Source: Alistipes sp. (GTDB taxonomy: Bacteria > Bacteroidota > Bacteroidia > Bacteroidales > Rikenellaceae). From it: a DNA stretch of 64,000 bases. The translations under genes and the position numbers were made by a program. The notes under the pieces were generated by a model. It searched no databases. It had not been told where the DNA came from and worked only from the letters and a program-made list of their open reading frames with translations. Below, in pieces: positions 1-64,000 of this stretch (within the stretch, counting starts at the first letter, position 1; every line of letters begins with the position of its first letter). The stretch covers positions 1-64,000 of the forward strand of contig JAJQCA010000014.1 of the NCBI GenBank assembly GCA_021202985.1, written 5' to 3'.

Positions 1-401
1 CCGGTGGCGAGGGTGTTTTGAGGGTGGGTGTTGTGGCAATTGCCGGTTCAGCGGGTCCGGCCGGCAGGACGGGGTAGCGGGGTAAATGCGCGGCAGCGGG
101 GGAGTCGGTACGACGGGGTATTATGGGTAAGGCGGGCGCCTCGATACATCGGGTGGTGTCACTACGGTATGGCGGGATTGTATTGGAAGGCGGGTAGGCG
201 GCAAAAAACCGTAAGCCTATGCGATTTTATATAAAAAAGTTTAACTTGCACCGCAAATCCCCCTCTTTCCGGTAGCCGGCCGGATTGTCCCCCTGTATTT
301 TTTGTACACCCGGCCCCGGGCTTTCCCCGTGGCCCGATTGTAACCGTAAAAGAACCCACAAAACGTTCGGCCCGGCCCGGACGGCTTAAATAACGCGAAC
401 C

Positions 402-2804
402 ATGAAATTCAAAACACTAACCTTTTCTTTAGCCGCTACGGCACTGTGCATCCCGGTTTGGGGCCAGACTCCCGATATATACCACGACGGGTGGATAGAT
501 TTCAACAAGAACGGGGTACGGGACATCTACGAAGACCCCCGGTACTCTGTCGACGAGCGAGTGGCCGACCTGCTGTCGCAAATGACCCTCGAAGAGAAGA
601 GCTGCCAGCTGGCCACCCTCTACGGGTTCGGCCGCGTACTTCAGGATTCGCTCCCCACGGAGGGGTGGAAGGATGAAATCTGGAAGGACGGCATAGCCAA
701 TATCGACGAAATGCTTAACGGGGTAGGTTCGGCCTTGCGGCGAACCCCGGAGCTGATAACCGATTACGCCCGCCACGTGGAGGCGAAGAACGCCGTCCAG
801 CGCTGGTTTGTGGAGCAGACGCGGCTCGGCATCCCGGCCGAGTTCACCAACGAGGGTATCCACGGGCTAAACCACTACGGTGCCACTCCCCTGCCCGCCC
901 CCATAGGCATCGGTTCGACCTGGAACCGCGACCTTGTACGCCGTGCCGGGGAGATTGCCGGCAGGGAAGCCCGCGTGCTGGGCTACCGCAACGTTTATGC
1001 GCCCATCCTCGACATAGCCCGCGACCCGCGCTGGGGCCGTACCCTGGAGTGTTACGGCGAGGACCCGTTCCTAATCGCTGAGTTGGGCATCCGGATGGTG
1101 GAGGGAATCCAGTCCGAAGGGGTAGCTTCGACGCTCAAACATTTCGCGGTTTACAGCATACCTAAGGGAGGCCGCGACGGGAACGCCCGAACCGACCCCC
1201 ATGTAGCACCGCGCGAGTTGCACGAGATGCACCTCTACCCGTTCAGGCGGGTGATACAGGAGGCCCGCCCGATGGGTGTAATGAGCAGTTACAACGACTG
1301 GAACGGCGAACCGGTGAGCGGAAGCCGCTACTTCCTCACCGAACTGCTCCGGCAGGAATACGGCTTCGACGGCTACGTGGTTAGCGACAGCGAGGCCGTG
1401 GAATTTCTCTACACCAAACACCGGGTCGCCCCTACGTACGACGACGCGGTAAGGCAGGTGCTCGAAGCGGGGATGAACGTACGCACACATTTCACTCCCC
1501 CGCAGGATTTTATCCTTCCCGTAAGGCGGCTGGTCGAAAGCGGGCTGCTGTCGACGGAGACCCTCGACAGGAGGGTCGCCGAAGTGCTTCGGGTAAAATT
1601 CAGGCTGGGGCTGTTCGACAACCCTTACACGCCTGATGCCGAAACGGCACACCTGCGGGCAGGGGCCGGGTTGAACGAGGACTTTATACTCGACATACAA
1701 CAGCAGTCGCTCGTACTGCTTAAAAACGACGGTACCCTGCCTCTCGACCTCTCCGGGCTGGGCCGTATATTGGTTACCGGGCCACTGGCGGACGAGGATA
1801 ATTTTATGACCAGCCGCTACGGTCCCAACGGACTACCCACTGTCACCGTGCTGCAAGGCATACGTGACTATGCCGGTGCTGCAACCGAGGTTGTCTACGC
1901 CAAGGGATGCGAAATCGTAGACGAGGCGTGGCCCGATTCCGAGCTTGTTCCGCGGCCGCTGACCGGGCAGGAGCAGGCCGACATAGACGAAGCCGTACGG
2001 CAGGCCATGATGTCGGACGTTATCATTGCCGTACTGGGCGAGGACGAGAAGCGCACCGGCGAGAGCCGTTCGCGCAGTTCGCTCGACCTGCCGGGCCGCC
2101 AGCAGCTACTTCTGGAAGCGCTCCATGCCACGGGGAAACCAGTGGTGCTCGTGCTGGTGAACGGCCAGCCGCTGACGGTCAACTGGGCCGACCGCAACGT
2201 TTCCGCCATCCTCGAGGCATGGTTCCCGTCCGTGCGGGGTGGAACGGCAGTGGCCCGAACCCTTTTCGGGGAGTACAACCCGGGCGGTAAACTGACCGTT
2301 ACCTTCCCCAAATCCGTGGGACAAATCGAACTCAACTTCCCGTTCAAAAAAGGCTCGCACGGCAACCAGCCGCGCAGCGGTCCCAACGGGGAAGGAAACA
2401 CCCGTGCCCAGGGGGCGCTCTATCCTTTCGGCCACGGGCTGAGCTATACCACTTTCGAATATTCGGGCCTCAGGATATCGCCCACCGAAAACAATCCCGG
2501 CGGAACCTTCCGTGTTTCGTGCGAGGTTACCAATACGGGCGCGATGACAGGCGACGAGGTGGTACAGTTGTACGTGCAGGACAAGGTGAGCAGCGTGGTT
2601 ACCTACGACTCGGTTCTTCGCGGTTTCGAGCGCGTGACCCTCGCCCCGGGCGAGACCCGGACCGTATCGTTCGAACTTCGCCCTTCCCACCTCGAGATAC
2701 TCGACCGGAATATGAACCGTACCGTGGAACCCGGGGAGTTCGAGGTACGCATCGGCGCCTCGAGCGAGGATATCAGGCTGCGGGATACTATTACGGTACT
2801 GTAA
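402..2804 (+). CDS. Glycoside hydrolase family 3 beta-glycosidase, secreted, with C-terminal fibronectin III-like domain
   Basis: 800-aa ORF; signal peptide MKFKTLTFSLAATALCIPVWGQ; GH3 motifs KHFAVYS and DGYVVSDSEAVEFL; C-terminal GDEVVQLYVQD FnIII-like block. Confidence 0.93.
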   Translation: MKFKTLTFSLAATALCIPVWGQTPDIYHDGWIDFNKNGVRDIYEDPRYSVDERVADLLSQMTLEEKSCQLATLYGFGRVLQDSLPTEGWKDEIWKDGIANIDEMLNGVGSALRRTPELITDYARHVEAKNAVQRWFVEQTRLGIPAEFTNEGIHGLNHYGATPLPAPIGIGSTWNRDLVRRAGEIAGREARVLGYRNVYAPILDIARDPRWGRTLECYGEDPFLIAELGIRMVEGIQSEGVASTLKHFAVYSIPKGGRDGNARTDPHVAPRELHEMHLYPFRRVIQEARPMGVMSSYNDWNGEPVSGSRYFLTELLRQEYGFDGYVVSDSEAVEFLYTKHRVAPTYDDAVRQVLEAGMNVRTHFTPPQDFILPVRRLVESGLLSTETLDRRVAEVLRVKFRLGLFDNPYTPDAETAHLRAGAGLNEDFILDIQQQSLVLLKNDGTLPLDLSGLGRILVTGPLADEDNFMTSRYGPNGLPTVTVLQGIRDYAGAATEVVYAKGCEIVDEAWPDSELVPRPLTGQEQADIDEAVRQAMMSDVIIAVLGEDEKRTGESRSRSSLDLPGRQQLLLEALHATGKPVVLVLVNGQPLTVNWADRNVSAILEAWFPSVRGGTAVARTLFGEYNPGGKLTVTFPKSVGQIELNFPFKKGSHGNQPRSGPNGEGNTRAQGALYPFGHGLSYTTFEYSGLRISPTENNPGGTFRVSCEVTNTGAMTGDEVVQLYVQDKVSSVVTYDSVLRGFERVTLAPGETRTVSFELRPSHLEILDRNMNRTVEPGEFEVRIGASSEDIRLRDTITVL

Positions 2805-2831
2805 GGAGCGGGCACGGCTCCTCGCGGGTAA

Positions 2832-2896
2832 GGACCTTTGCGGGCACGGACCTTCTCGGTGACGAATCTTCTCGGGGAACGAACCTTCTCGGGGGC
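2832..2896. repeat. Degenerate 16-17 bp direct repeat, about 4 copies (GGACCTTTGCGGGCAC / GGACCTTCTCGGTGAC / GAATCTTCTCGGGGAAC / GAACCTTCTCGGGGGC)
   Basis: Read directly downstream of the GH3 stop codon. Confidence 0.6.
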
Positions 2897-3504
2897 GGTC
2901 CGGGCGGAACCTCCCGGTTCCGGGGATAATTCGGACGGTGTCCGGTTCGGACCGTGCGGCGGACCGGATGCGGTTAATCCGGCATTTAGGCCGCATCCGG
3001 GTCGGAAGGAGATTCGACGGATGCCGGATATGCGCGTGTACCCGAGGCAGCCCCCACCGCAGGCGGAACCGGATGGCGGCTGCTTACGGTCCCCAGGTTA
3101 TCGTCCCTCGGGCCGGGCTGGAACAACGACCTTTTGCGGGATACCGGAAGTCGACCGGTTTCGGGCCGGGTGCAGGATAAACCCGGATTATACAGTCAGT
3201 CCTGCCGGCTCGGGTATCACCTGCCGAACCGGAAGCATTGACACTACCGTTAAACCCGGTTAAATCCGGCGTAAAATCCCAATCCTTAAGCATCGGGTAG
3301 CCGCGGGTGAAAGAAAAGAATATCGATAATAACTGCCCCGGTATTCCAATCCGGTAACCATCTTTTACTTTACAGCTTATCAAACTACGGGTGAGCGTTA
3401 ACAGCCCCCGCAGTTATGATATTTTGTTATAAAACATCGCGGATATGATTGCGGGGTATAACTCATTGGTAAAGAACCACGATCTTTATAGGGCAGCGCA
3501 CCGG

Positions 3505-6093
3505 CTACCTTAACGCCGTAAGCACATAATCCTTACCAACTACCGTCCCGAAATCTACCAGGAATGTTTCCGGCAGGTCCAACAACTCAAGTTTCGCGGC
3601 GTTTTCTCCCGTTTGCAGGGAAAAGTTCGGGGCGGTGAAATAGTACGGGTTGGGGTTGTCGCCCACCGCCTCGGCCAGTGCGGCCGACTTCAAGGCCAGC
3701 GGCACATGGCTCCGCACCCGGCAGTTACCCCCTATCGATGTCCGTACAACGGCCCGGGTCAGGGCGCCGTCTTCCCACTCCATATCCACCGTGAAACCTC
3801 CCCGCGCCCGGAGACCCTTTACCGAACCAGACGGCCAGTTGTCCGGCAGGGCGGGCAGCAGGAATATCTCACCGCCGTGGCATTGCAGGAGCATCTCGGC
3901 GATGCCGGCCGTGCCGCCGAAGTTGCCGTCGATCTGGAACGGCGGGTGAGCGTCGAACAGGTTGGAGTAGGTTCCCCCGCCCGTGGTCGTAACTTCGGTA
4001 ACATCCACATGTTTAAGACCGTTGCGGAGCATTTCCATGGCATGGTTGCCGTCCTCGAGCCGCGCCCAGAAGTTTATTTTCCACGCCATGGCCCAGCCCG
4101 TGCCGCCGTCCCCGCGCATGAGGAGCGTACGGCGGGCGGCCGCGGCCGCCTCGGGTGTAACGCGCGGCAGTATCTCCCGGCCCGGGTGGAGTCCGAACAG
4201 GTGAGAGACGTGGCGGTGTTCGGGGTGCGCCTCGTCAAAATCGAGGTACCATTCCTGTAGCTGACCCTCTCCGCCAACATGGGGCGGATAGAGGTTGGCC
4301 AGGACCTCTTCGAGTCTGCCGCGAAGTTCCGGCTCTATGTTCAGCACCCGGCACGTCTCGATACAATTGGTGAACAGGTCACGGATAATGGCCATATCCA
4401 TCGTGGATGCCTTGCTTATCATTCCCTCCTGCCGCCGGCCGTTGCGGTCGGTATAGTAGAATCCGTTCTCGGGTGAGGTGGAGGGGTTGGTTACCCAATA
4501 TCCCGCCTGGTCGTCCCATACCAGCCATTCGAGCATAAATTCGGCAGCGCCCCGCATCAGAGGCCATGCCGTATCGCGCAGGTAGAGCAGGTCTCCGCCG
4601 TAGGCGTAACGGTCCCAAAGGTGCTGGCAAAGCCACGCCCCGGCCATCGGCCAGCACGACCAACGGGGACTGCCTTTGGGGTCGATATCGAACCCGCCCG
4701 TGGGGGCGGTCTGCGCCCAGAGGTCGGTGTTGTGATGAGCGACCCAACCGGACCCGATGCCGTAATTTACCTGCGCGGTACGACGGCCGTTCTCGGCCAG
4801 CAGGCCGATAAAGCCGAAAAGCGGTTCGTGGCACTCGGCAAGCCCCGTAGGCTCGGCGGGCCAGTAGTTCATCTCGGTGTTGATGTTGGTGGTGTAGTTC
4901 GACCCCCAGGGCGGCTGGACGTGCGGGTTCCACAGGCCCTGCAGGTTGGACGGCTTGCCTCCCGGGCGGGAGGAGGCAATGGTCAGGTAGCGTCCGTACT
5001 GGAAATAAAGCTCCACGAGGCCGTTATCGGTGGGGTTGTCGTAGAAACGGGAAAGCCGGGCATCGGTCGGGATGGCTTCCATTTCCGGGTCGCGGCCCAG
5101 GTCCAGTTCAACGCGCGAGAAGAGTTCGTGGTGGTCGCGGCGGTGGGCGTCGAGCAGGGTTTTGTAGTCTTTGCCTCCGGCCGCGGCCATATAACCGGCC
5201 GCCAGCGCAGCCGGGTCCGCCCCATCGAGGCCGGGCGAGCGGTGTATGCCGTTGAAGCTGGTCGCGGCCGACAGAATCAGCGTCACGGCATCCGCACCGC
5301 TGACGCTCACCACACTATCGCGACCTGCAGTCTCCCCACCTTCGGCAATGACTTTCAGGTGGACTTCGAAATCGGTTCCCTCTCCGTCGTCACTGTCGGC
5401 ATAGGCAATCTGCACCGGCTCGGCCGAACGGTGCGCCACCACCATCGGAGCCTTACCGCGAAGGATAAGGTAATCGTCCCCGCGCACCCCGGTGCGGTAA
5501 CGCTGCCTGCTGTCGAGCGACAGGTCGAGGTCCAGCGCCCCGGGCCGGTCGGCCTCCAGCCGCACGACCATCACCTGATCGGGATAGGATACGAACGCCG
5601 TCCGGGTATAGGTCACCCCGCCGTCGGTGAAGCGCACGGTGGCGTCGCCGCGCGAAATGTCGAGGTCGCGGTAATATCCGGCCGGCTCACCCGCACCCGG
5701 CATCCTGATGTGCAAGTCGGCCATTGGCTGGTAACGCGCCGTATAAGGGCCCTGCGCGTTCTCCTTCCACAGGTCGGCAGCCCGCACATAGTCGCCCTCG
5801 TCTACCGCCCGGCGTATTTCCGGCAACGCACTCACGGCCTTCGGATTATCGGCATCCAGCGGGTAACCCGACCATAGGGTCGCCTCGTTCAACTGGATAA
5901 GTTCGTCCGCCGGGCCGCCGAAGACCATCGCGCCAAGCCGACCGTTACCCAACGGGAGCGCCTCCTCCCATGCCGCCGCCGGGCGTTCGTACCATAATTT
6001 CAGCTCCCTCTGCGGTTCCTGCCGTGCGCATCCCGAAGCCGTCAGCGACACCACAGCCGCCATCGTTGTAATTCTTACCACTCTTTTTAACAT
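3505..6093 (-). CDS. GH95-like alpha-L-fucosidase, secreted/lipoprotein
   Basis: 862 aa; lipobox-like [95 protein letters not shown] are GH95 signatures. Confidence 0.93.
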
Positions 6094-6345
6094 CGCTTTT
6101 AATATTTTCGTTCCCCGGCCCCACGGAATCGGTATTCCACCCGGCCTCCGGATTTTAATTTATGTACAAAAGTAGACGGAAAGCGCAGGGATTTTTTATA
6201 CAAACGTCTACATCTTTTTAGAAAACCGTTCAATGTAACCTAATTATGACGAATACCCAAACCCTGTTAGGTCGTATCTCCTACTTTTTCCATACATCAC
6301 CCAGCCCCCAGCCTCCGGCAACCGGTATCGGGATACATAATTTCG

Positions 6346-6375
6346 TTTGTATTACCGGCTTAATATTTATATTTG
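6346..6375 (+). promoter_or_regulatory. Bacteroidota promoter: -33 TTTG (6346-6349), -7 TATATTTG (6368-6375), 18-nt spacer
   Basis: Match to TTTG / TAnnTTTG consensus upstream of the M48 gene. Confidence 0.65.
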
Positions 6376-6444
6376 CAGTCGGATAAGATACCGTTAAACA
6401 CGGTCCCGATAAAATTATATTATAACATTAAACCCGGCTTTACC

Positions 6445-7236
6445 ATGAAAAAATTATTCTCGCTTTTAATGATCCTTACCATTGCGGCAGGTGCCACGGC
6501 GCAGGTGCGCGTCGGCGGAAGAACACTCGACAAACGGACTTCGAGCATCGTGCAGGCCGCCGCGGACGTGGCCGCGGCCGTAACGCTCAGCGATCAGGAT
6601 ATCTATAACCTCTCGCGCGAAGCGGTGGAGTGGATGGACGAACACAATCAGGTGGCCGGCGAGGATACCGAGTACGGGGCACGGCTCAAACGGCTCACGG
6701 AAGGAATTACCGAGGCGAACGGTCTCGAACTGAACTTTAAGGTATACCACGTAACGGACGTAAACGCTTTCGCCTGCGGAGACGGAAGTATCCGTGTATT
6801 CAGTTCGCTGATGGATATTATGGACGACGACGAATTGATGGCGATTATCGGCCATGAGATCGGCCATGTAGTCCATACAGACGTGAAGGATGCCATGAAA
6901 ACCGCTTACCTCGCCTCTGCCGCGGTGAACGCCGCCGGTGCCGCGGGCGGTACGGTGGCCAGGCTCTCCGAATCCGAACTCGGCGATTTGGCACAGGCAT
7001 TTACCGGGGCGCAGTTCTCGCAGAAGCAGGAGTTCGCCGCGGACGATTACGGCTTCCAATTCGCCGTCGAGAACGGGTACAGCCCTTACGGGATGGCAAA
7101 CTCGCTTTACAAACTGCTCGAACTCTCGCAGGGGGAAAAAGCGTCCACCGTCCAGAAGATGTTTTCATCCCATCCCGACACTGACAAGCGTGCCGAGAGG
7201 ATGAAAGCCAAAGCGGACGAGTATACTGCCGAATAG
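6445..7236 (+). CDS. M48 family metalloprotease, secreted
   Basis: Signal peptide MKKLFSLLMILTIAAGATAQ; HEIGH zinc motif (AIIGHEIGHVVHTD); C-terminal SSHPDTDKRAERM. Confidence 0.88.
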   Translation: MKKLFSLLMILTIAAGATAQVRVGGRTLDKRTSSIVQAAADVAAAVTLSDQDIYNLSREAVEWMDEHNQVAGEDTEYGARLKRLTEGITEANGLELNFKVYHVTDVNAFACGDGSIRVFSSLMDIMDDDELMAIIGHEIGHVVHTDVKDAMKTAYLASAAVNAAGAAGGTVARLSESELGDLAQAFTGAQFSQKQEFAADDYGFQFAVENGYSPYGMANSLYKLLELSQGEKASTVQKMFSSHPDTDKRAERMKAKADEYTAE

Positions 7237-7279
7237 GTTGCGGCCGGACACGGAAGCAGGAAACCGAAACCATGTTCCA

Positions 7280-7319
7280 AAAAGAGCGGTACGGCCCATC
7301 GGGGCCGTACCGCTCTTTT
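7280..7319. terminator. Bidirectional intrinsic terminator: 18-bp perfect stem AAAAGAGCGGTACGGCCC / GGGCCGTACCGCTCTTTT, 4-nt loop
   Basis: Perfect inverted repeat between convergent M48 and glycyl radical enzyme genes. Confidence 0.9.
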
Positions 7320-7337
7320 AAAGGTTACCATCCGACA

Positions 7338-9533
7338 CTACACAATCTGTTGTGTCCTTTGGATAATCATATCCTGCCATTCCTTACAGAGCGTATTGAA
7401 CCTTGCCGACCACCCTGCAACCCTCACCGGAAGGTTCGGGTACTTTTCGGGGTGCATCTGGGCATCTATCAGGGTAGCGGTATCTACCACGTCTACGTGC
7501 ATGTACCATCCTTTTTTCTGCCGGAACGTTTTAGCCAGCCCCACCAGAGCCGTGATTCCGTTTTCGCCTTTTAGCGAGTCGGGAAGCATCTTCAACTCGA
7601 CAGTGGCCCCGCATACGGTTTTGGTGAAGTCCATCTTGCAGTATGAATTGAGCACCGCGGTGGGACCCTTCGTGTCAGACCCTGGCGTCGGGGAACAGTT
7701 GGTAGCCAGTATATCGCCTACGCGGCTTCCCTGCGGGGAGGCACAGCGGGCCATACGCCAGTCGATTTCGCGTCCGAAAGTGCTGATACCGCAGGGACGT
7801 TTCACCCCGGCGCGGTCCTTAACCCGGCCCACTATTTCCGTGTAATCGTCGAATACCCGGACCATCATTCTGTCGCTTTCATCGTTATCGTTGCCGTAAA
7901 ACTCGAAGCGGTTACGGATAAGGTTGCGCAAACCCTCGTTGCCTTCCCAGTTGCCGCGCAGTATTTCAGCGAAACGGTTCAACGAAATGTAGTTTTCATC
8001 GAACACCAGTTTCTTCAACACGTAGAGGCTGTTGGCGGTATCGGTAACTCCTCCGTAGTGGATACCGTTCACGGTATATTTTGGCCCCCGTTCGTTATAA
8101 CCCCTGCCGCTCTCGACACAACCTTCCACGAACATGGAGATAAGCGGCTGGGTGTTTTCATGGTCGAGGAAATGGTGGTCGATCCGGTCCTGTAAATCGT
8201 TGACCTCTTTAGAAAGCTCAGTCACGAAGGCGCTATAAAGCGAGTCGAAATCGGCATATTCCACATGTTCGCTGTCGTAGAGGTGTAGCGCCCGGAACAG
8301 CGCGGGCATCATATCGGAGGGCGAGTAGATAAACGCCGTCTTGCCCGGCACAAGGATTTCCCAGCAACCGTCGTTGGTAAATTCGCGCGCCTCTTCGAGC
8401 GGATAGCCGTATTTAAGCATGCCCTCTATCGCGACATTCTCGTTGTACAGCGATACTATACCCCCGCCGAACCTCTGGACCTCCGCGATTTTCCGGTAAA
8501 GCCGGTCCGGGGTCTTGTCGCCGAGCCTCACCCCAATGGGGAAGTCACTGATATGCAACTCTTCAACTACGTCGAGCACCAGATAGGTTACCGGGTTGGT
8601 CACCTCATTTCCGTCCTTGTCTATACCGCCTAAAATTATATTCTGGTAGAACTGGGCGTCGCCCGTGGGATTGGACTCGCCTATCCATTCGGTGCCTTTA
8701 ATCCAGAAATGGGCCACCAGCTCCCGGGCCTCGTCGAGGGTAATCGTACCGGCTTTGAGGTCCTTTTCGAGATACGGCCAGAGCATCTGGTCTATACGGC
8801 CTATACCGGACCAGTTACCCATAAGGCGCTGGAAAGCATAAATGGACCAGAGTGACTGTACCGCCTCGCGGAAATTGGCCGGTTCGTTCTCCGGCACCCT
8901 CTCAAGGGTATCTATGATGTTCTGGTAGAAACGCTTTTCGCTCGAAGGCGCGCTGCGCTTCATCTGTTTCACAAGGTCGATATTCCTTTGCTGCCACACA
9001 GCCGCAGCGTCGAGGCACATTATCATCGAATCCAGCAGGTCCTTGCCGTGACTGTCCAGTCCGCCGCGCGAGAGACGTTCCTCGATTTCGGCCCGCAACC
9101 CTTTGTAACCGGTATGGAGGACTTTACCGAATCCGACCGTTACATGGCTTACCGAACTGACGCCCAAAAGCGGCACCGCATGCTGGGCCCCTTCGCGCAG
9201 GGTGGCGGAGCCGACTATCAGCTCGCCGGGCAGAATCCTCAGCGGTGCGTTCCGCGCGACGCTCAGAGCAGCAAGCCCGTATTTAATACTACCCGAAAGT
9301 GTCGGGTCGTTACGCTCGGGAAAATCCCACGTAGCCGGGGTCAGGTTTCTCCCGTGCTCGCCGGACAAACCGAGCTTTGCCAGGTGATGGGTAATGGGGT
9401 CGAGCCTGGACGGCCTTTCGGGCTGCCATGGCGCGCTCCACTTCGGAGCGGTTTTACCGGCATCGGCCGGGGGAGGGAGTTTCGGAGGCGAATGCTTTTG
9501 TATTGAGGCCCAGGAACAGTGCCCCGAGGCCAA
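7338..9533 (-). CDS. Glycyl radical enzyme (PFL-like family); N-terminus appears frameshifted from a Tat-like leader (9454-9585)
   Basis: Glycyl loop VRVAGWSARF near C-terminus (Gly codon 7413-7415); thiyl-Cys motif NDGCWEI (Cys codon 8364-8366); annotated start is TTG at 9533 inside an out-of-frame leader. Confidence 0.88.
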   Translation of the reverse strand: MASGHCSWASIQKHSPPKLPPPADAGKTAPKWSAPWQPERPSRLDPITHHLAKLGLSGEHGRNLTPATWDFPERNDPTLSGSIKYGLAALSVARNAPLRILPGELIVGSATLREGAQHAVPLLGVSSVSHVTVGFGKVLHTGYKGLRAEIEERLSRGGLDSHGKDLLDSMIMCLDAAAVWQQRNIDLVKQMKRSAPSSEKRFYQNIIDTLERVPENEPANFREAVQSLWSIYAFQRLMGNWSGIGRIDQMLWPYLEKDLKAGTITLDEARELVAHFWIKGTEWIGESNPTGDAQFYQNIILGGIDKDGNEVTNPVTYLVLDVVEELHISDFPIGVRLGDKTPDRLYRKIAEVQRFGGGIVSLYNENVAIEGMLKYGYPLEEAREFTNDGCWEILVPGKTAFIYSPSDMMPALFRALHLYDSEHVEYADFDSLYSAFVTELSKEVNDLQDRIDHHFLDHENTQPLISMFVEGCVESGRGYNERGPKYTVNGIHYGGVTDTANSLYVLKKLVFDENYISLNRFAEILRGNWEGNEGLRNLIRNRFEFYGNDNDESDRMMVRVFDDYTEIVGRVKDRAGVKRPCGISTFGREIDWRMARCASPQGSRVGDILATNCSPTPGSDTKGPTAVLNSYCKMDFTKTVCGATVELKMLPDSLKGENGITALVGLAKTFRQKKGWYMHVDVVDTATLIDAQMHPEKYPNLPVRVAGWSARFNTLCKEWQDMIIQRTQQIV

Positions 9534-9585
9534 GTGAAGACCTTTTTAGGAATTCACCACGTGAGATGCGGTCGTTCATTGACAT
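9454..9585 (-). pseudogene. Out-of-frame Tat-like leader of the glycyl radical enzyme: MSMNDRISRGEFLKRSSLGLGALFLGLNTKAFASETPSPGRCR*
   Basis: Own translation of the minus strand; the leader frame is one base off the enzyme frame, switching near a C-rich run (CCCTCCCCCGGCC). Confidence 0.7.
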
Positions 9586-9735
9586 GACGTGATTGTTTTA
9601 GATTAATTATCCGGTGTCTTACCGCTTGAACCGACGACTTTAAAAATATACGACTCCCACAACCGTATACTTACCGGACTCAAGCAAATTTAGTACAAAA
9701 AAGCCTTTAAAGCAAATAAAAATGCCCTGAAAGCG

Positions 9736-10908
9736 TTAAAGGGCCAGCGCGTAAATTGCCGCCACGTCGCTTTCCGAGAGTTTCATAAAATTACCGACCG
9801 TGCCGCGCCCTTCCACGCAGCGGGCGGCCATCTGCCCGAGGCGATCAGAACCGATGCCCGCGTCGGGCAGCCTCACGGGCAGGCCCATTCTGCGGTACCA
9901 GCCTTCGAGGCGTTCGATCATTTCGGCGACTATTGCGTCCGCATCGTCCAGCGGCAAAGAGACATCGAAGACGCGGGTGGCGAACTGCACGAATTTGACC
10001 CGGTGGACCTTATACGCATATTTCATCCACGCGGGAAATACGATGGCCAGGCCCGCCCCATGGGCTATGTCGTACATGGCGCTCAGCTCGTGTTCGATAT
10101 CGTGACTGCCCCAGTCACCTATACGGCCGGCACCCAGCAGGTTGTTATGCGCTATGGTGCCGAGCCACATTATTTCCGCGCGCACGTCGTAGTCGCACGG
10201 GTTTTTCATGGCCAGGGGACCGTTCTCCAACACCGTCCGCATGGAGGCTTCGAGCAGCCGGTCGGTGAAATCCACGTGCGGCGTACGGGTAAAGTAGCGC
10301 TCCATAAGGTGGGCGAGGATATCCGAACAGCCGTTGGCAATCTGCGCGGGCGGCATCGAGAAGGTAACCTCCGGGTCGAGCACCGCAAATCGTGGTATCA
10401 GGTGTCGGCTGCCTATATACCTTTTATAATCTCCCTCTTCGTTGGTAACTACCGAACTGTCGGAAGATTCGGACCCTGCCGCGGGTATCGTAAGCACGAC
10501 CCCGACCGGAAGCGCCCCCTCCACCTTGAGGCTCCCGTCCATATAATAGTCCCATATATCCCTTCCGGCTACTACCCCGGCTGCTATGGCCTTGGCGGAG
10601 TCTATCGTACTCCCCCCGCCCACGGCAAGGATAAAATCGATACCCTCTTGTCGACAAAGTGATATCCCCTCTCGCACGAGCGATAGGCGCGGGTTGGGTT
10701 TCACTCCTCCCAGCTCGGTAAACCTGAGGCCAGCGTCGCGGAGCGATTCGACTATCTTGTCGTACAGCCCGTTACTCTTAACGGAGCCACCGCCGTAATG
10801 AAGCAGAACATGCGTGGCTCCGCATTCTTTCGCCAGCCGGCCTGTTTCCGACTCCGTGCCCCGTCCGAATACAATCCTCGCGGGGTTGTAATATTCAAAA
10901 TTTACCAT
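9736..10908 (-). CDS. Iron-containing alcohol dehydrogenase, BdhA/YqhD-like
   Basis: NPARIVFGRG, AVGGGSTIDSAKAIAAG, GLAIVFPAWMKY motifs. Confidence 0.9.
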   Translation of the reverse strand: MVNFEYYNPARIVFGRGTESETGRLAKECGATHVLLHYGGGSVKSNGLYDKIVESLRDAGLRFTELGGVKPNPRLSLVREGISLCRQEGIDFILAVGGGSTIDSAKAIAAGVVAGRDIWDYYMDGSLKVEGALPVGVVLTIPAAGSESSDSSVVTNEEGDYKRYIGSRHLIPRFAVLDPEVTFSMPPAQIANGCSDILAHLMERYFTRTPHVDFTDRLLEASMRTVLENGPLAMKNPCDYDVRAEIMWLGTIAHNNLLGAGRIGDWGSHDIEHELSAMYDIAHGAGLAIVFPAWMKYAYKVHRVKFVQFATRVFDVSLPLDDADAIVAEMIERLEGWYRRMGLPVRLPDAGIGSDRLGQMAARCVEGRGTVGNFMKLSESDVAAIYALAL

Positions 10909-11039
10909 AATAATTATCTTTCGTTTGTTTCATATTATGCTGTTTGTTCTTTATTCATGCCAATATATAAAATAACCCGGGTCAAACCCTCTGCGAGTCG
11001 GTTAAAAGTGGTATTTTTATTCAAACAAAGGTTATTAAT

Positions 11040-11948
11040 ATGGTCACGGATAAAGGTATAATCTTCGATATCCAACATTTCTGCACCCATGACGGTCCCG
11101 GTATCCGGACCACGGTCTTCCTTAAAGGATGCCCGCTGAGTTGCGTCTGGTGCCATAATCCGGAATCGCAGGGGTTCCGGCCCGAAATTCTCTACCACGC
11201 GCAAAAATGCGTGGGATGCAACGCCTGCGAGCAGGCCTGCCCCCACCACGACAGCTACGCAATCCTTGCGGATGCCGCCATGCGCCGGCAACTGTGCCGC
11301 GGCTGTACCCTATGCCGCGAAGCGTGCCTTTACGGTGCGCTTGAAACCGCCGGAAGAACCGTTACGGCCACCGCGGTAATCGATGAGGTGGCAAAGGACG
11401 CCGCCTATTACGAAAACTCGGGCGGTGGGGTGACCCTCTCCGGAGGGGAAGCGTTGGCGCAACCCGGATTCAGCCATGCAATACTTCACGGCACAAAACT
11501 CCGCGGCATACACACGGCAATTGAGACCTCGGGATATTGCACGGAGAGCGACCTGCTGAAACTCGCCCCGGTAACCGACCTTTGGCTTTGGGACGTGAAA
11601 CTGCTCGACCCCGCACTTCACCGGCGGCTCACCGGCGTCGAACTTCAGCGCATCACGACAAACTTAGCAACCCTGTCCCGTACCGGCGCCCGAATCATCC
11701 TGCGCGTGCTGTTCGTACCTGAACTGCATGGCGGCGACCAGTATATCGGGCAACTTACGCGGCTGGTCTCAACGTTGGCCGTCCGGCCCGGCATCGAAGT
11801 CATTCCTTACCACAGGCTGGGCCTCTCGAAACGGGCCAAACTGGGTATCGACTCCGGCGAAGGCTTCTATCGCGAACCCCCCCACGAAGAACTGACAGCT
11901 TTCAAAGAACGCCTCGGGCATGCGCTCGACTTACGGATGGACTCTTAA
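11040..11948 (+). CDS. Glycyl radical enzyme activating protein (radical SAM, PflA-like, with ferredoxin-type Cys insert)
   Basis: CHNPESQ preceded by KGCPLSCVWC (CxxxCxxC); CVGCNACEQACP and CRGCTLCREACLYGALE; SGGEALAQPGF. Confidence 0.93.
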   Translation: MVTDKGIIFDIQHFCTHDGPGIRTTVFLKGCPLSCVWCHNPESQGFRPEILYHAQKCVGCNACEQACPHHDSYAILADAAMRRQLCRGCTLCREACLYGALETAGRTVTATAVIDEVAKDAAYYENSGGGVTLSGGEALAQPGFSHAILHGTKLRGIHTAIETSGYCTESDLLKLAPVTDLWLWDVKLLDPALHRRLTGVELQRITTNLATLSRTGARIILRVLFVPELHGGDQYIGQLTRLVSTLAVRPGIEVIPYHRLGLSKRAKLGIDSGEGFYREPPHEELTAFKERLGHALDLRMDS

Positions 11949-11950
11949 AT

Positions 11951-14900
11951 TTACAATTCGGCCTGGTACTCGATATATACCGGACCGGTCAAGCCTGACA
12001 TCTGCAGGGGCGAATCCGGCCCCCATGTGTTATACGGTGCGTATGTTCCCCTCTGTTCCCGTGGGAGCCTGCTGTCGCCGATAAGACGGTTTACCCAGGT
12101 GTTGGCGACCTCTATTTCTATATTGTTTACCCCTTCGGTAAGCATCCCTGTTACATCCACGCTGTACGGAGGAGTCCATGCGCCGCCGGCATACCGGCCG
12201 TTGACGTAAACTTTGGCAGTCACTCCTACCCCGCCCAGGTAGATGCGGCCGGCACCTCCGGCCGTGATACCGGCCAGTTCTATCTCCTTACGGTACCGGA
12301 CCATACCCGAATAGTACCTTATACTGTCCTCGTCCGAAAGTGCGAGGTCGCACAACTGTTCGAATACCCGCACACCCGATGGTCCGCGCCTTTCAGACTG
12401 GAATTCAACCTCCCACGGGCCGTGGACCGGCAGCCTGACTGTTTCGACCGCCAGGCCGGACGCCGACCCGACAGGGACGGGTTTGCGGCCGGCCCTGCCG
12501 GCCACTCCGCCGAATACCACGAAACAACTCTCGTACGGGTGAAGTTCCAGTGCGACTCCGGTATAACCGGCAGAAGGAGAGGTAGTATCAACGGTGCGGA
12601 TGCTGCCGTCCACCGGGTTCCAAATCCCGGCCGGGCTTCCCGATACCCTGAACCCGGCATCGAAAGCTATCCGATCCGCGGACTGGTTGCTGACAAAATA
12701 TATATCGCCGTCTTCGCAGGTCCGGTGGCCGTATAGAACGGGTACGTCCTTGTCGGTGGTAAAGTCGGGGCCGCAACCCGTAAGGGCCAACGCCTCCTCC
12801 ATGCCGATACCGCACATTACCACACCTTGTCCTACACGGACATGGTTCTCTCCCGGCGGTATGCGGCCCCACAGCCTTGCCGAAGCCTCCCGGACACGGT
12901 CGTCCGATTCGGGATAGCCCTCCAGGCTTGGAGACCGTTCCGGCGCCGGGCCCAATACCGCCGCTCCGCGGCGCACCAGCTCCTCTATTTTTTCAAGCAG
13001 TTCCGGCCTCATGGTCGCAAGGGGCGGAAGAACGAGGATATCGTATTGCGTGCCGTGGGGCAGGGTCAGCTTCCCGTCCCGGACCGTGAGCCTGTCGAGT
13101 ATCACCTCGCCGTTTATGTAGTCGAACTGGTAGCCGGGCGGCAGGGGCGGGTCCGTTATTCCCGTCATCTTTGGCGCGTCCTCGCCGATAAAATAAGCCA
13201 CGTCAGCCACATTAAGTCCCTGCTGCAACATAAAGTTGACGCGTTTAAGATAGGACGTGAACAGGTCGAGGTGCGGAAACCAGGTATTCATCCGGTTGAA
13301 TTCGTTGCCGAACTCTGCATTGTAACCGGGCGGCACCGGGTCTTCGTACTGCGCGAGGTAGAGGTGCAGCAGCGTGTTGTTTATACCTTCGGCGAAGAAC
13401 TTGTCGCCGCGGGGTTTCATTACCGCCGGGTAGCGGCTGAACGGCGGTCCGCCGCAGGTGAACGATTCGGCGGAAACCTTCGTCTTACCGTAAATATGGG
13501 CGGCTGAAGAGGCAGCCCTGTTCTCGATGTCGCCCAGCGAGCCTTCGCTCCAGAATTCGCCCGCTATCTCGTCCGACTGCCCACCGTACTGGAGGAACTC
13601 TCCGGGGAAGCCCCAGTGGCCGTAATTTTCGAGCCACAGCGTGAGGCCGTGGTCGTGGGCAATCTTTCTCATACCACCGATATGCTCATAGGATATCTTA
13701 TCGGCCACCATCCGGCGCAGGTCCCAAAGGAACCGGTCGGATTCCTCCCGGCTGCCTACCACATGGCCGTAGTAGACGGGCAGGTAAGGCAGGGCGTCGT
13801 AACCGTACGTTTCCATAAAATCCTCCAGGAAGGTATCGGTAAAGTTCTGGCCTCCCTTCTCGTAACTGTCGGCCACTACCACGCGGAAGGTGCGTCGGTC
13901 TTCAGCCGGAATCCGTTCCATAATCCGCCCCAGGAAAGAGTCGAAATGGTGCCTGAGGAAGGCCGAAGTGAGTTTGTCCACTTCCAGGCCGGTACCTTCG
14001 CCCGCCGCGGGGCTGTTCACGCTTCCGGTAGGCAGCATCCCGAGGCGCATGATCTCCCACCGACCCTCGGGAGCGTCCCACCGTATGTTTCCGTCACTCA
14101 TGGCGGCTGTTATATCCAGGACTTCGTCCTTACTTACGGCCAGTTCCCGGTCTTCGGCGCCGGGCTGGGTTCGCCACTGATATTCCTGCCAGTAAGGCAG
14201 CGGACTCTGGAACATCTTGGCGAGAGTCTTCTCAGGGTATCTCTCCACTTTGGGAATAGCGGACAACTCTATCCCGGAGATGCCTCCTCCGGGCGAAAGC
14301 GAAGAGAGTACGAAGCGGAACCGGGTGGCGGTTACCGCGGGAGTGCTTATTACAATCGGTGCGTACGGGTCGAACCCGAGTTCCCGGCCGGGTATGGTGC
14401 GGTCGATATCGAACTCGGCTATGGTACGGTAACCACCGTTTTCCGGCACCTGCAATTCTGCATGGGCACGTGTGGGACGCTCCAAAGTCCTCACTATGAC
14501 ACTCCGCAGAGTAAACGGATTGTCGGCAGTTATGTCGAACAGTACCCGGTTGTGAGAAGGGTCGAAGGCTATTCCCGTGGAGGGATCGCCGTCCAGGAGA
14601 ATCTCCGCATCGTGGTAGCGTGGGGTGGAGGTCATTGTGGAGTTGGTACGGTCCAGCACCGCTTCACCCTCCCCCTTTACGGGAATAGCGAGTACTTTCA
14701 CGTCCTGCATTCCTTCCGGTGCCTCGGGCGCCGGGACCTCCACCGGCCCGCCGCCGTCCACCATAACAGAGGAGCAGGCCAGGTATCGCATGGATTGTGT
14801 GGGATCAATCCACGGTCCTCCGGCCTGGCTCCAGCCCGGGCAATTGAATATGCCTATTTCTATATCGAGTTCCGATGCTTTTTTCAGTGCCGTATGCAGG

Positions 14901-15214
14901 ATATGCCACCACTCCTCGGTAAACAGCTTTACGGGACCCTGGGGGAGTACTTCCGGCCCGAATCCGATATTTCCTATAAATGCCCTGTTTATACCTGCCT
15001 GTTTCATGGATTCGAGGTCCTTTACCACCCCTTCGGCGGATATGTTACCGGAAATCCAATACCAGTAGACGGACGTCTGTATCGAGTCGGGAGGGTTTCG
15101 GAATCCCTCTTCCAGCCTGTCGGTCAATGTGGCCCGAGTGCCCTTGCCACAGCCCGCCGTGCAGCCGATTACCGCAAGGAGCAGAAAAGCTCCTGCAAAT
15201 TTCTTCAAGTTCAT
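11951..15214 (-). CDS. GH106-like alpha-L-rhamnosidase, lipoprotein
   Basis: 1087 aa; lipobox; NPPDSIQTSVYWYWISGNISAEGVVKDLESMKQAGINRAFIGNIGFG and DSYEKGGQNFTDTF are GH106-like; C-terminal GH2-type beta-sandwich. Confidence 0.85.
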   Translation of the reverse strand: MNLKKFAGAFLLLAVIGCTAGCGKGTRATLTDRLEEGFRNPPDSIQTSVYWYWISGNISAEGVVKDLESMKQAGINRAFIGNIGFGPEVLPQGPVKLFTEEWWHILHTALKKASELDIEIGIFNCPGWSQAGGPWIDPTQSMRYLACSSVMVDGGGPVEVPAPEAPEGMQDVKVLAIPVKGEGEAVLDRTNSTMTSTPRYHDAEILLDGDPSTGIAFDPSHNRVLFDITADNPFTLRSVIVRTLERPTRAHAELQVPENGGYRTIAEFDIDRTIPGRELGFDPYAPIVISTPAVTATRFRFVLSSLSPGGGISGIELSAIPKVERYPEKTLAKMFQSPLPYWQEYQWRTQPGAEDRELAVSKDEVLDITAAMSDGNIRWDAPEGRWEIMRLGMLPTGSVNSPAAGEGTGLEVDKLTSAFLRHHFDSFLGRIMERIPAEDRRTFRVVVADSYEKGGQNFTDTFLEDFMETYGYDALPYLPVYYGHVVGSREESDRFLWDLRRMVADKISYEHIGGMRKIAHDHGLTLWLENYGHWGFPGEFLQYGGQSDEIAGEFWSEGSLGDIENRAASSAAHIYGKTKVSAESFTCGGPPFSRYPAVMKPRGDKFFAEGINNTLLHLYLAQYEDPVPPGYNAEFGNEFNRMNTWFPHLDLFTSYLKRVNFMLQQGLNVADVAYFIGEDAPKMTGITDPPLPPGYQFDYINGEVILDRLTVRDGKLTLPHGTQYDILVLPPLATMRPELLEKIEELVRRGAAVLGPAPERSPSLEGYPESDDRVREASARLWGRIPPGENHVRVGQGVVMCGIGMEEALALTGCGPDFTTDKDVPVLYGHRTCEDGDIYFVSNQSADRIAFDAGFRVSGSPAGIWNPVDGSIRTVDTTSPSAGYTGVALELHPYESCFVVFGGVAGRAGRKPVPVGSASGLAVETVRLPVHGPWEVEFQSERRGPSGVRVFEQLCDLALSDEDSIRYYSGMVRYRKEIELAGITAGGAGRIYLGGVGVTAKVYVNGRYAGGAWTPPYSVDVTGMLTEGVNNIEIEVANTWVNRLIGDSRLPREQRGTYAPYNTWGPDSPLQMSGLTGPVYIEYQAEL

Positions 15215-15390
15215 ATAGGTAGGTTTGCTGCTCCAAAATTACCGGGAACCCGGCGGGACACCTCCCGCGTATTATCCATTTTTTAACTCATTTGTTGCGG
15301 TCAGGGCGGAGGCAGGGCGGAGCACGGGATATGCGAAGGAATTCTCAGTGTTTTGTACCGGGGGAGAGCATGTCACGAATCCCGGAAAGT

Positions 15391-18300
15391 TCAGACGGAT
15401 TTTTTATAATCCTTGGGGCTGACGCCGAACTGCTTCTTAAAGCAGAGGGAAAAATGGGAATGGGTACCGAACCCGAGCATATCCACTATTTCGGCCACGC
15501 TGTAACGGCCCGTTTTCAGCAGTTCGGCGGCTTTATTGAGTTTGTAGACCCTTACGAAATCAAGCGGCGACTCGCCGGTGAGGAATTTTATCTTCCGGTA
15601 GAAACTCGTTCGGCTGAATGCCATTTCCTTAGCAATCGCGTTGATATTGAGGTTTACGTCCGAAAGGTTGTCGTCAATTAGTTTGTAGAGTTTGCCGAAG
15701 AACTTCATATCGAGTTCGTTCAACGGCATTTTACCGGATTCCTCCCCTGCCCCGGTCCCGGTTTCGGCCGCTACGCCGGGAGTTCGCAGCATAAGTTTTT
15801 TCAGCCGCTCCATATTGAGGAACATGTTTGCGACCGACATCCGGAGAATTTCGGGATTGAAGGGTTTATTAATGTAAGCGTCGGCACCTGCCTTGTATCC
15901 GGCGATATGGTTATCGTCGAGCGTTTTGGCCGTAAGCATCACTACCGGTATGTGGCACAGGTCCGGGTCGTTCTTAACGGCCGAACAGAAGCTGTAACCA
16001 TCCATACGCGGCATCAGTACATCGCTTATCACGAGGTCTACCCTGTCGCGGCGGCATATTTCGAGTGCCGCTGCCCCGTCCGGGGCGTCGAGCACACGGT
16101 ACGAGTCGTCGAATATGGAACGGAGAAATTCCCGCAGTTGTTCATTATCCTCGGCAATAAGTACCGTCGGCCGTTCCGGTTCGCATGTCGGCTGCACCGG
16201 TGCACCGGAACTCCGGCTGTCATGTTCGCCCGCCGCCGCGCTGTCTGCGGCCGGGGCCGGTGCTTCAGCTGCGAATTCACCTTCGCTGAAGAACTCCCTG
16301 TCGCATGGAAGCACGAAGCTGAATACCATCCCTCCGCCTGCCCTTCTTTGCGCAGCTATCCGGCCTTTATGCACTTCAGTCAGGGTCTTTACATAATGAA
16401 GACCGATTCCCTGACCCGGTATATTCTTGGAAAGTATATTATCCCGGCCAAACCGCTTGTAACGGGTGAACAGGTCCGGCATGTCTTCCTCTTTAATACC
16501 TATACCCGTATCGCATACCCTTACGTACAGACACTGGCCGCAGGACGGTCCCCGGGAGAATTCCCCGGGAAGGACATCCGTCACCGACATTTCTATCAGC
16601 ACCCTGCCGCCCGAGGGTGTGTATTTCAAAGCGTTCGAGAGCAGGTTGCCCAATATCTTACCCAGTTTGTCCCCGTCTATGTAACAAGGTTGCAGCGATG
16701 GGTCCGCCGAAAGTTCCACCGTGATATTTTTATCGAGCGCGAAATAGGAATAAGTCTGTATAAGTTCGTTGGCAACAGTGAGCGGATCTATCTGCGATAC
16801 GGCGAGCGACATGGTGTCGCTCTCTATCCTGGCGAAATCCATCAACTGGTCAAGCAGTCGAAGCAGTTTAGCTGCGTTACGGTCTATCAGGCCCAGCAGT
16901 TTGCCTCGCCGCGGTTCGTCCGGATTACCGCCCATCAACTCCTTGACCGGTCCGTAAATCATACTTACGGGTGTGCGTAGTTCGTGCGATATATTAGTGA
17001 AGAACCGAATTTTCATGTCGGCCAGCTCCTGCTCGTACTGCCTCTCTTTCTGCAAAATCGCAAGTCTCTCCCGGCCTATCCGCGTGTTCGTATATATACG
17101 AAGGTATAACAGAAGCAAGGCGAGGCCTATTACAAAATATGCCGCGACGGCCGGGCTGCTTAGCCACGGTGCCGCCACAACCCGCACCGCCAGCGAGGTC
17201 GAAGCATCGCTCCACGTGCCGTCGGTATCCTGCGCCCGCACTTCGAACAGGTACCGGCTCGGGGCGAGGTTAGAGTAGGTAGCCCGGCGGTAGCCGCTCA
17301 CATAGTTCCAGTCCTCATCGAAACCCTGCAACCGGTAGGCATATTTAATTTTCTGCGAAGTGCTGAAATCTATGGCGCAGTAATCTATACTGAAAACGTT
17401 CTGGCGATGTCCGAGTTTAATGGAGGTCGTACGGGAAATATGGGTATCCAGTATACCGTCCGCATCGCCGGGGCGGATGCTACGGTTAAGAATTTTCAGG
17501 TCCTCCAATACCACGTCGAGCTTCCTTGCGGCACCGGTCACCTCCGAAGGGTCGAAATAAGTAAGTCCGTGGTTTCCGCCGAAATAGACCTGGCCGCCGG
17601 CCGAATGCAGGACAGCCTTTTCATGGAACTGGTTACCACCCGTCCCGTCGTAGTCGAAATAATTGAACGTCTTTCCGTTAGTAGTATCGTACCGGGTAAT
17701 TCCCTGAGAAGTGCTCATCCATACCGTGCCGCGGCCGTCCTCGGTTATCGCAATAACGTCGTTCCCGGGCAAGCCCGTATCGGTGGAGAAAGTCCGGAAG
17801 GTACCTGCTATCCTGTCGTAACATACGGCTCCGCGGCCGTATGTGCCTATCCACAACTCCGAACGGTCGTTCTCATGGAGGAAAATAGCCCGTTCGGTAA
17901 AATGTTCCAGTCCGGGTACCGTGGGGAACGGGCGTATCTCGAGCGTACCCGGTTCGGCGAGGTAGAGTCCGTCGTCATAGGCAGAGAAGAGTATTTCACC
18001 CGATTTGAGCATGATTATACGGGTTATATTGTTCCATGTTCCGGGTAGCGGGAGCCGGAACGGCTCGGGTGAGTCGTCTGCGGGAAATATATAGATTCCG
18101 TCGGTCGACGAACCGGCCCATATCCGGCCCTGCCCGTCTTCGGTAAGGGCAACAATATCCGAGAGCACTTCGTAAACCCTGAAATCCCTGATTAACCCGC
18201 CGTCCACCGTGGCCCGGAGGATATATTTATCGAACCCGAGCCAAAGCCTGCCGTTGGAATCCACCAGTATCGACTGTACAAAGTGGCTGTATGCATCGCG

Positions 18301-19470
18301 GAACGGTGCGAAGTTGATTTTATCGTACGTCACGGAGCGCCCTTCCAATGTGTCGAACCACGTAAGGCCATGGTACCGGGTCCCAATCCAGAGATTACCG
18401 GCCCGGTCCTCTGCTATACAAGTCACGAATTTCCCGTCCGTGCACCTGTTGAGCGCCTTATTGCCGTTGAATCTCCGGGCCGCGTCCAGTTCCACGGTAT
18501 AGCCCTTGTCGAATGTCCCGAGCCAGAGGTTGCCGTCACGGTCACGGAAGCATGCGGTGTAGTGGCACGACGGGTCGCTACCCGGGTCCGGACGGTCCGC
18601 GGGACCGAACGCACCGGTACGGAAATTATAGACGAACAAGCCGTCGTTCATAGTGCCGATGAGCAGGTTATCCGGGTCGATCTCATGGAAGAAGGTTATT
18701 TGGAGCCGGGAAACGACCTCGTCGTATCGTTCGTTCAACTCACTCCGTTTCAACCTGTTACTCCACGGCTCGAGGGCAACGACCCCCTGGTTACAGCCGA
18801 ACCATATTTCGCCCGTTCGGGTCCGGTAACTGCACATTATGTCCAACCCGGGCGGCGTTTTCGCGGGAACTATCGACCCGAGGTTTTTGTCCATATGGTA
18901 AATGCCCTGCCCGTTGCGACCGCCGAGCCATAAATCGGAGTACTCGTCGGCTATTATTGTCTGGACTATAAACCCTTCCGTGCCGGCTACCACATCCATC
19001 ACCAGTTCCTGCCGGTCTATCTCCTTCACTCCGTTGTTCCCGCATACCAGCAGGCGGCCGTTGAATTCCAGAAACCCCTCTTCGAACGAGGCCCTTGCGG
19101 CCGGGTCGCGGTAGCCGACCCGGTCAAAATCCCCCGCCACGGGATTGTAACGGCATACACCTTTGTCGGTGGCTATCCACAATTCCCCACGGCTGTCCAC
19201 CAGGATGGCGGTTATAAGATCGGAAGGAAGGGTGTTTACGTCTTCCCTGTCGTGGAAGTAATGAAGATATTCGTACCCGTTATAACGGCAAAGGCCTTTT
19301 GCAGTGCCTATCCAGAGGTAGCCTTCACGGGTCTGGCCGAACGCGTTAATATGGCGGTTGGGGATATTGCCGTCCGGGATCGAACCCATGCCGGCCGCGG
19401 CAGTGAGGATGGCCGGACAGACAATGGCCCACAGAAGCAGGAATAACGGTAAAGATTTTTTTACAGGCAT
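15391..19470 (-). CDS. Hybrid two-component system regulator (HTCS): propeller repeats, Y_Y_Y, TM, HisKA, HATPase, REC, AraC-type HTH
   Basis: 1359 aa; repeated LWIGT(A/D) motifs; FFTNISHELRTPVSMIYGPV; GQGIGLHYVKTL; LVISDVLMPRMDGYSFC; C-terminal GFGTHSHFSLCFKKQFGVSPKDY. Confidence 0.96.
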   Translation of the reverse strand: MPVKKSLPLFLLLWAIVCPAILTAAAGMGSIPDGNIPNRHINAFGQTREGYLWIGTAKGLCRYNGYEYLHYFHDREDVNTLPSDLITAILVDSRGELWIATDKGVCRYNPVAGDFDRVGYRDPAARASFEEGFLEFNGRLLVCGNNGVKEIDRQELVMDVVAGTEGFIVQTIIADEYSDLWLGGRNGQGIYHMDKNLGSIVPAKTPPGLDIMCSYRTRTGEIWFGCNQGVVALEPWSNRLKRSELNERYDEVVSRLQITFFHEIDPDNLLIGTMNDGLFVYNFRTGAFGPADRPDPGSDPSCHYTACFRDRDGNLWLGTFDKGYTVELDAARRFNGNKALNRCTDGKFVTCIAEDRAGNLWIGTRYHGLTWFDTLEGRSVTYDKINFAPFRDAYSHFVQSILVDSNGRLWLGFDKYILRATVDGGLIRDFRVYEVLSDIVALTEDGQGRIWAGSSTDGIYIFPADDSPEPFRLPLPGTWNNITRIIMLKSGEILFSAYDDGLYLAEPGTLEIRPFPTVPGLEHFTERAIFLHENDRSELWIGTYGRGAVCYDRIAGTFRTFSTDTGLPGNDVIAITEDGRGTVWMSTSQGITRYDTTNGKTFNYFDYDGTGGNQFHEKAVLHSAGGQVYFGGNHGLTYFDPSEVTGAARKLDVVLEDLKILNRSIRPGDADGILDTHISRTTSIKLGHRQNVFSIDYCAIDFSTSQKIKYAYRLQGFDEDWNYVSGYRRATYSNLAPSRYLFEVRAQDTDGTWSDASTSLAVRVVAAPWLSSPAVAAYFVIGLALLLLYLRIYTNTRIGRERLAILQKERQYEQELADMKIRFFTNISHELRTPVSMIYGPVKELMGGNPDEPRRGKLLGLIDRNAAKLLRLLDQLMDFARIESDTMSLAVSQIDPLTVANELIQTYSYFALDKNITVELSADPSLQPCYIDGDKLGKILGNLLSNALKYTPSGGRVLIEMSVTDVLPGEFSRGPSCGQCLYVRVCDTGIGIKEEDMPDLFTRYKRFGRDNILSKNIPGQGIGLHYVKTLTEVHKGRIAAQRRAGGGMVFSFVLPCDREFFSEGEFAAEAPAPAADSAAAGEHDSRSSGAPVQPTCEPERPTVLIAEDNEQLREFLRSIFDDSYRVLDAPDGAAALEICRRDRVDLVISDVLMPRMDGYSFCSAVKNDPDLCHIPVVMLTAKTLDDNHIAGYKAGADAYINKPFNPEILRMSVANMFLNMERLKKLMLRTPGVAAETGTGAGEESGKMPLNELDMKFFGKLYKLIDDNLSDVNLNINAIAKEMAFSRTSFYRKIKFLTGESPLDFVRVYKLNKAAELLKTGRYSVAEIVDMLGFGTHSHFSLCFKKQFGVSPKDYKKSV

Positions 19471-19696
19471 AGGTCGGTAGCGGAATAAGTCTCCCCGGTA
19501 ACAAAATTAGTTAATTACGCGTGACGGCAAAACGCCCGGCGGGGGTCTGGATAAATCGAGGTAAATTTTGAAACAAACCGGTTAATCGGCGGTTCAAAAT
19601 CCTGAGCGAAACAATTTCGGCAACTTTTGGGTATATCCCGCTAACCGGTCGGAGTGTTTTCGGATAGTTTTGATGCAAACGCTAAAAAATCCGAAC

Positions 19697-21448
19697 ATGC
19701 AACGTTCCGCAATCTTACTCATGCTTACCCTGATTATCTTAAACGCGGGGGCGCCCCTCTCCCTGGCTGCACATCCACCGCGTCCCGCCACGGGGGGCTG
19801 GACCGACCAGATGAGGACCGAATATATTACGCCCGTGCGTATAGTATGGACCTCGGGAGGGCCGGACGTTAATGTCCGCAACGCAGAGGTACTCCTCGAA
19901 GAATTTTCCGGCCAGGTATCCACCGCCTCGCAGAATTTCTGTGTGCTGAGTACCCGTGGCGGGGGGACGGCGTCCGTCCTGCTCGACTTCGGCAGGGAGT
20001 ACCAGGGTGCGCTCGAACTGGCGGCCGGACTTCGCGACAGCCAGCACCCGGTGGAGGTGCGCGTTCGTTTCGGGGAATCGGTCAGCGAGGCCATGAGCGA
20101 AGCAGGCTCCACGGCTACCAACGACCATGCATTGAGGGATTTCACCCTCCGGGTGCCGTGGCTGGGCACCATAATGACCGGGGAGTCGGGCTACCGGTTC
20201 GTACGGATAGACCTTGTCGAGCCGGATGCCGAACTACCCCTGATTGCGGCCCGGACCGTGTTCCGGTACCGGGACGTTCCATACCTCGGAACGTTCATTT
20301 CAGACGATAAAAGGCTCGACAATATATGGAAAACAGGCGCATATACAGTACATTTGAATATGCAGAATTTCCTTTGGGACGGAATCAAGAGGGACAGGCT
20401 GGTGTGGTTGGGCGATATGCATCCTGAAGTGATGTGCATAAACACGGTCTTCGGCGGGAACGAGGTGGTAAACAAAAGCCTCGACTTCGCCCGCGACGAA
20501 ACACCCCTTCCGGGGTGGATGAACGGGATGTGTTCCTACTCCCTCTGGTGGATAATCATTCATAAGGACCTTTACCTGTACGGTGGCGATTTGGAATATC
20601 TCCGTGAACAGCACCACTATCTGGGAGGACTCGTAGAGCAGATTGTATCACAAATCGACGGCGACAGGGAGCGGCTTGCGGGCGGTGTGCGTTTCCTCGA
20701 CTGGCCCACTTCGGAAATGCCGGAGGTGATAGACGCCGGGCTTCATGCCCTGACCGTGACCGGCCTCGAGAGCGCGGCCATGATTGCCCGCTGGCTGGAC
20801 GACACCCGGCTCGAAGCCGAATGCCTCGAAAATGCCGCAGCGCTCAAGCGGTACCTGCCCGACCATATGAATAACAAGCAGGCGGCCTCGCTGCTCGCAC
20901 TCGCCGGCATTCCCGGCGCGGAGCAGGCGGCCGGTGTGGCGGCCCGCGACGGGGCGCACGGTTTCTCCACATTCTACGGTTACTATATGCTCGAAGCGCT
21001 CGCCCTTGCAGGGATGTACGACGAGGCCCTTTCAATAATTTCGGATTACTGGGGGGCGATGCTCGACCTGGGGGCGACCACTTTCTGGGAAGACCTCGAC
21101 TACTCGCAGGTGGCACGGGCGGGCAGGATAGATGAGTTCGTACCCGAGGGTATGTTCGACATCCATGCCGACGGCGGAGCCTACTGCTACGAGGGCCTGC
21201 GCCACAGCCTGTGCCACGGCTGGGCCAGCGGACCCACGCCCTGGCTGAGCCGCCACGTGCTCGGGATAGAACCGCTGGAACCGGGATTCGCCCGGGTGGC
21301 GGTACGGCCCAACCTGGGCCGCCTCAACCGGGCGAGCGGCACCATGCCAACACCGTACGGTATAATCAGCGTCAGCCATGAGAGGATGCCGGACGGCCGG
21401 ATATCGAGCCGGGTGGAGGTCCCGCCGGGGATAGAATTGGTAGAATAG
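19697..21448 (+). CDS. GH78-like alpha-L-rhamnosidase (six-hairpin), secreted
   Basis: Signal peptide MQRSAILLMLTLIILNAGAPLSLA; NFLWDGIKRDRLVWLGDMHPE; HGWASGPTPWLSRHVLGIEPLEPGF. Confidence 0.85.
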   Translation: MQRSAILLMLTLIILNAGAPLSLAAHPPRPATGGWTDQMRTEYITPVRIVWTSGGPDVNVRNAEVLLEEFSGQVSTASQNFCVLSTRGGGTASVLLDFGREYQGALELAAGLRDSQHPVEVRVRFGESVSEAMSEAGSTATNDHALRDFTLRVPWLGTIMTGESGYRFVRIDLVEPDAELPLIAARTVFRYRDVPYLGTFISDDKRLDNIWKTGAYTVHLNMQNFLWDGIKRDRLVWLGDMHPEVMCINTVFGGNEVVNKSLDFARDETPLPGWMNGMCSYSLWWIIIHKDLYLYGGDLEYLREQHHYLGGLVEQIVSQIDGDRERLAGGVRFLDWPTSEMPEVIDAGLHALTVTGLESAAMIARWLDDTRLEAECLENAAALKRYLPDHMNNKQAASLLALAGIPGAEQAAGVAARDGAHGFSTFYGYYMLEALALAGMYDEALSIISDYWGAMLDLGATTFWEDLDYSQVARAGRIDEFVPEGMFDIHADGGAYCYEGLRHSLCHGWASGPTPWLSRHVLGIEPLEPGFARVAVRPNLGRLNRASGTMPTPYGIISVSHERMPDGRISSRVEVPPGIELVE

Positions 21449-21660
21449 ATTTTTCCAACCGCCTTATAAAAACTAACCTAAACCGAACTTATATGGACAA
21501 ACTTTACACTACACCCGGCTAAACGGTCCCAAACCGCATCCGAACCGTAAACTTCACTATTCATCCCGTAACGTATCCATATCCACCTCTTCCGCCTGAT
21601 GCGGAAGACACTCTCTGTCCCAGCATTCTACACATATTTACTGCTAACCAAACTAACCTT

Positions 21661-24600
21661 ATGCAAATGAAGTATATACATTCTCTGAAAATAAAGTCCG
21701 GAGGTGTCTTCCTGTTTGCTACCCTGATTGTGATGGCCGTTGCGTCTGCATCTGCCGTCGCAGGAGATGGCCTAACGGCGTCTCCCGCCACAAGGCTACA
21801 GGAACGGAGACTTATAAATATTAACGGGGTTGTTTTGAGCGACGACGACGGTTCGCCCCTGCCGGGGGTTGCCGTACTCGTAGTCGGGACCTCGACGGGA
21901 ACCACCACATCCGGCGACGGACGGTTCTCGTTGGGGGTTCCCGAGAACTCGGTCCTGACATTCTCGTTCCTGGGTCTTCGCACCGTGGAGGTTGCCGCCT
22001 CCCCGCAAATGACCGTACGTATGGAACCGGACACCCATATGATAGACGAAATCGTTACCGTGGCCTACGGGAGCCAGAGGAAGATAAGCGTAACGGGGTC
22101 CATAGCATCGATAGGCACGGAGGAACTGTCACGCAGTTCGGCCACCAACGTCGCCAGCGCCCTTGCCGGGCGCCTTCCCGGACTTACCATCATGCAGAAC
22201 TCCGGACACCAGCCCGGTAAGGACGCGGTGACGATGTACCTGCGCGGGCAGTCCACCCTAAACGACTCCAGCCCGCTCATCCTTATCGACGGGGTGCCCC
22301 GCACCAACCTGAGCGTACTCGACCCCAACGAGATCGAGACCGTGACCGTCCTTAAGGATGCCTCTGCCACGGCCGTATTCGGTGTGAGGGGTGCCAACGG
22401 GGTACTGCTGATAACCACCCGGCGGGGTACGGAGGGGAAACTGGAACTTAGTGTCAACTTCGATTACAGTATGTCCAGTTTTACCACCCGCCCCACTCGC
22501 GTCCACTCATGGGAACATGCCGAGCTTCGTAACCAGGCCGCCCGCAACGACGGCTACTCGGAAGATAACCTCCCCTATACCGATTACATGATAGGTATGT
22601 ACAAATCGGGAGAAAACCCGGTATTCTATCCCGACAGGGATACTTACCGCGAGTTTTTCCATAAATGGGCGCCCACATACAAATTGAATGTAAACATGTC
22701 GGGGGGCAACCAGAAGGTGCGTTATTTCCTCAACGCGGGCTATATAAACCAGCACGGGATAATGAAGGTCGACAAGCATACGGGAAGGGACTATGACGCC
22801 CGTTTCCGTATGGACCGTTTCACCTTCCGCAGCAACCTCGATTTCAATATAGCCAAATCCCTGACCGCGGCGCTGAATATCGGTTCCTATCTCCAGAGGG
22901 TCAACCAGCCTTCCCTTTCGGGCGGCGGCGACACTATCGAGAAGGGTGCCACGGAATATGCGATGACCGTGGCCCCGACCTTGCCCGGCCCTCTTACGGC
23001 CGAGGGCTACGGCGCCCCGGCCGGGGAAGTGCTTGCTTATTATAATGCCCTGTACGGGTATACCCACAGGGCCGGTTACCGCCGGGTGACGACTGTCAAT
23101 CTCAATTCCTCCTTCTCGCTCGATTGGAAACTCGGCTTTATTACCGAGGGCCTGAGCACCAGGGGTATGATAGCGTTTGACAATGTAAATATAAATTATC
23201 TAGACAATCAGCTTCCCTTTGATGAATATGGGGCATATGTTGCCCGGTCAGCAGACGAGCAGAGTTATTATTATATTATGACCGACAGGGACCCCGTTTT
23301 TCATACCAACAAATACTACGATACGAACTACTACATAAATCTACAGTATACCATTAATTATGCACGGTCGTTCGGCTTGCACGACGTGACCGGCCTGCTG
23401 CTCGCCCAGCGCGACAACTGGCAAAGTTACGGGGCGGAAGTCCCCTATAATATGGTGGGATTCGCCGCAAGGGCCACCTATTCGTATGATTACAGGTACC
23501 TGGCCGAGATAAATATGGGGTACAACGGTTCGGAGCAGTTCAACCCCAACCGTCGCTTCGGCTTCTTTCCTGCAGCCTCCATTGGCTGGATAATAAGCAA
23601 TGAAAGCTTCCTAAAGGACAACCGAGTACTTACCAACCTAAAGTTTCGTGCTTCGCTCGGCAAGGTCGGCAACGATAAATTGCACGCTGCCAGGTTTCTT
23701 TACATCGACCAGATAAATATGTACGGGGGCGGTACCCTGCCTTCGCTGGGCAGCGGGCAGTACATATATCAGGGTAAGATCGCCAACTCGGACGTAACCT
23801 GGGAGACGGCGGTGAAACAGAATTACGGTATAGACCTGCAGCTCTGGGGGTCGCTCTCGTTCTCGGCCGACGTTTTCCGCGAGAAGCGCGAAGATATCCT
23901 CATCAGCCTTACCACTATTCCGGACTTCTCGGGTATAGAGGCCGGTAATCTTCCTGCTGTAAACTGGGGCCGGGTGGACAACCGCGGCTACGAACTGGAA
24001 CTGACATACCTGAAGAAGTTCACCGGCGACCTAGCTGTTCAGTTCCGTGGGAATTATTCCTACAACAAGAATACTGTAAAATACGCAAACGAGGTCACTT
24101 ATCCCGAAGACTATGCCGTAAGGAAGAGGATCGAGGGTTTCAGCCTCGGTCAGCAATTCGGCTATATCCGCGATTTCAGTAACGGTGGTAACGGATATAT
24201 CAATACCCAGGAGGAACTCGACGCGCTTCCGGATTATTCGGCCATCGGCAAACCCCGTATCGGAGATTTTAAATACGTCGACGTGAACGGGGACGGTAGG
24301 CTCACAGCTGCCGATATGGTTCCTATCGGCTATACCAGGGTACCGCGAATTAACTACGGCGCCTCTTTTGTGGTGGACTTCAAAGGGTTCGACGTGTCCG
24401 TACTCTTCCAGGGCATCGCCAAGACATCAGAACGTTACCTGGGTTCGGGTGTGGAGGAATATAGAGGTCATGACGGTTCGTACAATGATATGCATTTGAA
24501 TGCGTGGACCGAGGAGAGATACATGAACGGGGAAAAAATAACCTATCCCGCCCTGTCAATGATTACCAACCTGAACCATACTTCCAACGATTTCTTCGTT

Positions 24601-24831
24601 ATGAACCGCTCGTTCCTGAGGCTTAAGAATATCGAGGTAGGATATTCCCTGCCACAGTCGGTTTTAAAAAAGATCAGTATTCGCAATTGCAGAGTGTACG
24701 TTCGCGGAGATAACGTCGCGACATGGCACAATCTGAGGATGAAATCGTTCGACCCGGAACTTAACCATTGGGGAGAAACCCAGTATCCCATATCAAAAAT
24801 GTGGACGTGCGGAATCAATATAACATTCTAA
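21661..24831 (+). CDS. susC-like: SusC-like TonB-dependent outer-membrane transporter
   Basis: Carboxypeptidase-like N-terminal domain; plug PLILIDGVPRTNLSVLDPNEIETVTVLKDASATAVFGVRGANGVLLITTRRG; C-terminal WTCGINITF. Confidence 0.96.
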   Translation: MQMKYIHSLKIKSGGVFLFATLIVMAVASASAVAGDGLTASPATRLQERRLININGVVLSDDDGSPLPGVAVLVVGTSTGTTTSGDGRFSLGVPENSVLTFSFLGLRTVEVAASPQMTVRMEPDTHMIDEIVTVAYGSQRKISVTGSIASIGTEELSRSSATNVASALAGRLPGLTIMQNSGHQPGKDAVTMYLRGQSTLNDSSPLILIDGVPRTNLSVLDPNEIETVTVLKDASATAVFGVRGANGVLLITTRRGTEGKLELSVNFDYSMSSFTTRPTRVHSWEHAELRNQAARNDGYSEDNLPYTDYMIGMYKSGENPVFYPDRDTYREFFHKWAPTYKLNVNMSGGNQKVRYFLNAGYINQHGIMKVDKHTGRDYDARFRMDRFTFRSNLDFNIAKSLTAALNIGSYLQRVNQPSLSGGGDTIEKGATEYAMTVAPTLPGPLTAEGYGAPAGEVLAYYNALYGYTHRAGYRRVTTVNLNSSFSLDWKLGFITEGLSTRGMIAFDNVNINYLDNQLPFDEYGAYVARSADEQSYYYIMTDRDPVFHTNKYYDTNYYINLQYTINYARSFGLHDVTGLLLAQRDNWQSYGAEVPYNMVGFAARATYSYDYRYLAEINMGYNGSEQFNPNRRFGFFPAASIGWIISNESFLKDNRVLTNLKFRASLGKVGNDKLHAARFLYIDQINMYGGGTLPSLGSGQYIYQGKIANSDVTWETAVKQNYGIDLQLWGSLSFSADVFREKREDILISLTTIPDFSGIEAGNLPAVNWGRVDNRGYELELTYLKKFTGDLAVQFRGNYSYNKNTVKYANEVTYPEDYAVRKRIEGFSLGQQFGYIRDFSNGGNGYINTQEELDALPDYSAIGKPRIGDFKYVDVNGDGRLTAADMVPIGYTRVPRINYGASFVVDFKGFDVSVLFQGIAKTSERYLGSGVEEYRGHDGSYNDMHLNAWTEERYMNGEKITYPALSMITNLNHTSNDFFVMNRSFLRLKNIEVGYSLPQSVLKKISIRNCRVYVRGDNVATWHNLRMKSFDPELNHWGETQYPISKMWTCGINITF

Positions 24832-24842
24832 AGAGCTGGAAG

Positions 24843-26654
24843 ATGAAAAATATATATCGGGCAATCATGGCATTGCTACTGGCCGGAACGGTGAGTTCGT
24901 GCGAGAAAGTTCTCGACAAGGCGCCCGACGGCGAAATAACGCTCGAGGAGGTCTTCTCGGACCCCGAAATGGTTGGAGCCTTCCTCAATACCTGCTACGG
25001 TAATATCAAAATGAAAGGTTTAAATTATAACGGTCGGGACTATATCCCCGTAGCACTTACGGACGACGCCTGGTCTTCTTCCGACGATGAGGGCCTAAAC
25101 ATAACCGGAGCCTACCAGGGACAGGTTTGGGATTCCTGGCACCGCGTCCGTGACGAAGTAGGCGACTGGTACGTCCTCTGGTACCAGGTGCGCTTGTGCA
25201 GCCAGTTCATCGACCATATCGACAATGCGACGGTACGATCCGAAGAGGAACGCAGCCGCTGGAAGGCCGAGGCATATATTCTCAAAGCCTACTTCTATTC
25301 CGAACTGGTCAAGTGGTACGGTAAAGTGCCTATCCAGCGGGAAGCCTACCGTTATGACACGGATTTTTCGGGTACGGTACGCGAGCCGGTGGTCGAGGTG
25401 GTGAAATTTATAGAAGAGTTGTGCGACGAGGCCCTCTCTTCCCCCACCCTGCCGTGGCGTATAACCACTTCGGCAGAGACCATGAGGGTTACAAAAGCCC
25501 TTGCATGGGCTATCAAATCCGAGATGTGGCTGTTCGCCGCCTCGCCGCTCCATAACGGCGGGCAGAATTACTGGCAAAATGCCTATGAGGTAAACCGCGA
25601 CGCGGTGAAAGCATTGAAAGACGAAGGGTACGAACTTTTCACTACCTGCTCCGCTCCGGAAACATACGGCACCGGTCCGGCAGCGGCCTACCACCAACTC
25701 GCTTGTACGGCTATGCAATACTCCTCCATGCCTACCGACCGCGAAACCATCTGGCAACACGCCCACGGTGCAGGCCAGAACTGGGCATTTAATTACGTCG
25801 GCCTCGAAGAAAATATGCATATGGCAGGTTGTTGCCCGACCCAGGAACTGGTGGACGCCTACGAAGTAACGGATGGCACGGTGGCCTACCCGCTGCTGGA
25901 CCTCGCCCGACCCTACGCGGACGAAAAACACCTCCAACCGAATTTCAATCCCGCGGCGCTCTCCCTCTATGACGAGAACGATCCGTATGCGAACCGCGAT
26001 CCGCGATTCTACGTATCAGTACTATACAACGGCTCTGAGATAGAAATAAATGGGGATAAAATCACAATGGAGATTTACGAGGGCGGAAGGCACGCCATAG
26101 AGCATGACCAGGGTGCCGGTCGCCACACCCGGACCGGTTACTATAACCGTAAAACCGTAGTCCCGGGTGCAGGCGGCAAAGTGGATATAATAGGTAGTCC
26201 ATGGAAGTTTTACAGGCTGGCCGGCGTAATGCTTAACCTGGCGGAAGCCGCCGTGGAATCGGGCAATCTCGCCGATGCTTACGAAGCCGTGAATGAAATC
26301 CGCAGGCGGGTGGGAATGCCCGACCTTCCTCCCGGACTGACTCAGGATGAACTGCGCCACCGTGTGAGAAACGAGAGACGTGTGGAGCTTACGTGGGAAG
26401 AGACACGCTACTTTGACCTTCGCCGCTGGCAGAATCCGGACGGCGACCTGGCTTATTACCATAAATACCTCACCCGGATGTATATCCGCAAGGACCCTGC
26501 TACAGGGCAGTTCACATACGAACGGGCTAACATTTGGGACAGGGAGCGGTACGGCTATGAGAATCGCGATTTCTTCATGCCGCTCAGGGATACCGAAGTT
26601 AGCAAATTATGGGATGTGACGGGGGAGAACTGGCAAAATCCCGGTTGGTATTAG
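24843..26654 (+). CDS. susD-like: SusD-like lipoprotein
   Basis: Lipobox GTVSSC; LAEAAVESGNLADAYEAVNEIRRRVGMPDLP; NERRVELTWEETRYFDLRRW. Confidence 0.95.
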   Translation: MKNIYRAIMALLLAGTVSSCEKVLDKAPDGEITLEEVFSDPEMVGAFLNTCYGNIKMKGLNYNGRDYIPVALTDDAWSSSDDEGLNITGAYQGQVWDSWHRVRDEVGDWYVLWYQVRLCSQFIDHIDNATVRSEEERSRWKAEAYILKAYFYSELVKWYGKVPIQREAYRYDTDFSGTVREPVVEVVKFIEELCDEALSSPTLPWRITTSAETMRVTKALAWAIKSEMWLFAASPLHNGGQNYWQNAYEVNRDAVKALKDEGYELFTTCSAPETYGTGPAAAYHQLACTAMQYSSMPTDRETIWQHAHGAGQNWAFNYVGLEENMHMAGCCPTQELVDAYEVTDGTVAYPLLDLARPYADEKHLQPNFNPAALSLYDENDPYANRDPRFYVSVLYNGSEIEINGDKITMEIYEGGRHAIEHDQGAGRHTRTGYYNRKTVVPGAGGKVDIIGSPWKFYRLAGVMLNLAEAAVESGNLADAYEAVNEIRRRVGMPDLPPGLTQDELRHRVRNERRVELTWEETRYFDLRRWQNPDGDLAYYHKYLTRMYIRKDPATGQFTYERANIWDRERYGYENRDFFMPLRDTEVSKLWDVTGENWQNPGWY

Positions 26655-26684
26655 AATAACTGGAACTCCTTAATCTTCTGCAAA

Positions 26685-29600
26685 ATGAGACTTAAAAATC
26701 ATATCACACACATACTACTCCTCGTGGCGCTGGCCCTTCCCGCGACAGGACTTTACGGGCAGGATAACGGCCTGAGGGTGCTGAGCGGAACGGTGACCGA
26801 CGAAACGGGCGCACCGCTGTCCGGGGCTCTTGTCCGGACGGCCAATGGTAAGAACGAAATTGTTACCGGCCGGGACGGAAGTTATACAATCCGTATAGCC
26901 GACCGAAGCTCTCATCTCGTGGTTTCATTTCCCGGATACGGCGACCGTATAGTAGAGGCCGAGCCACTGAAAGCGGTTTCAGTGCGTCTGGAGCCGGATA
27001 TTACCGGAGCCGACATGGTTATCGACATGGGCTATACCCGCCAAAACCGGAACTCAATAACCGGGGCAGTAGCATCGGTTCGCGGTGAACAGTTGGAAAA
27101 ATATCCCGTAGCCAACCTTTCGCAGACATTCGTCGGTAATTTCACGGGGCTTACCTCTATGGAGGTCTTCTCCGAACTCTCCTCCGCCAGCGTATGGAAC
27201 ATAATCCGCGGCAATTCAACCATAAACGGCCGCGACCCGGTGGTGGTTATCGACGGGGTAATCTGTCCCAACACGAATTTCGATTATATTACTCCGCAGG
27301 AAATAGAATCGATTTCCATTCTCAAGGATGCTTCTACGACGGCCCTGTACGGGATACAGGGAGCAAACGGCATAATTTCAATTCGAACCAAGAGGGGCCA
27401 CGCGGGTCCTACCCGGGTAGGGGTCTATTTCAGCCAGTCGTTGCAACAGATGACCCGACGGCCGAAGTTTATAAATTCTGCCCGGTACGCGGAACTGCGC
27501 AACGAAGCCGGGTACAATGACGGCCGGGGTGCCTATTCACAGTTCACACAGCAGCAGGTCGAAAACTATCGAAGCGGTGCCGACCGGCAGCTCTATCCCG
27601 ATAACGACTACTACGGCATGTTCATGCGCGATTTCGCCAATATGCAGCAGGCCGGGGTGAACGTTACGGGGGGGCGACGAGAAAGTTAAGTATTACTCCA
27701 ACGTCAATTTCATGTACCAGCACCTCCCGTTCAAGATAGCCGAAAAGGATGATTACGATCCCACGCCGTCCAACTACTTCGTGAATTTCCGCTCTAACGT
27801 GGACGTTAAAATCAACAATTTTATAGACGGTTTCATGAGCCTGAGCGGAAATATCCGGAATATGAAGACTGTGAGGGAAACCAACACCTCCGTTTACAGC
27901 CATATATTCAACCTGCCGCCCACTATGTACGGGCCGATAACACCATACGAGGAGGACCCCGAATATCCCGGCAAACTAATCGGAGGGCAGGTATTGACAC
28001 ATGAGCAGGAACCCAGCCCCGTGTACGGTTTGCTGAACCGTTCGGGTTATATCAAGAACCTGTATACACATATCCTTGCGCAGGCGGGGCTTAACTTCGA
28101 CCTGGGTTTCGTTACCCCCGGACTGTCGCTGAAGGGCCTCATCGCCTACCAGACGGAGAGCCTGAACGCCACCAGCACCCTCAAAGATTATGAAAGGTGG
28201 ATAAGGACGTCCGATACAGGCAAACTGGAATTCATGAAATACGGTACGCAGAACAACACTCCGCTGGTTTACGACAAGAGTAAGAACTTCGCATACAATT
28301 CTAATTTCTTCGCCGGCGCGGATTACCATCGCAATTTCGGTCTGCACGGAGTCGACGCTACGGGCTATTTCTACCACCTCGAACAGGACAAGGGAAGCTG
28401 GTCGTCCACAGCGGGTATGCTCCCATACAAACGGCAGAGCCTCGGGGTGACGGCAACCTATTCCTATGCGGGGAAGATCTTCCTCAAGGGCGACCTGGGT
28501 TATTCGGGTTCCGACCAGTTCCATCCCGACCACCGCTTTATAACCACTCCGGCCGTTTCTGCCGCGTGGGTTATATCGAAGGAGGGCTTCATGTCCTCGG
28601 CAGGGTGGCTGGATTACCTTAAAATCAGGGCCTCCTACGGAGTCAGCGCCAACGACCAGCTCGGATATGACCAGCGGTTCCTTTACCTCGACGACTTTAC
28701 GGCAGGCAACGGCTACGACGGGCTGCGGGGCAACCCGGACATAACGGCCGAGAAGATGAAGAAACAAAATTACGGGCTGGATATTTCCGTCCTGGGCAGG
28801 TTCTCTGTTTCGCTCGACTATTACCGGGATAAGTGCGGCAATATGCTTATCGACCCGACTGGTGTCATACCGGAATACCAGGGCATTTTACTGAGCAATT
28901 ACGCTAAGACGAACGAAGGTGTAATGAAAAACTCCGGGGTTGAGGTTGCCCTCTCCTATATGGAGCGCTTCGGCCGGGACTGGACCGTGTTCGCCACACT
29001 CAATTTCAGCACCAACAAGAACACGGTAGTGGATATCAAGGAGGCGGCCAACCCCGAATCTTACACCTACCGATACCGTAGTACCGGTTACAGTCTCCAC
29101 CAGCCCTTCGGTTATATTATCGACAAAAGCAACGGCAACGGATATTTCAACTCACAGGCGGAACTTGACAACAGTGGCCTGACCTACTCGTTCGGCACAC
29201 CCCGTGTGGGCGACTTTATCTACAAGGACCTCAACGGGGACGGAGTTATAGACGAGAAGGACCAGGCGCCTATCGGTTACACCTGGCTTCCGAGGCAAAC
29301 TTACAGCCTCACCGGAGGATTCACGTACCGCAACTGGGAGTTGAGCTTTATGTTGCAGGGGGTGGCCAAAGTCCATTCGTACGCCTCAGGCGTCGGATTG
29401 TTCGAGAACGTGAACGAAGGTGTGTTCAACGACATACACCTCAACGCATGGACGGCGGAAAGATATGCCGCCGGGGATAAGATCACCTATCCCGCATTGT
29501 CACTGGAATCGACCACCAACCATGTGGCGAACAGTTACTTTGTTATGAACCGTTCATACATGAGGCTCCGCAACCTGGAGATTGCGTATACCCTGCCACT

Positions 29601-29769
29601 GTCGTCGTCGGCATTCATCCCGGCCGAAAAAATACGTTTCGCCCTGCGCGGACAAAACCTTTTCACCATAGACAAGATGAAATCCAAATACATCGACCCG
29701 GAGACCGGTTACCTGAATGCCTTCCAGCCTTACAGGGTTTACAGCCTCGGAATCAGCCTCGTTTTCTGA
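26685..29769 (+). pseudogene. susC-like: Second SusC-like TonB-dependent transporter, split by a +1 frameshift at G7 (about 27668-27674) into ORFs 26685-27689 and 27712-29769
   Basis: Removing one G gives VNVTGGDEKVKYYSNVNFMYQ, the canonical SusC continuation; as given it reads VNVTGGRRES*. Confidence 0.9.
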
Positions 29770-29788
29770 CCATAAAACACTGCAAATT

Positions 29789-31621
29789 ATGAAAAGGATA
29801 ATATACTTTGTAACTACGGCGCTTGCGTTCGCCTTCTGGCAATGCTCGGACGCGCTGGATATGGAGCCGGACGGGAGGCTGGAAATAAAGGAAATTTTCA
29901 GCGATTACCTCCGGACGGCGGCATATTTCAATTCTTGCTACAACTATATCGCGGAACGGGGATTCACCTATGAACCGGGAAGCCCCACCCTGCTCGCCTC
30001 GTTCAGCGACGAGGCGCACGACTCCGAGGACAATAAAGACGGCTCGGTGTCCGCGTGGTACCGGGGAGTGGTTTCGCCCTCCTATAATCCCGTTGCAACC
30101 ACGTCGGCAGACCATTGGGGAAACTATTTCAGGGGTATCCGCAAATGCAACAGTTTCCTGCAGTACATATCCGACCCGGAAATCGCCACCTACGAGTTTA
30201 ACGAGGAGGAGAAAGCGGGATGGATCGCGCAGATCCATGTGATACGGGCTCACCTCTACCTGCAGTTATTCAAAAGGTACGGACCGGTACCGCTCATAGC
30301 CACCCCGTACGAGCTGGACCACGACTACTCCGCCGACAGGCGGGAGCCTGCCGAGAAGATGGTGGACTTCATCCTCGCCGACTGCGACAAGGCCCTTGCC
30401 ACACCAGAGCCGGAGACCTCTTTCTACGGTTTCAGGTGGGACCGTCCGGGGGATATCCATATTATGACTCGAGGAGTAGCCTACGCCATCAAATCGCAAG
30501 CGGCTCTTTACGCCGCGTCGCCGCTCTGGTACGAACAGGGGAGTAAATACACATGGGCTAAGGCTGCCGAAATCACCAAAGAGGCACTCGACATGTGTCT
30601 TGCCAACGGTTTCAGCCTTTACACCGACCAGCCCGACCCCACTTACGCCCAGAACGCTTATGCCTACTACTTCATCACGCGGTCCGACGCCAACCGGGGC
30701 TGGGACAAGGAGACCATACTCGACTCGCGCGGCCTGAGCGCGCAGGTGTGGAAGTATGCCGGCCTGCCCACCACGGGAGGGATGTCGAAGGCGGGTCCGT
30801 GCCCCACACAGGAGCTGGTGGACGCATACGAAACCGTCGATGGCCAGCCTGTACTGGACCTTACATCCCCCTATGCCGACGCTGAGCATACCCGGCCGAA
30901 TTACAATCCGGCGAGTATCTACGACCCGGACGATCCTTACGCCAACCGCGACCCCCGTTTTTACGCTTCGATTTACTACAACGGTGCGGTACGGAACCTG
31001 GACAATCCCTCGGGTACCCTTGTAGAGACTTTCGTAGGCGGGAACGAGGGTATTTCGGACAGGGTAACCGAATCCATCTATACGCGGACCGGTTACTACC
31101 TGCGCAAATTCAACAACTGGCGGTCCGGTATCGGCAACGAGACCGACGGCTGGATGCGCATATACCGGCTCGGAGAGCTGTACCTGAACTTTGCAGAGGC
31201 GGCCTATAACCACTCCGGACCGGACTCTCAGGTACCGTCCACGGTACCGGGCCAGCCGGCAATGTCGGCGCGCGAAGCTGTGAACGCCATCCGGAACAGG
31301 GCCGGGATGCCCGACCTGCCATCAGGAATGAGCACAGCCGATTTCGAACTGCGGTACCGTAACGAAAGGCGTGTGGAGCTGGCTTTCGAGGAGCATCGCT
31401 TCTTCGATGTCCGCCGCTGGAAAATACTGGACCATACGGACCGTTACATTACAGGAATGAAAATAGAGGCGTCCCCGTCAGGGTATATATACCAGAGGCT
31501 TCCTCTCCAGCAAAGGCCCAATTATGAGGACAAATACCTTCGATACCCCATTTCACAGTCGGAGATAAACAAGATGCTTTACCAGACCGGGGAGAACTGG
31601 CAGAACCCGGGGTGGGAATAG
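29789..31621 (+). CDS. susD-like: SusD-like lipoprotein
   Basis: Lipobox AFWQC; LGELYLNFAEAAYNH, AVNAIRNRAGMPDLP, NERRVELAFEEHRFFDVRRW. Confidence 0.95.
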   Translation: MKRIIYFVTTALAFAFWQCSDALDMEPDGRLEIKEIFSDYLRTAAYFNSCYNYIAERGFTYEPGSPTLLASFSDEAHDSEDNKDGSVSAWYRGVVSPSYNPVATTSADHWGNYFRGIRKCNSFLQYISDPEIATYEFNEEEKAGWIAQIHVIRAHLYLQLFKRYGPVPLIATPYELDHDYSADRREPAEKMVDFILADCDKALATPEPETSFYGFRWDRPGDIHIMTRGVAYAIKSQAALYAASPLWYEQGSKYTWAKAAEITKEALDMCLANGFSLYTDQPDPTYAQNAYAYYFITRSDANRGWDKETILDSRGLSAQVWKYAGLPTTGGMSKAGPCPTQELVDAYETVDGQPVLDLTSPYADAEHTRPNYNPASIYDPDDPYANRDPRFYASIYYNGAVRNLDNPSGTLVETFVGGNEGISDRVTESIYTRTGYYLRKFNNWRSGIGNETDGWMRIYRLGELYLNFAEAAYNHSGPDSQVPSTVPGQPAMSAREAVNAIRNRAGMPDLPSGMSTADFELRYRNERRVELAFEEHRFFDVRRWKILDHTDRYITGMKIEASPSGYIYQRLPLQQRPNYEDKYLRYPISQSEINKMLYQTGENWQNPGWE

Positions 31622-31773
31622 GTCGGTTGTAGTAGTCGGAAGTCAGTCAGCGACCCTACCCCGCCGCCGCCGGGCATTGCCCCGAAGCCGGCGGGGAGGG
31701 TTTTCTCCTGAGAAACCAGTAACAACTATGCCGCGGCGTTTCGGCGAAGCGGTTTAAAACCCAAGATGTACGG

Positions 31774-33585
31774 ATGATTCGGACAGTTATTCTATTCATA
31801 GCAACTTTATACGCATGCGCCGCCGCGGGACAGGCCGGCCACTCGCAGTGGGCGCTTACGGACGCACTGGGAAGGCAAAGTCCCGGCTACGGGGAGGTGG
31901 GGGCCGAACGCCCGGGGAAATATGTAGGAATTTTCTACTGGACATGGCACGAAGGCGCGGACAAAGGTTACCGTATCGGCAACATCACCGAAATACTCCG
32001 CGAGCACCCCGAAGCCACGCTCGACGGCAGCCACCCGGCATGGGATATCGGGGCGAACAACTATTTCTGGGACGAGCCGCTGCTGGGCTATTACCGCACC
32101 ACCGACAAGTGGGTTCTTCGCAAACACGCCGAGATGCTGGCCGATGCAGGGGTGGACGTGGTGTTTTTCGACTGCACGAACGGAAGTATGACCTGGAAGG
32201 ATTCTTATGAGGCGCTTATGGAGTGCTGGAGCGAAGCGATGCGGGACGGGGTGCGGGTGCCGAAGGTCTGCTTCATGCTTACTCTGTGGCCCATCCCGTG
32301 GGGCTACGCATCGCTAAGGCAACTGTACGAGGACGTTTACCGTCCCGGGTACCATCCCGAACTCTGGTTTATGTGGGACGGCAAGCCACTCATAATGGCC
32401 TACGACGAGAGTATACCCGACGACGGGGACCCGCTGAACGACGAATTGAGGAGTTACTTCACCTTCCGCCCCGGCCAGCCCGACTATGTGGACGGCCCGG
32501 CCGACAACCGGCAGTGGGGCTGGATGGAGGTCTACCCGCAGAATCCTTACGGCCTGCGAGAGAACGGTACCTGCGAGCAGGTGCCGGTAAGCGTTTCGCA
32601 GAACGCCAACTGGGCCAACGGCGGCCATTGCTACGCCTTCAACGCACCCGGCACCTTCTCACGAAGCTACACGCAGGCCGGCGGCGGATATTCAGACGTA
32701 CCGGACGCGCACCTCTACGGTTTTAATTTCGCAGAGCAGTGGGAACGGGCCTACGCACTCGATCCCGATCTTGTGTTCGTAACGGGCTGGAATGAATTTA
32801 TCGCAGGCAAGCACGAAAACTGGCCCCCGACCAATCCCCATAAGCCGTTCGCGTTTCCGGACCAGTACGACTGGGACCGCAGCCGCGATATAGAGCCGGT
32901 AAGGGCGTGGGGCGAATATGCCGACATTTATTACTGCCAACTGGTGGCCTGTGTTCGTCGGTTCAAAGGAGTGGCCCCGCCGCCCGTCTATTCTCCGCCT
33001 GTCACCATCGACATAACGCAGGCCGGGCAATGGGACGGGATCGAACCGTCTTACGACCATTACCGGGGCAACACGTTCGACCGCTCCCATCCCGGGTACG
33101 CCGACAGGTTTTACACGGACGACTCCGGGCGCAACGATATCGTGAAAGCCCGGGTTGCCCGGGACGGACAATACGTCTATTTGCACGTCGAGACAGCCGA
33201 ACCTCTCACCGACCCCGATGGACAGCAAAACTGGATGCTCCTTTTTATAGATGCAGACAGGGACAAGCAAACCGGATGGGAAGGTTACGATTTCGTGGTG
33301 AACCGACGGGTGGAAGGTGGCAAAGCCTCAGTCCACCGCACTTCGGCAGGATGGAACTGGGAGCAGGCCGGGACAGCGGACTGCCATATCGACGGCAACC
33401 GTCTTACGCTCCGCGTGCCACGCGGGCTGTTGGGCATCGCGGCCGATGAGGAAATAGACATCGAATTCAAATGGAGCGACAATATGCAGGACGAGGGGAA
33501 CATTATCGACTTTTACGTCAGCGGGGACACGGCGCCCGGCGGCCGCTTCAATTTCGTCTATTCACCCGGCGAGGGGCACAGATAA
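31774..33585 (+). CDS. Putative GH71/GH99-like hydrolase with C-terminal CBM9-like beta-sandwich, secreted
   Basis: KYVGIFYWTWHEG, DVVFFDCTNGSMTWKDSYEAL, LVFVTGWNEFIAG; C-terminal YLHVETAEPLTD..NWMLLFIDADRDKQTGWEGYDFVVNR. Confidence 0.6.
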   Translation: MIRTVILFIATLYACAAAGQAGHSQWALTDALGRQSPGYGEVGAERPGKYVGIFYWTWHEGADKGYRIGNITEILREHPEATLDGSHPAWDIGANNYFWDEPLLGYYRTTDKWVLRKHAEMLADAGVDVVFFDCTNGSMTWKDSYEALMECWSEAMRDGVRVPKVCFMLTLWPIPWGYASLRQLYEDVYRPGYHPELWFMWDGKPLIMAYDESIPDDGDPLNDELRSYFTFRPGQPDYVDGPADNRQWGWMEVYPQNPYGLRENGTCEQVPVSVSQNANWANGGHCYAFNAPGTFSRSYTQAGGGYSDVPDAHLYGFNFAEQWERAYALDPDLVFVTGWNEFIAGKHENWPPTNPHKPFAFPDQYDWDRSRDIEPVRAWGEYADIYYCQLVACVRRFKGVAPPPVYSPPVTIDITQAGQWDGIEPSYDHYRGNTFDRSHPGYADRFYTDDSGRNDIVKARVARDGQYVYLHVETAEPLTDPDGQQNWMLLFIDADRDKQTGWEGYDFVVNRRVEGGKASVHRTSAGWNWEQAGTADCHIDGNRLTLRVPRGLLGIAADEEIDIEFKWSDNMQDEGNIIDFYVSGDTAPGGRFNFVYSPGEGHR

Positions 33586-33810
33586 AACAGAGATATAAAA
33601 CATCGTCTCCCTGCCGGAGGATTGCGAAAGCCTTCCGCCAGGAAGGGCGGCCAGCCGGAATACCCGGTGGAGAGCATCTCCGGTTGGCATTGGTAGCGGC
33701 CGGCTCCTGTCTGTGACGGCCACCCCCCCCGGGGAATACGTCTCATCGCGCACTCCCGGGGCAATTCCTGCCCGCGCACGCAGGCACCCGCAAAAGCACA
33801 CTTAATAAAT

Positions 33811-33843
33811 GTACGGGCCTGTGAGGGATTCACAGGCCCGTAC
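33811..33843. terminator. Terminator hairpin GTACGGGCCTGTGA-GGGAT-TCACAGGCCCGTAC
   Basis: 14-bp perfect stem followed by CGCTTTT, between convergent genes. Confidence 0.8.
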
Positions 33844-34027
33844 CGCTTTTAGCCGGCTCCTCCGGTTACCGGGATCGAGAATTTCCGCATCCCATCGGAA
33901 TACCTGATATCCGGCCGTAGGGACCCGGTGATTTCAAACGCTCCTGCTTTCCCGAAAAAACAACCGGCAAACCGCCCGGAGACGGTTTTGCCGGTTAAAT
34001 TATGCGAAAATCCCGAAAGGAACCCCG

Positions 34028-35827
34028 TTACTGGATAAAAAGGTAATTGAACCGACCGAGAGGTGCGGCGTCCCCGTTAACGTAGAAATCCATTATATCT
34101 CCCTCGTTCTGCATATTGTCGACCCATTTGAATTCCAGTCCTATGTCTCCCGTAATGTCGAGAGCGTCCCGGGGTATGGCCACCACCAGAGCGTTACAGT
34201 TTACACTGTAGTCCAGTTCCGCGGCTTTTTCCCAGTTCCATCCGCCTTTACTCCGTTCCAGGACGGCTTTGGTACCGGGAGAAGTACGGTTTACAATGTA
34301 GTCATACCCTTCCCAGCCCGTGGAGTGGTTGCGGTCGGAATTAATAAGAAGGTACATCCAGGCCGGGTCGCCGCTGTCGGTGAGTTGAGTGGCGGTTTCG
34401 ACATAGAAATAGAGGTTCGCCTGATCGTATGCCACTTTGCAGAGCACGATATCGTTCCGCCCGGTGGTGTTGGTGTAGAAATCTCCGGCCCATCCACGGT
34501 GATGACGGTGGACGGTATTGCCGGGGTATGACCGGAACGCGGGAATTTCGTCCCACAGGGAAATGTCCGCAATGTCCATCCCGCTTACCGAGGGTGCCGG
34601 CGCCGGTGGTTCGGTTCCCTTGAATTTGCGCACATTGGCCGCAAGCTGGTAATAGTAATTATCGCCGTGACCGCCTTTCATCGGTTCTATATCGCGGCTG
34701 TTCTCTTGGTCGAAAGCGTCGGCGAACGCCAACTGGTCGCCGTGCCTCACCCCGCGGATTGCTATCCATTCGTTCCACCCGGTAACGAAAACAAGGTCCG
34801 GGTCACTGCCGTGTGCCCTGTCCCACTGCTCCTGGAAATTGTAGCCCCAATCCACAGCCCCCGGCTGAAAGTTGTAACCGTTGGCGTCGGTGTAGCTGCG
34901 ACCGAACACTCCCGGGTAACTCATCCACGACAAACCCATATCCGGCGCCCAGTTCTGGGCGACGCCGACGGTCATCATTTCGTACTTGCCGTCCGCCTTG
35001 CGGCCGAACATGTGCTGGGGATATATCTGGAGCCATCCCCACTGGTCGTCGCGTGACGGTGGGTCGTTATATGTGGGCATACCCGGCCTGAATGTGAAGA
35101 AATTGGCAATCTCACTGCTGTTTGCAACCTCCGGATAGGCCATAACCACGGGCTTGCCCTGCCATTTGTACCAGAGGTCGGCATACAGGCCCGGTTTATA
35201 AAGGCTCTCGTAGATATCGTCCAGCGCGGCTCCGGGCCACCAGTTAATATCGAAGGCCAGCATGAATGCAATTTTCGGCACTTTCACCCCGTCTTCGCGG
35301 GCCTGCTGAAATACTTCGCACAGGGCCATATAGGACTCCTTCCATGTAAACGCGCCGTTGGTGCAGTCGAAAAAGATAGCGTCCACACCGGCCTCTGCGA
35401 GCATTTCGGCATGCTTGCGAAGTACCCACGGATCGGTGTCGATATAGTAATCGAACAGCGGTTCGCCCCAATAAAAATAGTACCCGTCCTGCGGCCATGC
35501 CGGGTCGTAATAGTTGTTTGCCGCGGAAGGGTTTTCGGCTATAATACGAGCCGCGTCGTAGGACCTTTTGTTCTCGCCCTGCTGGGTGTGCCAGGTCCAG
35601 TAGAACATGGCCACCTGCTTGTTGGGTTTCACACCGCCCACCTCCTCGTAAGTGGGCAGCGTACGGCCGAGGGCATCCGTGGCCACAATATTTCCCTGTG
35701 TATATTCCGACGCGCCGCTGATTTCGAAGGCGCGGGTATCCGTTACCGAACCGCCCAATTGCTCGTCATCCCGGCATCCTGCCAGCAGCAAAAGCCCCGC
35801 TAATGCATAGATATATTTTTTCATCAT
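34028..35827 (-). CDS. Paralog of 31774-33585: putative GH71/GH99-like lipoprotein
   Basis: Lipobox LLLLAGC; KQVAMFYWTWHTQ, DAIFFDCTNGAFTWKESYMAL, LVFVTGWNEWIAI; same C-terminal NSDRNHSTGWEGYDYIVNR. Confidence 0.6.
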   Translation of the reverse strand: MMKKYIYALAGLLLLAGCRDDEQLGGSVTDTRAFEISGASEYTQGNIVATDALGRTLPTYEEVGGVKPNKQVAMFYWTWHTQQGENKRSYDAARIIAENPSAANNYYDPAWPQDGYYFYWGEPLFDYYIDTDPWVLRKHAEMLAEAGVDAIFFDCTNGAFTWKESYMALCEVFQQAREDGVKVPKIAFMLAFDINWWPGAALDDIYESLYKPGLYADLWYKWQGKPVVMAYPEVANSSEIANFFTFRPGMPTYNDPPSRDDQWGWLQIYPQHMFGRKADGKYEMMTVGVAQNWAPDMGLSWMSYPGVFGRSYTDANGYNFQPGAVDWGYNFQEQWDRAHGSDPDLVFVTGWNEWIAIRGVRHGDQLAFADAFDQENSRDIEPMKGGHGDNYYYQLAANVRKFKGTEPPAPAPSVSGMDIADISLWDEIPAFRSYPGNTVHRHHRGWAGDFYTNTTGRNDIVLCKVAYDQANLYFYVETATQLTDSGDPAWMYLLINSDRNHSTGWEGYDYIVNRTSPGTKAVLERSKGGWNWEKAAELDYSVNCNALVVAIPRDALDITGDIGLEFKWVDNMQNEGDIMDFYVNGDAAPLGRFNYLFIQ

Positions 35828-35842
35828 TTGTTTGTTTTAAGG

Positions 35843-36964
35843 TTATTCCCTGATTCCACCGTAAATCCACAGCTCCGACAGATAGGCATACGGTTCGCCG
35901 TAGCTCTCGACCAATGTCAACTTGAAATACCTCGACCGGACACTCTTCTGGTTGAGGTAGAAATACTGGGTATCGTCGGTACTGCCGTCGAAGTCGAAGA
36001 ACCCGGCCTCTTCCCACCGCTCGTTATCTTCGCTCACTTCGATGCGCACGGTGCGCGGACCGTAAATAAAGCCGTCGCCCTGACGTGGGGTCAGCCCTAT
36101 GGTGGAAATCACCATGTCGAGGCCGGTGTCGAAAACTGCATATACCGGAAACGCAGCCCCCACCGAGGTATGCCAGATGGTATTGTCTATATCGCCGTCC
36201 AGGAGCCATTCCGGCCCCCACTGCCCGGCAAGCGGCTCGTCGTTACAAAAAATTACCGTCCAGTCGCCTTTGTAAGCGCTTAGATCCTCCTCGGGCAGCG
36301 GAACAAAATCGGGATAGGATTGTTGGGGATGGAAATAGGTCTGTGTGATATCGTACACCGTGGCGTGTATAGTCGCACCCGACGGTGCAATGGAACCCAG
36401 GCGAAGCTCCCCGTCCGAGTCGGATTCCTCGATAACCGTCACGCTTTTGCCGGAGCGGTCGGTAAACGAGGCGCTTACCACCACCGGCATCCCCGTAACG
36501 TTCTGCCATCCGAGAATGGCCCCGCCGTAGTCGGCCCGGAGGCTGAGGGTGGCGCCTACCACCGTGAAGGCCGGATCCAGGGCGCTACCGCTTACCGTCA
36601 CAGGCACGGAAGCCTCGCCCGAAGAGTTGTAAGAGACCAGCGTAAATTCATGTTGTTCGCGGTCGAGATAACCGTCCACATTAAGCCGGCATTTGCCATC
36701 TTCGGTCTGATTCGCCTGGGCGTACTGCTCCGTGGCGCGGAAAACAACCTCCCGGCAACTGACAGGGTCGGTGTAAATAACTTCCACATAATCGTAAGAG
36801 GCGGGCATACGCCAGGAGAGTATTATCCGGCCATAGCAACTGCCGGCATCCGCCTCGGTTACCGGGTCGGGGACTCCTGCCGACCCGCTGTCCTTACTGC
36901 ACGCAAGCGCCAGGAGTGCGGGCAAGACGGCAAAAAGCAGTCTGAAGTTGATAGTTCGGTTCAT
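35843..36964 (-). CDS. Surface lipoprotein with Fn3-like repeats and C-terminal F5/8 type C (discoidin-like) domain; probable PUL surface glycan-binding protein
   Basis: Start revised to MNRTINFRLLFAVLPALLALAC (36964); C-terminal discoidin-like ISTIGLTPRQG..YGPRTVRIEVSEDNERWEEAGFFDF..SRYFKLTLVESYGEPYAYLSELWIYG. Confidence 0.75.
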   Translation of the reverse strand: MNRTINFRLLFAVLPALLALACSKDSGSAGVPDPVTEADAGSCYGRIILSWRMPASYDYVEVIYTDPVSCREVVFRATEQYAQANQTEDGKCRLNVDGYLDREQHEFTLVSYNSSGEASVPVTVSGSALDPAFTVVGATLSLRADYGGAILGWQNVTGMPVVVSASFTDRSGKSVTVIEESDSDGELRLGSIAPSGATIHATVYDITQTYFHPQQSYPDFVPLPEEDLSAYKGDWTVIFCNDEPLAGQWGPEWLLDGDIDNTIWHTSVGAAFPVYAVFDTGLDMVISTIGLTPRQGDGFIYGPRTVRIEVSEDNERWEEAGFFDFDGSTDDTQYFYLNQKSVRSRYFKLTLVESYGEPYAYLSELWIYGGIRE

Positions 36965-37148
36965 TTGTACTGGTTTTGGGTTAGAAAACATCTGGATTCG
37001 AATACTTGCAAGGTAGCGCCCCGAAACGGGAATTACGGCCGGGAATGTTCCCGGTTTTGAGCGATTTGTTCCACTCTTCCCGCTAAGCCTTGCAGGCGGC
37101 AATACGGATTTCGCACACCCGGGAGATGAAAAAAATTTATTCCAACCA

Positions 37149-37178
37149 TTGGTATTTATTTTAAAACCTCTATATTTG
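37149..37178 (+). promoter_or_regulatory. Bacteroidota promoter: -33 TTG (37149-37151), -7 TATATTTG (37171-37178)
   Basis: 19-nt spacer, about 95 nt upstream of tRNA-Asn. Confidence 0.7.
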
Positions 37179-37272
37179 CAGTCGATTTAACGAGTTCCTC
37201 ACCTGCGGGGTCGATTTCAGTCGGCCTTTCGAAGCGGCCCGGGGCGGAGAAGAAGTTTTATCGGAAACATAT

Positions 37273-37346
37273 TCCTCAATAGCTCAGTTGGTTAGAGCAC
37301 CTGACTGTTAATCAGGGGGTCCAAGGTTCAAGTCCTTGTTGAGGAG
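37273..37346 (+). tRNA. tRNA-Asn (anticodon GTT at 37307-37309)
   Basis: Cloverleaf read by eye: acceptor TCCTCAA/TTGAGGA, D-arm AGCTCAGTTGGTTAGAGC, anticodon arm CCTGA-CTGTTAA-TCAGG, T-arm CAAGG-TTCAAGT-CCTTG, discriminator G. Confidence 0.95.
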
Positions 37347-37354
37347 CACCGGGA

Positions 37355-37396
37355 CGCAAAAAGGGACTTACACATAAGTGTAAGTCCCTTTTTGCG
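37355..37396. terminator. 19-bp perfect hairpin CGCAAAAAGGGACTTACAC-ATAA-GTGTAAGTCCCTTTTTGCG
   Basis: Perfect inverted repeat with T-tract right after the tRNA. Confidence 0.88.
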
Positions 37397-37719
37397 ATTG
37401 ATATCCGGGGCAGTATACCGGCGGTCGGGTTACGGTTTTACGGGCCGGCTTCCTGTCCGGCGGCCGGACGAAGAATCCCTCTTCCCATTACCTCCCCGGC
37501 CAGCGACTTATTTGCGCGAGGCGGTAAATACTGACATCCTCACACCGCACCCACAGCCGGATTCATTTAATATTGCATATACAGAAAAGCAGTGAGCGGG
37601 ATAAGGGGCGAAAATCCTCCGGTGCGGCTGTCCTGCCGCATTTCCGACGGTTAACTTACTATAAACGAGTGCGCGAGAAGCGCGTGGGGCCGAGTGGCCT
37701 TTACGCCTGTGGGTTGTAT

Positions 37720-38622
37720 ATGGAACACTTAGAAATACTAAAAACGGACGAAAGGGCCGCCAAAGCGTTTATTCCACGCCTGGGCGGGCTTTCCGCCGGG
37801 TTCCCATCCCCGGCGACGGATTACACGGGTGATGTCGTAGACCTGAACGAGCAGCTTATCACCAGCCACGGGAACACCTATTACGCCCGGGTGCTGGACG
37901 ACTATCTGCTCGAGGGTGAACTGGAACGCGGCGACTCCGTGCTGTTCGACGTCTCCATGCGCCCGGTGCGCGGCGATCTGGCCGTGTGCGTGATAGACGG
38001 GGAGGTGGTGCTGAAACGGATCGACCGGCGGCAGGGTCGTTACTGCATCGTGGAGACCTCCGGCCGCGTGGATAGCATCGGCCCGGACAGCGATTCCTAT
38101 GTAATGGGAATCGTAACCTCCGTCATCAAAACCCGCCGGCGCAAGGGCCGCCGCACGGTCATGACCGACGAGTCGATGTTCGGCAGGCTCGTGCATTCCC
38201 ACAAACGGGCCGTCAGGTGGGGTTACAGGCCGGAAGACCCCGCGGACACGGCCAACCTGGTGGACCTCAACAGGGAACTGGTACGCAACCGTATCTACAC
38301 CGCTTATGGTGAAATTTACGGCGACTCGCTCCGGGAAGACGCCATCGACAGCGGCGACGCGGTAATCATAGACCGTATCCTCGACCCGGTGGACGGCGAT
38401 TTGGTGATGAGCTACAACCAGTCGGAATTCCTCGTGAAATATATCGAGAAGCGGGCGGACGGCCTGTGGCTCGTACCGGGCAACCGGGAGTACGAACCGC
38501 TCCGCATCTCGGAAGAGGAGGAGACCGATAAACTCGTGTGGGGGATTATAACCTATTCCATAAAACAGTTACGGCGGAAAGGGGGCGGCAATGGGAAACC
38601 GAAGACAGTTGCCCGAGTTTAA
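37720..38622 (+). CDS. umuD-like: Tandem-fused UmuD-like protein: two LexA/UmuD-type (S24) domains in one polypeptide
   Basis: Start revised to MEHLEILKTDERAAKAF. Domain 1: SAGFPSPATDYTGDVVDLN ... VLDDYLLEG ... EVVLKRID. Domain 2: WGYRPEDPADTANLVDLN ... IYGDSLRED ... EFLVKYIEK. Each ends in a GI(V/I)T.SIK.(R)RRKG segment. Confidence 0.85.
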   Translation: MEHLEILKTDERAAKAFIPRLGGLSAGFPSPATDYTGDVVDLNEQLITSHGNTYYARVLDDYLLEGELERGDSVLFDVSMRPVRGDLAVCVIDGEVVLKRIDRRQGRYCIVETSGRVDSIGPDSDSYVMGIVTSVIKTRRRKGRRTVMTDESMFGRLVHSHKRAVRWGYRPEDPADTANLVDLNRELVRNRIYTAYGEIYGDSLREDAIDSGDAVIIDRILDPVDGDLVMSYNQSEFLVKYIEKRADGLWLVPGNREYEPLRISEEEETDKLVWGIITYSIKQLRRKGGGNGKPKTVARV

Positions 38623-39952
38623 TTCGCTCGGCATCCGGATAAACTGGTACGGGCTTGCCGACGGGAACAGTTTTTACTGCTCGTGCGAAACTTCGATCCA
38701 GCCATGGCTCGAAGGCCGGCCGGTGATAGTGGCTTCGAACAGCGACAAGATCGCCATCGCGCTCAACCGCAGGGCCAAATCGCTCGGCTTCCGGATGGGG
38801 GACCTTCTTTTCGAGAAGACCCGCGAACTTAAGCAGCACGGGGTGGTGGTATTTTCGAGCAACTACGAACTCTACGGCGACCTGTCGGCCCGGATGCATA
38901 CCTGCCTCGGTTCGTTCGTGGAGGAGATGCAAATCGAGTCTATCGACGAGGTTTTCCTGAAGTTCACCGGGTTCGACGATTGGGATATCGACGATTACGG
39001 ACGTACGATTATCCGCACGGTCCGCAAGGGCCTCTGGATACCCATAGCCCTCGGCATAGCCCCCACGCAGACCCTCGCCAAAGCGGCCAACAAACTGGCC
39101 AAGACCGAACTCGACCGGGAGAGCTGTTACGTGATAGCCACGGAAGAGGACCGGGCGGAGGCGCTGCGGAAACTCCCCCTGCACCAGGTGTGGGGCATCG
39201 GCCGGCGGTGGCACGACAAGCTGTGCCGCGAACTGGGCACCGCTTCCCCCACGGCATGGGACTTCGCCTCTATGTACCGTCCGCGGGTAAGGAAACTGCT
39301 CGGCGTGACGGGCGAACGAACCTACCTGGAGCTGAACGGCATAGAATGTATCCCGTTCTCCACCGAAGTCGACACGAAAGACCGCATATCCACCTCCCGG
39401 ATGTTCGCCGAATGCGTGACGGAATACGAGGCTGTCTTCGCCGCGGTACTCGACTACCTCTCCTCGTGCTGCCGTAAACTGCGCGGCCAACGGTCATACG
39501 CCGGGTCGGTCTACGTCTATTACCACACCAGCGTGCACGAGAACTACAAGGGCCCCAAGGACGCCCGCGGGCTGAAACTGGAGTTCCCCACCCCGCTCAA
39601 CACCGAGGCCGAGATTATCCCCTACGTCCGGACCATTATGCGCACCACCTGGCCCCGTTACGCTCCGGGCCAGACCCGGTACCGCTACCAGAAGGCGGGC
39701 GTGATACTCGAAGGCATCACCACTGCCGACGCCCGCCAGCTCAACTACGACAGCGACCCGGAACACTACGCCCGGATGGAGCGCCTGCAAACTGCTAAGG
39801 ATCTTATAAACGGAACCCGCAATATGGACAGCCGCCTGCTGAAATATGCCACCCAACTCACCAAAACCAAGAAGACCAAACTTCTGCGCACCATGAAAAC
39901 GGGCAACCCCACCACACTCTGGAAGGACAGGTTCCGGATAAGGAACACCTGA
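38591..39952 (+). CDS. umuC-like: UmuC-like Y-family DNA polymerase; start overlaps the umuD-like stop by 32 nt
   Basis: LADGNSFYCSCE, VVVFSSNYELYGDLSARM, IESIDEVFLKFTG, VWGIGRRW, RYRYQKAGVILEGI. Confidence 0.93.
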   Translation: MGNRRQLPEFNSLGIRINWYGLADGNSFYCSCETSIQPWLEGRPVIVASNSDKIAIALNRRAKSLGFRMGDLLFEKTRELKQHGVVVFSSNYELYGDLSARMHTCLGSFVEEMQIESIDEVFLKFTGFDDWDIDDYGRTIIRTVRKGLWIPIALGIAPTQTLAKAANKLAKTELDRESCYVIATEEDRAEALRKLPLHQVWGIGRRWHDKLCRELGTASPTAWDFASMYRPRVRKLLGVTGERTYLELNGIECIPFSTEVDTKDRISTSRMFAECVTEYEAVFAAVLDYLSSCCRKLRGQRSYAGSVYVYYHTSVHENYKGPKDARGLKLEFPTPLNTEAEIIPYVRTIMRTTWPRYAPGQTRYRYQKAGVILEGITTADARQLNYDSDPEHYARMERLQTAKDLINGTRNMDSRLLKYATQLTKTKKTKLLRTMKTGNPTTLWKDRFRIRNT

Positions 39953-40116
39953 GCCCGCCCGGAGAAAGGGATACCGTCCATTTCTTAGTTATCCGGATAA
40001 CATATTGAAGATACACCGCCGGGCGTGCAGTGCAGTTGGGCAAAGTTCCTGAAGACGGGAAGATGCTTGATTCCCCGCTCCCGGCCGGGATACGGGACCG
40101 GTAAAGAATAGAATAT

Positions 40117-40291
40117 TTCCGCACCGGGCACGGGCCGGGAAAAAGTTAAGCAATCTCGATTCCCGTCCCGGAGTAAGTTTTCGTATCGGCAAAGGGGCAA
40201 TACTTCCGCACCGGGCACGGGGCGGGAAAAAGTTAAGCAATCCCGATTCCTCTCCCGGAGGCAAGTTCCGTATCGGAGGACAGGCAAATAC
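40117..40291. repeat. About 87-bp tandem repeat, two clear copies (40117-40203, 40204-40291) with degenerate flanking partial copies
   Basis: TTCCGCACCGGGCACGGGsCGGGAAAAAGTTAAGCAATCyCGATTCC... recurs with 87-nt period; TTCCGG at 40292 begins a partial third copy. Confidence 0.85.
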
Positions 40292-40446
40292 TTCCGGCCA
40301 CGGACGGATATGCGGACCTCTATTTTTCCGTCCGTTTCCGGGCCGTGTAGCCGGCCCGGCCGTCAACGGTAATGGCAGCGGCAAAATTGATTAAAAATAC
40401 CAAAATATTTACTTTTTAGTAAAATATCCGGTCCGCCCGATACCAC

Positions 40447-40480
40447 TTTAAGCCACGACTGGCCGATTATTTTAATTTTG
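40447..40480 (+). promoter_or_regulatory. Putative Bacteroidota promoter of the recombinase: TTTA (40447-40450) and -7 TAATTTTG (40473-40480)
   Basis: TAnnTTTG match about 26 nt before the ATG; -33 imperfect. Confidence 0.5.
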
Positions 40481-40505
40481 TATTAACCACTACGTACTAA
40501 ATATT

Positions 40506-41789
40506 ATGACAAGTTACCGTTTTCATTTCCGGCCCTCGCCAGGCAAGGGCCCCGGAATGGGCGTCCTGTTTATCCGTGTTATCCATAACCGCCGGTACAA
40601 AGATATCGGACGCGGTTACGTGATATCGGAGGACGAATGGGACCCGCAGTCAAGATGGGTAAGGTTATCCGGAACCGACCCGGCCCGCACATCCCGGCTC
40701 CAGGCCATATCGGAGTCGATGAAAGGTGATCATGCCCGTATGGAGTCACTACTTTCATTACTTTCCGCGCGGGGGGAATACACCCTGGAAGATATCGCCG
40801 CCCTGTTCGGCACCTCGCGGCAGGACAATACCCTTATGGGTTACACCGCCATTGTTAAGGAAGAGCTGGTGGCCGACGACCGTTACCGTACGGCACGGGC
40901 TTACCTCTCCGCAGCCAAAAGCCTCGTAACGTTCACGGGAAAAGATATTCCGCTGGGGGAAATCACTGCCGCGCTTATCCGTGCCTACGAAAGATACCTC
41001 TTCGACAAGGGGCTGAAGATGAACACCGTTTCATTTTATATGCGCAATCTCCGGGCTATATATTACCGGGCGGTGAAGGCAGGGCTGATAGTAAAACAAC
41101 CCGTCAACCCTTTCGATGATGTTTACACAGGTGTTTTCGAGACGCGGCGCCGTTCGCTGGACCACGATCAGATAAGCCGGCTCACCGCGCTCGAAGCCGT
41201 ATTGAACCGGAAACTGAACGAATGCGAAAGGCAGGGACGCCACGCAGTGCAAGGGGAAAGCATCCAACTGCGCCGGCTTAAAGAGGCGTTGATGTACTTT
41301 ATGTTCGCATTTCACTCCCGCGGTATGTCGTTCGTCGACCTTGCATATCTTCGGAAGTCCGACCTGACGGGCGACACTTTAATATACAAACGCCGCAAAA
41401 CGGGATTCTTTATGGAGGTTAAGATAACCCGGCCGATGAAAAAAATAATAAACTATTTCAAAAAGCAGACCGCCGCTACGCCATACATATTCCCCATAAT
41501 CGATAGCCAAACCTGCCACCGGCGGCAGTATGAAACGGCTCTGAGCCGTCAGAACAGGTTGCTGAAGGTGCTTGCGGGTATGGCCTGTATCTGCAAAAAC
41601 CTTTCTACCCACGTAGCGCGCCACACCTGGGCCACCATGGCAAAAAGGATGGGATACAGCATACCGGTAATAAGCGAGGGATTGGGTCACCGCGATACCA
41701 AGGTCACGTCTATTTACCTCGATTCGTTCGGGAGATCCACCCTCGACGAACTGAGCACACGCCTGTCCAAAGCCGTAAACGCCGCATAA
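40506..41789 (+). CDS. Tyrosine-type site-specific recombinase (Bacteroidota integrase/invertase type)
   Basis: Catalytic set present: Arg in FHSRGMSFVDLAYL, Lys in KRRKTGF, THVARHTWATMA (HxxR), GLGHRDTKVTSIYLDSF (H, Tyr). Confidence 0.95.
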   Translation: MTSYRFHFRPSPGKGPGMGVLFIRVIHNRRYKDIGRGYVISEDEWDPQSRWVRLSGTDPARTSRLQAISESMKGDHARMESLLSLLSARGEYTLEDIAALFGTSRQDNTLMGYTAIVKEELVADDRYRTARAYLSAAKSLVTFTGKDIPLGEITAALIRAYERYLFDKGLKMNTVSFYMRNLRAIYYRAVKAGLIVKQPVNPFDDVYTGVFETRRRSLDHDQISRLTALEAVLNRKLNECERQGRHAVQGESIQLRRLKEALMYFMFAFHSRGMSFVDLAYLRKSDLTGDTLIYKRRKTGFFMEVKITRPMKKIINYFKKQTAATPYIFPIIDSQTCHRRQYETALSRQNRLLKVLAGMACICKNLSTHVARHTWATMAKRMGYSIPVISEGLGHRDTKVTSIYLDSFGRSTLDELSTRLSKAVNAA

Positions 41790-41830
41790 AAATGTGTTAT
41801 TAAGAAAGGGCGGATAACGAAATAAAAAAA

Positions 41831-41850
41831 TGTCACTTTCAGAGTGACAG
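41831..41850 (+). repeat. Left inverted repeat (predicted crossover site): TGTCACTTTCAGAGTGACAG
   Basis: Exact reverse complement of 42397-42416; itself a dyad TGTCACT-TTCAG-AGTGACA. Confidence 0.95.
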
Positions 41851-42396
41851 ATTAAGAAACACTCCCGAAAGCAACACACCACAAATGTAAAGGATTTTTA
41901 TTTAAAAAATCAAACAACCCGGATTATTTTTAACTTTTAAGAGCGCAGTTATTTCAATTTTTTATTTTCTTATTTACATGAAATAAAAAAGGAAGCCATA
42001 TTTAAGAAAGCCCTATTAGTCTTATTATTAAGTATTTACCGAGCTGCGCATTCTGATTTAAGGTCAAAAAGGTTTGTAAGGGGAATAAATTCACTCCCCC
42101 TAACCCCGCGTTTTTATTTTATCACCCTGTTATATCATTGAGTATAGTAAGGCCAGGCGCTCTGGTTTAAAGTATCTCATTTATTCTTGACAACCAGGTG
42201 TTTCGATATATCCACCGGAAAGCAAACAATCACCAATTACGGTAAGTTATTATTTATCAACTAACTTAATCAGACGTGGTTTTCCTGACGGGACACTTGA
42301 AACTATCCGTTTGGCTCAATGTTTCTCTCACAATACGGCTGTTAGTTTTCTTCTCGTTGGATTACAGTTGTTTCCGGCTGAATAAAACCGCATGGA
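41851..42396. promoter_or_regulatory. Predicted invertible promoter segment (546 bp, AT-rich, non-coding)
   Basis: Bounded by the perfect inverted repeats, adjacent to a tyrosine recombinase, contains one consensus promoter, no substantial ORF. Confidence 0.85.
41882..41914 (-). promoter_or_regulatory. Bacteroidota promoter on the minus strand: -33 TTTG (41911-41914), -7 TACATTTG (41882-41889), 21-nt spacer; points left in this assembly
   Basis: Reverse complement reads TTTG-ATTTTTTAAATAAAAATCCTT-TACATTTG. Confidence 0.8.
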
Positions 42397-42416
42397 CTGT
42401 CACTCTGAAAGTGACA
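42397..42416 (-). repeat. Right inverted repeat (predicted crossover site): CTGTCACTCTGAAAGTGACA
   Basis: Exact reverse complement of 41831-41850. Confidence 0.95.
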
Positions 42417-42450
42417 ATATAAAATAAGAATTGAATATATATAGTAGATA

Positions 42451-42987
42451 ATGCGGTTGTTCAACCTTTTAACGATTCAATATCCTATGTCCGGTATGTA
42501 TCATGGTAACCTGTTATCCAAGCCCGTACGCGAAGGAATAATTACGGCCTGCGGGATTATCCGGCTGGGATTCGAAAACGGGAAGGTCACAAAAAGCATG
42601 CTCTCTGCCGGCACCGGACTACCCGTATCCACTATACGCAACATCGTATCGAAATTCACTGTGCACGGCTGGCTGGAGCCGGACAGCAAAGGCTTACGGC
42701 CCTGTGCGATTTTCACCGAAATCACCCTTTACGATATTGTTACCGTATTCGACGGATGGCTTCACGTCGGAAACGCCAACCTAACCTCGCTGCACGGTAT
42801 AACCCCCGAGGCGTGCGCATTGGTCTGGGACTGTGAGAAGTTGACCGGGGAGGTTCTGAAAGCCGCACTATCCGCTCTACCGGTAAAGGACTTTCTCAGT
42901 ACGGGCGATTTTGCACAGCGGGCGGTCCGCAATCCCAAAAGAATTAAAGCTCCGGACCCGGAACTGCCGGTGGGTAGTTATAAATAA
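42451..42987 (+). CDS. Rrf2-like winged-helix transcriptional regulator
   Basis: VREGIITACGIIRLGFENGKVTKSMLSAGTGLPVSTIRNIVSKFTVHGWLEPDS...ITLYDIVTVFDGWL resembles the Rrf2 wHTH plus ITLxDIVxAxxG segment. Confidence 0.6.
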   Translation: MRLFNLLTIQYPMSGMYHGNLLSKPVREGIITACGIIRLGFENGKVTKSMLSAGTGLPVSTIRNIVSKFTVHGWLEPDSKGLRPCAIFTEITLYDIVTVFDGWLHVGNANLTSLHGITPEACALVWDCEKLTGEVLKAALSALPVKDFLSTGDFAQRAVRNPKRIKAPDPELPVGSYK

Positions 42988-43300
42988 CGGGAAAAAATTA
43001 TCGACTATAACATATTCACACCAATAAAAATATAAACACCGACAACCATGAGAAAGAAAACTACCCCATCCTTCCTGATTACCGGTCTTATTAGGTATAC
43101 ATGAAAATCAGAAAGGAATAACCCCTGACAACCTGCCGTAAAGATCCGGCGGGTTCTTAAATCCGTGCCGGTAACTACCCCGCAACCCCGCGCAAGTCAG
43201 GAATAAACACCATTACAAGAGTCCTTGCCGGCACCCACCGGTATTGGACGCCATGTGAACCGTAAAGTATATATAACACCAATCAACCAAATTTTTAATT

Positions 43301-44572
43301 ATGAAAATCAAACACTTATTCATTGCAACTGCAGCGTTTGCATTGGGTCTGGCCGGTTGCAGCAAATCGGACGACGGAGCAAAAAGCGGCAGTAATTTCG
43401 ACATGTTCATGCAGATGGACATGGAGGCCGTAACTCGCGCGGCGGTCGACTTTGAAGTCAATACCGGCGACCTTACTGTGTTCGGCGACGGCGCTATTTT
43501 CTTCACGCGTAACGACGCCGACGAAACCATCGTAAGAATGGTTAAAGTCTCCAGCACCGGGCAGGCAGGATCGGTTAGCGCATCACAGCTTGCCAACGGC
43601 TATCTGTTCAAAGACGTGCAGGCGTCGGCCGTAAAGGTCTATATCGTGGGTAATTACGATTTCGGAAGCCGCACCTTCGCGGACATGAACGAAGTACGTG
43701 CCCTTACCGTGAATGTCACCAACCAGAAGGACGACTATTTCGGTATCGGCAAGGTTACACTGTACGGTTTCGCGGATATCCAGTCCGTGAACTCGAGCAC
43801 TTACGACAGTGCCGACATAGCCGCGGCCATCGCCGCCGAAGCTGACAGGCTTGCCGTTACCACCATCTCTCCCATCATGGCGCGCTTCGAAATCGACAAA
43901 ATCAGCGGCGACGCGCCCCATGCCGACAACTCGCCGAGCGATATCGACGAATTCACCATTGCCGGTATCTACATCAACAACTACTATTACAGGGTAAGCC
44001 TTACCGGCGAACCGACCGCTACCGACGATCCCGTCCACAACTCTAACCGTACCCCGGCGTGGCCCAACAAGTACGAGCAGTACGCCCGGACCACGGCAAC
44101 TCCTCCGGGACAGTACGACCCGGCATGGGAAGGACTGCTTTTCGACGACTCGGTATTCGGAACCACCGAAGCCCTGTCGCACACTCCGGCGGAATTCGAT
44201 GCCGATATGGTTACGTGGGCCTATAACGTCTTTGCCGACGGAAGCGCTGTTCCGCATATCGTACTCCACCTGGAGAACGTGAAGGTAAACGGCAACCTCC
44301 GCCCCAACGAAGTACTCGACGGTCCCGGTGCATCTTCCAGCGACCCGAACGCCGGCACAGCTTACATTACCGTAACCGGTTACTACACGAGGAACACCAC
44401 CGCCGACGAGCCCATTCTGGGCGGTAACGTCTACAAAATGGCCGACCTCGCTTTCAGCGACGATAACCTTACCGACGAGCCTTACGAGGAAAACGAGGAC
44501 AGGGATAAAGTCTGGGTTAAGGTAACGGTTAAACCGTGGGAAGTAAAACAAGTAGACCCCAACTACGGTTGA
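43301..44572 (+). CDS. FimA/Mfa1-type fimbrillin, lipoprotein
   Basis: Lipobox LGLAGC; EAVTRAAVDFEV; ARFEIDKISGD; WAYNVFADGSAVPHIVLHLENV; C-terminal WVKVTVKPWEVKQVDPNYG. Confidence 0.85.
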   Translation: MKIKHLFIATAAFALGLAGCSKSDDGAKSGSNFDMFMQMDMEAVTRAAVDFEVNTGDLTVFGDGAIFFTRNDADETIVRMVKVSSTGQAGSVSASQLANGYLFKDVQASAVKVYIVGNYDFGSRTFADMNEVRALTVNVTNQKDDYFGIGKVTLYGFADIQSVNSSTYDSADIAAAIAAEADRLAVTTISPIMARFEIDKISGDAPHADNSPSDIDEFTIAGIYINNYYYRVSLTGEPTATDDPVHNSNRTPAWPNKYEQYARTTATPPGQYDPAWEGLLFDDSVFGTTEALSHTPAEFDADMVTWAYNVFADGSAVPHIVLHLENVKVNGNLRPNEVLDGPGASSSDPNAGTAYITVTGYYTRNTTADEPILGGNVYKMADLAFSDDNLTDEPYEENEDRDKVWVKVTVKPWEVKQVDPNYG

Positions 44573-44651
44573 TACTCCTTTAAGTAAATCCCGCGGGGAC
44601 GCAGGGACGCCAGTCGGCGTTCCCCGGGATTATTCCTTACAAAAATCATCC

Positions 44652-45647
44652 ATGAAAAAGGCATCGATATATACGGTCCTGCTGTTGCTGTACGCCCTTG
44701 TACCGGGCGGCTGCATCGCCGAGGACAGAAGCGACTGTCCCGACGACAACGGTCCGCGGCTCGTATTGAATTTCGAATACTTCGACTCCACGGAAGACGA
44801 AGCCGATGCCGTGTGGTCCGAAATTTTCGCGGACAGCATCCATACGGTCGACGTATTGGTGTTCGACCGCAACCTGTTCCTTTACACCTATGTACCGTTG
44901 GAGCAGGAAGTCAAAGAAACCCGGCGGGTGGAGATACCTGTGGAACCGGGAGAGTATTACATAGTTTGTTGGGGTAACAACCTCAGCCGCCGCACGGATG
45001 TGGCCGGGACTGCCGGGTTCGAAGATTTTCAGCTCGACCTCGACAATACCACCACGATCGACCCCGTGTATTACGCCCCGGATATCCGGAGGCAGGACGT
45101 AGCCGGAGGACGAGCGCCTAAGTCGCGCTCGGAAGACCTGGAGCCTTACCGCGTCGAAGTAGCGCCGGTGGGTACCACGGAACACACGATGTCCTTTATG
45201 AGCGCACACCGAATATTGGAGGTGACGCTCGTAAATTTCCCGGACGTGGTGGAAGAAACCCATACCAACCCTACAATATCGGTCACAAGGCAGGTATCCT
45301 CGTACGATATAGAACTCGGCAGGGGCGAGGAGAATATGACACTTCTCCGGCAGGCCCGTTCCCAAACGGACAGCGACGACCGCAAACTCGGCTACGCGTC
45401 CTATTACATACCGCATTTCGACAACGACAACCCGATTCAAATCGCTATAAACGGCACCGATTACGGCGCCCCATACGAACATACGGTACCCATGACCCGG
45501 GTACTGGAAGAACTCTACCCCGAATGGATAATGTACGACGGGGATAACCGCACTCTGAAAGTGGAAATAGACTGGAACGACGGGGTGCACCTCAAACTGC
45601 GCATAGCCAGTTGGGAGGTAAAACACATCGACCCGGGATTCAGTTAA
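44652..45647 (+). CDS. FimB/Mfa2-type fimbrial anchor lipoprotein
   Basis: GGCIAEDRSDCPDDNGPRLVLNFEYFD; VDVLVFDRNLFLYTYV; PGEYYIVCWGNNL; RTLKVEIDWNDGVHLKLRIASWEV. Confidence 0.85.
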   Translation: MKKASIYTVLLLLYALVPGGCIAEDRSDCPDDNGPRLVLNFEYFDSTEDEADAVWSEIFADSIHTVDVLVFDRNLFLYTYVPLEQEVKETRRVEIPVEPGEYYIVCWGNNLSRRTDVAGTAGFEDFQLDLDNTTTIDPVYYAPDIRRQDVAGGRAPKSRSEDLEPYRVEVAPVGTTEHTMSFMSAHRILEVTLVNFPDVVEETHTNPTISVTRQVSSYDIELGRGEENMTLLRQARSQTDSDDRKLGYASYYIPHFDNDNPIQIAINGTDYGAPYEHTVPMTRVLEELYPEWIMYDGDNRTLKVEIDWNDGVHLKLRIASWEVKHIDPGFS

Positions 45648-45704
45648 AGTGTACGGAAACCGGTAACCGACCGAAAGAACCGCAATAGAAAGCCAGGTAA
45701 CGAA

Positions 45705-46922
45705 ATGGTAAAAAAAGCGAAATATAACGGTCCCGACAGGGCATCGGCTCCCCAGGGACGTTCCGTCAGATCCGCGCTGACGGTGCGAATCCTGTCGGCC
45801 ATTACGGTTATGGCGGCTCTCTGTTCGTGTATCGGGGAAGAACCCGTACAGGCCGGGGATGAAACCGTAACGGTAAAGGTCAGGTCGGTGGGGACCGGGA
45901 CGCGTGCGGAAGGTGCGGCCGTCACCGACGGGCAGGCCGCAGTGCTGAACGACGGGCTTTTGATATTCTCGCTTGCCGACGGGACCATAAAGCGGGTATT
46001 CCGCGTGGCTCCGGGTATCACGGGCGGCGACGTTATTGGTATAGAAGACATTACTTCCACGGAAGGCGTTACGGTTAAAGACATAGACGAAGAATGCACC
46101 ACGGTGGATTTCTTCGGCAATATCCCGACCGGCATCACGGCCCCAGACGACGAGACGGACATCGCCCTGTTCCGGGCGGCGGTACAGCCCGTACCGGCCC
46201 TTGCTGACGGCTCGGGCGGCGTGGGTACCGTGGGTCTCTACGGTAGGGGAAGCATCACGGCAACTGCGCAACGCAGGGCCGATTTCACTGCCGCACCCAT
46301 CGGTGCGCGGCTCGAAATCGAGAAATTCGTCCGCGACCCGAACGTAATCCGCACCTTCGAAATAGACGGTATTTTCATAAACAACTTTTACCACCGGGCC
46401 GCAATGACCGGCTCCGGCGACAGCGCGGACATTATCTATTACGGCCCGAACAACCTGTTCGAAGAGAACGGCGAGCTTTACTACGCCACCGCCTACAAGG
46501 GCACCCTGTTCGACTACGACGCCGCGTCGCACCTCGGCAACCTCGCCGGGAACGAATACGGTCCCGCAACGCCCGGCACCGTCTGGGCCTACAACGTCTT
46601 CGCCGGGGAAGTGCCGCATATAGTGGTCAGGCTCTCGAACGTGGAGGCCGAGCCGCAGTACCTTATCGACAAGGGTTACGCCACCGACCCGTTCCAGGAA
46701 CGCGCCTCATGGTATATAACCGTGACGGGGCTGCGTTACCAGAACCAACTGCTGCCGGCCCTCACGGGCGGCGAGGCCTACACCATGTCGATTACCGTGG
46801 GCGAGAACCTCTCAACGATTCCCGAACCGGGCGACAATGACGTGGAAGTGGACGTTAAGGTCAATATAGTTACGTGGGTTCCCGTCGACAATTCGACCGG
46901 GCTGCCCCACCTGCCGTGGTAA
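45705..46922 (+). CDS. Second FimA/Mfa-type fimbrillin, lipoprotein
   Basis: MAALCSCIGEEP; RSVGTGTRAEGAAV; ARLEIEKFVRD; VWAYNVFAGEVPHIVVRLSNVEAEPQYL; VNIVTWVPVDNSTGLPHLPW. Confidence 0.82.
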   Translation: MVKKAKYNGPDRASAPQGRSVRSALTVRILSAITVMAALCSCIGEEPVQAGDETVTVKVRSVGTGTRAEGAAVTDGQAAVLNDGLLIFSLADGTIKRVFRVAPGITGGDVIGIEDITSTEGVTVKDIDEECTTVDFFGNIPTGITAPDDETDIALFRAAVQPVPALADGSGGVGTVGLYGRGSITATAQRRADFTAAPIGARLEIEKFVRDPNVIRTFEIDGIFINNFYHRAAMTGSGDSADIIYYGPNNLFEENGELYYATAYKGTLFDYDAASHLGNLAGNEYGPATPGTVWAYNVFAGEVPHIVVRLSNVEAEPQYLIDKGYATDPFQERASWYITVTGLRYQNQLLPALTGGEAYTMSITVGENLSTIPEPGDNDVEVDVKVNIVTWVPVDNSTGLPHLPW

Positions 46923-46947
46923 CCGCAAGAAAAGAAACGCTAACATT

Positions 46948-49900
46948 ATGAACGGAACACAACATAGCTTCTATAAAATATTTCTAAGGCGCCTCCGCTT
47001 TATGTTCATCCTGTGGGGCGCGGTGCTGTTAGCCGGTTCATGTATTAAAGAGGATATGAAACCGGCAGTACCCGAAGGCGAGACCGAGGTTACGATAGCC
47101 ATTTCGGTTCCCGGGCCTGTGGCGGCCGCGACACGCGGACTGACCGCAACCGAAGAGGACCGGGTCGGCACCATAGAGTTGCTGGTATTCGACACGTCGG
47201 ACAAGTTCCTCTACGTGTCGAACGCCCGCGACATTACGGCGGACAACAACGTACGTAACTTCCAGGCAGTGCTTAAGACCGGGACCGTCAAAATCACCAT
47301 GCTGGCCAATTGCCGGGAAATCATAAACGATATTTACCCTACGGGTATACCGGAAGGCACGGCAAGACAGACCGTCATAGACGCGCTTGTCCTCTCCGCC
47401 TCCGCCGCCGGTTGGATAACCGACCCCGCGGACCCGGAGTACCGCGACATCCCTATGTGGGGCGACGTGCCCGGCACGGTAACGATAGACCTCACCACCA
47501 CCAGCCTCCAGACCGGCGGAACAAACATTTTCGACATCCACCGCATGGTCGCGAAGGTGGACGTTACAACTTCGCTCGACCCGTCGGCATTCACCCTTAC
47601 CAGCGTACGACTCTATTACTACACCGACAAGGGAAGCCTGATACCGGGGACGGCTTACGACCCGTCGAATCCGTCACCGTACCTTCCCTATGGTACGGCA
47701 AAAACCAAAGGTCCGCTGGTATACGACGGCACGAAGCTCACCGATACCGGCAACGGGGTAATGGCCTGCCTCGACGAGATTTATATGTTCGAATCCGGTG
47801 CCGGAAGCCGCGGTGCTCATCCGGCCAACACGTGCCTGGTTGTGGGCGGGAATTATAAAGGTATCCCGGGTTTTTACCGTATCGATTTCCAGAAAACGAC
47901 GGTGCAGGGCAACGACTACCTCGACATAAACCGCAACCACCATTACCAGGTGGTCATCACCGACGTGCGGGATATCGGTTTCCCGGACCCGGACGAGGCG
48001 CTGGAAGCGTTCCCGGTGGACCTGGACAGCCAGATTATCGACTGGAACGAGGACAATACGGACGACGTCGCGATCGAGGGCGGTTACGTACTGAAGCTCA
48101 GTACCGACGAACTTGTGTTCAACCCGGGCCTCGGAACACAGGTGGTGTATATCTACACCGACCATCCGGACGGCTGGAAGCTGGACACGGGCAGCCTGCC
48201 CGCGTGGATTAGCGCCGTATCCCCCGCCACCGGACCGGCAGGAGATTACACCCCGGTGACCGTGACGGTGGAGGAACACGACGGGATGAGCCTGCGGTTC
48301 GTGGAAATACCGGTAATCGTGGCGAACCTCTCGAAAGACATAATGGTTATGCAGCGCGGGCTGAGCGACGTGGACCTCGAGGTCTACGCCTCCCCCAACC
48401 CGCTCCTGCTGGGTAAATACATGACCACCGATTCACCCGCAACCCTGACCATAAGCACCTACCCCGCGGGCATCCCGCTCTATTTCGAGTACAGCGGTGA
48501 AATCCAGTGGAAAACCGGGTACGGCGTTCCGCCGGACGGAACTACGGACCGCACGTTCGAATTCATCGCCCTGCCTAACACCTCCGGCTCCGTAACCTTC
48601 GGTTACCTTACGGTGTATGTGAAAAATTCTGCGGGAAGCATCGCGTCCGCCATCGTGGAAATACAGCAGGTGGATAAAATCGCAGGGCTTGAGGCCGACC
48701 TCGACGCAATGTACGACCCCTATCCGGGAGAGTACGAATTCCGGGTAAACTCCACTGTGCCCTGGCAGGTAAACTATGTCGCGGACGGAAGCGCCTGGCA
48801 GCCATCGTTCGGAATGACGCTCCAGCCGGCAACCAGCAGTTGGGAGACGAAGAAATTCACATTTTCTGGCAATCCGCTTTACCAGAACCGCGAGGTGGAA
48901 GTTTCGCTGTACGCTCCGGAATCGCGGGAATTCGAGACCCTCATATTCAACCAGTCGTATCTTCCGCCAACCATCGATCCCGTGGAAGGGACATCTTTAT
49001 ATGTGCCGTCGGCCTCGGGCGAGACCTCCAAATTTAAGTTCAAAACAAATGCGGACTGGCAGATAACGACAGACAATAACTGGAGTTCGATGATACGTGC
49101 GCAAGTTTCCCCCCAGTCGGTTACGGATATAGGTACGGCTTACCTGATGGACGAATACGAGATAGAATTCACCACGACGGACTACGCATACAATGGTACT
49201 ACACCTAAAGCGGGAATGACGACACTAAGCGGCTTCACGCTAAGGCTGATGAACCATACCCCACACAGCGGAACAGTTTCACAGTACTTCACCGTGAGAC
49301 GGATAGTTCCGCCGATGATAAGACTGAGCTCTTCCGGCATAAGGAGTTACTGCCCACTGGAAAATAATAGTACTTTGTACGTGGGCGGTTACAACCCGAC
49401 TTCTTCGTCCTACTTGAGCTTGTTGTCCTCCGGGGAACAGGACCTCGCCCTCCATTTCGACACCAACGTCGACTACGAAATATGGACGAGCCTGAACCCG
49501 AGCGAAGTATTTACCCATACCGTCTCCGGATCGGTTATGGAGACGAACCAGATTTCGCCCCGGATGAGGATACCGGCGAACGAGACCGGTTCGAACCGCG
49601 ACATAACGGTATATGTCCGGGTGGCGGGAACTACGGAGGTACTCGAATTTCCCTTAGAGCAGAAGGGCTGGAATGTGTCCGCGGAGCTCAATTCTCCCGT
49701 TTCGGGAGTCCTCTCCACGGGCGGACCACAATTTAACATTACCTTCAAAGACCCGGACGGACAAATAACCGGTACCACACCTTTGGTTTTCGCCTTTATC
49801 GTCGACGGTAAGGAGTTTATCATGGAACCCGGCACCGGTACGGCGGGGGGAAATGTCCCGGCTATGTATAAGACATCCGTAGCGGGCGGCAGTGCAGTAT

Positions 49901-50559
49901 ATGAAATACCCCTTGCGTTCAACCCGGGCGAGAAGGCCCGGGATGTACAGTTGATTTACGGGATAAGGACAAGCGGGGGAACGACCCTGAATGCATATCA
50001 AGCCCTGTATGCGTTCCATAGAATCGGACCGGTATTCGAACAGGACTGGAAAATACAAGAGCTTAGTGCCGGACTCGGAGGTTACAAAATAGCGAGGGGG
50101 AATATACCTGACGTAACGGGCAATTACGCTCAAAACGGCAGGATCAACTGGACCAACGCTCTCGGTATAGCGGAAACATACCTCACCACACTGCGGTTTA
50201 CCGACCCGGCGGAATATTACACGTACGACGTGCTCACGGGTAGCAGTAAAGTGGTGGTATCCTGTGCCTCTCATACCGAACCGGATTATCCGGATATGGA
50301 GTGGCGCGTGCCGACCCTCGACGAATTGAAGGAGATGTTCGAAAACAGGGATATCATAGGCGGATTCAACGGGGGTTCCACAAACGTGAGTTCGGTTAAT
50401 TACTGGGCCATCAACGAAGTCAGCGCGACCAATGCCTATATGGTGAATTTTTTGGAAAGTACTTTCGTCCCGATAACAGAGGCAACTAAAACTTCCGGTC
50501 TTGTTGCAAACTATCCAGGTCACCTTGGAATCGTGCGCTGCGTCTCCCGGACGCCTTAA
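46948..50559 (+). CDS. Large fimbrial tip-like lipoprotein: fimbrillin-like N-terminus, BACON-like domains, FISUMP-like C-terminus
   Basis: LLAGSCIKEDMKPAVPEGETEVTIAISVPG; VGTIELLVFDTSDKFLYV; HPDGWKLDTGSLPAWISAVSP; C-terminal WRVPTLDELKEMF...LGIVRCVSRTP. Confidence 0.75.
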   Translation: MNGTQHSFYKIFLRRLRFMFILWGAVLLAGSCIKEDMKPAVPEGETEVTIAISVPGPVAAATRGLTATEEDRVGTIELLVFDTSDKFLYVSNARDITADNNVRNFQAVLKTGTVKITMLANCREIINDIYPTGIPEGTARQTVIDALVLSASAAGWITDPADPEYRDIPMWGDVPGTVTIDLTTTSLQTGGTNIFDIHRMVAKVDVTTSLDPSAFTLTSVRLYYYTDKGSLIPGTAYDPSNPSPYLPYGTAKTKGPLVYDGTKLTDTGNGVMACLDEIYMFESGAGSRGAHPANTCLVVGGNYKGIPGFYRIDFQKTTVQGNDYLDINRNHHYQVVITDVRDIGFPDPDEALEAFPVDLDSQIIDWNEDNTDDVAIEGGYVLKLSTDELVFNPGLGTQVVYIYTDHPDGWKLDTGSLPAWISAVSPATGPAGDYTPVTVTVEEHDGMSLRFVEIPVIVANLSKDIMVMQRGLSDVDLEVYASPNPLLLGKYMTTDSPATLTISTYPAGIPLYFEYSGEIQWKTGYGVPPDGTTDRTFEFIALPNTSGSVTFGYLTVYVKNSAGSIASAIVEIQQVDKIAGLEADLDAMYDPYPGEYEFRVNSTVPWQVNYVADGSAWQPSFGMTLQPATSSWETKKFTFSGNPLYQNREVEVSLYAPESREFETLIFNQSYLPPTIDPVEGTSLYVPSASGETSKFKFKTNADWQITTDNNWSSMIRAQVSPQSVTDIGTAYLMDEYEIEFTTTDYAYNGTTPKAGMTTLSGFTLRLMNHTPHSGTVSQYFTVRRIVPPMIRLSSSGIRSYCPLENNSTLYVGGYNPTSSSYLSLLSSGEQDLALHFDTNVDYEIWTSLNPSEVFTHTVSGSVMETNQISPRMRIPANETGSNRDITVYVRVAGTTEVLEFPLEQKGWNVSAELNSPVSGVLSTGGPQFNITFKDPDGQITGTTPLVFAFIVDGKEFIMEPGTGTAGGNVPAMYKTSVAGGSAVYEIPLAFNPGEKARDVQLIYGIRTSGGTTLNAYQALYAFHRIGPVFEQDWKIQELSAGLGGYKIARGNIPDVTGNYAQNGRINWTNALGIAETYLTTLRFTDPAEYYTYDVLTGSSKVVVSCASHTEPDYPDMEWRVPTLDELKEMFENRDIIGGFNGGSTNVSSVNYWAINEVSATNAYMVNFLESTFVPITEATKTSGLVANYPGHLGIVRCVSRTP

Positions 50560-50577
50560 CCCGATACAAAATATAAT

Positions 50578-53500
50578 ATGCAATCCATACGGTATATATT
50601 AGCTATTGCACTGCTGGCAGCGCTCGTCGCCTGCTCGAAGGAGGACGGCGACAGCGCACCCACAGACGCGCGTGGGGAGATAGAAGTCGGCATCTCATTC
50701 CTTGTACCCGACTCCCCGGACAGGGACGGGGTAACAACCCGCCTGACCGGAGCGCAGGAATCGGCCGTAAACGAGGTACGGGTGGTCTGGTTCGACCAGT
50801 CGGGCACCTTTGTCCACTACGCCGTAGGGCTGGACCCCGACGTGAGCGGGTCCGTCCATTCGTGCCGGGTGCTGATGAACGAAGGGGTGTACGATATTAT
50901 GGTGCTGGCCAACTCGGCCGAGTGGTTCGAGGCCGTCTACCCGTCGGGTATACCGGCCGGGACCACCCTCGAAGCCTTCGCGGCGGCCATTGTAGCCGAG
51001 TGTACCGGGGTTATGACCTGGTCCGGCAACACAGTCCCGATGTGGGGAATGAAGGAAACGGTAACGGTGAGCAAGACCTCCTACCAGGTAAGCGGCATCA
51101 CGCTCACGCGGGCGCTGGTAAGGGTGGACGTGAAAGTCGACCCCTCCGTAACCGCATCCCGATTCGAACTGGAGGCGGTTACCGTCTACCGGAACTACCG
51201 CAAAGGACGGCTGGTGCCCGTGCTGGTCTCCGACCACTGGAACAACACTACCGGCACCGCCCTCAAACCGAGCCTTCCCACGGGAGCGGACCTGGTAAAC
51301 AACGACGGCAGGGCATTCCCCGCAACTGCCGGGGAGGTCTCAAACAGCATCTATTTTTTCGAGACACCCGCCGGAGAGGACCTCTCCCTGTCGGTGAACG
51401 ACCGGAACCCGTGCCTTATCGTAAGGGGTAAATACAACGGCGGAACAGCGTCGTTTTACAGGATAGATTTCACAAAAAGTTCATCCACCTCTGCCGAGTA
51501 TATCGACCTGCTGCGGAACAACGTTTACGAGGTGGTCATTCAACAGGTGGACCGGGACGGGGCGGCCAGCGAAGCCGACGCCCTGAAGGGAAGGCCGGCG
51601 AACATCACCTACAATATTTCGGAAGTCAACAAAAGCGGAATGACAAACATAGCGTGGGACGGGCAGCACTATCTCATGGCGTCGGCCGATTCGCTCACCT
51701 ACTGGAGCGGAGCCTCCACGGCAGCGCTGCGCATCCAGACCAACCATCCTGCCGGATGGAAGGTGGCGGACTCCCCGACCTGGATTACGGTCACCCCCGA
51801 CCGGTCGGAATACACGGCCGAATCGACGGTGGAGGTGGCCGCGACCGCATACACCGGCTCCGCGCCCCGGACCGGGCAGCTCGTCCTGGCGTCCGGTGAA
51901 CTGGAACTGACGGTGGAAATCACCCAGTCCAACCTTGAGGAACTCTCCCTGTACCTCGATACCAACACAATTATTTTCTATGCGGAAGGAGGATCCCATA
52001 CCGTAACGTCCTCGGGTCTACCCGCAGTCAGCGCGTCAGGAACCTCGTTAGCCATCGAATACATAGGAGATATCTCATATGCCAGCCCGCCTGCCGTGGC
52101 GACAACCCCTTCCTTTACCCTCACCGCTAATGCGAATACCGGAGGGAATCTGCTCACGGGGGTTGTCACCGTCTCCAAGACCCTCAACGACCGCACCGTG
52201 CGGCAGGAGATAGCCGTGCGCCAATATCCGGGCACAAATCCGTTCGCCATAACCACCGACTCGCCCTATCCCGCAATAGAGCAGACCGACGCCAGGATAT
52301 GGGTAACCTGCTCGCAGGACTGGTACCTGAAACGCAGCGTCCCCTCCGGGGCGGCATCCATTACCGGCACGCAGGCCGGGTCGCCCTCTCCCCGGGAATG
52401 CGATCTGGTCATTGCCGCGAACGAGAGCTACACCGACCGTGAAATAACCCTTCTCTTCTCCACGGCGGACGATATGTACGAGTACGAAGTAACCATAACG
52501 CAGGAAGGCGCCGTTCCTTATTTCTTCTTCTACAACCTGCTGATGGACGACCTTTACGAGCACACCTTTACCGGCAGTGCGGCCACCACGGTGAACGTGG
52601 GTTTCGACCTGAACTTCCCGTGGCGTTTCAGCGAGACGGGTATGGGCGGTATCGTCGCCGGCGTATCCCACCAGCCGGGTACGGTATATCCGGTGGAGAA
52701 TATAACCGAGGGCAAACAGGAGACCATCTCCTTCACCTCCATAGACTACACCAACCGCACCGGGATGCCTGCGGCAGGTACCGTGCAGTCGGCCGAGGCG
52801 TATATTTACAGTGAAAATACCGACCCCTACCCCTCCGCCCTTTACGGTACGATAAAATTGAACCGGGTTATCCCGTCAGTAATCGACTACATCGGCAGTT
52901 CCATCTCCCCGGCCGTAGGGAATATCCCGCGCGAGGGCGGTACCATATCCGTCACCGCGGGGTCAAACGACCAGTGGAGCATCTCGGCCACGGGCGTCAA
53001 CAGTTCCCCCGTCGCACCTAAAGGGACGGAATACGAGGTAAATACACTGTCGGTGCAGATTCCTGCCAATAACGATTTCGGCAACGGGAAGGAAATAGAA
53101 GTATTCTATACCCACGACGGGCAGCAGGTAAAGGCTGCCACTTACATACAAGAGGAATATACTATTTTGGCGACCGACTTAACGGGAACCAAATCACAGC
53201 TGAGTTACCCTTATTTATTGGTAGGTTACGGCGATGTTTTATCGGGGAAAATCAAAGGTAATTATCCCGATGTTTACCTTGCCGTTCGCAGGGACAATAC
53301 TACGTACAGCTCAAAATTCTTCCCGGCCGGAACCGAAGACGAATTCAGTTTCGACATCCCGTCTAATCCGACCACCGGGGAATATGAATGGGTTTTAAGT
53401 TATTCCACCGACGCTTCAAACTGGACTGTACTTAATACCCTAAAACAATATCCGCCGAATTACCTTTACAACAGGCTTTTTTACGGGCTGGAGAACTATC

Positions 53501-53904
53501 GGGAAAGCGGTATCGACAAAATGCTTACATGGGCCGAGGCAATGGGCGTCGACCCCTACTATAACGACCAAACTCACTATAATACTTGGGAAAACGTCTT
53601 GCGGGAAAATTACGGTTATACTCCTACGCACAATACGGGCTGTAATGCCTATACGGATATCGGCATGACTACCCGGGATTTCATACTTCCCAGATCGTTC
53701 GAAGTGGAAGAAATGCTACGCGTACAGGTCAGCGGGGCTTACGATTTCGGGATAACGGAGGGGATGAAATTCCACACCTCGTATGACGGCGGAATGGACA
53801 TTTCGAGAATCTACTGGCTCGAGAACGGACGAATCGAATATACCGAGTCGCCCGGGAACAAGAACGTCCCGGCGTATGTGAGGTGTATAACCAGATTCGA
53901 GTAA
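50578..53904 (+). CDS. Second large fimbrial tip-like lipoprotein, paralogous architecture
   Basis: ALLAALVACSKEDGD; GVTTRLTGAQESAVNEVRVVWFDQSGTFVHY; HPAGWKVADSPTWITVTPDRS; C-terminal VPAYVRCITRFE. Confidence 0.75.
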   Translation: MQSIRYILAIALLAALVACSKEDGDSAPTDARGEIEVGISFLVPDSPDRDGVTTRLTGAQESAVNEVRVVWFDQSGTFVHYAVGLDPDVSGSVHSCRVLMNEGVYDIMVLANSAEWFEAVYPSGIPAGTTLEAFAAAIVAECTGVMTWSGNTVPMWGMKETVTVSKTSYQVSGITLTRALVRVDVKVDPSVTASRFELEAVTVYRNYRKGRLVPVLVSDHWNNTTGTALKPSLPTGADLVNNDGRAFPATAGEVSNSIYFFETPAGEDLSLSVNDRNPCLIVRGKYNGGTASFYRIDFTKSSSTSAEYIDLLRNNVYEVVIQQVDRDGAASEADALKGRPANITYNISEVNKSGMTNIAWDGQHYLMASADSLTYWSGASTAALRIQTNHPAGWKVADSPTWITVTPDRSEYTAESTVEVAATAYTGSAPRTGQLVLASGELELTVEITQSNLEELSLYLDTNTIIFYAEGGSHTVTSSGLPAVSASGTSLAIEYIGDISYASPPAVATTPSFTLTANANTGGNLLTGVVTVSKTLNDRTVRQEIAVRQYPGTNPFAITTDSPYPAIEQTDARIWVTCSQDWYLKRSVPSGAASITGTQAGSPSPRECDLVIAANESYTDREITLLFSTADDMYEYEVTITQEGAVPYFFFYNLLMDDLYEHTFTGSAATTVNVGFDLNFPWRFSETGMGGIVAGVSHQPGTVYPVENITEGKQETISFTSIDYTNRTGMPAAGTVQSAEAYIYSENTDPYPSALYGTIKLNRVIPSVIDYIGSSISPAVGNIPREGGTISVTAGSNDQWSISATGVNSSPVAPKGTEYEVNTLSVQIPANNDFGNGKEIEVFYTHDGQQVKAATYIQEEYTILATDLTGTKSQLSYPYLLVGYGDVLSGKIKGNYPDVYLAVRRDNTTYSSKFFPAGTEDEFSFDIPSNPTTGEYEWVLSYSTDASNWTVLNTLKQYPPNYLYNRLFYGLENYRESGIDKMLTWAEAMGVDPYYNDQTHYNTWENVLRENYGYTPTHNTGCNAYTDIGMTTRDFILPRSFEVEEMLRVQVSGAYDFGITEGMKFHTSYDGGMDISRIYWLENGRIEYTESPGNKNVPAYVRCITRFE

Positions 53905-53920
53905 ATCTACATTCCAACTT

Positions 53921-53944
53921 ACCGGCCGCTTATCAGCGGCCGGT
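53921..53944. terminator. Terminator ACCGGCCGCT-TATC-AGCGGCCGGT followed by AGTTTT
   Basis: 10-bp perfect stem after the last fimbrial gene. Confidence 0.85.
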
Positions 53945-54023
53945 AGTTTTATGTTGCGGTTGTTGTCCGCGGAAGCCTGACGGATTCGTTATTCACCGCA
54001 AGATAAATACCTATAATAGGGGA

Positions 54024-54055
54024 TTGCCTGACATACGAAATCTTTATTACTTTTG
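54024..54055 (+). promoter_or_regulatory. Bacteroidota promoter: TTG (54024-54026), -7 TACTTTTG (54048-54055)
   Basis: TAnnTTTG match with 21-nt spacer, about 10 nt before ATG 54066. Confidence 0.6.
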
Positions 54056-54065
54056 TATTCAAACT

Positions 54066-56906
54066 ATGAGATATACGGCTTTCAGAATCGTCCTTGCGGG
54101 GCTTTTACTATTTTGTTTCATCCATGTCCACGCCCAGACTCCCGGTAACACCGTTTCCGGCCGTATAACCGATACCAGGACCCGTGAGCCCGTAGGCGGG
54201 GCCGACATAGTGTTAGAAGGTACTTATTTGTGGGCCACTTCGGGACGGGACGGACGGTTCGAAATAGCGGGGGTGCCTGCCGGGGAGTACTCGCTACGCG
54301 TGTCGTTCCTGGGTTACTTGACCTCCGTCCTGCCGCTATCCGTGGGCGGCGACGTGGCCGCACTGGACATCCGGCTTACTGAAAACACCCTTAAAATAGA
54401 CGAGGTGGTCGTTACCGCCCGCACGAAGGAGAACGAACTCAACACCACCTGGACCATAGGCGGCGATGCGCTACGCCAGATGCAGGTCTCCAACATTTCC
54501 GATATTGCCGCACTGCTTCCCGGCGGAAAGACCCAGAACCCCGACCTCGCGTCGGATCGCGACCAGACGTTCGCACTTCGCGGCTCCGGCTCGGTGGACG
54601 ACAACCTGCGGTTCGCCACCGCGGTAGAAATCGACGGGGTCCGTCTCGGCAACAATGCGTCTTTCGGCGCCCTGGGCGGGGTCGACACCCGGAATATAGC
54701 GGTGGACAATATCGACCATGTCGAGATAATCACCGGCGTACCCTCGGTGGAATACGGCGATTTCAACAGCGGTATCGTCCGTATCCACACGCGCAAGGGC
54801 CACACGCCGTGGAGCGCGCAGGCTTCGGTCAATCCCCGCACACAGCAGGCCTCCGTTTCGAAGGGGTTCGACCTGGGCGAAAACAGAGGAACGCTCAACA
54901 TAAACGGCGAATGGACAAAAGCCACGCAGAAGCTCAGCTCGCCTTACACATCCTATACCCGCCGGGGCTTCTCGGCGGCTTACAGCAATACCTTCCGCGG
55001 AAACCTGCGTTTCGAAGCCGGGGTGACCGGCAACGTGGGCGGAATGAATTCCAAAGACGACCCGGACGCTTACACCGGGGAGTATACAAAAGTTAGGGAC
55101 AACGTGTTCCGCGCCAACGGCTCCCTTACATGGCTGCTCAACAAACCGTGGGTCACCAACCTGAAGCTGGACGCGGCCGTAAATTTAAACGACAACCGTT
55201 CAAAAGCCCACCTGTATTACTCCTACGCGTCCGAACAACCGGCGGTCCACGCAGTGGAGGAAGGATATTTCCTTGCGGACAAACTTCCACTCGAATACTT
55301 CGCCGACCGCATCGTCGACTCGAAGGAGCTGGATTACTCGGCATCGCTGAAATACGAGCTGAACATTACCCGGGGACAGGTCCGTAACCGGATAAAGGCA
55401 GGCGTGCAGTGGAAGGCCAACGGGAATGCGGGCGACGGGGAGTATTACCTCGACCCGGCCCTTGCCCCGAACGGTTACCGTCCGCGGCCGTACAGTGAGT
55501 ACCCGTATATGCACAACCTCGCGGTCTATGCCGAGGACAACGTATCTTTCCCGGTGGGGCGGACCACCGTGGAAGTGATGGCAGGCATAAGGATGGAGAA
55601 CCTGTTTATAGACGGATCGCAGTACGACCGCCTTTACAGTTTCTCGCCGAGGTTCAACGCACGCTGGCACCTGAACGATTGGATAACCGTTCGGGGCGGC
55701 TGGGGTGTGACGGAGAAACTGCCGTCGTTCCACGTGCTCTACCCCGACCGGCAGTACCGTGACATACAGACCTTCGGTATCTCCTACGGCGAGGAAACGT
55801 CGTACGTTTATTACACCCAGCCCTACATGCTCGAGCACAACGCCGGGCTGAAATGGCAGCGTAACCACAACAGCGAGCTTGCCGCGGATGTAAACGTGGC
55901 CGGGTTCCGGATCTCGCTCGCCGGCTATATTAACCGCACCAAACTTCCCTATAAATACTCGACCACCTATACGCCCTACTCTTACAATATCCAGCAGTTA
56001 CCGTCCGGTTACAGGGTCCCTCCAAACCCGGAGATAAGGGTCGACAGCCAGACCGGACAGGTATACCTGCGCGGCGATGGGCAGAACGCCTGGACCCCGA
56101 TGGAGACCAACGTCGTAGACCGGACCTTTGTCCGCAACACCTATTCGGACAACGGCCCCGACATGGTCCGAAAAGGCGTAGAGCTGGTGGTCGACTTCCC
56201 GCAGGTGGAGGCTATCCGCACCCGGTTCCGTGTGGATGCGGCATACGGCTATACCCGCTACCTCGATAACTCCCTCTCGTGGTACTACCGTGAAGGCTGG
56301 TCCCACACCTCGTTGCCGAACCGCTCGTACGAATATGTGGGTATATACGCCGGGGGTTCGGGCACCTCGGTATTCAACGGCCAGCGGACACACTCCATGG
56401 ATGCGAACGTGACTGCCGTTACACACATTCCCCGCGCCCGGATAGTCATCTCATGCCGGCTGGAAATGTCGCTGCTCAAACGGTCTCAGAAACTCTCGCG
56501 GTACAACGGGCAGGAGTACGCATTCAACGTCGGCGAATCATCCGACACACCAACGGGCGGAAGCATCTACGACGGGAATTCCTACACGGCCATCTGGCCC
56601 GTAGCATACGTGGACCTGGACGGGAATATCCACCCGTTCACCTCCGCGGAAGCCGCCGATGCGCGGTTCGCCAACCTTTTGGTCAAATCGGGCAACGCCT
56701 ACACCTTCGCCAAAGACGGTTATAACGCATACTATTATGCAAACCTAAGCGTTACGAAGGAGATAGGCGACCATGTGTCGCTCTCGTTCTTCGCCAATAA
56801 CTTCACCAATTCCCGTAAACATGTCACATCCAAGGCCACCGGGATAGGTACCACGACCTTCTATCCCAAGTTCTATTACGGCCTTACGTGCCGGATAAAA
56901 ATTTAA
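54066..56906 (+). CDS. TonB-dependent receptor with N-terminal carboxypeptidase-like domain
   Basis: Start revised to MRYTAFRIVLAGLLLFCFIHVHAQ; GRITDTRTREPVGGADIVLEGTYLWATSGRDGRFEIAGVPAGEYSLRVSFLGY; EVVVTARTKEN; plug and barrel, C-terminal FYYGLTCRIKI. Confidence 0.92.
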   Translation: MRYTAFRIVLAGLLLFCFIHVHAQTPGNTVSGRITDTRTREPVGGADIVLEGTYLWATSGRDGRFEIAGVPAGEYSLRVSFLGYLTSVLPLSVGGDVAALDIRLTENTLKIDEVVVTARTKENELNTTWTIGGDALRQMQVSNISDIAALLPGGKTQNPDLASDRDQTFALRGSGSVDDNLRFATAVEIDGVRLGNNASFGALGGVDTRNIAVDNIDHVEIITGVPSVEYGDFNSGIVRIHTRKGHTPWSAQASVNPRTQQASVSKGFDLGENRGTLNINGEWTKATQKLSSPYTSYTRRGFSAAYSNTFRGNLRFEAGVTGNVGGMNSKDDPDAYTGEYTKVRDNVFRANGSLTWLLNKPWVTNLKLDAAVNLNDNRSKAHLYYSYASEQPAVHAVEEGYFLADKLPLEYFADRIVDSKELDYSASLKYELNITRGQVRNRIKAGVQWKANGNAGDGEYYLDPALAPNGYRPRPYSEYPYMHNLAVYAEDNVSFPVGRTTVEVMAGIRMENLFIDGSQYDRLYSFSPRFNARWHLNDWITVRGGWGVTEKLPSFHVLYPDRQYRDIQTFGISYGEETSYVYYTQPYMLEHNAGLKWQRNHNSELAADVNVAGFRISLAGYINRTKLPYKYSTTYTPYSYNIQQLPSGYRVPPNPEIRVDSQTGQVYLRGDGQNAWTPMETNVVDRTFVRNTYSDNGPDMVRKGVELVVDFPQVEAIRTRFRVDAAYGYTRYLDNSLSWYYREGWSHTSLPNRSYEYVGIYAGGSGTSVFNGQRTHSMDANVTAVTHIPRARIVISCRLEMSLLKRSQKLSRYNGQEYAFNVGESSDTPTGGSIYDGNSYTAIWPVAYVDLDGNIHPFTSAEAADARFANLLVKSGNAYTFAKDGYNAYYYANLSVTKEIGDHVSLSFFANNFTNSRKHVTSKATGIGTTTFYPKFYYGLTCRIKI

Positions 56907-56909
56907 GGT

Positions 56910-58133
56910 ATGAAACGTTTGTTTTACATATTCCTGTTGCCGCTTGCATTCGCCTGCTCCGACAACGACGGCGGAAACCCCTACGACGGACGGCTGCATA
57001 CGCTTGCGGTGAATACCGTCTACCCGGAAGGATTCGAGGAGTTCCGCCGCGCGGGGGTAACGGTCCGTATCGAGGATATAGACCGCGGCAACACTTACAC
57101 CGCCGTTACGGACGCCCAGGGCAGGGTGGAATTTTCCGTTACCAACGGTATATACCGGGTGCTTATGAGCGACCGCATCGAGGAGCATATCTTCAACGGC
57201 ACGGCCGACCGCATCAAGCTCGTGGATGAAGATATGGACCTGAGCCTGTCGTTGCTATACTCCAAAACGGGAACGGTAATTATTAAGGAGGTATACAACG
57301 GGGGATGCACCAAGTACCCTCTTGAGGGAACTTACCAGTCGGACAAATACATGATTCTGCATAACAACAACTCCCGGACGGAATACCTCGACGGCATCTG
57401 CATCGGGACTCTCGACCCGTACAACTCGCAGGCCACAAATGTGTGGGTAACGCAGGACGCGGTGACCGGGGAGACCGTTTACCCCGACTTCGCCCCCATA
57501 GCGCAATGTGTCTGGCAGTTCCCCGGCGACGGCACCGCCTTTCCGCTCGAACCGGGTGAGGATGCCGTGGTGGTCATCTGCGGCGCCATCGACCATACTT
57601 CGCAATACCCGCTTTCGGTAAACCTTAACAAGGAGGGTTATTTCGTCTGCTATAATAACGTCTACTTCCCTAATACACTATACCATCCCGCACCCGGCGA
57701 CCGAATATCCACGGACCGTTACCTCGACGTAGTAATAAAGACCGGCCAGGCTAACGCCTACACATTCTCGGTCTATTCCCCTGCGGTAGTTATTTTCAGG
57801 GAGCAGTATACGACCATTCAGGAATTCATACTGGAAGAGGATAACCTGGCACAGAAACCCGGCAGCACGTCCGACCGGGTAGTTAAAATACCATACGACT
57901 GGATTATGGACGGGGTGGAAATTTTCTACGGCGGTTCGTCGAACAACCATAAGCGCCTATCCCCGTCAGTGGACGCCGGCTATGTGACCCACTCCGAACT
58001 CTATTCGGCGCGGACGCTCCACCGGTATGTGGACGAGGAGCTTTCGGCCGAGCGCGGTTACGAGGTACTGACCGACACCAACAACTCTTCGAACGATTTT
58101 TACGAACGGGAACGGCAATCGCTGAATGATTAA
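56910..58133 (+). CDS. DUF4876-like lipoprotein
   Basis: LPLAFAC lipobox; VTVRIEDIDRGNTYTAVTDAQGRVEFSV; VIIKEVYNGGC...KYMILHNNNSRTEYLDGICIGTLDPYNS. Confidence 0.65.
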   Translation: MKRLFYIFLLPLAFACSDNDGGNPYDGRLHTLAVNTVYPEGFEEFRRAGVTVRIEDIDRGNTYTAVTDAQGRVEFSVTNGIYRVLMSDRIEEHIFNGTADRIKLVDEDMDLSLSLLYSKTGTVIIKEVYNGGCTKYPLEGTYQSDKYMILHNNNSRTEYLDGICIGTLDPYNSQATNVWVTQDAVTGETVYPDFAPIAQCVWQFPGDGTAFPLEPGEDAVVVICGAIDHTSQYPLSVNLNKEGYFVCYNNVYFPNTLYHPAPGDRISTDRYLDVVIKTGQANAYTFSVYSPAVVIFREQYTTIQEFILEEDNLAQKPGSTSDRVVKIPYDWIMDGVEIFYGGSSNNHKRLSPSVDAGYVTHSELYSARTLHRYVDEELSAERGYEVLTDTNNSSNDFYERERQSLND

Positions 58134-59634
58134 ATTTAGGGACATACTGGCCGCCTCACTGCTTCTGCTCCCGGTTACGGGAGCGTGGGGCCAGACCTAT
58201 GACCAGGTGCGGAGACACAATCCCTGGAACGCGGGAGGCAACGCGGCCGGTATCCGTATGGACTCCGTGACGGTCTCGTTCGCAGAAATATACGGCCGGT
58301 ACGGAAGCGGCCGTCTGCGCGACACATACCAGCCCGGGGAGTGGTGGAGCGCCGGGGCCGTAGCGGCGACAACCGTGGATACCGAAAAGTACACCATGGC
58401 CGGGTCCTTCTCTTTCGACCACACCTCGGGAAAAAACATGTCCGGGTCGATGTTTATCCGGCCCGGGTTCTACCCGGTGGACGTACTGGAGTTTACCCCG
58501 GGCCGCAAGGACCTGCAGACATACGCCTTCACCGGCGGCGCCTCCGTGGATATCGCCGCGAACTGGCGGGCCGGCGGGTCCATAGACTTCTCTTCGGCCA
58601 ACTACTCCAAACGCAAAGACCTGCGCCATACCAATTACCGTCTGGATATGGGAGTTTCGCCGGCCATTATGTATCATAACGGCGGTTTTGCCCTGGGGAT
58701 GGCTTACCTTTACCGGAAGAACACCGAGAGCATAGACGCGGAAGAGATAGGGACTTCGGCCGGCACCTACTACGCCTTTCTCGACAAGGGGTTGATGTAC
58801 GGCGCCTACGAGTCATGGTCCGGCAGCGGCATACACCTCAGCGAATCGGGAATCGACGGCTTCCCTGTCAAGGAGACAATCCACGGAGGGTCGGTACAGG
58901 CACAATGGGGCGGCCTGTATGCCGACATAGAATACCGTTACAGCAAGGGTTCCGTAGGGGAGAAAGAGACTGTATGGTTCCGGTTCCCCGGTCACCGGGT
59001 AAGTTCCCGTATCGCCTACCGTTTCGGCGTCGGGAGGGCTTCGCATTTCCTGCGCCTCCAGTTCGACTGGGCAAAACAGGTTAATAACGAGAGCGTATTG
59101 GGGAGGGAGACCGAGAACGGAATAACAATCACCCACGTATACGGTTCGAACCGCATTTTCGACCGGACCGAACTCACGCTGGTTCCGGAATACGAGTACC
59201 ACACCCGCCGCCACACCGTTATCGCCGGTGCGTGGCTGGCCTCGTCGGAGCGCTTATCCACCCTTATGTACCCTTACGTAGAATCTCAGGATATGAAACG
59301 TTACGGAGCGTATAGCCGCGGGGAGCTGCGGACCGGGTGTATTGAGTTAAAAGCCGGGCTGTCCTTCTCCTCGGGAAGTTTCACCGACAAGAGCCGGGCG
59401 GTGGGCACGGAGGTGGAGCCGGGCGAAGCTCCCTACCACCTCACCGACTACTATAACCGGCAGAACGAGTACCTTACCGCTTCTCGTATAGGAGCGGAAG
59501 CGGCCGTAAGGTGGAATATACGATACGGCATCTATTCGGAGATAGGTGCGGACTGGACACACGGTTTCAATATCAAATACCTCGAGGGTACGGACCGGTG
59601 GTCGGGTACTTTCAAACTGGGTTACAACTTCTAA
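58126..59634 (+). CDS. DUF6850-like outer-membrane beta-barrel protein
   Basis: Signal peptide; NPWNAGGNAAGIRMDSVTVSFAEIYGRYGSG; GSMFIRPGFYPVDVLEFTPGRKDLQTYAFTGG; alternating beta pattern ending FKLGYNF. Confidence 0.65.
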   Translation: MIKFRDILAASLLLLPVTGAWGQTYDQVRRHNPWNAGGNAAGIRMDSVTVSFAEIYGRYGSGRLRDTYQPGEWWSAGAVAATTVDTEKYTMAGSFSFDHTSGKNMSGSMFIRPGFYPVDVLEFTPGRKDLQTYAFTGGASVDIAANWRAGGSIDFSSANYSKRKDLRHTNYRLDMGVSPAIMYHNGGFALGMAYLYRKNTESIDAEEIGTSAGTYYAFLDKGLMYGAYESWSGSGIHLSESGIDGFPVKETIHGGSVQAQWGGLYADIEYRYSKGSVGEKETVWFRFPGHRVSSRIAYRFGVGRASHFLRLQFDWAKQVNNESVLGRETENGITITHVYGSNRIFDRTELTLVPEYEYHTRRHTVIAGAWLASSERLSTLMYPYVESQDMKRYGAYSRGELRTGCIELKAGLSFSSGSFTDKSRAVGTEVEPGEAPYHLTDYYNRQNEYLTASRIGAEAAVRWNIRYGIYSEIGADWTHGFNIKYLEGTDRWSGTFKLGYNF

Positions 59635-59650
59635 ACTAAATAATAACGAA

Positions 59651-61207
59651 ATGAAGAAAATCACCATTGTAATGCTTGCGGCGGCGTTCTGCCTCGTATC
59701 ATGCAGCGACGACGAGAAAGATGACAAAGGCGGCGGCAACGGCAACGAACCGGTCGGGGATATTGTCATCGACCCCCTGATTACGGGCAATACGGAATTC
59801 AGTTTCGCCACGGGCGACCAGATAGGCCTGACGGTTACTAAGGCCGACGGCACAGCGGTCGCTGCCAACGCCGCGGTATCTTATGCCGGCAACCTGTTCA
59901 CTACGGATATCGAATGGTACACCGACGACGCCTCCTCACAGGTTACCGCCTATTATCCCTACTCTGCGGCCGGAGCTCCCGCCACCGTTTCGGTAGCCAC
60001 CGACCAGAGGGACGGATACCTCGGTTCGGAATTTCTCGCGGCTTCCAAAGCGGGCGTTACGCCGACGGTAAACGCCGTTAGCATGACCTTCGAGTCTCTC
60101 CTGACTCGTGTTACGATAAACGTGGATAACCAGTCCGCTGCGGATATCTCCGCCGTGATACTTCGCGGCCTGGTACCCTATGCCGACGTCGACCTTGCGG
60201 CCCTGGAGATTACCGCCCGCACATCGGGACCAGCGGCGGACATCACCATGCACGAGGCTGAAGCGGGCGCAACTTACGTGGCAATGGTTATCCCGCAGGA
60301 GGTTGCGTTTACCATCGTTGTGAAAACGGCCGACGGTATAGAGCTTACCGAAAAAATTAACGCCGCAACTCTGGAACAGGGCGGTGTGTACGGTGTACAG
60401 GTTGAAGTCCGGGACGACAGGATACATGCCATCGATTACGAAGATTTCGGCGACTCGTTCCGCTACGAAGGCGAGATATACAAGACCGTAAACCTGGCCA
60501 ACGGTTCTAGGTGGATGGCTCAATCCCTTCGTTATGTACCGGAAGGTTACACCGTTTCCGAGGACCCCACGGCGGAGAGCCATATATGGTATCCTTACAG
60601 CACCGACGGCACCGATACCACACCGCTTACCTCGGATTCAGACGTGGAAGAGAGAGGCTTTCTGTACGACATTTACGCCGCTTTCGGTGGTATCGAAATT
60701 ACGGAAGCCAACTGTTACGATTTTGAAGGCATTCGCGGTATCTGCCCCCCGGGATGGCATATACCCACGCGGGCGGAATACCTGGAGCTGGTAGACTCTT
60801 CTACAGCTGACGCTTTCGGAGGTGGATCCATCAAAAACCCGGATGCACTATTTTATGATTCCGGATTAGATTATAGCCCGGTAACTATTGCAAACGAGCA
60901 GGGGTTTAATACTACCTTCTCGGGAACACGGATGAAGGCAAATTACACCACAGCCGGTTCTTACCAGAAAACTGCCGCCACAGAAGCCAATTGTGAAATT
61001 GAGGAATGGGTAGGAGAACCGTCCATAAATTACCATATCACATCCACAGGTTATAAGCCTTCTTATAATAGCACCACAGGCGCGTTACAAAATATTCAGT
61101 TCTTCAGCCTTAACGCTAACTTCGCAAATTCATACCGGCAGGGCCGTTTGAATATTGTCTACGCCCATCATGAAATCGGGCAGCAATTACGCTGTATCCA
61201 GGACTAA
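59651..61207 (+). CDS. Fimbrillin-like lipoprotein with C-terminal FISUMP-type domain
   Basis: Start revised to MKKITIVMLAAAFCLVSC; MTFESLLTRVTINVDN; YKTVNLANGSRWMAQSLRYVPEGY, GICPPGWHIPTRAEYLELV, QQLRCIQD. Confidence 0.8.
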   Translation: MKKITIVMLAAAFCLVSCSDDEKDDKGGGNGNEPVGDIVIDPLITGNTEFSFATGDQIGLTVTKADGTAVAANAAVSYAGNLFTTDIEWYTDDASSQVTAYYPYSAAGAPATVSVATDQRDGYLGSEFLAASKAGVTPTVNAVSMTFESLLTRVTINVDNQSAADISAVILRGLVPYADVDLAALEITARTSGPAADITMHEAEAGATYVAMVIPQEVAFTIVVKTADGIELTEKINAATLEQGGVYGVQVEVRDDRIHAIDYEDFGDSFRYEGEIYKTVNLANGSRWMAQSLRYVPEGYTVSEDPTAESHIWYPYSTDGTDTTPLTSDSDVEERGFLYDIYAAFGGIEITEANCYDFEGIRGICPPGWHIPTRAEYLELVDSSTADAFGGGSIKNPDALFYDSGLDYSPVTIANEQGFNTTFSGTRMKANYTTAGSYQKTAATEANCEIEEWVGEPSINYHITSTGYKPSYNSTTGALQNIQFFSLNANFANSYRQGRLNIVYAHHEIGQQLRCIQD

Positions 61208-61232
61208 TTCACGGTATAAGTTTATTATAAAT

Positions 61233-61270
61233 AAAAGTGACCCCGGCCTTCTGTGGCCGGGGTCACTTTT
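61233..61270. terminator. Terminator AAAAGTGACCCCGGCC-TTCTGT-GGCCGGGGTCACTTTT
   Basis: 16-bp perfect stem between convergent operons. Confidence 0.9.
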
Positions 61271-61367
61271 ATTTTCTGGGTCCATTAAAATATTCTGTAT
61301 TCAAAAAATACCGCAATTATCGTAAAGACCTAACCACCTATACTAACCATTAGTATTAGCAGCCCTG

Positions 61368-61931
61368 TCACGAAAGCAGGATATACACCACCGGTATAAG
61401 CAGCCCGGCGATAAGGTACCATTTGCCGCGGCCGGCAAGCCCTTTTTTGCCGCGGACCATAAACAACCCCGACACCGCGAGGAAAAGCAGCGATACCGCG
61501 AACAGGTCCGCCATAACGCTCCATCCCCGCACCTTACTGTAATGGAGTTTGTTTATCCAGTAGACGAACGGGCGCTTGCGGTGGACTTCGTAGTCGAGCC
61601 TTCCGTCGGCGCTGTCGTAAACCCCTACCCCGCCGTCCAGCATCAGGCGGGAGTGCCTGTCGTCTATGGGCATAATGCGCCGCAGGGCCGGGAGGTCGCT
61701 CCCGGCACCGTTCCAAGCGGCGGCAAGCCCGTCACCGTTGAGCCCGGAGGGCAATTGCACGGTGTGGTTGGCGCTCCTGTAAGCCGGGTCCGACTCTCCC
61801 ATATGGTTGAGCAGGATACCCGAAATGCCGTAAACAAGACACAGGCCCACCACCACGTACCCCAGGTCGCGGTGGATTACCCGCAGCCAGCGCGTGGCCT
61901 TATTCTCCCAGGATTTCATATTCTTCGCCAT
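61368..61931 (-). CDS. PepSY-associated TM protein
   Basis: RWLRVIHRDLGYVVVGLCLVYGISGILLNH; WINKLHYSKVRGWSVMADLFAVSLLFLAVSGLFMVRGKKGLAGRGKWY. Confidence 0.75.
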   Translation of the reverse strand: MAKNMKSWENKATRWLRVIHRDLGYVVVGLCLVYGISGILLNHMGESDPAYRSANHTVQLPSGLNGDGLAAAWNGAGSDLPALRRIMPIDDRHSRLMLDGGVGVYDSADGRLDYEVHRKRPFVYWINKLHYSKVRGWSVMADLFAVSLLFLAVSGLFMVRGKKGLAGRGKWYLIAGLLIPVVYILLS

Positions 61932-62451
61932 CCATGTAATATATGGCGTAGTAGTCCTTCCCGTTCTCCTGCATCCACTGCTTCATTCCCTCTATGTTGG
62001 CGATTTCCGCCTGACAGGTTTCGGCCGAACCGTCCTCGGCAAGAGCCTTCTCGCTGAGGTCTTTCTCGAGCTGGTCGAGGTATTCCTCGCTCAGACGGCG
62101 TTCCTGGAGCTTGCCCGTAATTGCCAGCTCCGAACCGACCAGTTCACGGTTGAACCCCCCTATATTGCCTTTAGCCTCCACGCGGAACGAAAGATTCTGG
62201 TCCTCGCCCACGACAAAACACCTCTTACCCGAGTGTTTGCAGGTGTGGGTAACGTAACCGCGCACGGTAATGTCCTGCCCCACGAGGTCCCCGGCGACGG
62301 GCATCAGGTCGTCGATGGTGTAAACCGTACCGGCAGCCGGGGCCAGTTCCGTGGCAGGACCGTCGGCGGCACTGTTGTTCGAATTCCTTGCGTTCCCTCC
62401 GCACGAGGCGAGCAGTGCGGCCACGGCGGCGAATAAAAGTAATTTTTTCAT
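61900..62451 (-). CDS. Small lipoprotein with OB-fold-like domain
   Basis: Start revised to MKKLLLFAAVAALLASCGG; YTIDDLMPVAGDLVGQDITVRGYVTHTCKHSGKRCFVVG..ELAITGKLQE. Confidence 0.6.
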   Translation of the reverse strand: MKKLLLFAAVAALLASCGGNARNSNNSAADGPATELAPAAGTVYTIDDLMPVAGDLVGQDITVRGYVTHTCKHSGKRCFVVGEDQNLSFRVEAKGNIGGFNRELVGSELAITGKLQERRLSEEYLDQLEKDLSEKALAEDGSAETCQAEIANIEGMKQWMQENGKDYYAIYYMDGEEYEILGE

Positions 62452-62464
62452 GGCATTATATATT

Positions 62465-63739
62465 TTAATCGTTTGTTTCTTTCTTATCCGGTGCCGGTAT
62501 GCGGCCAATTCCGCGGTATCCGGGCAATACCGCCACGGCAAGCAGCCCTGCAAGGCCGGTCAAAAGTACGTAGACGGTGAGCGCTATCCTCTTGCGGCAG
62601 CAGCCGGCCGCGGTAAACCACAGAACCAGCGCGGCGAGAATGTTGGCGACGAGGGCCATAGGGCCGGTAAAGTTGAGCCGGGGAGAGATGTAAGCCGAAT
62701 TCCGGTGTTCCAACGTAATGTATGCGGGGAACAGTATCGCCGAAGCTCTATCCCACGCGTTTGGCCGCCGGGCGATGGAATGGGTATCGACCCGCCCGAG
62801 CGTAAGGTTGTCCAGAGCGTAGTACCGGCACCCTTTTGCACCGGTTACGGTCACGGTCCAGTAGAGCAGGTTGGCCATAATGCTCACCTGCTCCGTGTAG
62901 GGGTCTATCGGGTCCATATCCAGCCGGACGGTCTCGTAACCGCCCTGCAAATCGCTCTCGATAATATATACGTTGCCGCCTTTGTCGAAAAGGAAGCCGT
63001 AAAACCGCTTATTGGCCACTTCGTACATCGAGAACCAGAGTATGTCTACCGTTTCTCCTAACCCGGTGTCGCGTACATAGGGGCGGCCGTTAACCATTTT
63101 GATGTGGTATAACCGGCCGGCGGCATCGAGGCTGAAATAGCCCTCGTCATAAGCCTTACGGGGCGACGGATTACCGGACGCCCACCGGGCGGGAAACGTA
63201 AACCCGGACTTGTCGAACGCCTGCCGGAACCGGTCGCTTTTTTCCCGGTCCACCGAGTTGCTTTCCGCGTCGATAAACTCCACCCCGGCTCCCAGCCGCA
63301 TCACGTCGGGCGGAATTTCCAGCCCCAGCCGTTTGGGCATAGACTCGAAAAGGATGTACAAACCCGGTTCGGGCTGCGAGAGACTGCGGGGATTGTACCT
63401 GAAAACGAACGAGGTGGACCTAAGCAACTGCGGCGTCACTTCGTACCCGCCTATGCTGTCCGGCAGGCGACCGTCGGTCATCAACTGGCGGTAATTAAGC
63501 AGGGGCATCAGCGAATCGAACTGCGCAGCTGTATATTTGTTACCGTCCATATCGGTGAGCGGGGTCTGCTTGTCGCCGTAATCGATCAGCCCGAACTGGC
63601 TGAGCACCGAGCTGTAATAAACCACCGGATACCTGTCTGGTGAATAGGTAGCCTTGTGCACCAGAGCGGGCAGCGCCCAGAGGGCGGCGAAAGTCGTACA
63701 GGCGAGTATGAGGGCGTATATCGTATTTTGTCGTTTCAT
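62465..63739 (-). CDS. DUF4857-like membrane protein
   Basis: N-terminal TM; MDGNKYTAAQFDSLMPLLNYRQLMTDGRLPDSIGGYEVTP; four C-terminal TM-like segments. Confidence 0.55.
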   Translation of the reverse strand: MKRQNTIYALILACTTFAALWALPALVHKATYSPDRYPVVYYSSVLSQFGLIDYGDKQTPLTDMDGNKYTAAQFDSLMPLLNYRQLMTDGRLPDSIGGYEVTPQLLRSTSFVFRYNPRSLSQPEPGLYILFESMPKRLGLEIPPDVMRLGAGVEFIDAESNSVDREKSDRFRQAFDKSGFTFPARWASGNPSPRKAYDEGYFSLDAAGRLYHIKMVNGRPYVRDTGLGETVDILWFSMYEVANKRFYGFLFDKGGNVYIIESDLQGGYETVRLDMDPIDPYTEQVSIMANLLYWTVTVTGAKGCRYYALDNLTLGRVDTHSIARRPNAWDRASAILFPAYITLEHRNSAYISPRLNFTGPMALVANILAALVLWFTAAGCCRKRIALTVYVLLTGLAGLLAVAVLPGYRGIGRIPAPDKKETND

Positions 63740-63751
63740 GTTCGCTAATTA

Positions 63752-64000
63752 TTATTGCACCCCCTCCTTAAACCTCGCCGCGGAGTAGAACGGGAAGGTA
63801 AACCCTATTATCGCAAGCACTACCAGCCACGGGAGGAACCGGATGTAACCACCCGAAAGCGAGGCAATAAGAAAGAAAGAGCATAGGCAAATACCTACCA
63901 ACCCGTCGAATATCTTCTGCCGCCAAACAGGTTCCAGTACCACCCACGCGGTAACAAGGTAAGCTAACAGCCCGCAAAGGAACCACGGCAGCGACCGCAG
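63752..64000 (-). CDS. Partial integral membrane protein, 5' end beyond window
   Basis: Frame open to window edge: LRSLPWFLCGLLAYLVTAWVVLEPVWRQKIFDGLVGICLCSFFLIASLSGGYIRFLPWLVVLAIIGFTFPFYSAARFKEGVQ*. Confidence 0.6.
   Translation of the reverse strand: MRSLPWFLCGLLAYLVTAWVVLEPVWRQKIFDGLVGICLCSFFLIASLSGGYIRFLPWLVVLAIIGFTFPFYSAARFKEGVQ

Follow-up and report, generated by a model that had tools for sequence, protein, structure and literature searches.

A fused double UmuD from gut Bacteroidales with the predicted cleavable arm on one half and the intact catalytic dyad on the other

Introduction

Must a UmuD subunit be both substrate and protease, or can the two roles be divided between the halves of a single chain? 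On RecA-bound single-stranded DNA, Escherichia coli UmuD is cut using S60 and K97, and its arms can also be cut by the partner subunit (PMC5342242). The question is raised by a locus in a 64,000-nucleotide stretch of an Alistipes sp. contig (JAJQCA010000014.1, positions 1 to 64,000; hereafter the window). An initial annotation, made from the sequence, had read one gene of this stretch as two joined UmuD-like domains with complementary defects, the first retaining the scissile bond and the second the catalytic serine. Here we follow that gene through its anatomy, its conservation, its relatives and its genomic setting.

Anatomy of the tandem UmuD gene

Positions 37720-38622 of the forward strand translate as a single open frame of 300 amino acids with one stop. 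Each half separately matches Peptidase_S24 in Pfam (E 1.4e-10 and 6e-13) as well as E. coli UmuD structures, and the NCBIfam model PRK10276 (UmuD) matches the protein in two stretches, with 154 bits against a cut-off of 110. Translation, Pfam and PRK10276 thus bear out the reading of two UmuD-like domains in one chain, as opposed to a single UmuD domain of ~140 amino acids. LexA identity is not supported (TIGR00498, 72 bits against a cut-off of 110.95; DNA-binding domain absent in Pfam), nor is HumD identity (NCBIfam NF051876, 81.6 bits against a cut-off of 120).

The first half begins with an N-terminal arm (residues 1-26, 37720-37797) reaching up to the A26|G27 scissile position at 37797/37798, which lies within AGFPSPATDY and aligns to C24-G25 of E. 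coli UmuD. The core that follows (residues 27-138, 37798-38133) has a predicted UmuD'-like fold and lacks the nucleophile: the motif reads DDYL instead of GDSM, placing Tyr62 (37903-37905) at the position of Ser60. Lys99 (38014-38016), aligned to the general base Lys97 of E. coli and unmentioned in the initial annotation, is kept, and since it is kept the catalytic defect of half 1 in the window concerns the nucleophile only. Residues 139-178 (38134-38253) form a linker, or vestigial arm of half 2, with W167-G168 (38218-38223, in RWGYRPEDP) at the cleavage position. The half 2 core (residues 179-286, 38254-38577) carries an intact dyad, with Ser203 of GDSL (38326-38328) as predicted nucleophile and Lys240 of EFLVKYIE (38437-38439) as predicted general base. 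The residues that the initial annotation had assigned to the Ala-Gly bond, the tyrosine, the Trp-Gly pair and the dyad, and the positions that it gave, all proved correct. Neither half unites a cleavable site, Ser and Lys in one domain; only the two halves combined do so. Internal initiation at Met148 (38161) may occur and would yield a separate, arm-poor half 2.

An AlphaFold model of half 1 built with 35 relatives had a mean pLDDT of 79.6. Its best PDB hit in Foldseek was UmuD bound to RecA (8gmt, E 1.8e-6, TM (target) 0.80), followed by UmuD' (1ay9 and 1umu), and half 1 is predicted to have the UmuD fold. The initial annotation had staked its reading on both halves being UmuD/S24 domains; both are S24, half 1 being UmuD-like by its model and half 2 by sequence. 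The full-length fusion, modelled from two sequences only, gave a mean pLDDT of 43. A deeper alignment that combined the fusion with single UmuDs was rejected: MAFFT split the singles, sending their arm and N-terminal part to half 1 and their catalytic part to half 2. This splitting is the same division of roles seen differently.

Conservation of the fused frame

A second genome of the genus (G001, a Rikenellaceae MAG, contig JAJBVT010000018) contains the same fused frame, 91% identical, adjoining the same tRNA-Asn, umuC and integrase as in the window. An orthologue with this frame in a second genome excludes an assembly accident. Between the two genomes dN/dS within the tandem gene is lowest in the half 2 core (0.024) and stands at 0.098 in the arm, 0.10 in the half 1 core and 0.118 in the linker; in UmuC it is 0.062. 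These low values indicate purifying selection on both halves, the dead half 1 included. Single-domain homologues kept the A/C-G site, Ser and Lys without exception, in 97 of 97 distinct sequences and then in 157 of 157 of a larger set. The viral part of the larger set had been retrieved by patterns that included AGFPSPA, which biases conservation of the site upwards and leaves that of Ser and Lys unbiased. The orthologue, the 157 intact singles and the dN/dS values together rule out chance or assembly error as the source of the defects.

Genomic setting

The tandem gene overlaps by 32 bases a UmuC-like Y-family polymerase gene on the same strand (38591-39952; Pfam IMS 7.6e-25, IMS_C 1.9e-12), whose product, aligned with E. 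coli UmuC, has the catalytic D and the SIDE motif intact. This UmuC reads QLNY where E. coli UmuC reads QLNLF and, unlike the other three tandem-associated UmuCs described below, has no DUF4113 match. The umuC of G001 carries an in-frame TAG (L023:8362-8364) where the window has CAG, giving two frames; this may be a nonsense allele, a population variant or an assembly error. An 87-base unit is present in two head-to-tail copies, 83% identical, at 40112-40285, between umuC and a tyrosine integrase gene (40506-41789) that occupies the same place in G001. As for integration at the tRNA-Asn gene (37273-37347), no att-like repeat of the tRNA end was found elsewhere within the window. Further along the window, positions 53883-56906 encode a TonB-dependent receptor with a carboxypeptidase-regulatory-like domain.

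The published Bacteroidetes SOS motif CTAA-N5-TTAG has no match just upstream of the tandem gene, and SOS control is therefore unsupported at this promoter. The source genome has a RecA gene, and its S24 domains are confined to the two of the tandem protein and one other protein, a 233-amino-acid open frame (G000 contig 35, 59397-59657; L212) that is possibly an SOS or phage-type repressor. With RecA present and only one other S24 protein in the genome, half 2 is the obvious protease to act on half 1.

Tandem UmuDs in other lineages

We searched about 1,500 species genomes of Bacteroidota and phylum-level relatives, together with phage and plasmid records, for the two-domain architecture that the initial annotation had suggested looking for in Bacteroidota. 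At least three further tandem lineages were found, all deeply diverged: one on a Bacteroides ovatus plasmid and two in other Rikenellaceae (G003 and G634). The plasmid copy (WP_050486416.1; B. ovatus 3725 D1 iv plasmid NZ_CP041396.1, 107613-108401) has a Y-family polymerase directly downstream, and a near-identical copy occurs in MT836424.1, a faecal 'phage' record. RefSeq annotates WP_050486416.1 as 'S24 family peptidase', a name that conceals the tandem UmuD. The G003 protein (contig 3) has 269 amino acids; that of G634 (contig 31) has 309, is 54-55% identical to G003 and is overlapped downstream by umuC. Identity to the window protein is 35% for the plasmid type (P0004) and 24% for G003 (P0005). 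No tandem UmuD was present among the 85 viral loci found with alignments, and the window and plasmid proteins found no relatives on viral contigs. The two-gene version, a dead and an active umuD side by side, was absent from about 200 loci.

The reciprocal defects recur in each lineage, with different residues. At the serine position of halves 1 and 2, respectively, the window and G001 read DDYL and GDSL, the plasmid and MT836424 EDFF and GNSM, G003 HSGM and GVSM, and G634 DLQM and GESM. The lysine position of half 1 is Lys in the window and G001, Met in the plasmid type and Arg in both G003 and G634. The cleavage position of half 2 is W-G, L-K, A-G and G-G in the same order of lineages. In all four lineages half 1 keeps A-G and has lost Ser (to Tyr, Phe, Gly and Gln). 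The dyad of half 2, Ser with Lys, is likewise present in all four, and its cleavage site is lost in three and kept in G003. Loss of Ser from half 1, compared between tandems and singles, gives a Fisher p of ~4e-8 when lineages are counted as independent, and their independence is not established. The umuC gene lies directly downstream of the tandem gene in three of the four lineages, and UmuC catalytic residues are intact in every one. In G003 an opposite-strand gene stands between tandem umuD and umuC (L022:3149-4255), breaking the usual operon. The linkers also vary, from ~40 residues in the window to much shorter in G003 and G634.

The initial annotation had gone on to propose an obligate pseudo-heterodimer with substrate and protease roles split between the halves. 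The part of this proposal that stands is the split as an evolved pattern, which is well supported by its recurrence in four diverged tandem lineages with differing residues at the dead Ser position and by the predicted UmuD fold of half 1.

Origin of the fusion

A tree of the domains does not resolve the deep branches, and it rejects a single origin neither for all first halves (AU p 0.29) nor for all second halves (AU p 0.27). A single clade of tandem-associated UmuCs fits the polymerase data, with the constrained tree beating the free search by 6.5 log units, and is both compatible with the UmuC tree and slightly preferred by it. Under a shared origin of the four lineages, the loss of Ser in half 1 may be a single event. 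Even then, drift of the dead site beside a fixed A-G in half 1, and the reverse in half 2, would be what divided labour predicts.

Proposed mechanism and alternatives

The protein is probably a covalent UmuD pseudo-dimer that splits its roles between the halves and manages the adjacent UmuC-like polymerase. Half 1 would supply a regulatory arm open to cleavage, joined to a UmuD' core unable to cut, and half 2 would be the sole Ser/Lys protease of the pair, without a usable arm of its own. The two halves would pair like a UmuD dimer; once ssDNA-RecA filaments form, half 2 would become competent and reach across the pseudo-dimer interface to cut A26|G27 of half 1, as extrapolated from E. coli; and this one cut would turn a D-D'-like into a D'-D'-like molecule, activating UmuC. 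Compared with a homodimer, the fusion would require one cut and not two, would pass through no mixed intermediate or subunit exchange, and would lock the pair one to one. In E. coli, UmuD 18 efficiently cuts UmuD S60A in trans, its own shortened arm leaving it uncleavable (PMC5342242). The proposed chemistry has a precedent in this pair, whose members resemble the two halves of the fusion as separate chains.

Several observations count against this split pseudo-dimer. The second site is not lost everywhere, as G003 half 2 keeps its A-G; only ~9 residues separate this site from the last strand of half 1, an arm length comparable to that of UmuD 18, and the site may be poorly cleavable. Half 1 of the window retains its general-base position in Lys99. 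The G003 umuC is separated from the tandem gene, and the G001 umuC has the in-frame TAG.

An unlikely alternative is that cleavage is inter-molecular, half 2 of one fusion cutting the arm of another, in which case the fusion would chiefly ensure co-expression and stoichiometry and would not form an internal pseudo-dimer. UmuD does cleave in trans between subunits (PMC5342242), and the window linker is long enough for either arrangement, but the much shorter linkers of G003 and G634 would favour pairing of neighbouring halves. Less likely still, there may be no self-cleaving switch at all: half 1 would be structural, its arm regulating partners such as the clamp or the replicative polymerase, and the dyad of half 2 would be vestigial or directed at another substrate. 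Uncleaved E. coli UmuD has roles of its own through its arms (PMC5342242); yet Ser and Lys of half 2 and A-G of half 1 are kept in four lineages, where dead-site residues drift, and the half 2 core has the lowest dN/dS of the protein. That the gene is a decaying tandem duplicate or stop-loss fusion of no special design, as the lost half 1 nucleophile and the nonsense codon in G001 umuC might suggest, is scarcely credible given purifying selection on both halves, the same asymmetry in four lineages and a frame intact in two species of the genus.

Taking the split pseudo-dimer as the preferred reading, we lean slightly towards a broader one: that these loci represent an undescribed class of polymerase V, in which a single intramolecular cut in a covalent, pre-trimmed UmuD pseudo-heterodimer would switch on mutagenesis, with neither mixed nor exchanged dimers. 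Such loci are maintained both on chromosomes of gut Bacteroidales and on a mobilizable Bacteroides plasmid. Both its own arm and that of its partner seem to be within reach of wild-type UmuD (PMC5342242). The fusion bears on the old question of own against partner's arm by fixing the roles: half 1 would be the only arm open to half 2, whether in the same fusion or in another. It would also be an asymmetric tool for studying how polymerase V responds to a single cut, a single arm and a fixed pair, and it illustrates a route from a self-cleaving homodimer to a pair with divided labour.

Comparison with known systems

The fusion shares with E. coli UmuD/UmuD' (PRK10276, the manager of polymerase V) the S24 fold, the arm and core, the GFPSPA context, the Ser/Lys dyad (here in half 2) and the umuC neighbour. 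E. coli UmuD, however, is a single-domain homodimer in which each subunit is both substrate and protease, whereas the fusion has two domains in one chain with divided roles. HumD of phage P1 (NF051876) is a UmuD'-like, arm-free product form comparable to half 2 of the fusion, from which it differs in having a single domain. Acinetobacter UmuDAb is a UmuD with additional N-terminal material (PMC8565304, PMC4807011), but there the extra part binds DNA as a domain of its own and represses transcription, whereas in the fusion it is a second UmuD. Among the SOS regulators of Bacteroidetes, a survey records UmuD homologues that lack a DNA-binding domain, with no mention of a fused UmuD in the sections consulted (PMC8565304). 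The initial annotation had allowed that the architecture might already be described; the open-access papers searched contain no description of a natural covalent division of labour in UmuD. The closest known counterpart is the pair of UmuD S60A and UmuD 18, in which one partner has an arm without a nucleophile and the other an active site without a usable arm (PMC5342242). That pair is laboratory-made and consists of separate chains, whereas the fusion is natural and covalent. The parts and the chemistry are already known, and the natural covalent split is what appears to be new.
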